Position numbers and translations under genes: made by a program
Part shown: one piece after another, positions 1-44,632 of the stretch
Position numbering within the stretch: position 1 is the stretch's first letter
Layout of the letters: every line of letters begins with the position of its first letter
NCBI GenBank assembly: GCA_028820505.1
Contig: JAPPIT010000092.1
Span: forward strand, 19,166 to 63,797
DNA: 44,632 nt
Direction: 5' to 3'
From: Defluviicoccus sp.
GTDB taxonomy: Bacteria; Pseudomonadota; Alphaproteobacteria; MPNO01
Notes under the pieces: model-generated
Seen by the model: the letters and a program-made list of their open reading frames with translations, nothing else
What the model was told of the DNA's origin: nothing
Databases searched by the model: none

Positions 1-165
1 GTGGGGGTGGGGGCGGTTCGGCCGCGGGTTTAATGCGCGGGTGTTGGTGTTCCCCCCCCCCTTCCCGCGGGGGGGGGGGGGGTGGGGGGGGGGGGGGGGG
101 GGGGCGCGCGGGCCCGCGCCGGCGACGCCCGCGCCGGCCTTGGTAAGGAATTTGCGTCTCTCCAT
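1..165 (-). CDS. 5' end of a Tat-exported protein, possibly TRAP DctP (partial)
   Basis: An ATG at 165-163 on the minus strand is preceded by AGGGAG seven bases upstream. It opens a frame reading MERRKFLTKAGAGVAGAG, a twin-arginine leader (RRKFL followed by a small hydrophobic stretch). Only about the first 20 residues can be trusted, because the frame then runs into the G/C homopolymer at 69-104 and off the window. Leaders of this style are common on TRAP solute-binding proteins of Rhodospirillales-like bacteria, and a DctP C-terminus lies at the other end of the window. Any Tat substrate would fit, so the identity is a guess; the leader itself is clear. Confidence 0.5.
   Translation of the reverse strand, partial: MERRKFLTKAGAGVAGAGPRAPPPPPPHPPPPRGKGGGNTNTRALNPRPNRPHPH
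51..104. repeat. Low-complexity C and G homopolymer tract at contig end
   Basis: A run of C at 52-61 is followed by a G run from 69 to 104 broken only by a T at 83. It interrupts the coding frame of the Tat-leader gene, and no comparable tract occurs elsewhere in the window. Its place at the contig end suggests sequencing or assembly error rather than biology. Confidence 0.7.
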
Positions 166-252
166 CGGGAAGCTCCCTGCTGAACGGATTTCGTCCGGTC
201 TTTCCTAGCAGATACGATGCGGCGGCTCAATTTCCGCGAGCGGCCGCACGCT

Positions 253-2493
253 TCACATGTCTTGCGGGAAGAACCGGTTCGAGCGCGGGAAGCCCTTGGG
301 CGCGACACGGCCCGCTTGGCCGCGCTTGCCGATCCACAGATCGAGCGCCGTCTCCCTCCGCGTCCTTTGTCCGGAACGCCAGGCGAGGCCGTCGGCGAGA
401 GAGAAGACCGCGACGTCGGAAAGACCGCCACGGGCATAGCGCTGCAGGATCACGCCGCGCCCCCGCGTCATCTCAGGCAGTTCCGAGAGCGGGAATACCA
501 GCATCTTCCGGTTGCCGCCGACGACGGCGATGCTGTCTCCGTCGGCGCGCGCGCAGGCCTGCGCCTCGACTCCGGGAGACAGGTTGAGGACCTGCTTGCC
601 GGCGCGGGTCTGCGCCACCACCGAGTCCTCGGGCACCGCGAAACCGCGCCCGTCCGCCGCCGCGACGACGAGCTTTCCGCCCGGCTCGTGGACCAGGAGC
701 CGGACGATGTCCTGGTCGTTTCCGAGGTCGACCATCAGCCGCACGGGCTCTCCGTGCCCCCGCCCGTTGGGCAGCCGGTCGCATGGGACGGTGTAGAAGC
801 GGCCGTCGGTACCGAAAGCGAGCAGCTTGTCGGTCGTGTGGGCGTGGAGCACGAACCGCCCGCGGTCGCCGTCCTTGAATTTCAGGCCGGCGAGGTCCTC
901 CTGATGGCCCCGGATCGCCCGGATCCAGCCCTTTTCGGAGCAGATCACGGTGATGGGCTCGCGCTCGATCGCCTCGCCGGGCGGCATCTCGGGGTCGGCC
1001 GGAACGTCGCCGATCTCGGTCCGGCGCGCGCCGCCCTCGCTTTCGGCGCCGAAGCGGGCGCGGACATCGCGGATTTCGTCGGCGATCCGCTCCCAGCGCA
1101 GCGACTCCGTCTTTTCAAGCTTTCTGAGGTCCCGCTGTTCGGACCTGAGCGCCTTGTGCTCCTTCTCGATCTCGACTTCCTCGAGCCGCCTCAACGCACG
1201 CAGGCGCATGTTGAGGATCGCCTCGGCCTGGACCTCGCTCATCTCCCACCGCGCCATCATCGCCGCCTTGGGATCGTCGGCCTCGCGGATCAGGCGGATG
1301 ATCTCGTCCAGGTTGGCGAAGGCGACCAAGTAGCCCGCGAGCACTTCGATGCGGCCGGCGATCTTTTCCAGCCGGTGCCGGGTCCGCCGCAGGAGGATGT
1401 CGTGGCGGTGGTCGAGAAACGCGCGCAGCATCTCCCGCAGGTTCATCACCTTGGGCACCCGGCCGCCGTCGAGGACGTTCATGTTTATCGAGACGCGGGT
1501 CTCGAGCTCGGTAAGGCGGAACAGCTGCGCCATCAGCATCTCCGGCTCGACGGAACGCGAGCCGGGTTCCAGAACGACGCGCAGATCCTCGGCGGATTCG
1601 TCCCGGACATCGGCCAGGATCGGAATTTTGCGGTCGACGATCAGGGCGGCGATCCGCTCGATCAGCCGCGCCTTCTGGGTCTGGTACGGGATCTCGGTCA
1701 CCACGATCTGGTAGCGGCCGTGGCTGAGCCGCTCGACCGTCCAGCGCGCCCGAACGCGGAGTGCGCCGCGCCCGGTCGCGTAGGCCTCCTCGACCACCGA
1801 GCGCGGCTCTGCCAGAACGCCGCCGGTGGGGAAATCGGGTCCCGGCATCAGCTCGACCAGCTTGCCGTTGGGCGCATCGGGACGGTCGATCAGGTAGAGC
1901 GCCGCGTCGCAGACCTCGCCCAGATTGTGCGGCGGGATGCTGGTCGCCATGCCGACAGCGATCCCGCTCGCCCCGTTGCAGAGCAGGTTGGGGACGCTCG
2001 CCGGCAGCACCGCCGGTTCGTCATCGGTGCCGTCGTAATTGGGGCGGAAATCGACCGCGTCCTCGTCGATCCCGTCGAGCAGGGCCAGCGCATAGCGCGT
2101 GAGCCGCGCTTCCGTGTAGCGCATCGCCGCCGCGCCGTCGCCGTCGATATTGCCGAAATTCCCCTGCCCCTCGACCAGCGGGTAGCGCACGGCGAAGTCC
2201 TGGGCCATCCGCACCATCGCGTCGTAGATCGCCTGGTCGCCATGGGGATGGAACTTGCCCATGACGTCGCCGACCACGCGGGCGCATTTCTTGAACCCGG
2301 CATCGGGGTCGAGCCGCAACTGGCGCATCGCGAACAGGAGGCGCCGGTGGACCGGCTTCAGCCCGTCGCGCACGTCGGGCAGCGACCGGGCGGTTATGGT
2401 CGACAGGGCATAGGCGAGATAGCGCTCGCCCAACGCTTCGGACAGGGGGATCTCGCGAGTCGCGGATTCGAACAGATCGGCTTGGTCGGTCAT
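253..2493 (-). CDS. parC: DNA topoisomerase IV subunit A
   Basis: Breakage-reunion subunit of topoisomerase IV, which decatenates daughter chromosomes with ParE. The 746-aa product has the GyrA/ParC N-terminal domain with the catalytic tyrosine at Y126 (MRYTEARL), the quinolone-region helix [11 protein letters not shown] at 81-91, and a shortened C-terminal beta-propeller region as in ParC. The length (746 against about 850 or more for GyrA) and the alphaproteobacterial neighbours favour ParC over GyrA. Its ATG overlaps the recO stop by four bases (ATGA), so translation is probably coupled. Gln87 occupies the place of the enterobacterial quinolone-target serine. Confidence 0.93.
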
Positions 2494-3236
2494 GGGCGCT
2501 CGGCCTGGGAAGAGGACGGCAATCGCAGCACGGCTTCGTACAACCGCGTCCGCGCGGACGGCATTTGGCGCTCCGCCGGGGCCAGGGCCTGGCGGGAGAG
2601 GAAATGGCCGGTCAGTCGCAGTGCGGCGGCAACCTCGGCAGGATCGGCCGACTCACCGGGATCGATCAAGAACGGCGGCAGTTCGAACAGGCGGTTTTCG
2701 TAGGCGCCCGCCCCTTCGCGCGAGACCGCCCTCCCGCTGCGCGGCGAGACGAAAGCCAGATTCTCCGTCTCTCCGGTCACGGCGCAGGATGCGAGGTCGA
2801 GCCCGAATCCGAGCGCGGCGAGGAGCGTGACCTCGAACCGCGCGTAGGCGGACGCCCATTCCGGCGTCGCCAGCCGGTCCAGCAGCACGCCGAAGGCGTC
2901 GAACACGGCGCCGGCGGGTTCCCGTTCGGGCAGCGTTGCGTCGACCAGGGCCGCCGCCGCGGCGAGGCCGGCGAGCGACCGCCGGGAGTCGAGGAGTTCC
3001 GCCGCATGGGCCCGAATCAGCTCGCCCCGGTAGTTTCCCAGATGATCCGGCAGCCTCGCTCGCCAGGTCGCGGCGACCATGTTGCCGATCTGGTAGACGG
3101 CGCGGCCGGCGCGCCCGGTCCCGCCGCGGACCAGCCCGGCGTGGAGACCGTGCGCCTCGGTCAGCAGCTTCACCACGAGCGACGACTCGCCGTGCTTGAA
3201 ACGGGCGATGACGAAGCCGCGGTCCTGCCAATCCAT
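2490..3236 (-). CDS. recO: DNA repair protein RecO
   Basis: Recombination mediator that helps load RecA onto SSB-coated DNA in the RecFOR pathway. The 248-aa protein starts [19 protein letters not shown] and keeps the RecO N-terminal OB-fold pattern (IxxRxxxExxxVVxxLTxxHG, with LVRGGTGR near 40), followed by a helical C-terminal domain. The ATG at 3236 was chosen because the OB fold begins there; upstream in-frame codons run into era. Eleven bases separate it from the era stop, and its own stop overlaps the parC start. No zinc-binding CxxC pair is apparent. Confidence 0.9.
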
Positions 3237-3247
3237 CGCCGGTCCCG

Positions 3248-4162
3248 TCAGGCGTTGAAGTCGAGCCCCCAGGGCGAGAACCGCTCGGGGTCGTCGCCCC
3301 ATTTCTGGCGCACCTTGACGAAGATGAACAGGTGCACCTTGCGTTCCAGCATGGCTTCCAGCTCTGTCGCGGCTTGCTCGCGCACCGACTTGATGCGCGC
3401 GCCCTGGCGGCCGAGGACGATCCCCTTCTGGCTGTCGCGCTCCACGAAGACCGTCTGCGCGATGCGAACGCTGCCGTCGTCGAATCCCTGCCAGTCCTCG
3501 GTCTCGACGGTCAGCGCGTAGGGCAGTTCCTGATGAAGCCGCTCGAACAGCTTTTCGCGGGTGATCTCGGCCGCGAAGAGCCGGTCGTTCATGTCCGAAA
3601 GCTGGTCCTCGGGGTAGAGCCAGGGTCCCGGGGGCACCGCCGCGGCGAGATAGGCGGCGAGATCGGACGTCCCGTCCCCGGTGGCGGCGGAAATCATGAA
3701 CGTCGCCTCGAAGCCGCAGGCCTCGTTCGCCTCTCGCGACAAGCCGAGAGTCCGTTCGCGCCGGACGAGATCGATCTTGTTGAGCGCCAGAACGCAATGG
3801 GCCGGGGACGCGGCAAGCGCCGCGAGGATCCGCCCGGCCTCCTCGTCGATCCCTTTCCTTGCGTCGATCAGCAGCAGGCGGATATCGGCGTCCGCCGCAC
3901 CGGTCCAGGCGGCGGCGACCATCGCCCGGTCGAGACGGCGGCGCGGCTCGAAGATCCCCGGCGTGTCGACATAGACGAGCTGGGCGGCGCCGTCGACCGC
4001 GACTCCGCTCACGCGGTAGCGCGTAGTCTGCGCCTTCGCGGTGACGATCGACACCTTGGCGCCGACGAGACGGTTGGTAAGCGTCGACTTCCCGGCGTTG
4101 GGCGCGCCGATCACGGCGACGAAGCCGCAGCGCCGGGCGTCGCCGGGCGCGGCTTCAGCCAC
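3248..4162 (-). CDS. era: GTPase Era
   Basis: Essential GTPase that binds the 3' end of 16S rRNA during 30S maturation. With a GTG start at 4162 the product is 304 aa, the usual Era length. It has G1 GAPNAGKS (19-26), G3 DTPG (66-69), G4 NKID (128-131), G5 ISAATGDG, and a C-terminal KH domain with GRQGARIK near 251-258. The GTG overlaps the rnc stop by eight bases. A longer in-frame extension to 4270 lies wholly inside rnc and lacks family similarity. The rnc-era-recO order is widely conserved. Confidence 0.93.
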   Translation of the reverse strand: MAEAAPGDARRCGFVAVIGAPNAGKSTLTNRLVGAKVSIVTAKAQTTRYRVSGVAVDGAAQLVYVDTPGIFEPRRRLDRAMVAAAWTGAADADIRLLLIDARKGIDEEAGRILAALAASPAHCVLALNKIDLVRRERTLGLSREANEACGFEATFMISAATGDGTSDLAAYLAAAVPPGPWLYPEDQLSDMNDRLFAAEITREKLFERLHQELPYALTVETEDWQGFDDGSVRIAQTVFVERDSQKGIVLGRQGARIKSVREQAATELEAMLERKVHLFIFVKVRQKWGDDPERFSPWGLDFNA

Positions 4163-4835
4163 CGGTCGCTGCCACGATGTCGAGCAGGCCCCGGGCCGCG
4201 GCCTGCTCGGCGGCGCGTTTCGAACCCGCGCTCGCCTGCACGGGCCGGCAACCCTCCACGCAGACTTCAACCGTCAATGTGGGCGCATGCGGCGGGCCGT
4301 CGGTCGCCACGAGCGCATAGGACGGAAGCGGCAGCGCGCGGGCCAAGGCCCATTCCTGAAGCGCCGTCTTGGCGTCGCGTGGCGGCCGGCCCCCGATCAG
4401 CGGCTCCCAGAACCTCGCGACAAGCGCCATCGCCGCGTCGTGGCCGCCATCGAGATAGACGGCCCCGATTATCGCTTCGCAACCGTCCTCGATCATCGAC
4501 GGCGGCAAGCTATCCCGGTCGATGCCCTTGTCCATTCGCAAATGCCGTTGCAAACCGATCTCCCGTCCGATGGAAGCCAGCGTATCCCCGGCCGCGAGCC
4601 TGGCATGGCGGCGCGCCAGATCGCCGGGGGCTTCGTCGGGATACGCCTCGATCAGCAGGGCGGCGAGCCCGAGCCCGAGAACGCGGTCGCCGAGGAATTC
4701 GAGCCTTTCGAGCGAAGCCTGGCGCACGCCCTGCGCCGCGCTCGCGTGGGTGAGCGCCTCTTCGAGGAGCGCGCGGTCGGCGAAGCTGTAGCCCAGCGCG
4801 GCCTCGACCTCTTCCAGGGCGACCGGGCCGGCCAA
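4155..4835 (-). CDS. rnc: Ribonuclease III
   Basis: Double-strand-specific endoribonuclease for rRNA precursor and mRNA processing. Starting at TTG 4835 gives 226 aa, the same length as the E. coli enzyme. The signature LERLEFLGD lies at 42-50 (acidic residues E43, E46 and D50), the metal ligand E120 is in EDGCEAIIGA, and a double-stranded RNA-binding domain fills roughly 155-226 (ALPLPSYALV to AAEQAAARGLL). The TTG is chosen because lepB ends three bases upstream and no ATG or GTG precedes the first family-conserved helix. The rare start and weak Shine-Dalgarno suggest coupling to lepB. Confidence 0.9.
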   Translation of the reverse strand: MAGPVALEEVEAALGYSFADRALLEEALTHASAAQGVRQASLERLEFLGDRVLGLGLAALLIEAYPDEAPGDLARRHARLAAGDTLASIGREIGLQRHLRMDKGIDRDSLPPSMIEDGCEAIIGAVYLDGGHDAAMALVARFWEPLIGGRPPRDAKTALQEWALARALPLPSYALVATDGPPHAPTLTVEVCVEGCRPVQASAGSKRAAEQAAARGLLDIVAATGG

Positions 4836-4837
4836 GG

Positions 4838-5584
4838 CTATTCCACGGAATCGAAGAACCGCTCGAAGCGGATCGTCCTCGGCCAGCGCCAGAATTCCCA
4901 CACGCTGGCCGAACCGTCGATGGAGAAGAACAGGATTTCGGCCCTGCCGACGAGATTTTTGGCCGGGACGAAACCGACGCCGCTCAGCACCCGGCTGTCG
5001 AGCGAGTTGTCCCGGTTGTCCCCCATCGCGAAATAGTGCCCCTCGGGCACGACATAGACCGGCGTGTTGTCGAGCTGACCCCGGTCGGTGTGTTCGAGGA
5101 TGCGATAGGTGCGGCCGTTGGGCAGCGTCTCGTCGAATTGATGCGTGCGGCGGATCCTGCCGAGCTCGTCGATCTCGACGAAGTCGGCGACGCGGCGGCG
5201 CGCGACCTGCTCGCCGTTGAGATGGAGCCTGCCCTCCCGCACCTGGATGCGGTCGCCCGGCAGTCCGACGATGCGCTTGATGTAGTCGGTCTTGTTGTCC
5301 GTCGGCAGCTTGAACACCGCGATATCGCCGCGTTCGGGCTCCGACATCAGGATGCGTCCGGGAATCAGCGGCAGGCTGAGCGGCAGCGAATGCCGGCTGT
5401 AGCCGTAGGAATATTTGGAGACGAACAGGTAGTCGCCGACCAGGAGCGTCGGCTTCATCGATCCTGACGGAATGTTGAAGGGCTCGAACGCGACGGTCCG
5501 GATGGCGAGCGCGATCAACACCGCGTAGACGACGGTCTTGATCGTATCCCAAAACTTGCCCGATTTGCGGCCCGCCGTCGTCAC
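4838..5584 (-). CDS. lepB: Signal peptidase I
   Basis: Inner-membrane serine protease that removes Sec and Tat signal peptides. The GTG start at 5584 overlaps the acpS stop by four bases and gives 248 aa. One transmembrane segment at about 17-31 precedes the catalytic domain. The Ser/Lys dyad is S42 in PSGSMKPT and K103 in [11 protein letters not shown], and the conserved [11 protein letters not shown] box is present. An in-frame extension upstream to 5818 lies inside acpS and is not credible. Confidence 0.92.
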
Positions 5585-5991
5585 CCGTCGGATCCCTCCC
5601 CGACCGCGGAAATTATCACCATCGCATGCGCGAGCGGCGGCTCGTCGGTCATCGTGAGATCGACCGCCGGCGTCATGCCCTTGGGTGTGAGGGTCTTCAA
5701 CCGCTCCGCCGCGCCGCCGGTCAGCGCCATGGTGGGCTTGCCGCCGGGCATGTTGACGACCCCGAGGTCGCGCCAGTAGACGCCCTTGCGGAACCCGGTT
5801 CCGAGCGCCTTGGCGCAAGCCTCCTTGGCCGCGAAGCGCTTGGCGTAGCTTGCCGCCCGTCCTGCCCGGCCTTCGGAGCGCCGACGCTCGGTGTCGGTGA
5901 ATACGCGATCGAGAAAACGGTCGCCGAAACGCTCGAGCGTCCGCTCGATGCGGCGAATGTCGATCAGATCGGTGCCGGTGCCGATGATCAC
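5581..5991 (-). CDS. acpS: Holo-[acyl-carrier-protein] synthase
   Basis: Transfers 4'-phosphopantetheine from CoA to the acyl carrier protein. The 136-aa protein has the AcpS opening [12 protein letters not shown] (metal ligand D8) and the second motif [14 protein letters not shown] (E57), with the C-terminal strand near HAMVIISA. It sits 10 bases after pdxJ on the same strand and overlaps lepB, the standard alphaproteobacterial order pdxJ-acpS-lepB-rnc-era. Confidence 0.93.
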
Positions 5992-6001
5992 GCCGGCCGG
6001 C

Positions 6002-6754
6002 TCACGCGACGTCCGCGTCGTCGGGCCGGCGCGCCGTGTCCATCAGCGTCCTCATTCGCCCGATCGCCTTGTCGAGTCCGCCGAAAATGGCTTCTCCGAT
6101 CAGAAAGTGGCCGATATTGAGCTCGGCGAGGGTGGGTATGCGGGCGATGGGTCCGACGGTATCGAAGGCGATTCCGTGCCCGGCATGGCATTCGAGGCCG
6201 AGCGCGTCCGCCGCCGCCGCGGCCTCCTCGATACGCGCGAGCTGCGCTGGCGCGGCATCGGCGCCGGCCTCGCAATAGGCGCCGGTATGGAGCTCGACCA
6301 CGGGCGCGCCAAGCGTCGCGGCCGCTTCGATCTGACGCGCGTCGGGCTCGATGAAGAGGGAGGTCCTGATGCCCGCGGCATTAAGGGCATCCACGAAGCG
6401 GGCCAGATGGCCGCGCCCCCCGTCCGCGTCGAGCCCGCCCTCGGTGGTCCGCTCGGCACGCCTTTCCGGCACGATACAGGCCGCGTGCGGGCGATGGCGG
6501 AGCGCGATCCCGAGCATCTCGTCGGTCGCGGCCATCTCCAGGTTGAGCGGCAGCTCGATGTCGGCGATCAGCCTTTCGATATCCGCGTCGGTCATGTGCC
6601 GACGGTCCTCGCGGAGATGGGCGGTGATGCCGTCCGCGCCGGCCGAGGCGGCAAGGCGGGCGGCGCGCACGGGATCCGGATGCCGGCCACCGCGCGCGTT
6701 CCGGATGGTCGCCACATGGTCGATGTTCACTCCCAGTCGAAGATGTCGCGGCAT
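6002..6754 (-). CDS. pdxJ: Pyridoxine 5'-phosphate synthase
   Basis: Condenses 3-amino-2-oxopropyl phosphate with 1-deoxyxylulose 5-phosphate to make pyridoxine 5'-phosphate in DXP-dependent vitamin B6 synthesis. The 250-aa TIM barrel opens with [17 protein letters not shown] and carries [17 protein letters not shown], a VELHTG phosphate-site strand and the C-terminal [12 protein letters not shown] helix, all PdxJ hallmarks. It lies 28 bases downstream of rel and 10 bases upstream of acpS, probably in one transcript. Confidence 0.94.
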
Positions 6755-6782
6755 CGACGCGTTCCGATGAGTGGGGCCGGGT

Positions 6783-8966
6783 TCAGTAGAGGCTTCGCGC
6801 GCGCTCGACCGAGGTGACGGAAGGCGTCGCCCGCAGCGCGGCGATGATGTCGGTCAGATGGCCGGCGTCGGTCACCTCGATGTCGAGGACCATCTCGAAA
6901 AAATCCGGGGTTCTGTTGGTGAACCTCAGATTGTTGATGTTTCCCAGATGGTTGCCGATCATCGTGGTCAGGTTGCCGAGCGTACCGGGTTCGTTGGATA
7001 CGACGATGGTTATCCGTCCTATGTGGGAATCGGCGCCGACGGCATCGACGTCCCAAGCGACGTCCAGCCATCGTTCCGGCGTCGCCTGAAAGCTCTCCAG
7101 GCTCTCGCAATCCCTGGTGTGGATCGACACCCCCTTGCCCGCGGTAACGATGCCGACGATCCGGTCGCCGGGCAGCGGGTGGCAGCAATTGCCGTAATGG
7201 ACCGCCATTCCCGGGATCAGTCCGCGGATCGGCACCGGCACGGTATCGCCCGCGCCGGGCGCGCTCCTGTTGCGCTCGAACGGTACGACGTTGTCCGCGG
7301 TCTTCGCCTCGTCCTCCCCCTTCGCGACCCGCCGGCCGCGCCGCGTTCTGGGCGCGACGGCCTTGATGACGTCGGCGCCGGTGATCAGACCCTCGCCGAT
7401 CGCGACATAGAGATCGTCCTCGGTCTTGACGTCGAACTTGCCGAGAACGCGCTTGACGACGGCGGAGGACGGCTTGTAGCCGACATCGCGGTATCCCTTC
7501 TGCAGGATCGCCTTGCCGAGCCTGAGGAATTCCTCGCGGCGTTCGCTTCGAACGAAGCGCCGGATGCGCGCCCGCGCCTTGCCGGTGACCACGATATCCT
7601 CCCAGGCCGGCGTGGGCGTGCCGGTCTTGGAGGTGACGATCTCGACCTGGTCGCCATTGCCGAGCACGGTGCGCAGCGGCATCACGCGGCCGTTGATCCT
7701 GGCGCCGACGCACCGGTCGCCGACCTCCGAGTGGACGGCGTAGGCGAAGTCGACCGGGGTCGCGCCGCGCGGCAGCGCGATCAGCTCCCCGGCGGGGGTA
7801 AAGCAGAACACCTGGTCCTGGTACATCTCCAGCTTGGTGTGCTCGAGAAACTCCTCCGGTCCGGACGCCTGTTCGAGGATGTCGAGCAGGTGGCGCAGCC
7901 ACCGATATTGCGGGCCCTCGGTGCTCGCCTCGTCCTGCTTGTAGTGCCAATGCGCGGCGACGCCGTACTCGGCGACCTGGTGCATCTCGGCGGTGCGGAT
8001 CTGGATTTCGATCCGGCGGCCCTCCGGTCCCATGACGCAGGTGTGGAGCGACCGGTAGCCGTTCATCTTCGGAGTCGAGATGTAGTCGTCGAACTGTTCG
8101 GGGACCACGGCGAAGGCGGTATGGATGATGCCGAGCGCGCGATAGCAGTCCTCGACGTCGGCAACGACGACGCGGAACGCCATAACGTCGGACAGTTGGT
8201 CGAACTCGACATTCTTACGCTGCATCTTTCGCCAGACCGAATAGGCGCGCTTGACGCGGCCGGATACCTCTGCGTCCAGCCCGCTCTCCGACAGAACCTC
8301 CCTGAGCCGCTCCGCGATCTTGGGGATGACCTCGCCGGAGGTTTCGCGGAGATAGCCCAGCCGTTTCTCGATCGAGGCCGCGGCATCGGGGTAGAGCTGC
8401 CCGAAGGAAAGCTCGTCGAGCTCGTCCTTGACATGCTGCATGCCGATCCGCTCGGCGAGCGGGGCGTAGATCTCCATGGTCTCCGCGGCGATCCTCCGGC
8501 GCTTGGCGGGCGACGGCACGAAGTGGAGGGTGCGCATGTTGTGCAGGCGGTCGGCGAGCTTGATCAACAGCACGCGGATATCCTGCGAAGTCGCCAGCAG
8601 CAGCTTGCGAAAATTCTCGGCCTGGCGCGTATCGTCGGACTGGAGTTCGAGCAGGGAGAGCTTGGTCACGCCGTCGACCAGGCGCGCGACCTCGCCGCCG
8701 AAGCGAGCCTCGATCTCCGGCAGGGTGGCGACCGTGTCTTCCACGGTGTCATGGAGAAGCCCCGTCACGATCGAGGCGCAGTCGAGCTTCAACTCGGAGA
8801 GGATTCCCGCGACCTCGACCGGGTGCGAGAAATAGGGATCGCCGGAGGCGCGGGTCTGGCTGCCGTGCGCCTTCATCGAGAATACGTAGGCGCGGTTCAG
8901 CGCATCCTCGTCGGCCGACGGGTCGTAGGCCTTGACCCTCTCCACAAGTTCATATTGCCGGATCAT
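6783..8966 (-). CDS. rel: Bifunctional (p)ppGpp synthetase/hydrolase (Rel/SpoT family)
   Basis: Makes and degrades the stringent-response alarmone (p)ppGpp. The 727-aa protein has an N-terminal HD hydrolase domain with an intact metal dyad (H72-D73 in HDTVEDT), a synthetase domain around 230-350 ([18 protein letters not shown]), a TGS domain near 390-450 ([26 protein letters not shown]), and a C-terminal ACT domain near 650-725. Since both catalytic domains look intact and no second homologue is in the window, a single bifunctional Rsh as in most alphaproteobacteria is likely. It follows rpoZ after about 96 bases. Confidence 0.93.
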
Positions 8967-9062
8967 CGCGCCGATCCATCGCCGCCCGCAGCCACGCCGG
9001 CATCCTCGTTCCCACCGCGTCCGACCGGCACCCGGCGAGCCGGGCGGCGGCGCCTCTGCCGG

Positions 9063-9506
9063 TCAGATTTCCTCTTCCGGCTTGTCGTCCGACTCGCTCC
9101 TGGCCTCCGCTTCGGAGATATCCTGGAACGCGACCATGGCGGGGCCACCCTCCTCGGTCTCCGGCGCCGAGGCTATCGGAGATATCGCGTCGGCCCGACG
9201 GAAACCCATCTGCGCGAAGTCGGCGAACGCGTCGTCCTCCACGAGGAAGCCGTCGCCCTCTTCCGACGGCTCGTCGATGTCGACGTATTTCTGCAGTCCG
9301 CGAACCAGCGAAGCCTCGATCTCCTCGGTGTCGACCGTCTCGTCGGCGATCTCGCGAAGCGCGACGACAGGGTTCTTGTCGTTGTCGCGGTCGACGGTCA
9401 ATTCGGCCCCGATCGACAGCTCGCGCGAACGCTGCGCCGCGACCATGACCAACTGGAAGCGGTTGGGAATCTTGAGAATGCAATCTTCTACGGTAACCCG
9501 CGCCAT
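9063..9506 (-). CDS. rpoZ: RNA polymerase subunit omega
   Basis: Small subunit that helps assemble beta' into RNA polymerase and is part of a ppGpp-binding site in proteobacteria. The 147-aa protein opens [30 protein letters not shown], the diagnostic omega sequence, with the [12 protein letters not shown] helix near 43-54. The region after about residue 60 is a long, strongly acidic tail rich in D and E; an extended tail is common in alphaproteobacteria. A good ribosome site (GGAGAG) and a probable promoter lie upstream, and rel follows, a widely conserved pair. Confidence 0.93.
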
Positions 9507-9541
9507 GGCTGCTTCGCTCTCCGATATCCGCCGTCGCGGGA

Positions 9542-9570
9542 GATATAGGGCAGCGCGGCACGATCAGCAA
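9542..9570 (-). promoter_or_regulatory. Probable sigma-70-type promoter of rpoZ-rel
   Basis: On the minus strand TTGCTG (9570-9565) and TATATC (9547-9542) are separated by 17 bases. They lie about 36 bases upstream of the rpoZ start, in the only non-coding gap between folK and rpoZ. The assignment is by consensus match only. Confidence 0.45.
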
Positions 9571-9605
9571 GCAATATCAATAACATCGCAAAACGGCGCC
9601 GGAAC

Positions 9606-10175
9606 TCAGGAAAGCGCGGTGCAACGTTGCCCGGCGGGCAGGTCCGCGATGAGGTCGGACAATGTCCTGCCGCTCCTTGGGTGCCTCCACCCGGCCGCGA
9701 TATCGCGGAGCGGCAGGAGCACGAACGCGCGCTGCTCCAGCCTCGGATGCGGCAGAACCGGACCGTCGCCGGACGGGTCCGCCTCGCGGCACAACCCGTC
9801 ATACGCGATCAGGTCCAGGTCGATGATCCGAGCCTCGTTCCTTATCTTCCGGGTTCGCCCGAGCCGGTCTTCGACGGCGTGCAGCGAGGCGAGGAGACCG
9901 CCGGGCCCGAGGGGCGTGGCGACCCGCACCACGCCGTTGACGAAGTCGGGCTGGCCGGAAACCGGCACCGGGGACGAACGGTACCAGCGCGACCGCGCCA
10001 GGATATCCACCGGCTCGTCGGTCAATGCCCGCAGCGCCCGTTCGCAACTCTCGAGCGGCGATCCCTCGGCCGTCAGCGGCAGGTTCGACCCGACCGCGAC
10101 GAAGATGCCCTTGTCGACGCGGTGTAACGAACTTGTGAACTTTCCTGCCCGACCGTTACTCCTATCATTATCCAT
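9606..10175 (-). CDS. folK: 2-amino-4-hydroxy-6-hydroxymethyldihydropteridine pyrophosphokinase
   Basis: Transfers pyrophosphate from ATP to 6-hydroxymethyl-7,8-dihydropterin in folate synthesis. The 189-aa product has the HPPK pattern: FVAVGSNL at the start of the fold, the SxxYxSxPV-type loop (RWYRSSPVPVSGQPDFVN), the signature RNEARIIDLDLIAYD, and the HPRLEQRAFVLLPL strand. About 22 residues precede the fold. The ATG at 10175 is the only good start seen, so this extension may be real. It is followed after about 100 bases by rpoZ on the same strand. Confidence 0.9.
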   Translation of the reverse strand: MDNDRSNGRAGKFTSSLHRVDKGIFVAVGSNLPLTAEGSPLESCERALRALTDEPVDILARSRWYRSSPVPVSGQPDFVNGVVRVATPLGPGGLLASLHAVEDRLGRTRKIRNEARIIDLDLIAYDGLCREADPSGDGPVLPHPRLEQRAFVLLPLRDIAAGWRHPRSGRTLSDLIADLPAGQRCTALS

Positions 10176-10326
10176 GATGCGTGCCGAAATAAAGTTTGCA
10201 TTCCCTATAGAAACACGCTTAAAGAGAACTTCTGGACAGATTTACGAGCGACGGTAAAGAGGCTAGACTGCTATCGAATTAAGGACCATCGCTGCGGAAC
10301 GGTATCGGAAAGGCTCAGGCAAACCC

Positions 10327-10920
10327 ATGAATTTTTATCCGCAGGAGCGCATCGCCATATTCATCGACGGGTCGAACCTGTATTCGGCGGCACGGGCGCT
10401 CGGCTTCGACATCGACTACAAGAGCCTCCTGGACCTTTTTTCGGCCCAGGGACGGCTGGTGCGGGCGTTCTACTACACCGCGCTGGTGGAAGATCAGGAA
10501 TATTCGCCGATCCGCCCGCTCGTCGACTGGCTCGACTACAACGGCTACACCCTCGTCACCAAGCCCACCAAGGAATTCACCGACGCCATGGGGCGCCGGA
10601 AGATCAAGGGCAACATGGACATCGAGCTCGCCATCGACGTGATGGAAATGGCCAAGAAGGTCGACCACATCGTCCTGTTCTCGGGCGACGGCGACTTCCG
10701 CCGGCTGATCGAGGCGGTCCAGCGCAAGGCGGTCCGCGTCAGCGTGGTCTCGACGCTCAGATCGTCGCCCCCGATGGTCGCGGACGAGTTGCGGCGCCAG
10801 GCCGATTCCTTCATCGAATTGCAGGATCTCGCGCCGCAGATCGCGCGTGCGCCCCGCCAGACGGAGAACCGCATCCCGACCCCGGCGCGGCCGGATTTCG
10901 ATACCGTCGACATCGACTGA
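10327..10920 (+). CDS. LabA/NYN-domain protein (putative PIN-like nuclease)
   Basis: A 197-aa member of the LabA/DUF88 NYN family, which shares the PIN-type nuclease fold and is thought to act on RNA. Acidic residues expected at the metal site are present: D14 in FIDGSN, D98 in KGNMDIELAIDVM, and the SGDGDF block at 119-124. The C-terminal 30 residues are low in predicted structure. The ATG follows an AT-rich 150-base leader that differs in composition from the surroundings and presumably holds its promoter. It is the first plus-strand gene after the housekeeping block. The substrate is unknown. Confidence 0.8.
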   Translation: MNFYPQERIAIFIDGSNLYSAARALGFDIDYKSLLDLFSAQGRLVRAFYYTALVEDQEYSPIRPLVDWLDYNGYTLVTKPTKEFTDAMGRRKIKGNMDIELAIDVMEMAKKVDHIVLFSGDGDFRRLIEAVQRKAVRVSVVSTLRSSPPMVADELRRQADSFIELQDLAPQIARAPRQTENRIPTPARPDFDTVDID

Positions 10921-10944
10921 CCTCCCGCCGTCGGCGGAAAGCGC

Positions 10945-11586
10945 ATGACGCCCCAGGAACCGCCGCGCGATTGCGGCCTGTGCCCCCGCCTGGCCGGGTT
11001 TCGCGCGCGTCACCGGTCGGCCGAGCCGGGCTGGCATAACGCGCCGGTTCCCTCGTTCGGCCCGCTCGACTCCCGTCTCCTGATCGTCGGACTCGCGCCC
11101 GGACTGCGCGGGGCCAACAGGACCGGACGCCCCTTCACCGGCGACTATGCCGGCGACCTGCTCTACGCCACGTTGCTCGAGTTCGGTTTCGCGACGGGGG
11201 GTTACGACAGGCGCGCGGACGACGGCCTGACGCTCGTCGATTGCCGGGTCACCAATGCGGTGCGGTGCGTGCCGCCGGAAAACCGGCCGGTCGGCGCGGA
11301 GATAAACGCATGCCGCCGGTTCCTCGCCGGCGAGATCGAGGCGATGCCGCGGCTCGCCGTCGTCCTGGCGCTCGGCACCGTCGCCCATACCTCGGTCGTC
11401 CGGGCGCTCGGCCGCCGGGTCGCCGGCTTCAAGTTCGCGCACGGCGCGATGCACACGCTGGGCGGCGGGCTCACCCTCGCCGACAGCTACCACTGCTCGC
11501 GCTACAACCTGAACACCGGCCGGCTGACCGAAGCGATGTTCCACGCCGTCATCGCGATCGTCCGCGAAACGCTCGATCGGAGGTAG
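10945..11586 (+). CDS. Uracil-DNA glycosylase, Fe-S type (family 5-like)
   Basis: Base-excision repair enzyme that removes uracil or deaminated bases. The 213-aa protein has the motif A GLAPG (49-53), the N-terminal CGLC pair (C10, C13) with C108 and C123 fitting a 4Fe-4S cluster, and the C-terminal HCSRYNLNTGRLT loop corresponding to the family motif that inserts into DNA. The residue after the GLAPG motif lacks the polar water-activating side chain of UNG, which suits family 5 rather than family 4. It starts 25 bases after the NYN gene and converges on smpB. Confidence 0.85.
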   Translation: MTPQEPPRDCGLCPRLAGFRARHRSAEPGWHNAPVPSFGPLDSRLLIVGLAPGLRGANRTGRPFTGDYAGDLLYATLLEFGFATGGYDRRADDGLTLVDCRVTNAVRCVPPENRPVGAEINACRRFLAGEIEAMPRLAVVLALGTVAHTSVVRALGRRVAGFKFAHGAMHTLGGGLTLADSYHCSRYNLNTGRLTEAMFHAVIAIVRETLDRR

Positions 11587-11669
11587 CCGCGGACCTCTCT
11601 CAAGCCCGCTTTCGCCGCACCGGCTTCCCGCCATAGCCGGCGAGCCGGGTCGGGTCGTCACCTGCCACG

Positions 11670-12134
11670 CTATTCCTTTCCGCGCATGAGCCGCGCCTGC
11701 TCGCGCTGCCAGTCGCGCTTCTTCTCGGTCTGGCGCTTGTCGTACTGGCGTTTGCCGCGGGCGAGGCCGAGCTCCAGCTTGGCGATCCCGCGGTCGTTGA
11801 AATAGAGTCTGAGCGGCACCATGGTCGCGCCGTCCCGCTGCACCGCGCCGAGCAGCCGGTCGATCTGGCGGCGTTGCAGGAGCAGCTTGCGCGGCCGCCT
11901 CGCCTCGTGCCCGGCCGGGCCCGCCTGCTCGTACTCGGCGATATGCGCGTTGACGAGAAAGATCTCGCGTTCGACCGGCCGCGCATAGGCTTCGGAAATG
12001 TTCGCGCGCCCGGCGCGCAGCGATTTCACCTCGCTGCCGGTCAACTGGATCCCGGCCTCGAGAGAGGACTCGATCGAATAGTTGCGCCGTGCCTTGCGGT
12101 TGTCCGCCGCGACCCGGGTCGTCCCCCGCGCCAT
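11670..12134 (-). CDS. smpB: SsrA-binding protein SmpB
   Basis: Binds tmRNA and brings it to stalled ribosomes in trans-translation. The 154-aa protein shows the SmpB barrel with [29 protein letters not shown], the ANISEAYA and [14 protein letters not shown] strands, [11 protein letters not shown], and a basic C-terminal tail ([27 protein letters not shown] region) that enters the decoding centre. The start lies four bases after the dapA stop. No tmRNA gene was recognised in this window. Confidence 0.95.
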
Positions 12135-12138
12135 GCCG

Positions 12139-13014
12139 TCAATTGAGGAGCCCGGCAGAGCGCATCGCGTCTTCGACCGTCCGCTTGGAGCTCTCGGCGA
12201 TCTCGCAGAGCGGCAGCCTGGTGTCGGGCAGGCATTTGCCGAGCAGGCTCGCGCCGTACTTCGCCGGGCCCGGGCTGGTCTCGCAGAACAGGCCGGAATG
12301 GAGCGGCATCAGACGCTCGTTGATGCGCTGGGCGGTATCCACCTCCCTGTCCCGCCAGGCGCGGTGCATCTCCGACATGTCCTTGGGCGCCACGTTGGCG
12401 GTCACCGAGATACAGCCGTCGCCGCCCTGGGCGAGGAAGCCGAGCTGGGTGACGTCCTCGCCGGAGAGCTGGCAGAAATCGACGCCCGCGGCGAGGCGCT
12501 GCTGCGTCGCGCGGGACACGTCGGCGGTGGCGTCCTTGACGCCCACGATGTTGGGCAGTTCGGCGAGCCGGGCCATCGTCTCGACCTTCATGTCGACGAT
12601 GGAGCGCCCGGGAATGTTGTAGATGATGATCGGGATATCGACCTCGTCGTTGAGCGCCTTGTAGTGGCGGTAAAGGCCCTCCTGGGTCGGCTTGTTGTAG
12701 TAGGGGGTGACCACCAGCGCCGCGTCGGCCCCCGCCTCCCTGGCATGGCGGGTGAGGTCGATGGCCTCTTCGGTGCAGTTCGACCCCGTGCCCGCGATCA
12801 CCGGCACGCGTCCTTTCGCCACGCCGATGCAGATTTCGGTCACCCGCCTGTGCTCCTCGTGGCTGAGCGTCGGCGATTCCCCGGTGGTCCCGCACGGGAC
12901 GACGGCGTTGGTGCCCTCCTCGATCTGCCAGTCGACGAACGCCTCGTAGGCCTCCTCGTCGACGGCGCCATCGCGGAACGGCGTGATCAACGCGCAGATG
13001 GAGCCGTTGAACAT
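12139..13014 (-). CDS. dapA: 4-hydroxy-tetrahydrodipicolinate synthase
   Basis: Condenses pyruvate with aspartate semialdehyde, the first committed step of lysine and diaminopimelate synthesis. With the ATG at 13014 the product is 291 aa; it is preceded by GGAGAT at good spacing. Key residues are visible: GTTGES at 42-47, Y132 in IIIYNIPGR and the Schiff-base lysine K160 in NIVGVKDAT. An in-frame extension to 13071 would add 19 residues without family similarity. dapA followed by smpB is a common alphaproteobacterial pair. Confidence 0.94.
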
Positions 13015-13122
13015 GGCTATCTCCAGCCGGTTGTTTGCCGCCGCGCAAGCCGGCGGATCGCTGCGGGACAACCTACCCCCGACCCGGGGGGCCGGGCAAG
13101 CGGCGGCGCCATGCGGGGTACG

Positions 13123-13731
13123 TTAGTCGCCGCCGTTCGACGATGCGGGCCGGCGCGTGCGCTCGAGCTCGGCGATCCGCGCTTCCAGGTCCCTGATCTT
13201 GCGTTCGAGCGGGTCCGTATCTTCTCCCTCGGCCGCGGGGGCCGTCGGCTGTCCCGCGAAGGCCGCCAGGGAGCGCTGGAATTCCTCGAGGTTGCGCCGG
13301 GACATGTCGGCCATCCGGTCGAACGCGGTGCCGGGATCGAGCATCTCTCCCATCTGTCGGGCGACGCTTTGCTGGTGGCTCGCGAAAGCCTCCATGCTGC
13401 GCTCCAGATAGGCGGCGAGCTGCGGACCGACCCCTTCGCTATAGGCCTTGAGCACTTGGCGCAGATATGCGTGCGGCAGAACGCTGTGGCCCCGCGTCTC
13501 CTCCTCGGCAATGATCTGGGCCAGAACCGACGCGGTGATGTCGCGCCCGGTCTTCTCGTCCCGCACCACGAACAGCTCGCCGTCCTTCACCATCCGGTGG
13601 AGGTCGTCCAGCTTCACGAAGGACGCGGTCGCCGTGTTGTACAGCCGGCGGTTGGCGTACTTCTTGATGACGATCGGCTCGTCTTCGGCGCTTCGGTCGG
13701 GCAAGGCGCTCTCGCTCCCTCGGGTCATCAT
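13123..13731 (-). CDS. phaR: Polyhydroxyalkanoate synthesis regulator PhaR
   Basis: Repressor that binds both DNA and nascent PHA granules and controls phasin synthesis. The N-terminal PHB-accumulation DNA-binding domain is clear (IVIKKYANRRLYNTATASFV), followed by the PHB_acc region with the YLRQVLKAYSEG helix and a C-terminal predicted coiled coil (LERKIRDLEARIAELE). The ATG at 13731 (second ATG at 13728) gives 202 aa; a TTG at 13788 would add 19 residues reaching into the operator region. It is divergent from the phasin gene, and GCAAAA dyads in the gap suggest control of both. Confidence 0.9.
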   Translation of the reverse strand: MMTRGSESALPDRSAEDEPIVIKKYANRRLYNTATASFVKLDDLHRMVKDGELFVVRDEKTGRDITASVLAQIIAEEETRGHSVLPHAYLRQVLKAYSEGVGPQLAAYLERSMEAFASHQQSVARQMGEMLDPGTAFDRMADMSRRNLEEFQRSLAAFAGQPTAPAAEGEDTDPLERKIRDLEARIAELERTRRPASSNGGD

Positions 13732-13760
13732 TGTGGCACAGGGCAGGCCCTTGTTGTGCC

Positions 13761-13844
13761 GCAAAATACCCTGAATTTTGTTTTGCAAAAAAATTGCTTG
13801 AAAGACGCTGATTTCTTCCTATATGATTTTTTTGCATCGCAAAA
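13761..13844. promoter_or_regulatory. phaR-phaP divergent control region with GCAAAA dyads
   Basis: This AT-rich gap contains three GCAAAA copies: 13761-13766, 13785-13790 within the perfect palindrome TTTTGCAAAA (13781-13790), and 13839-13844 within the dyad TTTTGC-ATC-GCAAAA (13830-13844). A promoter for phasin fits TTGAAA (13798-13803), an 18-base spacer and TATGAT (13822-13827), so the last dyad falls just after the -10 box where a repressor would block initiation. PhaR is known to bind TGC-rich dyads near phasin genes; that these are its sites is inferred. Confidence 0.55.
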
Positions 13845-13876
13845 TCACCGTTCACTCGAGATCGAGGAGACATCCG

Positions 13877-14296
13877 ATGACCACCGAAAAGCCCGCCGGC
13901 AAGGACACCCGGAAGGCCGCCGCGGATACCGCCGCCCAGGTCCACGCGCAGGTCGAGATGGCCAAGACCGTCGGCACCGCCAACCTGGACGCGCTGGCCG
14001 AAGCCTCCGCGCACGCCATCGAAGGCGCGCAGGCGTGCATCGCCGAAATGGCCGATTACGCCCGCACTTCCGTCGCCCGGAACTTCGACTTGATGGAGCG
14101 GCTGTCGGCGGTCAAGACGCCGCAGGAGTTCATGGCCATCCAGATCGAGGCCGGCAAGGAATCGGTCAATCGCGCCGTCGCCCAGACCACCATGATCAAC
14201 CGGATCGTCAGCGACTCGATGATCAAGGCCTCGGCGCCGCTCAGCGCGCGCGCGAACGAGACCGTGGAGACCTTCCTCAAGCCCTACGCCGCGTAA
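13877..14296 (+). CDS. phaP: Phasin family protein
   Basis: Small amphipathic protein that coats PHA granules. The 139-aa product starts at an ATG with AGGAGA eight bases upstream. It is almost wholly helical and alanine-rich, with the phasin-2 pattern (ARNFDLMERLSAVKTPQEFMAIQ, EFLK-like end VETFLKPYAA). Position next to phaR and upstream of phaC agrees. Its own promoter and terminator indicate a separate, abundant transcript from phaC. Confidence 0.87.
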   Translation: MTTEKPAGKDTRKAAADTAAQVHAQVEMAKTVGTANLDALAEASAHAIEGAQACIAEMADYARTSVARNFDLMERLSAVKTPQEFMAIQIEAGKESVNRAVAQTTMINRIVSDSMIKASAPLSARANETVETFLKPYAA

Positions 14297-14312
14297 GCGT
14301 CGATCCCCGGCA

Positions 14313-14345
14313 GCGGGCGCGGCGATTCCGCCGTGCCCGCTTTTT
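14313..14345 (+). terminator. Rho-independent terminator after phasin gene
   Basis: A 12-bp GC-rich stem (14313-14324 with 14329-14340, one G-U pair) closes a four-base ATTC loop and is followed directly by five T (14341-14345). It lies 16 bases after the phasin stop and about 67 bases before phaC, so it should end most phasin transcripts. Confidence 0.8.
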
Positions 14346-14411
14346 CCGGGCGCGAAGGCGGCATAGACTCGCCCTGGGCGCAGGGATCGATCACGACATG
14401 GCGCGAAGGGG

Positions 14412-16193
14412 ATGACGGGCAAGGACAAGGAACACGGGGGCGAGACCGACCCAGTCGCCGCGCTCGGCGAGATCATGGGCGCGACGGCCCAGCAATGGCA
14501 GGAAGGCTGGTCGGACTGGGTGGCGATGCTGGTCCCGTCCGGCGACGGGAAAGCGCCGGGCGAGGCTCCCGCCCAGCCCAAGATCGGTGTCGACCCCGCG
14601 AAGATGCTCGAAGCCCAGATGGAGCTGTGGCACGACTTCCAGACGCTGTGGGCCGCCACCACCGCCCGGATGATGGGCAAGGAAGCCGCGCCGGTGATCG
14701 AGCCCGACGCCGGCGACAACCGTTTCCGCGACCCCGAATGGTCGGACAACCCGATCTTCGATTTCCTCAAGCAGTCCTACCTGCTCAACGCCCGGTGGCT
14801 CAGGCGCAGCCTCGCCGGGATCGAAGGTCTCGACCGGGCCGGTGCGGAAAAGCTCGACTTCGTCGGACGCCAGATCGTCGACGCGTTCTCGCCCGGCAAT
14901 TTCGCACTGACCAACCCGGTGGTCCTGCGCGAAATGCGCGAGACCAAGGGTGAAAGTCTCATGCGGGGCCTGCAGCAACTCGCGGAGGATCTCAAGGATT
15001 CCGAGCACGGGCTGCGCCCCAGGCAGACCGACATGGACGCCTTCGAGGTCGGCGGCAACGTCGCCACCGCCCCGGGGGCGGTCGTGCATCGGACCGAGGT
15101 GATGCAGCTCATCCAGTACGAGCCCAGCACCGAGACGGTTTACCGGAAGCCGCTTCTGATCGTGCCGCCCTGGATCAACAAGTTCTATATCCTCGATCTT
15201 CGGCCGGATAACTCGTTCATCCGCTGGGCGGTCGACCGAGGCTACACGGTCTTCGTCATCTCGTGGGTCAACCCGGACGAGAGCCATGCCGCGCTTTCCT
15301 TCGACGACTATCTCCGGGACGGAATCCTCGCCTCGCTTGAGGCCATCGAGCGGGCGACGGGGGAACGCCAGACGACGGCGATCGGCTATTGCATCGGCGG
15401 CACGTTGCTCGCCGCCGCGCTCGCCTACATGGACGCCGTGGGAGACGAGCGGATCGGCGCCGCGACCTTCTTCGCAGCGCAGGTCGATTTCGAGGATGCG
15501 GGCGAGCTCCGAATCTTCACCGACGAAGCCCACATGGACGCGCTGGAAGACAAGGTTCGCGAGAAGGGCTATCTCGACGCGGCGGACATGGCGGGAACCT
15601 TCAACGCGCTGCGCGCCAACGACCTGATCTGGCACTTCGTGATCAACAACTACCTGCTGGGCAAGGAGCCGCCGGCGTTCGACCTGCTCTACTGGAACGC
15701 CGATTCGACCCACTTCCCGGCGCAGCTCTTCATCGACTACCTGCGCAACATGTACCAGCGGAACAACCTCGCCCGTCCCGGCGAATTCGAGCTGCTGGGC
15801 GAGAAGATCGACCTCGGCCGGATCGGAATCCCGACCTATATCCAGGCCTCCAAGGAGGACCACATCGCGCCCGCCGGCTCGGTGTTCAAGCTGACCCGGC
15901 TGTTCGGCGGCAAGAAGCGGTTCGTCCTCGCGGGATCCGGCCACATCGCGGGAGTGATCAACCCGCCCGAGAAGAAGAAGTACCAGCACTGGCTGGTCGA
16001 GGGCGACGCGGTCCACGACGATTTCGAATCCTGGTTCGCCGACGCGGCGGAGCGCCCGGGTTCCTGGTGGCCGGACTGGCATCGCTGGCTGTCCCGGCGA
16101 TCGGGCAAGAAGGTTCCCGCCCGAAAGCCCGGCGAGGGCGAACTCGGCGTTATCGAACCCGCGCCCGGATCCTATGTTAAAAGGCGCAGTTGA
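14412..16193 (+). CDS. phaC: Class I poly(3-hydroxyalkanoate) synthase
   Basis: Polymerises (R)-3-hydroxyacyl-CoA into PHA on the granule surface. The 593-aa length matches class I synthases. The lipase-like box GYCIGGT holds the catalytic cysteine C327, and the partners D483 (SKEDHIAP) and H511 (GSGHIAGV) are at the expected spacing. The N-terminal PhaC_N region (FSPGNFALTNP, NPVVLREMRET) is intact. The purine stretch GAAGGGG lies very close to the ATG, so the exact start is slightly uncertain. It heads a run of plus-strand genes including a hydratase that could supply substrate. Confidence 0.95.
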   Translation: MTGKDKEHGGETDPVAALGEIMGATAQQWQEGWSDWVAMLVPSGDGKAPGEAPAQPKIGVDPAKMLEAQMELWHDFQTLWAATTARMMGKEAAPVIEPDAGDNRFRDPEWSDNPIFDFLKQSYLLNARWLRRSLAGIEGLDRAGAEKLDFVGRQIVDAFSPGNFALTNPVVLREMRETKGESLMRGLQQLAEDLKDSEHGLRPRQTDMDAFEVGGNVATAPGAVVHRTEVMQLIQYEPSTETVYRKPLLIVPPWINKFYILDLRPDNSFIRWAVDRGYTVFVISWVNPDESHAALSFDDYLRDGILASLEAIERATGERQTTAIGYCIGGTLLAAALAYMDAVGDERIGAATFFAAQVDFEDAGELRIFTDEAHMDALEDKVREKGYLDAADMAGTFNALRANDLIWHFVINNYLLGKEPPAFDLLYWNADSTHFPAQLFIDYLRNMYQRNNLARPGEFELLGEKIDLGRIGIPTYIQASKEDHIAPAGSVFKLTRLFGGKKRFVLAGSGHIAGVINPPEKKKYQHWLVEGDAVHDDFESWFADAAERPGSWWPDWHRWLSRRSGKKVPARKPGEGELGVIEPAPGSYVKRRS

Positions 16194-16215
16194 CGCGGCG
16201 GCAGGAGAGCGAACG

Positions 16216-16455
16216 ATGAAGCTGTCCATCGATATCGACTGTACCCCCCAGGAAGCCCGCGCCTTTCTCGGTTTGCCGGATGTCGAGGCGTTCCAGCGGG
16301 AGATGATGTCCGAGATCCAGAACCAGCTGAGCGCCCATGTCGCGGCGATGGATCCGGAGGCCCTGATGAAGACCTGGATGCCGATGGGGACCAAGGCCTT
16401 CGAGACCTTCAGGGACGCCTTCGTGCAGGGGTTCCAGAAGCGCTCGTCCGATTAG
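16216..16455 (+). CDS. Small conserved protein following phaC
   Basis: A 79-aa protein starting MKLSIDIDCTPQEARAFLG with a strong AGGAGA ribosome site seven bases before the ATG. It resembles a short alphaproteobacterial family (I believe DUF6489) found near phaC, with a beta-strand then helices and the phrase GLPDVEAFQREMM. No catalytic motif or membrane segment is visible. The 22-base gap from phaC suggests co-expression, so a granule-linked role is possible but unproven. Confidence 0.75.
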   Translation: MKLSIDIDCTPQEARAFLGLPDVEAFQREMMSEIQNQLSAHVAAMDPEALMKTWMPMGTKAFETFRDAFVQGFQKRSSD

Positions 16456-16471
16456 CCCGACAGGAGCAGAG

Positions 16472-16957
16472 ATGGATTCGCAATCCCCGCCGACCGCGGA
16501 CGATCCGCTGCACGGTTATTACATGGAGGACCTGGAGGTCGGAATGTCCGCAGTCTACGGACGCACGATCACGGACGGCGATGTCAGCCTGTTCGCGGGC
16601 CTTTGCGGCGACGACAACCCGCTCCACGTCCACGAGGAGTTCGCGTCCCGCAGCCGCTTCGAGGGCCGGATCGTGCACGGCGCGCACACCGCGAGCCTGA
16701 TTTCCGCCGTGCTCGGAACCCGCATGCCCGGCCCGGGCGCGATCTATCTCAGCCAGAACAGCCGCTTCAGGGCGCCGGTCCGGATCGGGGACACGGTGAA
16801 CGTCCGCGCGACCGTCATCGAGATCGACCGCGGCAAGAACCGGGCCACCATCTCGACCGTGTGCAGCGTCGGCGAGACGGTGGTGATCGACGGCGAAGCG
16901 CTTGTATGGGTCCCCTCGCGGGCGCAGGACCCGTCGGCAAACGGTGCGGACCGATGA
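16472..16957 (+). CDS. MaoC-family (R)-specific enoyl-CoA hydratase (PhaJ-like)
   Basis: A 161-aa hot-dog-fold hydratase that would turn trans-2-enoyl-CoA from beta-oxidation into (R)-3-hydroxyacyl-CoA, the PhaC substrate. The active-site pair D47 and H52 is in GDDNPLH, followed by the hydratase signature FEGRIVHGAHTASLIS. It starts 16 bases after the small gene and ends in an ATGA overlap with the dehalogenase. The PHA supply role is inferred from context; other MaoC enzymes act in unrelated catabolism. Confidence 0.83.
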   Translation: MDSQSPPTADDPLHGYYMEDLEVGMSAVYGRTITDGDVSLFAGLCGDDNPLHVHEEFASRSRFEGRIVHGAHTASLISAVLGTRMPGPGAIYLSQNSRFRAPVRIGDTVNVRATVIEIDRGKNRATISTVCSVGETVVIDGEALVWVPSRAQDPSANGADR

Positions 16958-17640
16958 CCGCGCCGGGCTTCGACGATATCGGCGCCTGCGTCTTCGACGC
17001 ATACGGCACGCTGTTCGACTTCAATTCTGCGGTGGATCGCTGCCGCGACAGGATCGGCGACCGGGCGGACGAGCTTTCGGCGCTCTGGCGGCAAAAGCAG
17101 CTGCAATACACCTGGCTCCGCAGCCTGATGGGACGGTTCGTCGATTTCTGGCATGTGACGGGAGAAGCGCTCGACCACTCGATGAAGGTCGTCGGGCTCG
17201 ACGATCCGGCGCTGCGTGCCGAGCTGATGCAGCTCTATCTCAGCCTCGAGCCCTTCCCGGATGCGCGGGACTGCCTGGAGCGCGTCAAGCAGGCCGGCAC
17301 CAAGACCGCGATCCTGTCCAACGGCTCGATGACGATGCTGGTCGCGGCGGTCAAGAACGCCGGCTTCGACGGGCTGATCGACGCGATCTACTCGGTCGAC
17401 CGCACGGAAATCTTCAAGCCCTACCATTCGGTGTACCAGATGCCGGTCGACGACCTGAAACTGCCGGCCCAGCGGATCTGCTTTCTCTCGGCCAACGGCT
17501 GGGACGCGCATGGCGGGGCCGCGTTCGGTTTCCGGGTGGCCTGGATCAACCGTTACGGCCAGACCGCCGAGGTCCTGCCCGGCGACATCCAGGCGGAGCT
17601 CGCCTCGCTTGCCGAGCTGCCGCCGCTGCTCGGTGACTGA
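16954..17640 (+). CDS. Haloacid dehalogenase, type II (HAD superfamily)
   Basis: A 228-aa protein with the L-2-haloacid dehalogenase pattern: nucleophile D15 in FDAYGTLFD, LWRQKQLQYTWLRSLM (substrate-binding region), S122 in LSNGS, K155 in FKPY, and the S179-x-N181-x2-D184 triad in FLSANGWDAHG. The type II set appears complete, so hydrolysis of 2-haloalkanoates is plausible. The ATG overlaps the hydratase stop by four bases and the stop overlaps the next gene by eight, so it is translated within the phaC run. A generic phosphatase is less likely given the type II-specific residues. Confidence 0.82.
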   Translation: MTAPGFDDIGACVFDAYGTLFDFNSAVDRCRDRIGDRADELSALWRQKQLQYTWLRSLMGRFVDFWHVTGEALDHSMKVVGLDDPALRAELMQLYLSLEPFPDARDCLERVKQAGTKTAILSNGSMTMLVAAVKNAGFDGLIDAIYSVDRTEIFKPYHSVYQMPVDDLKLPAQRICFLSANGWDAHGGAAFGFRVAWINRYGQTAEVLPGDIQAELASLAELPPLLGD

Positions 17641-18490
17641 CGCCGCCTACCGCGAGCGCCGCTTCACCGCCCAGGACGGGCTCGGCCTCTATTTCCGCGA
17701 CTACGGCGATCCGGACTCCGCGGCGACGCCGGTGCTCTGCCTCGGCGGGCTCACCCGCAACGCGAAGGATTTCGACGCGCTCGCGCGGCGGCTGGCGGCG
17801 GAACGCCGGGTGCTCTGCCTCGACCTCAGGGGCCGCGGACGGTCGGACTACGATCCGAACTGGCGCAATTACCGTCCGGCGAGCTATCTCAACGACATCG
17901 CCCATCTGCTTCCGGTCGCGGGCGTCCATCGCGTCGTGGTGGTGGGAACCTCGCTCGGCGGGGTGCTGGCCATGGCGATGGGCGCGACCATGCCGTCCGC
18001 GCTGGCCGGCGTCGTGCTGAACGACATCGGCCCGGAAATCGAACGCGGCGGCCTCGAGCCCATCCTTTCCTATATCCGCGTCGACCGGCCGCAGCCGGAC
18101 TGGGAAAGCGCGGTACGGACGATCCGGACGCATCTGCCCGACCTCGTCTACCAGGACGCGGCGATGTTCGAGGCGATGGCCCGCAACACCTTTCGCGAGG
18201 GGAAGGACGGGCTGCTTCACTTCGACTGGGACGTGAACATCGTCAAGCCGACCCTCGCCGATGGCGGTGCGACCGCCGATCTTTGGCCCTTCTTCCGCGG
18301 CCTGCGCCCGGTTCCGATGCTCGCCTTCCGCGGCGACGCCTCGCGGCTGCTGACGGCCGACTGCTTCGCCCGGATGGGCCGCGAACGGCCCGACGCCCGC
18401 ATGGTCACCGTGCCCCGTACCGGTCACGCGCCGACGCTCGACGAGCCCGAATGCGTGGCCGCGCTCGACGCCTTCCTGCGGGAACTCTGA
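17633..18490 (+). CDS. Alpha/beta hydrolase
   Basis: A 285-aa alpha/beta-hydrolase-fold enzyme. The nucleophile S107 lies in VGTSLGG, LDLRGRGRSD precedes it, and a C-terminal RTGHAPTLDEPE supplies the histidine. The start is the GTG at 17633, eight bases inside the dehalogenase gene. Substrate unknown. Its place at the end of the PHA run would suit a PHA-oligomer or hydroxyacyl-ester hydrolase, but haloalkane or ester hydrolysis is equally compatible. Confidence 0.8.
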   Translation: MTDAAYRERRFTAQDGLGLYFRDYGDPDSAATPVLCLGGLTRNAKDFDALARRLAAERRVLCLDLRGRGRSDYDPNWRNYRPASYLNDIAHLLPVAGVHRVVVVGTSLGGVLAMAMGATMPSALAGVVLNDIGPEIERGGLEPILSYIRVDRPQPDWESAVRTIRTHLPDLVYQDAAMFEAMARNTFREGKDGLLHFDWDVNIVKPTLADGGATADLWPFFRGLRPVPMLAFRGDASRLLTADCFARMGRERPDARMVTVPRTGHAPTLDEPECVAALDAFLREL

Positions 18491-18567
18491 AACCACCGTC
18501 TGGCGCGGCCGCGCCTCCGCCTCTATAACTCGGTCCGGTCGAATGCCCACGCGAGGGAGGATCCGGA

Positions 18568-18933
18568 GTGGCGGAGATTTACGTCGGCAAGCAGGACGAG
18601 TTCGGCGAGCGCGATCGGAAGATCATCGCCCAAGGCGATCTCGAGATCGGCATCTTCTTCGTGGGCGGGGAGTTCTATGCCTACGAGAACAACTGCGTCC
18701 ACCAGGGCGGGCCGGTCTGCCAGGGAAAGATCCTCGGCAGGGTCGAGGAGGTGCTGGGCGACGACAAGACATCGAAGGGATTGCGCTTCTCCGAGACCGA
18801 CATTCACATCGTCTGCCCCTGGCACGGTTACGAGTACAACATCAAGACCGGCCGCCACCCGGGCGACAGGAACGTCAGGCTCAAGCCCTACGACGTGAAG
18901 GTCGCGGACGGAGAGGTTTATGTCGTCGTCTGA
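18568..18933 (+). CDS. Rieske [2Fe-2S] ferredoxin-like protein
   Basis: A 121-aa soluble single-domain Rieske protein. Cluster ligands are C43-x-H45 (NCVHQGG) and C83-x2-H86 (CPWHGYEY), 37 residues apart. A third cysteine, C51, lies in the first loop. The start is GTG with GAGGGAGGATCCGGA just upstream. It overlaps the next gene by 14 bases and forms an operon with it and an amidohydrolase. The likely role is electron donor to an oxygenase or sensor in the same pathway; no oxygenase lies in this operon. Confidence 0.82.
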   Translation: MAEIYVGKQDEFGERDRKIIAQGDLEIGIFFVGGEFYAYENNCVHQGGPVCQGKILGRVEEVLGDDKTSKGLRFSETDIHIVCPWHGYEYNIKTGRHPGDRNVRLKPYDVKVADGEVYVVV

Positions 18934-19252
18934 CGACCGGCGCGCGCCCGATCTGGACGCGCTCGGAGAGGCGACGGCAAAGGCGCTCGCGATCGCCGAA
19001 AAGGCGCTCGACGACGGGACTACGGAGGCGGTCCCGGACGAGATGGTGCAGCGGCTGCTGACCGCGGGCACACGGCTGTTCGCCAACAAGATCGAGATGG
19101 AGGACCGGGTGTTCCTGCCCTTCGTTTCCTCCGAGTCGGCGACGGCGACCGATGTCGTGGTGACGGTGACGGAGATGCTTCACGCGGCGAACCTCAATAC
19201 GTTCGACCTCGCGATGTGGTTCCGCAGGCCGCGGCCCGGCGCGGACGACTGA
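18920..19252 (+). CDS. Uncharacterised 110-aa protein between Rieske protein and amidohydrolase
   Basis: I do not recognise this family. The protein is acidic and helix-rich with no cysteines, no signal peptide and no membrane segment; the N-terminus is rich in S and D, and the C-terminus is FRRPRPGADD. GGAGAGG precedes the ATG, which overlaps the Rieske gene by 14 bases, and the amidohydrolase begins 13 bases after the stop. Codon composition matches the neighbours. A small accessory subunit of the amidohydrolase or Rieske protein is the simplest reading, from position alone. Confidence 0.72.
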   Translation: MSSSDDRRAPDLDALGEATAKALAIAEKALDDGTTEAVPDEMVQRLLTAGTRLFANKIEMEDRVFLPFVSSESATATDVVVTVTEMLHAANLNTFDLAMWFRRPRPGADD

Positions 19253-19265
19253 AGGAGCGGAGAGG

Positions 19266-20474
19266 ATGGACAGCGGACTCGAGCCCCTGCGGGAAAACCC
19301 GGTCAGACAGATCGACGTATCCACCGACACAAGGGAGATCCTCGCGCGCGCCCGGCGACAGGCGGACGAACGCAATTTCGACGACGTCTTCATCGTCGAC
19401 ATGGATTCCCACCACACCGAGAGCGAGTCCTGGGCCGACATCATCGGCTACCTCGACGACGAGGTGATCCGCTCCCAGGCGCTCGACTATCTGCAGAACC
19501 GCACCGGCACGCCGCCCTACGGCCTCAACGGCGATCTGGCGTTGCGCTACCAGGATTGCGGCGGCCGGATTCCGCACCAGGCGGCGAGGCGCGAGACCGC
19601 CGAGCAGAACGGGCTCCACCGCGACGTGGTGCTGGCGAGGCGCGCCTACGAGTCGATGTCGATCGACAAGCAGATCGTGTTTCCGACGCCGATGCTGTTC
19701 CTCGGCATGCACCCGCAGTTCGACATGGAGCCGCTGCTGGGAAATGCCTACAACCGCTGGACCGTCGACACGCTGCTGGCGCAGGACGACAGGCTCAAGT
19801 CGATGGCGTTCCTGCCCTTCAACGACGCCGACGAGGCGCTCAAGACGGTCGAGGAGTTCGGCGATGCGCCGGGCGTCGTCGGATTCATGGTCACCTCGGT
19901 GCGCAACAAGCCGGTCCACCATAACCACTACATGAAGGTCTACCGCGCGCTTGAGGAGCGCGGCCTGCCGCTCGGGTTCCATGCCGGCTACTACTGGCAG
20001 GACCCCTCGATGATGCAGATCAACCGCTTCGCCTCGATGCACGCGCTGTCGTTCGTCTGGTGCAATGTGGTCCACTGCACCAACTGGGTGATGAACGGCC
20101 TGCCGGAGCGCTTCCCCAACCTGCCGGTCGTGTGGATCGAGAGCGGGCTCTCATGGGTGCCGTGGCTGATGCAGCGTCTCGACCACACCTACATGATGCG
20201 CACCTCGGAGGCGCCGCTCCTGAAGCGGAAGCCGAGCGAGTACATGGCGGAGATGTATTACACCTCGCAGCCGCTCGAGACCGACAACCTCAAGGCGCTG
20301 GAACTCACGTTCGAGATGACCGCAGCGAGGACCCAGCTCCTCTACGCGTCCGACTGGCCGCACTGGGACTTCGATCCGCCGGCGGTGATCTGGGACATCC
20401 CGTTCCTCGACGACGAGGCGCGCAAGAACATCCTCGGCCTCAACGCGAAGCGCATCTTCGACCTGGAGAAGTAG
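19266..20474 (+). CDS. Amidohydrolase-2 family metal-dependent hydrolase/decarboxylase
   Basis: A 402-aa TIM-barrel protein of the ACMSD-like amidohydrolase group, whose members hydrolyse or decarboxylate aromatic and dicarboxylic substrates. Likely metal-site segments are D45-MDSHH at the first strand, GFHAGYYW in the middle and YASDWPHWDFD near the end. The usual H-x-H of the first strand is replaced by D-x-S-H-H. SGLSWVPWLMQRLD is typical of the group. A GGAGAGG ribosome site precedes the ATG. The operon with a Rieske protein points to an oxidative aromatic or heterocyclic route. Confidence 0.82.
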   Translation: MDSGLEPLRENPVRQIDVSTDTREILARARRQADERNFDDVFIVDMDSHHTESESWADIIGYLDDEVIRSQALDYLQNRTGTPPYGLNGDLALRYQDCGGRIPHQAARRETAEQNGLHRDVVLARRAYESMSIDKQIVFPTPMLFLGMHPQFDMEPLLGNAYNRWTVDTLLAQDDRLKSMAFLPFNDADEALKTVEEFGDAPGVVGFMVTSVRNKPVHHNHYMKVYRALEERGLPLGFHAGYYWQDPSMMQINRFASMHALSFVWCNVVHCTNWVMNGLPERFPNLPVVWIESGLSWVPWLMQRLDHTYMMRTSEAPLLKRKPSEYMAEMYYTSQPLETDNLKALELTFEMTAARTQLLYASDWPHWDFDPPAVIWDIPFLDDEARKNILGLNAKRIFDLEK

Positions 20475-20481
20475 CGCCCGC

Positions 20482-21414
20482 CTAACGCCAGTCGTCGATC
20501 GCGTAGACGCCGGGCGTTCCGTAGCCCTCGCCCGCCGGGCGGAGCATGGCGACGGCGTTCATGAAGCTCAGATAGCCGCGCTCGCGGAGGATCCGGTACG
20601 CCTCGCGGCGGCCGGTATTGGTGCCCGCCGCGATCTCCCCGGCGTCGCGGCGCGCGGCGAGCGCCTCGCAGGCCGAGAGCAGATCGCCGAGGTCCCGCGC
20701 CGCGTCCGGACCCGGCCGTACCGCCGCGGCCTTCACGAACAGGAGCGCCGAATTGCCCTCGGTTCCGGCGCCGTGGTGGCAGACCGCGTAACCCGCAAGC
20801 CCCTCCCGGCCGTCCGCGCGCGCGAGCAGCACGGTGTCGCCCAGCCCGTGGCGCAGGACCGAGGCGATCTCGCGCGTGTGGTCGAGGCCGGACCGGACCG
20901 TGTCGGAGACTTCGCGGCAGGCGGCGCAGTCGTCGAGGTGGGTGAGAACCCGCGCGCGGCGGGGCATCGCGGCGGGCCGCACCCCGCGCCGCAACACGGC
21001 GATGGGGCGCTGAAGCTCGAAACCGAACGACTCGTAGAGCCTGACATGGCGCGTGCTCTGCGGATGGGTCAGCAGCCCGACGAATTCGTGGTCGCGCGAA
21101 TCCAGCAGATCGAGCATGGCTTCGCTGAGGCGCCGTCCGATCCCGGAGCTCCAGCGGTCCGGGTGGACGGTGAGCGGCCCGAACAGGCCGACGCTGCCCC
21201 AGCTCGTCACCACGCCCGAGCCGACGATGCCGTCTTCGGTCTCCGCGACCAGCACGCCCGACGGATCGGCGAGGTAGCGCGGCCGGACGAGCGCCCCGTC
21301 GCCGCGGAAGGAGACCGGATCGGGGAGGCCGAAAAACGTGCCGAAGGCGAGCCGGCAAACATGCTCGGCCGCCTCGAGGTCGGCCTCTTCGAGGGGCCTG
21401 ATCTCGATCTTCAT
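20482..21414 (-). CDS. Double GNAT-type acetyltransferase
   Basis: A 310-aa protein with two GNAT-like halves. The first (1-150) begins IEIRPLEEADLEAAEHVCRLAFG and carries a motif A of the form RWSSGIGRRLSEAM and a C-terminal YESFGFEL. The second half (about 165-300) has a weaker GNAT pattern ending ILRERGYLSFMNAV. A pair of cysteines (HLDDCAACREV) lies between them. The ATG overlaps the stop of the upstream hydrolase by four bases. The substrate is unknown; it is the last gene of a four-gene operon. Confidence 0.72.
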   Translation of the reverse strand: MKIEIRPLEEADLEAAEHVCRLAFGTFFGLPDPVSFRGDGALVRPRYLADPSGVLVAETEDGIVGSGVVTSWGSVGLFGPLTVHPDRWSSGIGRRLSEAMLDLLDSRDHEFVGLLTHPQSTRHVRLYESFGFELQRPIAVLRRGVRPAAMPRRARVLTHLDDCAACREVSDTVRSGLDHTREIASVLRHGLGDTVLLARADGREGLAGYAVCHHGAGTEGNSALLFVKAAAVRPGPDAARDLGDLLSACEALAARRDAGEIAAGTNTGRREAYRILRERGYLSFMNAVAMLRPAGEGYGTPGVYAIDDWR

Positions 21415-22268
21415 CCGGCGGCCCGGACGGCGACCTCCATCGCGCCTATGCCCTCGATCTCGCAGCGCATGACGTCGCCGGGCCGGACCGGGCCGACGCC
21501 CTCGGGCGTCCCGGTCATGATCACGTCGCCCGGATAGAGCGTGTAGTGGCGCGAGGCGTAGGCGATCAGCTTGCGGCAGTCGAAGATCTGGTTCGCGGTG
21601 GTCGAGTCCTGGCGCAACTCGCCGTTGACCCAGAGCCTGAGCGCGAGCGCGTCGGGGTCGTCGATTTCGTCGGCGGTGACCATCCAGGGTCCGAGCACGG
21701 AATAGCTGTCGATCGCCTTGCGCAGGCTGCGGTCCTCGCGCCCGCGCACCGTCATGTCGAGCCCGATGGCATAGCCCGCGACGTGATCGAGCGCATCGGC
21801 CTCGGAAACATCCTTGGCGGCGCGCCCCACGATCATCGCGAGCTCCAACTCGTGGTCGTTGCGCCGGTCGGTGTAGAGGAGCGCAACACCCTCGGACGGC
21901 CCGACCGGGACCGGGTTCTTGAGGAACAGCCCGTACTCGTCGATGGCGCTCGTCGTCGTCCCGAAGGTGATGCCGGGATCGGCGTTCGCCTCGTCGATAT
22001 GGGCACGGTAGTTGGCGGGCGCGCCGATCACCTTCGTCGGGTTGGCGACGGGGCTCAGCAGCGACACGCTCTCGTGGAGCTGGACGAATCCCCATTTGCG
22101 CCGTTCTTCCACGTCGGCCCGGACGGCATCGAGCGCGGCGATCAACCGGTCTCCGGGCGGCATCGGCCAGCGCCACTCGCCGGCCGCCGCGATCGACTCG
22201 GTCACGTCGATCAACTGCTCGCCCGCCACGAGGCCGAGCTTCTGGTCGTTGTAGCGGCAAAGCTTCAT
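21411..22268 (-). CDS. Fumarylacetoacetate hydrolase family protein
   Basis: A 285-aa FAH-superfamily enzyme, whose members cleave or decarboxylate 2-oxo acids such as 2-oxo-hept-3-ene-dioate, acylpyruvates or 2,4-diketo-sugar acids. The metal-site pattern is present: DHELELAMIVG (two acidic ligands near 138-140) and the downstream aspartate in IGLDMTVRG. GDVIMTGTPEGVGPV is the classic C-terminal signature. It starts nine bases after the enolase-superfamily gene. With that enzyme it could act on a dehydrated sugar acid or similar oxo acid. Confidence 0.85.
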   Translation of the reverse strand: MKLCRYNDQKLGLVAGEQLIDVTESIAAAGEWRWPMPPGDRLIAALDAVRADVEERRKWGFVQLHESVSLLSPVANPTKVIGAPANYRAHIDEANADPGITFGTTTSAIDEYGLFLKNPVPVGPSEGVALLYTDRRNDHELELAMIVGRAAKDVSEADALDHVAGYAIGLDMTVRGREDRSLRKAIDSYSVLGPWMVTADEIDDPDALALRLWVNGELRQDSTTANQIFDCRKLIAYASRHYTLYPGDVIMTGTPEGVGPVRPGDVMRCEIEGIGAMEVAVRAAG

Positions 22269-22277
22269 CGGAACGCC

Positions 22278-23366
22278 TCAGTCCTGGATGCGGTACGCCT
22301 CGCGGGCGCCGGACGCCCAGGCAAGGCCGTGGCCGGGCGCATCGCCGGGCGTCATCGCGCCATTTTCGTCCATTGCGAGGGGCGCGTCGAACAGGGGTTC
22401 GAGCAGCGGGAAATCTTCCAGCCAGCGGACGTTCGGGAGCGCACAGGCGAGATGGACGAAGAGCGCCGGCAGGAAATGGGGCGACACCGAAACGTCGTGG
22501 TACTCGGCGATCCGCGCCGCCCGCAGGCACTCGCCGATCCCGCCCATCATGGCGAGGTCGGGCTGAAGCACCGCGCAGGCGTCTGCCGAGAAATAGGGCT
22601 TGAGTTCGACGATTCCCTGCAGATGTTCGCCGGTGGCGATGGGCACCGGAGACCGGGCGGCAAGCGCGGCGTAGCCCTGGAGCGCATCCGCCGGCAGCGG
22701 CTCTTCCAGCCAGAGGGCGTCGACGGCCGCGCATTCGTTGGCCAGCCAGAGCGCGCGGGCGAGGTCGCAGCGCTCGTTCGCATCGACCATCAGGTCGACC
22801 CCCTCCGGCAGGGCGTCGGCAACCGCGCGCATCCGCGCGACATCGGCCCGGTTCCCCGCGACCCGGAGCTTGACCGCCTTGCAGCCCCGCCCGGCATAGG
22901 CAAGCGCCCGGGCGACCGCGGCGTCGGGGTCCTGGTCCGGTCGGAAGCCGCCGGACCCGTACACCGGGACCGAGCGGGGCACCCCGCCGAGCGCGGCGTA
23001 GAGCGGTACCCCGGCCGCGCGGGCGTGCAGGTCCCAAGCGGCCACGTCGACGGCCGCGATCGCGACATAGCCGATGCCGCGCCCGACACGGTTCAGCGAC
23101 GCGGCAAGGCGGCGCCAGAGCGCCTCGGGCGGCACGCAACGCTCGCCCGCCACGAACCTCGCCAGCAGGTCCTCGGCCGCCGCCTTCACGACCCCGCCGC
23201 CGCCGCCGAGCACGTAGCTGAAGCCGAGCCCGGTCTCGCCCCGGGAATCTTCCAGAGAGACGACGATGACATCCACGGCGGTGATGCCCGACCCGCCGGT
23301 CGGCCCCGCCAGCGGGTAGCGCCAGAGCTCCGCCTCGGCCCTGACAATGCATCGGGATTCCGGCAC
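22278..23366 (-). CDS. Mandelate racemase/muconate lactonizing enzyme family dehydratase or racemase
   Basis: A 362-aa enolase-superfamily enzyme. Metal ligands are D195 (VDANE), E221 (EEP) and E247 (TGEH), with a D270-H297 dyad (LQPD; SPHFLP), positions that coincide with mandelate racemase numbering. The second-strand base motif is K166-L-R168 rather than K-x-K, so one usual lysine base is an arginine. Substrates of the group are hydroxy acids and sugar acids; which one cannot be read from sequence. It starts four bases after the DUF120 gene. Confidence 0.85.
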   Translation of the reverse strand: MPESRCIVRAEAELWRYPLAGPTGGSGITAVDVIVVSLEDSRGETGLGFSYVLGGGGGVVKAAAEDLLARFVAGERCVPPEALWRRLAASLNRVGRGIGYVAIAAVDVAAWDLHARAAGVPLYAALGGVPRSVPVYGSGGFRPDQDPDAAVARALAYAGRGCKAVKLRVAGNRADVARMRAVADALPEGVDLMVDANERCDLARALWLANECAAVDALWLEEPLPADALQGYAALAARSPVPIATGEHLQGIVELKPYFSADACAVLQPDLAMMGGIGECLRAARIAEYHDVSVSPHFLPALFVHLACALPNVRWLEDFPLLEPLFDAPLAMDENGAMTPGDAPGHGLAWASGAREAYRIQD

Positions 23367-23370
23367 CGCG

Positions 23371-23805
23371 TCAGCCCCCTGCCCGTCCGAACGTCAGAGT
23401 GACCGGATCGCCGTCCTCCACGCCCAGCGCTTCGCGGAGGTCGATGTCGGCGACGATCTCCACTTGCGCGGGCGGATAGCCCTCGACCTCGGGGTAGACG
23501 ATCGCGCCGTCGATCCGCCCCTCCACCGTGACCGGGTAGCAGCGCGCGTCGCAGTCGTGCGGGCCGTCATTGGGGTTTTCCATGCGGATGCCGGGCGTTC
23601 GCTTGAGCCGCACCCAGACGGGCATGGCGTCGGGATCGTCGACAACGATGTTGAAGGTCCCGGGCCAGGGATCGATTCCCAGCCGGTCGGCGAACTGCTC
23701 GCGCGCCCATGCGAGCTGGGTGAAATGCCTGCCCTGCCCGATGCCGCTCGCGACCCGGCCCCTGATTTCTCCCGACATGACGATCGGCCCATCCCCCCGG
23801 CGCAT
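23371..23805 (-). CDS. DUF120 / archaeal CTP-dependent riboflavin kinase-like protein
   Basis: A 144-aa protein that resembles archaeal RibK throughout. It has RGRVASGIGQGRHF at 15-28 (nucleotide loop), the WPGTFNI motif with T50 and N52 corresponding to the metal-binding PGT-x-N of RibK, and the C-terminal cradle-loop pattern IVYPEVEGYPPAQVEIVADI plus LREALGVEDGDPVTL. The archaeal enzyme makes FMN from riboflavin using CTP. A bacterial copy heading a catabolic operon is unexpected; it may phosphorylate another substrate. An internal ATG at 23778 is an alternative start. Confidence 0.78.
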   Translation of the reverse strand: MRRGDGPIVMSGEIRGRVASGIGQGRHFTQLAWAREQFADRLGIDPWPGTFNIVVDDPDAMPVWVRLKRTPGIRMENPNDGPHDCDARCYPVTVEGRIDGAIVYPEVEGYPPAQVEIVADIDLREALGVEDGDPVTLTFGRAGG

Positions 23806-23865
23806 CCCGTTTTCGCGAGGGTAATGGCAGCCCGGGCGCGGCGGGTCCAGCGAAATTGGCCGCGT

Positions 23866-24519
23866 TTACGGGCGGCGCGCTGCGCATGCGGCGAGCCCGG
23901 CAAGCAGGGCCGCAAGCACCGCCCAGCCTTGCCAAACGCCCATCGCAAAGAGCGTGAGTGCGGAGAGCGCGAGCCACAGCGCCGGAACGACGCAGAGGAG
24001 CGCGGTCCATCGGCCGCGCGCGGCAACCGCAAGCAGGGCGAGCGTGGCGGCGGCGGTCGGGTCGGGCGCGACCGCGAAGACCTCCGCCTCGCGCCACGGC
24101 CGCCCGTCGACGAACGCCAGGATCGGCCAGGCAAGCATCGCCGCCGCCAGAAGCCCGGTACCCGCGCGAGCACCCCTCCCCCTCCCCGCGAAAACCGGCC
24201 GGCCCGCGAGGCCGAGCACGGCCAGGAGGGCGCCCTCTACATAGAACCCCCAGGCGAGGGTCGGCGCGGCCCAGTTGAGCGCTCCGTAGCGCAGCGCCAC
24301 GAACTGCCACCCGGCCCAGAGCCACGCCGCCCCGAGTGCGGGGCCGAGCCACCGCGGTGACGGCCGCCGGCCCGTCAGCAGGAAGAGAACGAGCAGCGTT
24401 CCGCCCGCGATCAGGAATGGCTGGGCCGGCCAGGCCGCCTCGTTCGCCAGCGCGAAAAGCCGCCAATAGGCCCGCGGCGAAAACGGCAGAAAGTCCTCGA
24501 GCTCCCAAGACCCCGCCAC
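23866..24519 (-). CDS. Integral membrane protein (DUF6064-like)
   Basis: A 217-aa membrane protein with about six hydrophobic segments, beginning LEDFLPFSPRAYWRLFALANEAAWPAQ. That opening (F-S-P-x-x-Y-W, N-x-A-x-W-P) is characteristic of a family I place as DUF6064. No transport or catalytic motif is evident. It lies 60 bases downstream of the DUF120 gene's start region on the same strand and 37 bases after the aldo/keto reductase. Function unknown. Confidence 0.7.
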   Translation of the reverse strand: MAGSWELEDFLPFSPRAYWRLFALANEAAWPAQPFLIAGGTLLVLFLLTGRRPSPRWLGPALGAAWLWAGWQFVALRYGALNWAAPTLAWGFYVEGALLAVLGLAGRPVFAGRGRGARAGTGLLAAAMLAWPILAFVDGRPWREAEVFAVAPDPTAAATLALLAVAARGRWTALLCVVPALWLALSALTLFAMGVWQGWAVLAALLAGLAACAARRP

Positions 24520-24556
24520 TGCGGAATTCTACGCCACCCGCACGAACCGCGCGGTC

Positions 24557-25459
24557 CTAGAGATCGCGCACATGCTCCGCCATGCGCCGGCGCATGGCCG
24601 GGTCGGGCATCGGGCCGAAGGCGGACGACTTGTTCTCCCGCAGGTGATCGACCCGCCGGGTCGCGGGAATCGCCGCCGTGACCGCGGGATGGGAGAGGAT
24701 GAATTTGAGGAGATATTGCGGCCAGGTGGATACGCCGATCTCCTGCGCCCAGCCGGGCATCGGGTGGGCGGCGAGCCGGTCCGGCAGCCGGCCGCGCTGG
24801 AAGGGCCGGTTGCAGATGACCGCGATCCCGCGCTCAAAGGCGAGCGGCAGAAGGCGCCCTTCCACCTCCCGGTCCACGACGTTGTAGGTGAGCTGGACGA
24901 AGTCCGGCGGGCGCCGCCGCATGACCGCCTCGAGCTCGTCGTGCCGGCGCCCGTGCGAGGTGGTCACGCCGATATAGCGCAGCCGGCCGGCCTCCTTCAT
25001 CGCGGCGAGGATGTCGAGATTCCTCTCCCAGTCGATCAGGTTGTGGACCTGCAACAGGTCGAAGCGCTGCACCCCCCAGCGGCGCGTCGTTTCGGCGATC
25101 TGGGCGGGGCCCGCCGGGGACCGGGTCCACACCTTGTCGGCGGAGAACAGGCCCGGCGGGCGGTTCAGCTTGGCCAGCGCATCGCCGATCACCTCCTGCG
25201 ACGAGCCGTACATCGGCGAGGAATCGACGATGCCCCCGCCCGCCTGGAAGAAAGCGGCCATGACGGCGCGGCACTCGGCGCGCAACGCGGGATCGCCGCC
25301 GACGTTGAAGGTGATCCAGCTTCCGATCCCAACCGCCGGGATGCGTTCCCCGGTCGCCGGGATGCGCTTCCAAAGGACCTCTCCGGCCGCGCTTCCGGAC
25401 GCCGACGCCAGAAGCGCCGCGCCCGCGCCCGCCAGCACCGCACGCCGTGTCGCGCGCAT
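24557..25459 (-). CDS. Tat-exported aldo/keto reductase
   Basis: A 300-aa aldo/keto reductase with a twin-arginine leader (MRATRRAVLAGAGAALLAS) at residues 1-28. The barrel shows the tetrad elements: D and Y in VDSSPMYGSS, K in SADKVWT, and H in LLQVHN. The ATG at 25459 was chosen because it places the leader at the N-terminus; longer frames add unrelated sequence. Export is odd for an NAD(P)H enzyme, though Tat-tagged family members are known. The MFS gene stop is 29 bases upstream. Confidence 0.82.
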   Translation of the reverse strand: MRATRRAVLAGAGAALLASASGSAAGEVLWKRIPATGERIPAVGIGSWITFNVGGDPALRAECRAVMAAFFQAGGGIVDSSPMYGSSQEVIGDALAKLNRPPGLFSADKVWTRSPAGPAQIAETTRRWGVQRFDLLQVHNLIDWERNLDILAAMKEAGRLRYIGVTTSHGRRHDELEAVMRRRPPDFVQLTYNVVDREVEGRLLPLAFERGIAVICNRPFQRGRLPDRLAAHPMPGWAQEIGVSTWPQYLLKFILSHPAVTAAIPATRRVDHLRENKSSAFGPMPDPAMRRRMAEHVRDL

Positions 25460-25488
25460 GGGCCCTCCCCTTCGAGTCCTCCGCAAGA

Positions 25489-26697
25489 CTAGACCGGATT
25501 TGCCGCCGGCGACACGGTGCGGGGAAGCATCAGGACAGCGGCCAGGATGCAACCCGCCGCCACGGCCATCACGGCGAACAGCGCCGAGAACCCCCAACTC
25601 GCGTGGATCCCCGCGATGACCGGAATCGTGGAAGCCATCACCGAGAAGGTCACGATGTAGCGGATGGCGTAGAGTCGGCTGCGCCACGCACTGCTCGCGA
25701 TGCGGCCCACGAGAACGTCGTTGATGGGGATCTGCCCGAACACGACGAGCATGAAGGCCAGGGCGACGACAAGCGCGGCAAGCCCGGTGAGCTGGTACAT
25801 GACCGCGAACAACACCGCCTGAAGCCCGGCGACGAAGGCGAACACGGTGCGCACCGAACGGCGGTCGACGAGATAGCCCACCACCAGCTGCGCCAGCCCC
25901 GCCACCCCGAAGACCAGGAACGCATAGCCGCCGATCTCAGTCGCGGATCCGGCGAGTCCGGCGAGCCGCTCATCGAACACCTTCGGCAGCGCGAAGGTCG
26001 TGCTCTGGAAGATTAGCCCGCCGATAGCGGTCGTAAACACGATGATCGACAAGACGCGGAGGAACGCCGCGCGTCCGATCGACGACACGCCCGCACCGGG
26101 CGATCGGACGGCCGTTTCGCCCGTACGCCCCACCGCGCTTCCGGCGCGTCCGGCCCACAGGAACCCCGCGTAGCCGATACCGATCGCGATGGAGACGGCA
26201 CCCGGCAGGACGAACGCGCTGCGCCAGCCGCCGGTGTCGATCAACCAGCCGGTAAGCAAGGCCGCCGCGGCCACCCCGAGATTGCCGAACACACCGTTGA
26301 TCGCAAGCGGGATGCCGGTCTTCTCCCGGCCCTCGACGACCAGCGCGAGTCCGACCGGATGGTAGATCGCGGCGAAAACGCCGATGGTGAACAATCCGAT
26401 CGCCATGCCGATGGGCGTGTCGGCAAGCGCCGTCGCGATGGAGCTCGCGCCGATGCCGGTAAAGAAGACCACCATCATGGCCTCGCGGCTCCACTTGTCG
26501 GCGATCCAGCCGGCGGGGATGGCGCAGATCCCGAAGGCGACGAATCCCGGGGTCGCGTAGGGGATCAGCGCCGCGTAGCTCATCCCCCACTCGCCGGCCA
26601 GCCGCAGCGCGGCCACCGTCGCGAAGATCAGCATGAACAGGTGGTCGAAGAAATGCCCGACATTGAGAAAGAGGAAGTTGAGGCGCTGGCGCGGCAC
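25489..26697 (-). CDS. MFS transporter
   Basis: A 402-aa major facilitator superfamily permease with about 12 membrane segments. The cytoplasmic loop motif after TM2 reads PAGWIADKWSRE, a variant of the G-x-x-x-D-R/K MFS motif A. The GTG at 26697, eight bases below the stop of the nitronate monooxygenase gene, is taken as start because NFLFLNVGHFFDHLFML begins TM1. Substrate unknown; the sequence resembles general anion or metabolite exporters and not the sugar-porter group. Confidence 0.82.
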   Translation of the reverse strand: MPRQRLNFLFLNVGHFFDHLFMLIFATVAALRLAGEWGMSYAALIPYATPGFVAFGICAIPAGWIADKWSREAMMVVFFTGIGASSIATALADTPIGMAIGLFTIGVFAAIYHPVGLALVVEGREKTGIPLAINGVFGNLGVAAAALLTGWLIDTGGWRSAFVLPGAVSIAIGIGYAGFLWAGRAGSAVGRTGETAVRSPGAGVSSIGRAAFLRVLSIIVFTTAIGGLIFQSTTFALPKVFDERLAGLAGSATEIGGYAFLVFGVAGLAQLVVGYLVDRRSVRTVFAFVAGLQAVLFAVMYQLTGLAALVVALAFMLVVFGQIPINDVLVGRIASSAWRSRLYAIRYIVTFSVMASTIPVIAGIHASWGFSALFAVMAVAAGCILAAVLMLPRTVSPAANPV

Positions 26698-26704
26698 GGC
26701 TCGA

Positions 26705-27697
26705 CTACCCCGGGCGCGGCGCCGCGGCCAGCGCCTCGATCGCTTCGGCCACAATCCGCTCGACCAGCGCGCCGGCCCCGGGCCGGTCGGCGATCAGATC
26801 CAGCCCCTCGCCGGCGAAGGTGACCGCCGTATCCGTATGGCCTTCGCGCTGGGCCGCGAAAAAGCGTTCCTGCAGCGCGGGCCCCTCAGCGCGGAGTTCG
26901 TCGTCTCGGCCGTGCCACCTATCGGAGAAGGCGTTGCGGATCGCCCGGCCGGTCCAGGGTTCGGGCCAGACGAGGCGGCGCGCGGTATCGAAGACCCTGG
27001 TGCGAAGCGTGTCGTCGCCTCCGGAGCGTTCGATCAGCGCCTTCTGATTCTCGTGGCCGAGCGCCTCGGGCGTCGCCCAGAACCGGGTGCCAATCAGAGC
27101 CGCCTCGGCGCCCAGCACCAGCGCGGCGGCGAGGCCCCGTCCGTCCGCGATCCCACCCGCGGCGGCGACCGGCACGGGAGCCACGGCATCGGCGACCGCC
27201 GGCACCAGCGGCAGCGTCGCCCGGTCGGCCCCGTGCCCGCCGGCCTCGGTCCCCTGGGCAACGACGATCTGGGCACCCTGCGCGGCCGCCTCCCGCGCAT
27301 CCCTCAGCGTCTGGACCTGGCAGATCAGCGCGGCGCCGGCGTCCCGTATTTTCACGGCGTAAGGGGCGATGTCCCCGAAGGACAGCATGACCGCGCCCGG
27401 CTCCCTTTCCAGCGCGGCGTCGAGCGCGCCCGGCCGCTTGTCCAGCGCCCAGGTGATGAAGCCGATTCCGACCGACCGGTTGCCCGCCTTGTCGAACTCG
27501 GCGCCGATCCACTCGTCGGAGCCCCAGCCGAGCGCGGGATCGGCGTAGCCGGCGCCGATGAGCCCCAGCCCGCCGGCCGCCGAGACCGCGCCCGCAAGCG
27601 CGCCGCCCGAGACCCCGCCCATCGGGGCGAGAAGGATCGGGTGGTCGATGCCCAGGAGGCGCGTGATCGCGGTGGGGAGTTTCTTGCGCTCGGACAT
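26705..27697 (-). CDS. Nitronate monooxygenase (2-nitropropane dioxygenase family)
   Basis: A 330-aa FMN-binding TIM barrel of the nitronate monooxygenase class. It opens LLGIDHPILLAPMGGVSGGALAGAVSAAGGLG and carries the conserved GTEAGGHGADR with the catalytic-type histidine, then the phosphate-site strands (VAAAGGIADG, EAALIGTRFWATPEA). The ATG at 27697 matches the fold start. Enzymes of this class oxidise propionate 3-nitronate, a toxin of plants and fungi; family annotation often over-predicts that activity. Confidence 0.85.
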   Translation of the reverse strand: MSERKKLPTAITRLLGIDHPILLAPMGGVSGGALAGAVSAAGGLGLIGAGYADPALGWGSDEWIGAEFDKAGNRSVGIGFITWALDKRPGALDAALEREPGAVMLSFGDIAPYAVKIRDAGAALICQVQTLRDAREAAAQGAQIVVAQGTEAGGHGADRATLPLVPAVADAVAPVPVAAAGGIADGRGLAAALVLGAEAALIGTRFWATPEALGHENQKALIERSGGDDTLRTRVFDTARRLVWPEPWTGRAIRNAFSDRWHGRDDELRAEGPALQERFFAAQREGHTDTAVTFAGEGLDLIADRPGAGALVERIVAEAIEALAAAPRPG

Positions 27698-27758
27698 TAC
27701 GGGCTTGCGGGCACGTACGAATCGGATCGGCGGAGTCGAAGCTCGGCGGCTCCCTGCA

Positions 27759-28760
27759 CTAAGCGGCCGGCGATGCCCAGGCGAGCCGGGCCGCCGATCC
27801 CACGGGCCGGACCTCCGCGTTCTCGAGCTGGCCCCTGTCGCGCAGCGCACGATGGACCCTGGGCAGGTTGTAATGCGGCACCGAGGGGTAAAGGTGGTGC
27901 TCCAGATGGTAGTGGACGTGGTGGGGAAAGATCAGCCACATCAGCCATCCCGGTCCCAGATTGGTGCGCGCGTCGTGCCAGACGTCGCCGGTCTCGGTGG
28001 TCATCCCGTGTTCGAGGATCGAACGGAAGCGCAGGAGCGGCTGGAGCAGGCACCAGAGCGGGATCGCCCAGAGCAGCAGATACTCGCGGAAGAAGCCGAA
28101 GGCGAGCGCGGCGGCCGGCAGGGCCACATGGAACGCCGCCACCGCCCAGCGGTCGTTCAGCGCGTCGCGGCGCAGCTTCGGCGAGGTGTCGCCCAGCGGA
28201 TCGCTCTTCGTCCCGTCGATCCGGGCAGCGGCCGGCGCCCCCCAGAAATAGGCATATGTCTTCCACGCCGTGAGCCCCAGGACATCCCGAAGCAGCTTTC
28301 CGGCGAGATAGGCCCGGCCGCGCGGATAACCGCCGTGGATGGGCGTGTCGGGGTCCTGCCTGCCGAACAGGTGGTTGTGGTGCAACCGGTGGATCACCCG
28401 GTAGGAGAACATCGAGATCCCGCCCGGCGTCGCGCACAGCCGGCCGACCAGATCGTTCAGCCAGCGTGTCTCGTAGAGCCGGTAATGCACCGCCTCGTGG
28501 GCCAGTATGAAGAGCGCCTGCGCCCGCGTCGCCAGAAGGATCATGCAAGGCGCGATCACCCACCATTCCGGAAACCGGATCGCGAGCGCCATCAGAAGCG
28601 CGACTTCGAGCCACGTCCGTACCACGGACAGGGTGGAACGCACCGGGTCGAGCCGCGTCAGTTCCCTGATGAGCGCGGGGTCGAGCCCGCGGCGGTCGCC
28701 GAGATCGTCGCGGAACTCGTCGCGCTCGAGCCCGGACGGCTCCGGTGGGATGCCGTTCAT
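27759..28760 (-). CDS. Membrane fatty-acid desaturase/hydroxylase
   Basis: A 333-aa membrane di-iron enzyme with all three histidine boxes: HEAVH (88-92), HRLHHNH (124-130) and HHVHYHLEHH near 278-287. Four hydrophobic segments surround them in the usual order. It would introduce a double bond or hydroxyl group into an acyl chain using O2 and an electron carrier. No electron-transfer partner is adjacent. It sits 61 bases upstream of the nitronate monooxygenase start, same strand. Confidence 0.87.
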   Translation of the reverse strand: MNGIPPEPSGLERDEFRDDLGDRRGLDPALIRELTRLDPVRSTLSVVRTWLEVALLMALAIRFPEWWVIAPCMILLATRAQALFILAHEAVHYRLYETRWLNDLVGRLCATPGGISMFSYRVIHRLHHNHLFGRQDPDTPIHGGYPRGRAYLAGKLLRDVLGLTAWKTYAYFWGAPAAARIDGTKSDPLGDTSPKLRRDALNDRWAVAAFHVALPAAALAFGFFREYLLLWAIPLWCLLQPLLRFRSILEHGMTTETGDVWHDARTNLGPGWLMWLIFPHHVHYHLEHHLYPSVPHYNLPRVHRALRDRGQLENAEVRPVGSAARLAWASPAA

Positions 28761-28824
28761 GCCGCAAGCATATCCCAGGGACGCGGGAAATCGAACAGTT
28801 CGCGCAGGTGCCGCGCAATGCCCC

Positions 28825-30132
28825 TCAATACGCCGCGTCGCGGCCTTCAGCTATCGCGATCTCCCGCGCGTTCGGATTGACCGAGGGCCGGAAGGGCATC
28901 TCCACGACCGTTCCGTCATCCGGCTGTCCCGGCGTCGTTGCGTAGGCCGGGGGCAGCCATACCTTCACCCGGGTTCCCAACGCCGCCATGGCGCAGGGGA
29001 CGTAACCCATCGCGATGTTGGTTCCCAGTTCGGGGGAATACCAGGGCGAGGTGACGTAGCCGACGGGTTTTCCGCCGTCGGCCGCCGAAATCAGCCAGAA
29101 GTCCGGCGCGTAGTCCTCGATCGGCCTTCCTTCCAGGACGAGGCCCACGAGCACCGACTTGAACGGAGGTCTGCCCGCCTCGACCAGCGCGCGGACCTCT
29201 TCGAGACGCGCCCTGCCGATATAGTCCGCTTCCTTGGTGCGCGGCACCTGGTAGCCCAGATTGCATTGGAACGGCAGGGTCTCGGCATCCATGTCCTGGC
29301 CCCAGGACAGGATGCCGGCCGCGATCCGGCGGTGATGCGCGGGCGCAATCACCATGAGATCGTGCGCCCTGCCGGCTTCCAGGATGGCGTTCCACAGCTT
29401 TTCGGCGTCGAGCGTCGCATTGCGCAGGTAGAACTCGTAGCCCTTCTCGCCGGTAAACCCGGTCTGGGACACGACGACGTCGCAACCGGCCACGCGGGCT
29501 TCCATGAGGCCGTAGGAAGGCAGGCCGCGAACGTCCCCGCCGACCAGATCGGCCATGAGATCTGCGGATTTCGGTCCCTGGATCTGCAACGGGCAGACGT
29601 CGATCTCGTCGATTTCCACATCGGCTCGGATGCCGACGTTCACGCCCTGCAGCCAGAACATGACGTCGGAATCGGACAGGCTGAACCAGAACTCGTTCTC
29701 CGACAGACGGAGCAGCACCGGGTCGTTGAGTATCCCGCCCTTCTCGTTGCACAGGATCACGTACCTGCCGTTCATCGGCCGGATACGGGTCGCGTCACGC
29801 GTGATGACGTAGTCGACGAAAGCCTCGGCGTCGGGTCCGGCCACGCGGATCTGGCGCTCCACGGCGACGTTCCAGAGAGTCACGTGGTCGACCAGCGCCC
29901 GGTATTCGACCATCGCGCCCCCGTCCTCGGGCCTGACATAACCGCGCGGGTGATAGATGCGGTTATAGACGGTCGCGCGCCAGCATCCCGCCTCGTGCGA
30001 CAGATGCCAGTAGGGCGACTTGCGGACCCGCGTCGATATGAGCAGTTCGGTGGGCGTCGGACCCGACTGGCGCAGGTTGATCGGGACCTTGCGGTCGGAC
30101 TGGTCGACCGTGTCCTCGTAGTTCACCGTCAT
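28825..30132 (-). CDS. GcvT-family aminomethyltransferase-like protein
   Basis: A 435-aa protein related to the glycine-cleavage T protein, a tetrahydrofolate-dependent methyl or methylene acceptor. An N-terminal extension (1-75) precedes the GcvT core (VTLWNVAVERQIRVAGPDAEAFVDYV, TGFTGEKGYEFYLRN) and the C-terminal barrel (LVGLVLEGRPIED, GYVTSPWYSPELGTNIAMGYV). It is longer than ordinary GcvT (about 365 aa), nearer demethylase relatives such as DmdA or LigM. It is divergent from a dimethylglycine-dehydrogenase-like gene with a 103-base gap, which suggests a shared demethylation role. Confidence 0.82.
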   Translation of the reverse strand: MTVNYEDTVDQSDRKVPINLRQSGPTPTELLISTRVRKSPYWHLSHEAGCWRATVYNRIYHPRGYVRPEDGGAMVEYRALVDHVTLWNVAVERQIRVAGPDAEAFVDYVITRDATRIRPMNGRYVILCNEKGGILNDPVLLRLSENEFWFSLSDSDVMFWLQGVNVGIRADVEIDEIDVCPLQIQGPKSADLMADLVGGDVRGLPSYGLMEARVAGCDVVVSQTGFTGEKGYEFYLRNATLDAEKLWNAILEAGRAHDLMVIAPAHHRRIAAGILSWGQDMDAETLPFQCNLGYQVPRTKEADYIGRARLEEVRALVEAGRPPFKSVLVGLVLEGRPIEDYAPDFWLISAADGGKPVGYVTSPWYSPELGTNIAMGYVPCAMAALGTRVKVWLPPAYATTPGQPDDGTVVEMPFRPSVNPNAREIAIAEGRDAAY

Positions 30133-30235
30133 CGCACATTTCCCGAATGGCGGCGGTCGTCAGGGTCGATGGTACAATCGCTCTGGAGGATCGGGCAATC
30201 GCCTGGACAGGTTCGTCTCCCCGGGGGAGGAGGTC

Positions 30236-32671
30236 GTGAAGACACACGCAAGGGCCGTGGTGATCGGCGGCGGTGTGGTCGGCGTCTCGACGCTCTACCA
30301 CCTTGCGAAGAAGGGCTGGTCGGACGCGGTCCTGTGCGAACGCACGGAACTCACCGCCGGGTCGACCTGGCATGCCGCGGGTCTCTTGCCGCTGTTCAAC
30401 ATGAGCTACAGCGTCGGCCAGCTGCACAAATATTCGGTCGACCTCTACAAGACCCTGCCGGCGGAAACCGGTCAGGACGTGAGCTTTCACGTGACCGGGA
30501 ACCTCCGGCTCGCCACCGACGAGGAGCGCATGGACGAGTACCGCAAGTACTGCGGTACCGCCAACACGATCGGCGTGCCGTTCGAGATCGCGACGCCCGC
30601 CGAAATCGCCGAGCTCTGGCCGCTGTGCGACACCGATGGGCTGGTCGGCGCGCTCTACCATCCCGATGACGGCCATATCGCGCCGGCCGACGTGACCCAG
30701 GCGATGGCGACCGGCGCGCGCGACATGGGGGCGGAAATCTACCACGACACCGCGGTCACCGCGGTGGAACAAAGGCCCGGCGGAGAGTGGCTGGTCAGGA
30801 CGGGGCGGGGCGACATCGTCTGCGAGCACGTGGTGTGCGCGACCGGCAATTACAGCTGGCACACCTCGCGGATGCTCGGGATTTACATCCCGGCGATCCC
30901 GGTCGAGCACCAGTACATCGTCACCGAAGAGGTTCCGGAACTGGTCGAGCGGCACCGCCAGGGTCTTCCGGAGATGGCGGTGCTGCGCGAACCGGACGCG
31001 TCCTACTATCTCAGGGAAGAACGCCAGGGCTACATCCTCGGACCCTACGAAAAGGGTGCGCCGGCCCGCTTCTGGGACGGCGTTCCGGACAGCTTCGAGC
31101 GCGATCTGTTCCCCGGCGACCTCGACCGGCTGATGCCTCACCTGGAGGCCGCCATCGCCCGGGTGCCGAGCTTCGAGCGGGCGGGCATCAAGGACATCGT
31201 CAACGGTCCGATCGCCTATACGCCGGACGGCAGCCCGCTGGTCGGCCCGGCGTGGGATCTCCGCAACGTGTGGCTCAACGAGGGCCACAGTTTCGGCATC
31301 ACCGCGGCGGGCGGGGCCGGCTGGCAGCTCGCGGAATGGATCGTCGAAGGCGAGCCGTCGATCGACATGATGGATGTCGATCCGCGCCGTTTCGGCGCCT
31401 ACGCCAACACGCCCTATGTCCGGGTCAAGAACGAGGAGGCATACGAGCACGTCTTCATCGTCCACTATCCGGATGAGGAACGGCCGGCCGCGCGCCCGGC
31501 CAAGACCAGCCCGATCCACGACATGCTCGACGGCATGGGCGCGGTCTGGGGCCAGCGCTACGGCTGGGAGCGGCCGAACTGGTTCGCGCCGGCCGGGGTC
31601 GAGCGGGCCGACGTCTGGAGCTTCCGGCGGACCAACTATTTCCCGCACGTGGCGCGGGAACACCGGAACGTGCGCGAGAATGTCGGGATCGTGGACATCA
31701 CCAGCTTCTCCAAGTTCCTGGTTTCGGGACCGGGCGCCGAAACCTGGCTCGATCGCCTCCTGTGCCGCCGCCTGCCGAGGGCGGTCGGGCGCATCAACCT
31801 GTCGCACGCGCTGACGCCGCGCGGGGGCGTGCGTTCGGAATTCACCGTGATGCGGGACGGCGAGCAGAGCTTCTATCTGGTGAGCTCCGGCGCGGCGGAA
31901 CGCTATGACGGCGACTATCTGGCGAAGAATCTGCCGGCCGACGGCAGCGTTCGGCTGGACAACCTCACCACCTCCCACGCGACTCTGGTCGTCGCCGGGC
32001 CCAATGCCAGGGCGGTCATGGCGAAGATCGCCGAGGCCGATCTCGACACCGAGTCCTTCCCTTGGCTGACCGGGCGGCACACCCATGTCGGCCTCGCGCC
32101 GGTGCGCCTGATGCGGATCAACTTTCTCGGCGAGCTCGGCTGGGAAATCCACCATCCGGTGGAGTACCAGCGGCATATCTTCCTCCAACTGCTGCGCGCG
32201 GGCGCGGAATTCGATATCGGCCAGTGCGGCATGCGGGCAATGGATTCGCTCAGGATCGAGAAGTCTTACCGCATGTGGGCGCAGGACCTGACCCGCGAAT
32301 ACACCGTCCTGGAAGCGGGGCTCGGACGGTTCGCGGCGCTGGACAAGGGAGACTTCGTCGGCCGCGACGCGCTGATCCGCCAGCGCGCCGAAGGCGTGCC
32401 GCGGGAGTTCGTCACGCTGGAGGTGAACGATGTCGACGATGCGGATCCGATCGGCAACGAGCCGCTATGGCGCGGCGGCACCATGGTGGGGCGCGCGACC
32501 TCCGGCGCCTACGGTCACTTCACCGGCAAGTCGCTCGCGATCGGCTACGTCGATGCCGGCCATGGCGATATCGGAACCGGGCTCGAAATCGAAATCCTCG
32601 GAAGCCGCTATCCCGCGCGCGTGATACCCGAGTCGCCGCACGATCCGGATAACGAACGGCTGAGATCGTGA
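30236..32671 (+). CDS. Dimethylglycine/sarcosine dehydrogenase-like flavoprotein with GcvT domain
   Basis: An 811-aa two-part enzyme. Residues 1-375 form a FAD-dependent amine oxidase domain with GGGVVG at 11-16 and STWHAAGLL at 43-51; H46 corresponds to the histidine covalently linked to FAD in dimethylglycine dehydrogenase. Residues 440-805 are a GcvT-like tetrahydrofolate domain that captures the released one-carbon unit. The start is GTG with a strong GGGGGAGGAGG site. Substrate (dimethylglycine, sarcosine or another N-methyl compound) cannot be fixed from sequence. Confidence 0.88.
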   Translation: MKTHARAVVIGGGVVGVSTLYHLAKKGWSDAVLCERTELTAGSTWHAAGLLPLFNMSYSVGQLHKYSVDLYKTLPAETGQDVSFHVTGNLRLATDEERMDEYRKYCGTANTIGVPFEIATPAEIAELWPLCDTDGLVGALYHPDDGHIAPADVTQAMATGARDMGAEIYHDTAVTAVEQRPGGEWLVRTGRGDIVCEHVVCATGNYSWHTSRMLGIYIPAIPVEHQYIVTEEVPELVERHRQGLPEMAVLREPDASYYLREERQGYILGPYEKGAPARFWDGVPDSFERDLFPGDLDRLMPHLEAAIARVPSFERAGIKDIVNGPIAYTPDGSPLVGPAWDLRNVWLNEGHSFGITAAGGAGWQLAEWIVEGEPSIDMMDVDPRRFGAYANTPYVRVKNEEAYEHVFIVHYPDEERPAARPAKTSPIHDMLDGMGAVWGQRYGWERPNWFAPAGVERADVWSFRRTNYFPHVAREHRNVRENVGIVDITSFSKFLVSGPGAETWLDRLLCRRLPRAVGRINLSHALTPRGGVRSEFTVMRDGEQSFYLVSSGAAERYDGDYLAKNLPADGSVRLDNLTTSHATLVVAGPNARAVMAKIAEADLDTESFPWLTGRHTHVGLAPVRLMRINFLGELGWEIHHPVEYQRHIFLQLLRAGAEFDIGQCGMRAMDSLRIEKSYRMWAQDLTREYTVLEAGLGRFAALDKGDFVGRDALIRQRAEGVPREFVTLEVNDVDDADPIGNEPLWRGGTMVGRATSGAYGHFTGKSLAIGYVDAGHGDIGTGLEIEILGSRYPARVIPESPHDPDNERLRS

Positions 32672-32708
32672 CGGCCTGCCCAAGGCCCGTGCGATCACAG
32701 ACGGAGCG

Positions 32709-33143
32709 CTAGTCGCCGTAGAGTTCGAGAAGATTGCCGTCCGGATCGTGGAAGAACACCAGCCTTCCCACCCCCTGGCCCGGTTCGGGCGGCAGGATGT
32801 CGGAAGAAAATTCCACACCGGCATCGCTGAGCCGCCTGTGCACGGCATCGATGTCGTCGACCGTGAACGCGATGTAGCGAACGCCACGGTGGGAATCGAC
32901 CAGCCCTTTGGTCGGTTCCGGCGTGCCTTTTACCTCCACGAGCTTCAGTGCGAGCGGGCCGGTGCGGAAGGTCCGGAAGCGGAATCCCCTGGCGGAGAAA
33001 CCGCCGCGCACCGCTTTTTCATCGGACACCGTCACACGCTTTATTTCCTCCATCCCCATGACATCCCGGTAAAACCGGACCGACCTTTCGAGATCCTCGA
33101 CGACCAGCGCCAGAAAGATCGGCGCGTCCCGCTGGATTTCCAT
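32709..33143 (-). CDS. VOC superfamily (glyoxalase/extradiol-type) protein
   Basis: A 144-aa vicinal-oxygen-chelate protein with the paired beta-alpha-beta-beta-beta modules: APIFLALVVEDLERSVRFYRDVMGM at the start and RYIAFTVDDIDAVHRRLSDAG in the second half, ending FHDPDGNLLELYG. The C-terminal glutamate in LLELY is the usual metal ligand. It is convergent with the dehydrogenase and divergent from the Rieske oxygenase. A lyase, isomerase or resistance role is possible. Confidence 0.8.
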   Translation of the reverse strand: MEIQRDAPIFLALVVEDLERSVRFYRDVMGMEEIKRVTVSDEKAVRGGFSARGFRFRTFRTGPLALKLVEVKGTPEPTKGLVDSHRGVRYIAFTVDDIDAVHRRLSDAGVEFSSDILPPEPGQGVGRLVFFHDPDGNLLELYGD

Positions 33144-33249
33144 CGGTCTTCCCCTCTTCGGTCCGGCGCCGCGGTTGAAGCGCTACCGGCCACTGTTATC
33201 ATGCGCGGGAAATAGTACCGCGGATCGGACGTTCGACGGGAGAACAAGA

Positions 33250-34389
33250 ATGGGAGAACGTCAACCGGTCGTCGACGAGCTTGGCAGCCGCTGGCCGCGT
33301 TACGAAGAAGCCGTACTCGGTTACCGCCATTACTGGTATCCGGTGTTGGAGTCGCGCAAGCTCCGGAAACGCCCCCATCCGCTTACGCTGCTGGGCGAAA
33401 AGATCGTCCTGGTTCGCGACGGCGGGAAGGTCTACGCGCTCAACGACCGCTGCCTGCACCGCGGTATTCCGTTGTCCATGGGCAGGCGCGAGTTCCCCGG
33501 CAGCATCACCTGCTGTTATCACGGCTGGACATACGACCTGGCCAGCGGCGAAGTGGTTGCCGCGCTGACCGACGGTCCCGATTCTGCGGTCTGCGGCCGC
33601 CCCGGGCTTCGGGTCCGGACATACCCGGTCGAGGAACGGGCGGGACTGATCTGGATCTATGTCGGCGACGAGCCCCGGCTGCCGGTCGAGGAAGATATCC
33701 CGGAATCCCTGCTGCGCCCCGACGCGGTCGTCGAGCCGATGGTCGATCTGCGCGATGGAAACTGGCGCTATGCGATGGAAAACGCGGTCGACGACGCCCA
33801 TGCCAAGTGCCTGCACCGGTACAATCTGTGGTTTTTCTTCACCCGACTGCCGGGATACGGAACCGGCGCGCGGATGACGCCTACGGACGACGGCAAGTGG
33901 CTTCGCCGCGTGAGCACGCCGGAGTTCCGGCCGGCCGACTACCCGGGTCTCGGCAAGTGGCCGAAATACGGTTTCTGGCGCTGGCGCGGCCGTCGCGTGA
34001 AAGCGGACAAGGGCACCGGCAGCAATATTCTCGGGGGCGCCTGCCTGCCCGGGATCTTTTCCGTCGGACATGAGAACTGGGAGGATTTCCAGATCTTCGT
34101 GCCCGTCGACGAGGATCGTCACCTGATGCTCCAGGTCTCGGTCCGCCACACCAGGGGCCTGGGCGCCTTGCTGTGGCGGCTGCGCTACTGGACCTACATC
34201 CGCCTCATCCACCACATCATGTTCAACCGTTGGGAGGACGGTCGGGTCGTTCCGGTCATGAGCGAGCCCGAGCACCTGTTCCGCCCCGACATGGCGATCG
34301 TGCACTGGCGCCAATGGTGCCACGAGAACGCCCGCCGCTCGCCCGCGGAGGCCGCATCGGTCCGGCCCGCGGAGCTCGAGGCAGGGTGA
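33250..34389 (+). CDS. Rieske non-heme iron oxygenase, alpha subunit
   Basis: A 379-aa ring-hydroxylating or demethylating oxygenase. The Rieske ligands are C68-x-H70 (CLHRG) and C88-x2-H91 (CCYHGW). The mononuclear iron motif is N178-x2-D181/D182, H184-x4-H189 (ENAVDDAHAKCLHR). The ATG at 33250 was chosen over in-frame codons upstream because the conserved region begins there. No reductase or ferredoxin gene lies beside it; the small Rieske protein at 18568 could serve. The stop overlaps the next gene (GTGA). Confidence 0.86.
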   Translation: MGERQPVVDELGSRWPRYEEAVLGYRHYWYPVLESRKLRKRPHPLTLLGEKIVLVRDGGKVYALNDRCLHRGIPLSMGRREFPGSITCCYHGWTYDLASGEVVAALTDGPDSAVCGRPGLRVRTYPVEERAGLIWIYVGDEPRLPVEEDIPESLLRPDAVVEPMVDLRDGNWRYAMENAVDDAHAKCLHRYNLWFFFTRLPGYGTGARMTPTDDGKWLRRVSTPEFRPADYPGLGKWPKYGFWRWRGRRVKADKGTGSNILGGACLPGIFSVGHENWEDFQIFVPVDEDRHLMLQVSVRHTRGLGALLWRLRYWTYIRLIHHIMFNRWEDGRVVPVMSEPEHLFRPDMAIVHWRQWCHENARRSPAEAASVRPAELEAG

Positions 34390-35276
34390 AAATCGTCGTA
34401 ACCGGCGGAAGCGGCAAGGCGGGCCGGCCGCTGGTCGAAGAGCTGGCGTCCGACGGGAGCCGGAACGCAAGCCACGATGTGCTGGTGTTCGACAGGGCAC
34501 CGATGGCCGAGCGCGACGGCGTGCGTTTTCTTCGGGGCGAGATCCAGGATCTCGGGCAGGTGTACGGCGCGCTCGCCGGCGCCGATGCGGCGATCCATCT
34601 CGCCGGCATCCACACCCACGGCATCGTGTCCGACGAAGAGACCTTCCGGATCAACGCGATGGGTACGTTCAACGTGCATCAGGCGGCCTGGCGGCTCGGT
34701 ATCCCACGCGTGGTCACGATGAGCAGCGAGGCGGTGCTGGGATGGGCGCCGGGGTCCTGGGAAAGGGAGCACGTCCCGGCTTACCTGCCGATCGACGAGG
34801 ACCACCCGGTCGGCGCCCAGGACGCCTACGGTCTCTCGAAGGTGGCCTGCGAGGCAATTGCCCGATCCTACGCGGCAAAATCCGGCATGGAGACCGTCAT
34901 CCTGCGGCCTCCCTGGATCGTGTCCGCGGAGGAGCTGGACGGTCTCCGAAACGCCGGCGGCGTGTCGCCCACGCGCTTCGGCCTCTACCATTATATCGAC
35001 GCCCGCGATCTTGCAGCGGCGTGCCGCGCGGCGGTGGAGCGGCCGTTGGCGGGAACCCATACGCTGTTCGTCGGGTCCGGCGAAACCACCGTCGCGGAGC
35101 CCTTGTCGACGCTCTACCCCAGGCTGATGCCCGCGGTCGGCGACAAGGCGAAGGCCCTCACGGGAGTTCGCGGACCGGTCTCGACGGAACGCGCGCGCAC
35201 CCTGCTCGACTGGGCGCCGGAACATTCGTGGCGAGATGGAGGCGAGGTTCGTGACGGCCACGCACGCGCCCGGTGA
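34386..35276 (+). CDS. NAD-dependent epimerase/dehydratase (extended SDR)
   Basis: A 296-aa extended short-chain dehydrogenase. The nucleotide loop is TGGSGKAG (6-13), and the catalytic pair Y148-x3-K152 lies in YGLSK with MSSEAV upstream. The GTG start overlaps the Rieske oxygenase stop by four bases, so the two are coupled. The product of the oxygenase step might be its substrate. The C-terminal half is similar to sugar-nucleotide epimerases, but the operon suggests a catabolic role. Confidence 0.83.
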   Translation: MKIVVTGGSGKAGRPLVEELASDGSRNASHDVLVFDRAPMAERDGVRFLRGEIQDLGQVYGALAGADAAIHLAGIHTHGIVSDEETFRINAMGTFNVHQAAWRLGIPRVVTMSSEAVLGWAPGSWEREHVPAYLPIDEDHPVGAQDAYGLSKVACEAIARSYAAKSGMETVILRPPWIVSAEELDGLRNAGGVSPTRFGLYHYIDARDLAAACRAAVERPLAGTHTLFVGSGETTVAEPLSTLYPRLMPAVGDKAKALTGVRGPVSTERARTLLDWAPEHSWRDGGEVRDGHARAR

Positions 35277-35313
35277 GTGGGGAACGTGACGGGGGTCGCC
35301 GCACGCCGCTCCG

Positions 35314-36111
35314 TCACGCTTCTTCCAGGATGGCCTCGACGTCAGGCCAGGCGCTCTCGCCACGCTCGATCAGCAGGTCATCGTAGTCGACCGGACCGAA
35401 AGACGTGTAGGCCCTATCGTAGCTCGGCCGGGCACGGATTCGGGCGAACCAGTCGGTAAGCCGCGGCCGTGTCCGGGTCCACATCGGGGAGAGGCCGAGT
35501 CGGTTCAGACGGTCCAGATAGGGTGTCAGCGCTATGTCCGCCAGGCTGAAGCTTTGCCCGGCAAGCCAGGGCCCGTCGCCCAGAGCCTCTTCCATCTCCT
35601 GGTAAGTCTCGTCGAACAACAGGATCGCGTCCCTGACGAACGGCGCGTTGAAGCCGTGCTCCATGATCGCGCGCTGACGTCCGGCCCGAGCCCGGTCGGG
35701 CATGCCGGCGAGCCTTTCCTCCAGCGCGTCGGGCGTGAATTTCGCCTGAAGCTGCCTTGCGAACGCCGCCGAGAAGCTCACCGAGGCGCAGGCGACGTGG
35801 ATGCCTTCGTCCGGAACCTTCGTCCACAACCGCATGCGTGCCCTGTCGTGCGCATCGGCCGGCTTGAGCGGCGGCGCGGCGAACACGTCGTCGAGATATT
35901 CGTTGATCACCGTCGATTCGACGATCGGAACGCCGTCATGCACCAGGGTCGGCACCAGCGCCCTGGAGTTGAGCTTGAGATAGTCCGGCGCCGTCTGCTC
36001 GCCGTCGATCAGCATGACGTGATGGCCGACCCATTCCAGCGCCTTCTCGGCCAACGCATGACGGACCTTCTGAGAGCAGACCGAAATATTGTTGTGATAG
36101 AGTTCGAGCAT
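35314..36111 (-). CDS. Glutathione S-transferase family protein
   Basis: A 265-aa GST with the thioredoxin-like N-terminal domain (MLELYHNNISVCSQKVRHALAEK; cysteine at 13), the cis-proline strand ALVPTLVHDGVPIVEST with the glutathione ES motif, and a helical C-terminal domain (WLAGQSFSLADIALTPYL). AGGGAG precedes the ATG at 36111. It is convergent with the epimerase and divergent from the TPR gene. A detoxification or ring-cleavage role is possible; substrate unknown. Confidence 0.85.
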   Translation of the reverse strand: MLELYHNNISVCSQKVRHALAEKALEWVGHHVMLIDGEQTAPDYLKLNSRALVPTLVHDGVPIVESTVINEYLDDVFAAPPLKPADAHDRARMRLWTKVPDEGIHVACASVSFSAAFARQLQAKFTPDALEERLAGMPDRARAGRQRAIMEHGFNAPFVRDAILLFDETYQEMEEALGDGPWLAGQSFSLADIALTPYLDRLNRLGLSPMWTRTRPRLTDWFARIRARPSYDRAYTSFGPVDYDDLLIERGESAWPDVEAILEEA

Positions 36112-36226
36112 CGCCGCTCCCTTTCGACAGTCGTTGCCATTGGAGCGGTTTCGCGGCTCGAACGCCACAGTCTTGCATCGCGCCGCGCTGGCGGTCGGGT
36201 ATCCGGCGATCGCGGGGAGGCAGGAC

Positions 36227-37666
36227 ATGACGGGAAGCGAAATGCACCGGGATCGGCTCGGGTTGACCATCGGCACGGCCAACGGCGAGGCCGCGGCAAG
36301 CTACCGGGCGGGCGTCGACCTCCATATGTCCGGGAACCCGGGCGGGGAGGAGGCGCTGAGGGAGGCTGCGGCGGCGGACCCGGGCTTCGCGCTGGCCCCC
36401 GCCGCGTTGACCATGGTGCTGCGGGATACCGGCCGGCGCGACGAGGCGAGGGAGACCGCCGGGCTGGCGCGGTCGCTGGCCGCCGGAGCCACGCGTCGCG
36501 AAAGGCAGCATGTCGAGGCGATCGCGGCATTGGCCGACGGGAACGGCCGGGGGGCCTTCGCGCTGATGCGGGAACATCTCGCCGAGTTCCGGCGCGACGC
36601 GCTGATCCTTTTGGCGGCCGACCGTTACCTGTTCTACAGCGGCGGCGAGAACCGCCAGCAACTCCAGCTCGAGTTGCTCGGCGCGTTTGCCGGGGACTAT
36701 GACGACGATTGGTGGTTTCCCGGCCAGCACGGCTTCGCGCTCGGCGAATGCGGCCACTACGAAAAGGCGGTCGACGCGGCGCAGCGCTCGCTCGCGCTGA
36801 ACCCGAAGAACCTCTGGGCCGCCCACACGCTCGCCCATGTCTATGCCGACACCAAGGACGACGCGCAGGGGGCGGCCTTTCTCGGCCCATGGCTCGGCGA
36901 TTTCGATCCGCGCGCGCCCATGTTCGGGCACACATCGTGGCATCTCGCATTGTTCGAGCTGGGACGCGGACGCCACGCGCGGGCGATGGAAATATACGAG
37001 ACGGCGGTTCGACCCGCGGTCTGCAAGCACCGCAGCACGCTCAACAATTCGGCCTCGTTCCTGTGGCGCTGCATGGTGTACGGGTACGCGCCCGCTGCCG
37101 AACGATGGGACGAGCTTCAGCCTCTGGCCCGCGGCGTCTCAGGGCCGGCGCAGGGCGAATGGGACGGCATGAACGCCGCGCTCGCGTTCGCCGGCGCCGG
37201 GAACGAGGCGGGAAAGAACGGGCTCGCCGACGCTGTCCGGAAGCTGGGCGAGGACGGCAAGTCGACGGCGGTCGAGGTAGGGCTTCCGCTGATCGAGGGC
37301 GCCTGGGCGTTCGCCCGCGAAGACTACGATGGCGCCATCCGGTCGATGGCGCCCGCGATGGGACGCATCGAAGGCGTGGGCGGCAGCAACGCCCAGCACG
37401 AGGTGTTCTGGGACGCCCAGATCGAAGCCTATTCGCGGACCGGTCGGTTCGCCGAAGCCGAGGACGTGCAGAAGAGCCGCCTCGACCCGAGGCCGACCGT
37501 TCGAGACCTGTCTCGCCTGGGCCGGGCGCAGATCGGCGCCGGCAAAATCGAAGAAGGGACGGGCAATCTGCGCCGTGCGGCCGAAGGCTGGCGGGACGCG
37601 GATCCCGGCTCGCCCGAGGTCGCGGCGCTCGGCCGGCTCTTGGAACGAATCGCGCCGGTCGATTGA
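36227..37666 (+). CDS. TTC38-like tetratricopeptide repeat protein
   Basis: A 479-aa protein made largely of TPR-type helical hairpins. The phrases KNLWAAHTLAHVYADT and FGHTSWHLALFELGRG are typical of the TTC38 family, known from animals and scattered bacteria. GGGAGG precedes the ATG at 36227. No signal peptide or enzyme domain is present. It is divergent from the GST gene and ends 22 bases from the convergent sulfatase-type gene. A scaffold role is likely; the partner is unknown. Confidence 0.78.
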   Translation: MTGSEMHRDRLGLTIGTANGEAAASYRAGVDLHMSGNPGGEEALREAAAADPGFALAPAALTMVLRDTGRRDEARETAGLARSLAAGATRRERQHVEAIAALADGNGRGAFALMREHLAEFRRDALILLAADRYLFYSGGENRQQLQLELLGAFAGDYDDDWWFPGQHGFALGECGHYEKAVDAAQRSLALNPKNLWAAHTLAHVYADTKDDAQGAAFLGPWLGDFDPRAPMFGHTSWHLALFELGRGRHARAMEIYETAVRPAVCKHRSTLNNSASFLWRCMVYGYAPAAERWDELQPLARGVSGPAQGEWDGMNAALAFAGAGNEAGKNGLADAVRKLGEDGKSTAVEVGLPLIEGAWAFAREDYDGAIRSMAPAMGRIEGVGGSNAQHEVFWDAQIEAYSRTGRFAEAEDVQKSRLDPRPTVRDLSRLGRAQIGAGKIEEGTGNLRRAAEGWRDADPGSPEVAALGRLLERIAPVD

Positions 37667-37688
37667 ACGGGGTCCCCGTCCGGCGCTT

Positions 37689-39392
37689 TCACCGGACGCC
37701 GAGCGCGAAACCGCCGCTGCCGCTCGCCGGCTCGAACTTCGAGAAGAACTCGGCGACGATCGCGCGGTCGCCCTGGAGGGCAACCTCGCCGCTCTCGATT
37801 CCCTCCTCGAAGCCCGGACCGCCCCCCGCCCAGGCGCTGAGAAATTGCCGCGGAAACGAGAGCGACGCGTCGCACCGTTCCGGCGGCGTCGCGTGAAACT
37901 GGCAGACCCCGCGCCGGATTTCCAGGGCGTACACCTCCTGCGTATCGGTCGTTGCGAAGCCCAGCACGATCCGGGTCTTCATGCAGTCTTCGGCCCTGAG
38001 GCGGACGGCCAGCAGTTCGAGCAACCCGCCCATCGGGTAGTTGCGGGCCTGGTTGGGCTGGATCCGGTGGCCGCCGCGGTGCTCGCCCAGGTCATCCTCC
38101 AGCTCCAGCGCCTGACACAGCGCCCAGTTGCGCCACGTGCTCGTCTTCTGCCGATAGGCCCAGGCGCGCAGCGCCGCCGCCTTGACGCCTCTCGCCTCCA
38201 TGTCGGCGTTGTCCGCCCGCACAGCCCACGTCGCGATGTCGGCCGCCCACCGAAACTCCCCGTCCTCGATCGCCTGGCGCGCTTCGGCGAGCACCGCGTC
38301 GCGTCCGCCCATCGCGCGGACGTAGCGCTCCGCCCGTTCGCGCCAGGGCAGCGGATCCAGCTCCACCGCGTCGCCCTGGAACCAGCCGACATAGCCCGCA
38401 TAGACGCTGCGGACCGAGTGCTTGTAGCTGCCATAAAACTCGCCCAACCACGGATGCGAGGCGAGGTGCGGCGGCATGGTCACCTTCTCCGCCAGCTCGT
38501 CCCAGGTGTACCCCTTGTTGATCCATCGCACGGCCTGGTCGTGCAGGTACTGGATCGCATCCCGGTGCGCGGTCAGGACGTCTTCCACGGCGTCGGTCCC
38601 TTCGACCGTGGGCCCGTGATGGGGGATCAGGATCTCCGCCTCGAACGCGCGCAGCCGGTCGATCCCCTTCGCCCATTGCATGGGGTTGCGATACTGCGTG
38701 CCGCGGAGCGCGTAGACGTTGGGAAAGGTCATGCCCTGGATAGCGTCGGCGGAGATCAGCACCTTTTCGTCGGGCAGCCAGACGACGCTCTGATCGTCCG
38801 TTTCGCTCGGTACATGCACGATTTCCAGGTTGATCCCCGCGATCTCCACGTCGAGCCTGTCCTCGAAGGTTCGGGTCGGTTTCACGAAACCGGCCTTGCC
38901 GCGCCGAGGCGGCCCGCCGATGGCGCTGCCGAAGGTGCCGGCCTCGCCGTATTCCAGGTGGGCGCCGAACTGATAGGGGCCGCGGCGGCGCCGGATCGGC
39001 GCGAGAATGCCCTCGTCGCGCAGCAGGTTGTCGGTCAGTTCGGCCTGGGCGATGACCTCCACCTTGCCCGCCCGAATGTCCTCTTCGGAAACGAAGCTGA
39101 AGATGCCGCTGACGTGATCGCCGTGAAAATGGGTCACGATCACGGCCCTGATCGGGAGGTCCGTGATCTCGCGAAAGGCGGCGGCAGCCTCGTCACCGGG
39201 CAGTTCGCCGCTCAGCGTATCCACGAGGACGCAGCCGTCCTCGCCCACGATCAGGGTGCAGTTGGAGCCGGTATAGCAATGGGCGGTATGGATGTACCCC
39301 CGCGTCGTGATAATGCGCGGCGTCTCGTAGAGCGCCATCTGGGCGGCGAGATCGGGATGGACCCCGGGTTCGATGGAGACTGTGGTTGGCAT
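37689..39392 (-). CDS. Alkyl-sulfatase-type metallo-beta-lactamase fold hydrolase
   Basis: A 567-aa protein with three regions. The MBL domain (1-290) has HFHGDH at 88-93. A helical alkyl-sulfatase dimerisation domain (about 295-430) has EFYGSYKHSVRSVYAGYVGWF, VELDPLP and AADIATWAVR. The C-terminal SCP2-like domain is about 450-567. This is the layout of SdsA1/type III alkylsulfatases, which hydrolyse primary alkyl sulfate esters. There is no signal peptide. The segment SETDDQSVVWLPDEKVLISAD replaces the two glutamate-bearing strands of SdsA1, so substrate and metal site may differ. Confidence 0.82.
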   Translation of the reverse strand: MPTTVSIEPGVHPDLAAQMALYETPRIITTRGYIHTAHCYTGSNCTLIVGEDGCVLVDTLSGELPGDEAAAAFREITDLPIRAVIVTHFHGDHVSGIFSFVSEEDIRAGKVEVIAQAELTDNLLRDEGILAPIRRRRGPYQFGAHLEYGEAGTFGSAIGGPPRRGKAGFVKPTRTFEDRLDVEIAGINLEIVHVPSETDDQSVVWLPDEKVLISADAIQGMTFPNVYALRGTQYRNPMQWAKGIDRLRAFEAEILIPHHGPTVEGTDAVEDVLTAHRDAIQYLHDQAVRWINKGYTWDELAEKVTMPPHLASHPWLGEFYGSYKHSVRSVYAGYVGWFQGDAVELDPLPWRERAERYVRAMGGRDAVLAEARQAIEDGEFRWAADIATWAVRADNADMEARGVKAAALRAWAYRQKTSTWRNWALCQALELEDDLGEHRGGHRIQPNQARNYPMGGLLELLAVRLRAEDCMKTRIVLGFATTDTQEVYALEIRRGVCQFHATPPERCDASLSFPRQFLSAWAGGGPGFEEGIESGEVALQGDRAIVAEFFSKFEPASGSGGFALGVR

Positions 39393-39451
39393 CGGCTTAC
39401 TCCCGAGGGAAATCGAGGATGGCGTCAGTATAGCCGCCCGGCTGGCGTTCG

Positions 39452-39480
39452 TTGACGCCGCCCCGACCCCGTTCTAGCCT
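39452..39480 (+). promoter_or_regulatory. Probable promoter of the HD-domain gene
   Basis: TTGACG (39452-39457) and TAGCCT (39475-39480) are 17 bases apart and lie about 39 bases upstream of the HD gene ATG, in the divergent gap with the sulfatase-type gene. Assigned by consensus only. On the opposite strand a TATACT box at 39432-39427 could serve the sulfatase-type gene. Confidence 0.4.
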
Positions 39481-39518
39481 CGGCGGGCTGTCTCAACATG
39501 GGACGTGGGGAGATTCCG

Positions 39519-40268
39519 ATGGCTGACGCGCCTACGCTTTCCCAGCGCGCCGACGAACTCGAGCACCGCCAGATGCAGGAGCTGGGGGAGCGTATCGTCG
39601 GCAAGTCCCTCCTCTACAACCTCGCCGACGGGGAGCGCACCCTCGGCCATAACGCGTTCGGCGGCCGGATGCTCATGGGCGAGGACTCCCGCCTGCCGGC
39701 GATGCCGGACAAGCCGACTCTGCTCGACTTCTTCCGCTGCCGCTTCGACGACTTCGCGACGGCCCACCTGTTGCAGAGCGCAAACCTCGCGCAAAACAAC
39801 GGCCTCTCCGACAAGATGGTGCTCGCCTGCCTGCTGCACGACGTCGCGGTGGCGGGGTTCATTCGCACGGATCACGGTTACTGGGGCGCGCAAATGATCG
39901 AGCCATATGTGGACGAGGAGGTCAGCTGGGCGGTCCGTGCGCATCAGGCGCTCCGGTTCTTCCCCGACGAGTCCGTCGGGTACGACTATCCGGACAATTA
40001 CCGCAGGATGTTCGGCGACGATTACCAGCCGGAACCCTATGTCGTGGCCGCCTACGAGGAGGCCCGGCAGCACAAGTGGTACATGTCGGCCCGGATCATC
40101 TGCGTGAACGATCTGTATTCGTTCGATCCCGACGTGCATGTCGAGCTCGAGCAGTTCGAGGACATTATCGGCCGGGAGTTCCGCCAGCCTGACGAGGGCC
40201 TCGGCAACGACAACACCCCGGCCTCGCATGTGTGGCGCACGCTGCGCTGGCCCTGCAACGCGCTATAG
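39519..40268 (+). CDS. HD-domain protein
   Basis: A 249-aa protein with a metal-type HD motif: H83 (TAHLLQSANLAQ), H107-D108 (CLLHDVAVAG) and later aspartates. HD proteins are usually phosphohydrolases acting on nucleotides or related compounds. Two in-frame ATGs exist (39498 and 39519); the second is chosen because GGGGAG lies six bases before it. It diverges from the sulfatase-type gene. The substrate is not evident; sequences around the motif do not match Rel or cyclic-di-GMP HD-GYP types. Confidence 0.78.
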   Translation: MADAPTLSQRADELEHRQMQELGERIVGKSLLYNLADGERTLGHNAFGGRMLMGEDSRLPAMPDKPTLLDFFRCRFDDFATAHLLQSANLAQNNGLSDKMVLACLLHDVAVAGFIRTDHGYWGAQMIEPYVDEEVSWAVRAHQALRFFPDESVGYDYPDNYRRMFGDDYQPEPYVVAAYEEARQHKWYMSARIICVNDLYSFDPDVHVELEQFEDIIGREFRQPDEGLGNDNTPASHVWRTLRWPCNAL

Positions 40269-40313
40269 CCAGGCGGGCGGCCGCGATCCCGGCGGGACAG
40301 GCCTTCTGGCGCC

Positions 40314-40341
40314 TTGACGCAGGCATGGGCCGGGCTAAGCT
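40314..40341 (+). promoter_or_regulatory. Probable promoter of tRNA-Gly
   Basis: TTGACG (40314-40319) and TAAGCT (40336-40341) are 16 bases apart and lie about 62 bases before the tRNA. The -35 box is identical to that proposed for the HD gene. Consensus match only. Confidence 0.4.
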
Positions 40342-40403
40342 TGGAAACGGCATCGGTGAGAGCAGGCCGCCCATGTCGGCGGGTTAGCACCGCAGGTGCG
40401 CGA

Positions 40404-40478
40404 GCGGGTGTAGTTCAGCGGTAGAACGTCAGCTTCCCAAGCTGGATGTCAGGGGTTCGACTCCCCTCACCCGCTCCA
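40404..40478 (+). tRNA. tRNA-Gly (anticodon CCC)
   Basis: A complete cloverleaf: acceptor GCGGGTG with CACCCGC, D arm GTTC/GAAC, anticodon stem TCAGC/GCTGG with loop TTCCCAA (anticodon CCC at 40436-40438), T arm AGGGG-TTCGACT-CCCCT, discriminator T at 40475 and an encoded CCA at 40476-40478. It reads GGG codons. Its 3' end is 65 bases before the next gene. Confidence 0.96.
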
Positions 40479-40543
40479 ACTTCCCTTCTTCGACGACCCG
40501 CCCGCCGATTGCATTCGCGCCGTCGCTGAACGAGAGTGGCGCG

Positions 40544-41548
40544 ATGGAAGAGATCTGGATCGCCTATCTCAACGCGCTCGACGTGGCGGCGCTGGAACTT
40601 TTGGACGACGAAATCATCGCCGCGGTGGAAACGGCGCTCGCCGCCCAGGGGCACGGAGAGACGGTGATCGAGCCCCGCGTCCACCTCGTCCCGGAAAGCA
40701 CGGAAAAGGGCCATTTCAACGTGCTGCGCGGCAGCATCGCCCCGCTAGGCGTCGCCGGCGTCAAGGTGGTGGGCGACTATGTCGGGAATTACCGGCTGGG
40801 CCTGCCGTCGGAGATGGCGCTGCTCAACCTGTTCGATCCCGAGACCGGCATGCCCAGGGCAGTGCTCGACGCCACCTCGATCACCGACATGCGCACCGGC
40901 GCGATGACCGCGATCGGCGCCAAGCACCTGGCCCGCAGGGATTGCAAGACGCTCGGCCATATCGGCGCCCGGGGAACCGCCTACTGGAACGTCCGGCTGC
41001 TCGACCGCCTGTTCGACTTCGAGGAGATCCGCGTCCATTCGCGCCGCCCCGAGAGTCGGGAGGCGTTCGGGAAGCGTCTAGAGGAAGCCCTCGGAAAGCC
41101 TGTCGTCGTGACCGACGACTGGCGCGACTGCCTGGAGGGCGCCGACATCCTGGTGGAGGCCTCGCGCCTGTCCGCGCCTGAACCCTTGTTCAAAACCGAA
41201 TGGGTCAAGAAAGGGGCGTTCGTCGTTCCCTACGGCACGATGAGCGCCGTGGAGTTCTCTCTCACCGACGTCATGGACAAGATCGTGGTCGACGATTGGG
41301 GCCAGTGCGGGCCGGGGCGCCCGTTCGGCGCGCTGCGCCGCCACGTAGACGAGGGAAAGCTGACCGAGGAGACGCTGCACGCGGAGCTCGGCCAGATCGT
41401 CGCCGGTCTTCGGCCGGGCCGGGAAAGCGGGGACGAGACCATCCTGTTCTGGCACCGGGGTCTTTCGACCAGCGACATCGCGCTCGGCCAGGCGATGCTG
41501 GACAAGGCCGCGCAGATGGGCGTCGGCCAGCGGTTGAGATTCGCGTGA
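40544..41548 (+). CDS. Ornithine cyclodeaminase/mu-crystallin family protein
   Basis: A 334-aa NAD(P)-binding protein of the OCD/mu-crystallin family, which includes ornithine cyclodeaminase, ketimine and pyrroline-carboxylate reductases and alanine dehydrogenase. Visible motifs are the N-terminal substrate region (VGDYVGNYRLGLPSEMALLNLFDPETG), DATSITDMRTGAMTAIGAKHLAR, and a modified Rossmann loop (HIGARGTA). Family members with the ornithine-specific aspartate cannot be told apart here. The stop overlaps the next gene (GTGA). Confidence 0.83.
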   Translation: MEEIWIAYLNALDVAALELLDDEIIAAVETALAAQGHGETVIEPRVHLVPESTEKGHFNVLRGSIAPLGVAGVKVVGDYVGNYRLGLPSEMALLNLFDPETGMPRAVLDATSITDMRTGAMTAIGAKHLARRDCKTLGHIGARGTAYWNVRLLDRLFDFEEIRVHSRRPESREAFGKRLEEALGKPVVVTDDWRDCLEGADILVEASRLSAPEPLFKTEWVKKGAFVVPYGTMSAVEFSLTDVMDKIVVDDWGQCGPGRPFGALRRHVDEGKLTEETLHAELGQIVAGLRPGRESGDETILFWHRGLSTSDIALGQAMLDKAAQMGVGQRLRFA

Positions 41549-42327
41549 TCGCGTGCTCCCGGATGTACAACGTCGCGCCGGCCGTCCGGGAGGCGTGGGA
41601 CCGGGCGTTCGAGCACGCGGCCGGGGTCTCGGGCGTGCCGCTAGAAATCGTCGCCCATGCCGCCCCCGCCCCGCTCGACGAGATCTGGGCGCGGGACGAC
41701 ATGGGAGCGGTGCTCATGTGCGGCTGGCCGTTCGCAGCGGCGGACCCGCAGCCGGTGCCCATCGCGGTTCCCTTGCCCGCCCCGCCGCATTACGGCGGCG
41801 AGCCGGTCTATTTCACCTGTTTGGTGGTGCGCCGCGAATCCGCTTTCGCGTCGATCGAGGACACGTTCGGCGGTCGGGTGGCCTGGACCGTCAGGAATTC
41901 CTATTCCGGGTTCGCGGCGCTGCACCACCATTTGCTCGGTTACCGAACCCCCGATCGGCCCGATCCGTTCCGGGAGTGGGTCGGGCCGCTGGTTACGCCG
42001 GCGGCCGCAATCGAAAGCGTGCTCGAGGACAGGGCCGACCTCGCGCCGGTCGACAGCTTCGTATGGGACCTGCTGGAGCGGCACGCGCCCGAGAGGATCG
42101 CCGGCCTCCGCGTCGTCGGCAGGACCGCCGCCGCCCCCTTCCCGCCCCTCGTGGCGAGCCCCGCGATCGGGCGCGACGCGGCCCGGCGGCTGAGCGAGGC
42201 CTTCGCCGCGATGGCGGACGCGCCTTCGATGCGCCCAATGCTCGACCTGCTGCTGCTCAACGGCTTCGCGGCCGTCGACGCGACGGCCTACGACATCACC
42301 CGGCGGCGGGCGGACGCTATCAGTTGA
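41545..42327 (+). CDS. PhnD-like substrate-binding protein without signal peptide
   Basis: A 260-aa type 2 periplasmic-binding fold protein of the PhnD/TAXI kind. It has the typical start ACSRMYNVAPAVREAWDRAF, the CGWPFAAADPQPVPIAVP hinge, and RVAWTVRNSYSGFAAL and LAPVDSFVWDLL strands. There is no signal peptide and no lipobox, so it is probably cytoplasmic. The GTG start overlaps the OCD-family stop by four bases. No permease or ATPase lies beside it. Its 3' end overlaps the convergent dctM gene by eight bases. Ligand unknown. Confidence 0.78.
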   Translation: MIACSRMYNVAPAVREAWDRAFEHAAGVSGVPLEIVAHAAPAPLDEIWARDDMGAVLMCGWPFAAADPQPVPIAVPLPAPPHYGGEPVYFTCLVVRRESAFASIEDTFGGRVAWTVRNSYSGFAALHHHLLGYRTPDRPDPFREWVGPLVTPAAAIESVLEDRADLAPVDSFVWDLLERHAPERIAGLRVVGRTAAAPFPPLVASPAIGRDAARRLSEAFAAMADAPSMRPMLDLLLLNGFAAVDATAYDITRRRADAIS

Positions 42328-43765
42328 GCTTGCCGGGCAGCCAGGTCGCGACTTCGGGTACCACGATCAGGAGCACGAGGACCGCGAGCTCGATCAGGAT
42401 GAAGGGCATGGCGGACATCACCACCTGGCCCAGGGTGACGCTGAACGGCGCCACGCCCTTCATCACGTAGAGCAGCAGCCCGAAGGGCGGGGTGAGCAGG
42501 CTGATCTCCATGGTGATCAGCATCAGCACCATCAGCCAGATCACGTCGATGTTGAAGACCGCCTGCAGAGACTGCGCGCCGAGGAGGAAGAACGGCAGGG
42601 TGAGCAGCAGCATGCTCACCTGGTCCATGAAGGCGCCGAGGAACAGCAGCACCGCCATCATGATGATCACCACCATCAGCGGGGTAAGGTTCATCGCGGT
42701 GACCGCCTGAAGCAGCCCGTCGGTCGCGCCCGAGTTGGACAGCGCCTGGCTGAACACCAGCGAACCCGCGATGATGAACAGGATCATCACGTTGATCTTG
42801 GCGGTTTCCATCAGCGACTTGGCGACCGCCCGCCAGGTGAAGTCGGCGCCGTCGATCCCCGTGACGGTCACCGTGCTCCGGAACAGCCGGAAGAAGTAGC
42901 AGGCCGCCAGCGCCGCGATGCAGCCGAGCGCCGCCGCCTCGGTCGGCGCGGCGATCTTGAAGAAGATGCTGCCGACCACCACCACGAAGATGATCATCAG
43001 CGGCAGGATGTAGAGCAGGAACGGCAGCACGCGGTTGACTAATTGCCGGTGGCGGCCGGCATAGGTCCACGACCAGCGGGTCCTGTCGGCGAGGTTGAGG
43101 GCCACCGTCACCGGCTCGTCGAAAGCGCTGGTATCCGGCGTGTAGGCCGGCGCGAGCTCCGGGTTGATCATGCAACGCCCCACCACATAGGCGAAGAAGA
43201 GAACCGCCATCAGGATGCCGGGGACGATGCCGGCGATCAGCAACAGCGCGACCGACTGCTCGGCGAGGCTCGCGAGCAGCACGGCGAGCGCCGACGGCGG
43301 GATCAGCATCGCGATGCCGCCGACCGCCATGATGGGTCCCATGGAGATCGACGGCTGGTAACCGCGCTTCATCATGTCGGGGAGCAGCACGGAACCCAGG
43401 ATCGCGGTGTTTGCGATGGTCGATCCCGAGAGCGAGGAGAAGATCGTCCCGCCCACGATGGAGACCACGGACAGCCGGCCGGGCACGCGCGAGATCATCC
43501 GGTCGATCGCCCCGATCGCCTTGAAGGCCACCCCGGTCTGGAGAAGGATCTCGCCCATCAGCAGGAACAGCGGGATCGGCGCGAGCGTGAACTTGATCGC
43601 GTTGTGGAACTCGGCCGGCATGAAGACCAGCCCGATATCGCCGTTGATGAACAGGAAGGTGCCGAGCACGTTGGCCGCGAAGAAGGCGAGAGCCACGGGC
43701 ATGCCGAGGAACATCGCGGTGCAGACCGTCCCCAGCAGCAGGATGAAGGCCCAGTACCACTCCAT
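42320..43765 (-). CDS. dctM: TRAP transporter large permease DctM
   Basis: A 481-aa membrane protein with about 12 segments, the ion-coupled permease of a TRAP transporter. Typical patterns are the N-terminal LLLGTVCTAMFLGMPVALAFF, ILLQTGVAFKAI and the long LPPSALAVLLA/PTEAAALGCIAAL loops. It starts three bases after dctQ. TRAP systems take up organic acids and related anions with sodium. Its stop overlaps that of the PhnD-like gene on the other strand. Confidence 0.92.
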   Translation of the reverse strand: MEWYWAFILLLGTVCTAMFLGMPVALAFFAANVLGTFLFINGDIGLVFMPAEFHNAIKFTLAPIPLFLLMGEILLQTGVAFKAIGAIDRMISRVPGRLSVVSIVGGTIFSSLSGSTIANTAILGSVLLPDMMKRGYQPSISMGPIMAVGGIAMLIPPSALAVLLASLAEQSVALLLIAGIVPGILMAVLFFAYVVGRCMINPELAPAYTPDTSAFDEPVTVALNLADRTRWSWTYAGRHRQLVNRVLPFLLYILPLMIIFVVVVGSIFFKIAAPTEAAALGCIAALAACYFFRLFRSTVTVTGIDGADFTWRAVAKSLMETAKINVMILFIIAGSLVFSQALSNSGATDGLLQAVTAMNLTPLMVVIIMMAVLLFLGAFMDQVSMLLLTLPFFLLGAQSLQAVFNIDVIWLMVLMLITMEISLLTPPFGLLLYVMKGVAPFSVTLGQVVMSAMPFILIELAVLVLLIVVPEVATWLPGKLN

Positions 43766-43768
43766 CGC

Positions 43769-44299
43769 TCAGAACCCCGACCCGGCGGCTGGGTCCTTGT
43801 CCTCTTCCAGCGCCTCGGCGGCGCGGCGAAAGCGGAGCGCGAACTCGACCGCGAGCAGCAGGAAAGACAGCGCGAAGACCGCCATCATGTACCAGTTCTC
43901 GATCCTGAGATCTTTGTCCGGCAGGGTGCCGTCCTCGAATTCGAGCAGCGTCAGGCGCAGCCCGTAGGCGCAGAGCAGCAGGCAGAGCAGGCACCCCGCC
44001 ACGTCCAGCACCTTCTCGAGCCGGGCGGCGGCGGTCCTCGGGAGCGCCGCGGTAACCACGTCGACGCGGATATGCGCACCCTGGCGCAGCACCCAGGGCG
44101 CGCCGATGAACACGCCGATATAGAGCGCGTATTCAACTGCCTCGAACAGCCAGGGGAGGCTGCCCCACTTCACCGTTACCAGGAACAGGTTGAGCGGGAT
44201 CAGGATCGCAATCAGGCCGACCGAGACGGCGACCAGTACGGCCAGCCACACGATGAAGCGCGCGAACGCCGCGTCGAAGGCGTCGATCAGGCTTCCCAT
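43769..44299 (-). CDS. dctQ: TRAP transporter small permease DctQ
   Basis: A 176-aa membrane protein with four hydrophobic segments and the DctQ signature (VDVVTAALPRTAAARLEKVLD; PWVLRQGAHIRVD). It lies 91 bases after the dctP stop and directly before dctM, giving the order dctP-dctQ-dctM. The gap upstream holds a short GC-rich hairpin at 44351-44365 that may lower expression relative to dctP. Confidence 0.9.
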   Translation of the reverse strand: MGSLIDAFDAAFARFIVWLAVLVAVSVGLIAILIPLNLFLVTVKWGSLPWLFEAVEYALYIGVFIGAPWVLRQGAHIRVDVVTAALPRTAAARLEKVLDVAGCLLCLLLCAYGLRLTLLEFEDGTLPDKDLRIENWYMMAVFALSFLLLAVEFALRFRRAAEALEEDKDPAAGSGF

Positions 44300-44390
44300 T
44301 CCGCGGACCGCCCCTCGACTGGCACGGAGTACGGATGCCGAGGAGGGGACCGGCGCGTTGCGCCGCCCCCGCCCCGGGCTTATCCGGCAG

Positions 44391-44609
44391 CTACTTTACG
44401 AACAGGCTACGGAGCTTCGCCCCGTGCTTCGGGCTACGCTCCAGCACTTGGGTCCAGGCCGTGTCATCGGCCGTTTTCGACCACTTCGCGCCTTCGGCGC
44501 CGGTGAAGGTGATCGTCTTCATGCCCTTGCTGGCCATCCAGTCTTTCTGCTTCTTGTACCTCGCCTGGAAGGCCGCACCGGTAAGCGTTCCGCCAGACCG
44601 TGGAGATGG
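44391..44609 (-). CDS. dctP: TRAP substrate-binding protein DctP, C-terminal part (partial)
   Basis: The last 72 codons of a binding protein, entering from the right edge. The readable end is FQARYKKQKDWMASKGMKT, followed by a helical tail (AWTQVLERSPKHGAKLRSLFVK), typical of DctP C-termini. Position upstream of dctQM supports it. An in-frame stop at 44612-44610 (TTA on the plus strand) cuts the frame near the contig edge. I think the last roughly 50 bases are of poor quality, since the sequence before the stop no longer resembles the family. Confidence 0.7.
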   Translation of the reverse strand, partial: PSPRSGGTLTGAAFQARYKKQKDWMASKGMKTITFTGAEGAKWSKTADDTAWTQVLERSPKHGAKLRSLFVK

Positions 44610-44632
44610 TTATCCGCTCAATGGCACGCTCA

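Follow-up and report, generated by a model that had tools for sequence, protein, structure and literature searches.

DUF120 proteins paired with an enolase in an alphaproteobacterial order: candidate kinases with an acceptor other than riboflavin

Bacterial DUF120 proteins occur in several types of catabolic operons, and one alphaproteobacterial order has them fixed next to an enolase; they could quite plausibly be nucleotide-dependent kinases with a non-flavin acceptor. In archaea, the DUF120 family takes the role that the enzyme RibF has in bacteria. Here, we describe a member of this family from Defluviicoccus sp. (assembly GCA_028820505.1, contig JAPPIT010000092.1), encoded in a stretch of 44,632 nucleotides which is referred to as the window. 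The protein clearly belongs to the DUF120 fold family, yet it scores below the cut-offs of the curated equivalog models for the archaeal riboflavin kinase RibK. Published studies of a bacterial DUF120 protein were not found in the open-access literature, and a literature search on orf9 of the phenol cluster yielded nothing useful.

Results

Host genome and gene content of the window

The window belongs to a 5.49-Mb assembly of 228 contigs. The host is a sponge-associated bacterium, its genome being a MAG related to the sponge "Defluviicoccus". The closest genomes to it are MAGs carrying the name Defluviicoccus, among them bin129, which we infer from PMC5649159 to be an Aplysina sponge bin. The following features surround the DUF120 gene:

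23371..23805, minus strand: DUF120/CTP-dependent riboflavin-kinase-fold protein, 144 aa as read (PF01982; PDB 2p3m; 5trd_A fold)
22278..23366, minus strand: enolase of the mandelate-racemase (MR) subgroup, acid-sugar-dehydratase type by similarity (PF13378, 181.6 bits; best PDB match 2og9)
21411..22268, minus strand: fumarylacetoacetate-hydrolase (FAH) family protein, maleylpyruvate hydrolase/diketo-deoxy-acid hydrolase-like (PF01557, 173 bits; 6jvv, 6.8e-54)
20482..21357 (start approximate), minus strand: GNAT acetyltransferase-domain protein (PF13508, 40.7 bits), kept in the genus and ending the minus-strand run
19266..20474, plus strand: Amidohydrolase-2 family protein, convergent (PF04909, 87 bits), conserved with the DUF120-enolase pair in families f1, f239 and f240
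18920..19252, plus strand: conserved 110-aa protein between the Rieske and amidohydrolase genes, no Pfam match
18568..18933, plus strand: small Rieske [2Fe-2S] protein (PF00355, 43.7 bits), in a conserved block with the amidohydrolase
16954..17640, plus strand: L-2-haloacid-dehalogenase-type HAD protein (2no4, 6.6e-56), near the DUF120-enolase pair in families f1, f239 and f2

The plus-strand genes between 16954 and 20474, comprising the L-2-haloacid dehalogenase, an alpha/beta hydrolase, the Rieske protein, the 110-aa protein and the amidohydrolase, are an uncharacterised catabolic module which is found again in a large part of the order and, in part, in genome G303. The HAD protein was considered as a phosphatase reversing the kinase reaction and rejected, since it is an L-2-haloacid dehalogenase and shows no similarity to the HAD domain of a fusion protein from Natrinema described below. 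Also rejected was an L-fucose/L-rhamnose-type pathway for the amidohydrolase, the enolase and the FAH-family protein: for the amidohydrolase, 8sm7 and related chains of the Amidohydrolase-2 family head the matches and decarboxylases come further down, and the enolase lies far below all equivalog cut-offs.

The enolase aligns with the acid-sugar dehydratases of the MR subgroup (talarate/galactarate, galactonate, rhamnonate) at the metal ligands (D/E/E) and the His/Asp dyad, but it differs from them in carrying K-x-R in place of K-x-K. The nearest named family is talarate/galactarate dehydratase (NCBIfam TalGalacDh), for which 216 bits were obtained against an equivalog cut-off of 500. Judged from its sequence, this enolase would appear to act on a sugar acid or an alpha-hydroxy acid.

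Family membership and fold of the DUF120 protein

The 144-codon open reading frame matches PF01982 with 102.7 bits (1.6e-29; cut-off 25) over positions 1-120 of the 121 in the profile, and RibK of Methanocaldococcus jannaschii (MjRibK, 2p3m) with 6e-12, T50 and N52 being aligned with T43 and N45 of MjRibK. The original prediction had proposed a RibK/DUF120 protein over the full length of this frame and had named the PF01982 search beforehand as a possible refutation; the match is clear, and the motifs on which the proposal was based (GIGQG, PGT-x-N, IVYPEVEGYPPAQVEIVAD and LREALGVEDGDPV) are all found in the frame. The frame itself is real, whereas the length of 144 aa probably has to be revised: homologues in the alignment begin at Met10 (MSGEIRG..., position 23778), and the true gene is therefore probably 23371-23778, encoding 135 aa. 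With dN/dS values of 0.06-0.19 against its congeners, the gene is under purifying selection and is not a chance reading frame.

An AlphaFold model (mean pLDDT 88) has the cradle-loop barrel of RibK, as anticipated. Its best matches are the solved archaeal RibK and RbkR structures at Z 16-19, and the next unrelated fold follows at Z 6.0. The best match to the kinase domain, with Z 18.6 over 136 residues, is RbkR, the HTH-riboflavin kinase of Thermoplasma acidophilum and the haloarchaea (3cta/5trd; 5trd_A). In contrast to RbkR, the window protein begins at the DUF120 domain, and no HTH domain was matched in its Pfam domain content; since the N-terminal HTH is missing, it is by domain content not a candidate DNA-binding regulator. 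With MjRibK (MJ0056; 2vbu/2vbv/2vbs/2p3m; Z 16.7 for 2vbv) it has in common the single-domain size, the fold (Z 12-17), the glycine loop, the GTxN motif and the C-terminal E and R. It differs from MjRibK in being only about 30% identical, in belonging to a separate clade, in the replacement of K98, T99 and H101, and in its bacterial host, which has its own RibF and in which the gene forms an operon with an enolase gene.

A bacterial subfamily with exchanged residues

Canonical archaeal RibKs and all bacterial DUF120 proteins were found on opposite sides of a branch with 99/95 support and, in a second tree, 100/99. The designation "archaeal-type RibK" given to the window protein at the outset thus holds for fold and family, but "archaeal-type" is loose, since the bacterial clade is separate.

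The residues G21, G23, G49, T50, N52, P105, E116 and R124 are invariant in all 33 bacterial copies, and a further set of invariant residues (F28, W33, C85 and Y110) is peculiar to them. In contrast, none of the 33 bacterial copies retains K/R98, T99 or H101 of MjRibK; they have V/I/L/M, varying residues and Y there, respectively (V107, E108 and Y110 in the window protein), in a comparison of the 33 bacterial with only nine archaeal sequences, of which the archaeal L117 itself carries D/V/Y at these sites. By the annotation of MjRibK, T99 and E107 presumably contact FMN, and K/R98, T99 and H101 are taken here as the putative flavin side. The window protein lacks these archaeal-conserved residues, and it obtained 64.3 bits against a required 168 and 86.5 against a required 279 with the RibK equivalog models NCBIfam NF040694/NF010762. 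The simplest reading is that the nucleotide half of the kinase would be unchanged and its acceptor half altered, and the loss on the presumed flavin side lends support to the earlier suggestion that the protein phosphorylates something other than riboflavin.

Distribution of PF01982

Members of PF01982 were detected in 24 of the 27 genomes of the order of the host, in 13 of the 385 genomes sampled from the class and in two of the 398 sampled from the phylum, one of which is that of the window. In a second alphaproteobacterial family (f114), 10/11 genomes carry the domain. From these counts, DUF120 is rare in the phylum and fixed in particular lineages. Spread by viruses or phages was rejected: no DUF120 protein was present in the phage records searched, none was confirmed in viral contigs, and no viral fold match below an E-value of 0.001 was obtained.

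Pairing with an enolase across the order

Four bases separate the stop of the DUF120 gene from the GTG start of the enolase gene (23366), and the FAH gene starts nine bases after the enolase stop. The neighbours and the four-base gap are as originally described, the enolase being recognised by MR_MLE_C (181.6 bits) and the third gene by FAH (173 bits). In all 22 intact loci of the order, which represent four families, the DUF120 gene is located immediately upstream of the same orthologous MR-type enolase gene on the same strand, with a spacing of -8 to +21 nt and 53-91% identity among the enolases. The enolase is present in 25/27 genomes of the order. The only one with the enolase but without a detectable DUF120 gene (G761) has a contig edge 50 nt upstream of the enolase, and in another (G756) the DUF120 copies contain stops or broken frames and one enolase copy has decayed as well. 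The two proteins diverge in parallel (Mantel r 0.90 between their pairwise distances), although shared vertical descent alone would give the same result.

The remaining neighbours at the order locus, namely FAH, a CaiB-type CoA transferase, amidohydrolase, Rieske protein, L-2-haloacid dehalogenase and PALP, are common, but none is constant; DUF120 is thus tied specifically to the enolase. The functional tie to the enolase that had been suspected from the single locus therefore extends over the order. A pathway intermediate as the substrate, which had also been proposed, did not find such backing: the FAH gene is adjacent in part of the order only, and the same residue signature occurs in unrelated operons. 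Among the loci of the order compared, no constant FMN enzyme or other flavoenzyme was found.

Genome G303 harbors a related gene set (enolase 46%, amidohydrolase 57% and Rieske protein 55% identical) without a DUF120 gene, so that the kinase would be dispensable for some version of the pathway; this locus is a natural comparison for the contribution of the kinase. A 215-aa reading frame upstream of the G303 enolase was considered as a substitute kinase and rejected as spurious, as it is an artefact lying antisense to the Rieske gene. Besides the enolase, this G303 locus (L094) comprises homologues of the Rieske protein, the 110-aa protein and the amidohydrolase together with TauD, CaiB, FAH, HpcH aldolase and PPK2 genes.

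Redundancy with RibF

Bacterial RibF (FAD synthetase with the PF01687 flavokinase domain) phosphorylates riboflavin, the activity expected if the DUF120 gene made FMN, and it belongs to an unrelated protein family. The host genome encodes, separately from the DUF120 gene, a complete bifunctional RibF of 326 aa with the PTAN motif, as the suggested redundancy required, and a complete RibF with this flavokinase motif is present in all five genomes of the genus. Therefore, ordinary FMN synthesis does not depend on the DUF120 protein.

DUF120 genes in other contexts

Other bacterial DUF120 copies in the neighbourhoods surveyed are located in other catabolic operons, either with TauD, GST and RdhA-like genes or with UbiX-UbiD. 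In f114, the gene lies between a TAXI/NMT1-type binding protein and either a short reductive-dehalogenase-like Fe-S protein or an OCD-family protein and GST; alternatively, it directly precedes a TauD-type dioxygenase. The conserved f114 operon (L106-L111, L044-L047) contains two or three VOC/glyoxalase genes, TctC- and TAXI-type binding proteins, a D-2-hydroxyacid dehydrogenase, SnoaL, DUF120, the short RdhA-like Fe-S protein, the OCD-family protein and GST, and it looks like an operon for uptake and breakdown of some compound, perhaps a halogenated one.

On plasmid pAZKH of Azoarcus sp. KH32C, the DUF120 gene AZKH_RS23515 (L002:11977-12414) belongs to a phenylphosphate carboxylase cluster, where it overlaps ubiX and a NUDIX gene comes after it. 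Its product resembles the window protein in the bacterial signature (W, C, Y-P), with 39% identity and likewise in a catabolic operon, but its partners are ubiX/ubiD and the NUDIX hydrolase instead of an enolase. UbiD-type enzymes depend on prenyl-FMN, and DUF120, ubiX and NUDIX possibly form a module for its supply. Since the bacterial signature recurs in such unrelated operons, a single acceptor may be shared by many pathways instead of being an intermediate of one.

In the haloarchaeon Natrinema gelatinilyticum, plasmid NZ_CP100757.1 encodes a 307-aa protein (L117:6019-6942) in which a phosphoglycolate-phosphatase-like HAD domain is fused to a DUF120 domain that is divergent and has D and Y in place of T99 and H101. 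The fusion resembles the plant riboflavin kinase/FMN hydrolase with the order of the two parts reversed. Upstream of the gene is a nitroreductase-family reading frame, and moeA-like and mobA-like genes lie downstream of it. Extra haloarchaeal ribK copies (L003, L004, L006, L021), three of them on plasmids, have ribB close downstream and likely represent a second FMN supply; those of L004 and L006 are near LLM-class flavin-dependent oxidoreductases.

Apart from these, genus g138 (L049, L050) has a very divergent DUF120 protein of about 28-31 bits, which is a third DUF120 subgroup; the copy of L050 adjoins formate-tetrahydrofolate ligase. Another divergent subgroup with a shortened middle region (L048:9581-10144, L051:9261-9815) was observed beside a phage integrase (L048) and bacA (L051).

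Discussion

In our judgement, there is an even chance that the bacterial DUF120 protein is a catalytically intact kinase which serves catabolic operons and whose acceptor is not riboflavin. In the window protein, T50/N52 would bind Mg2+, and CTP or a different nucleotide would donate the phosphate to a hydroxyl group on some small molecule that is not riboflavin; the protein would work together with the enolase encoded four bases downstream. A non-riboflavin acceptor is favoured because of the redundancy with RibF, the pairing with the enolase in loci that lack a constant flavoenzyme, and the residue exchange. Against it, one signature in very different operons is easier to explain by a shared acceptor, for instance a flavin, than by separate intermediates, and the Azoarcus gene overlaps the gene of an FMN-using enzyme, UbiX.

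The protein may instead be a true CTP- or ATP-dependent riboflavin kinase with a flavin site remodelled in bacteria, providing operon-linked, RibF-independent FMN for catabolic flavin steps; we regard this as a serious but somewhat less probable explanation. Riboflavin is favoured by the shared signature over unrelated operons, which suggests a single acceptor, by the ubiX neighbour with its phenylphosphate carboxylase cluster, and by the fusion of DUF120 to a HAD phosphatase as in the plant enzyme. Fold and core are, moreover, the same as in proven riboflavin kinases, haloarchaeal plasmids carry extra ribK genes mostly beside ribB and several near flavin-dependent oxidoreductases, and within the genus an FMN-type nitronate monooxygenase is encoded upstream. 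However, the constant partner in the order is an enolase, an enzyme that requires Mg2+ but not flavin; a complete RibF is already at hand; and the exchange of T99, H101 and K/R98 in every bacterial copy and the missed RibK cut-offs speak against riboflavin as well. Kinase catalysis as such is likely, whether the acceptor is riboflavin or not.

It is unlikely that the protein has ceased to be a kinase and acts as a nucleotide- or metabolite-binding regulator or as an accessory subunit of the enolase pathway. Archaeal DUF120 proteins do double as regulators (RbkR; PMC8305020), and the tight, nearly fixed spacing to the enolase could mean a protein complex, but the metal and nucleotide core residues are all invariant and the bacterial protein has no HTH domain. 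Contamination or a chance neighbour in the binned genome, conceivable for an assembly in so many fragments, can be dismissed, as four other congeners share the locus and it recurs across the order, G305, a single-contig genome, being one example.

What distinguishes the system is that an order of RibF-bearing bacteria has DUF120 throughout, always joined to one enolase and with the presumed flavin-pocket residues exchanged. Two directly testable claims follow, a new kinase substrate for the DUF120 fold or an FMN supply dedicated to catabolic operons. Caution is also advisable in transferring the name "CTP-dependent riboflavin kinase" to bacterial DUF120 members. If the preferred reading of a kinase with a non-riboflavin acceptor is true, it would give the archaeal riboflavin-kinase fold a new enzymatic role.
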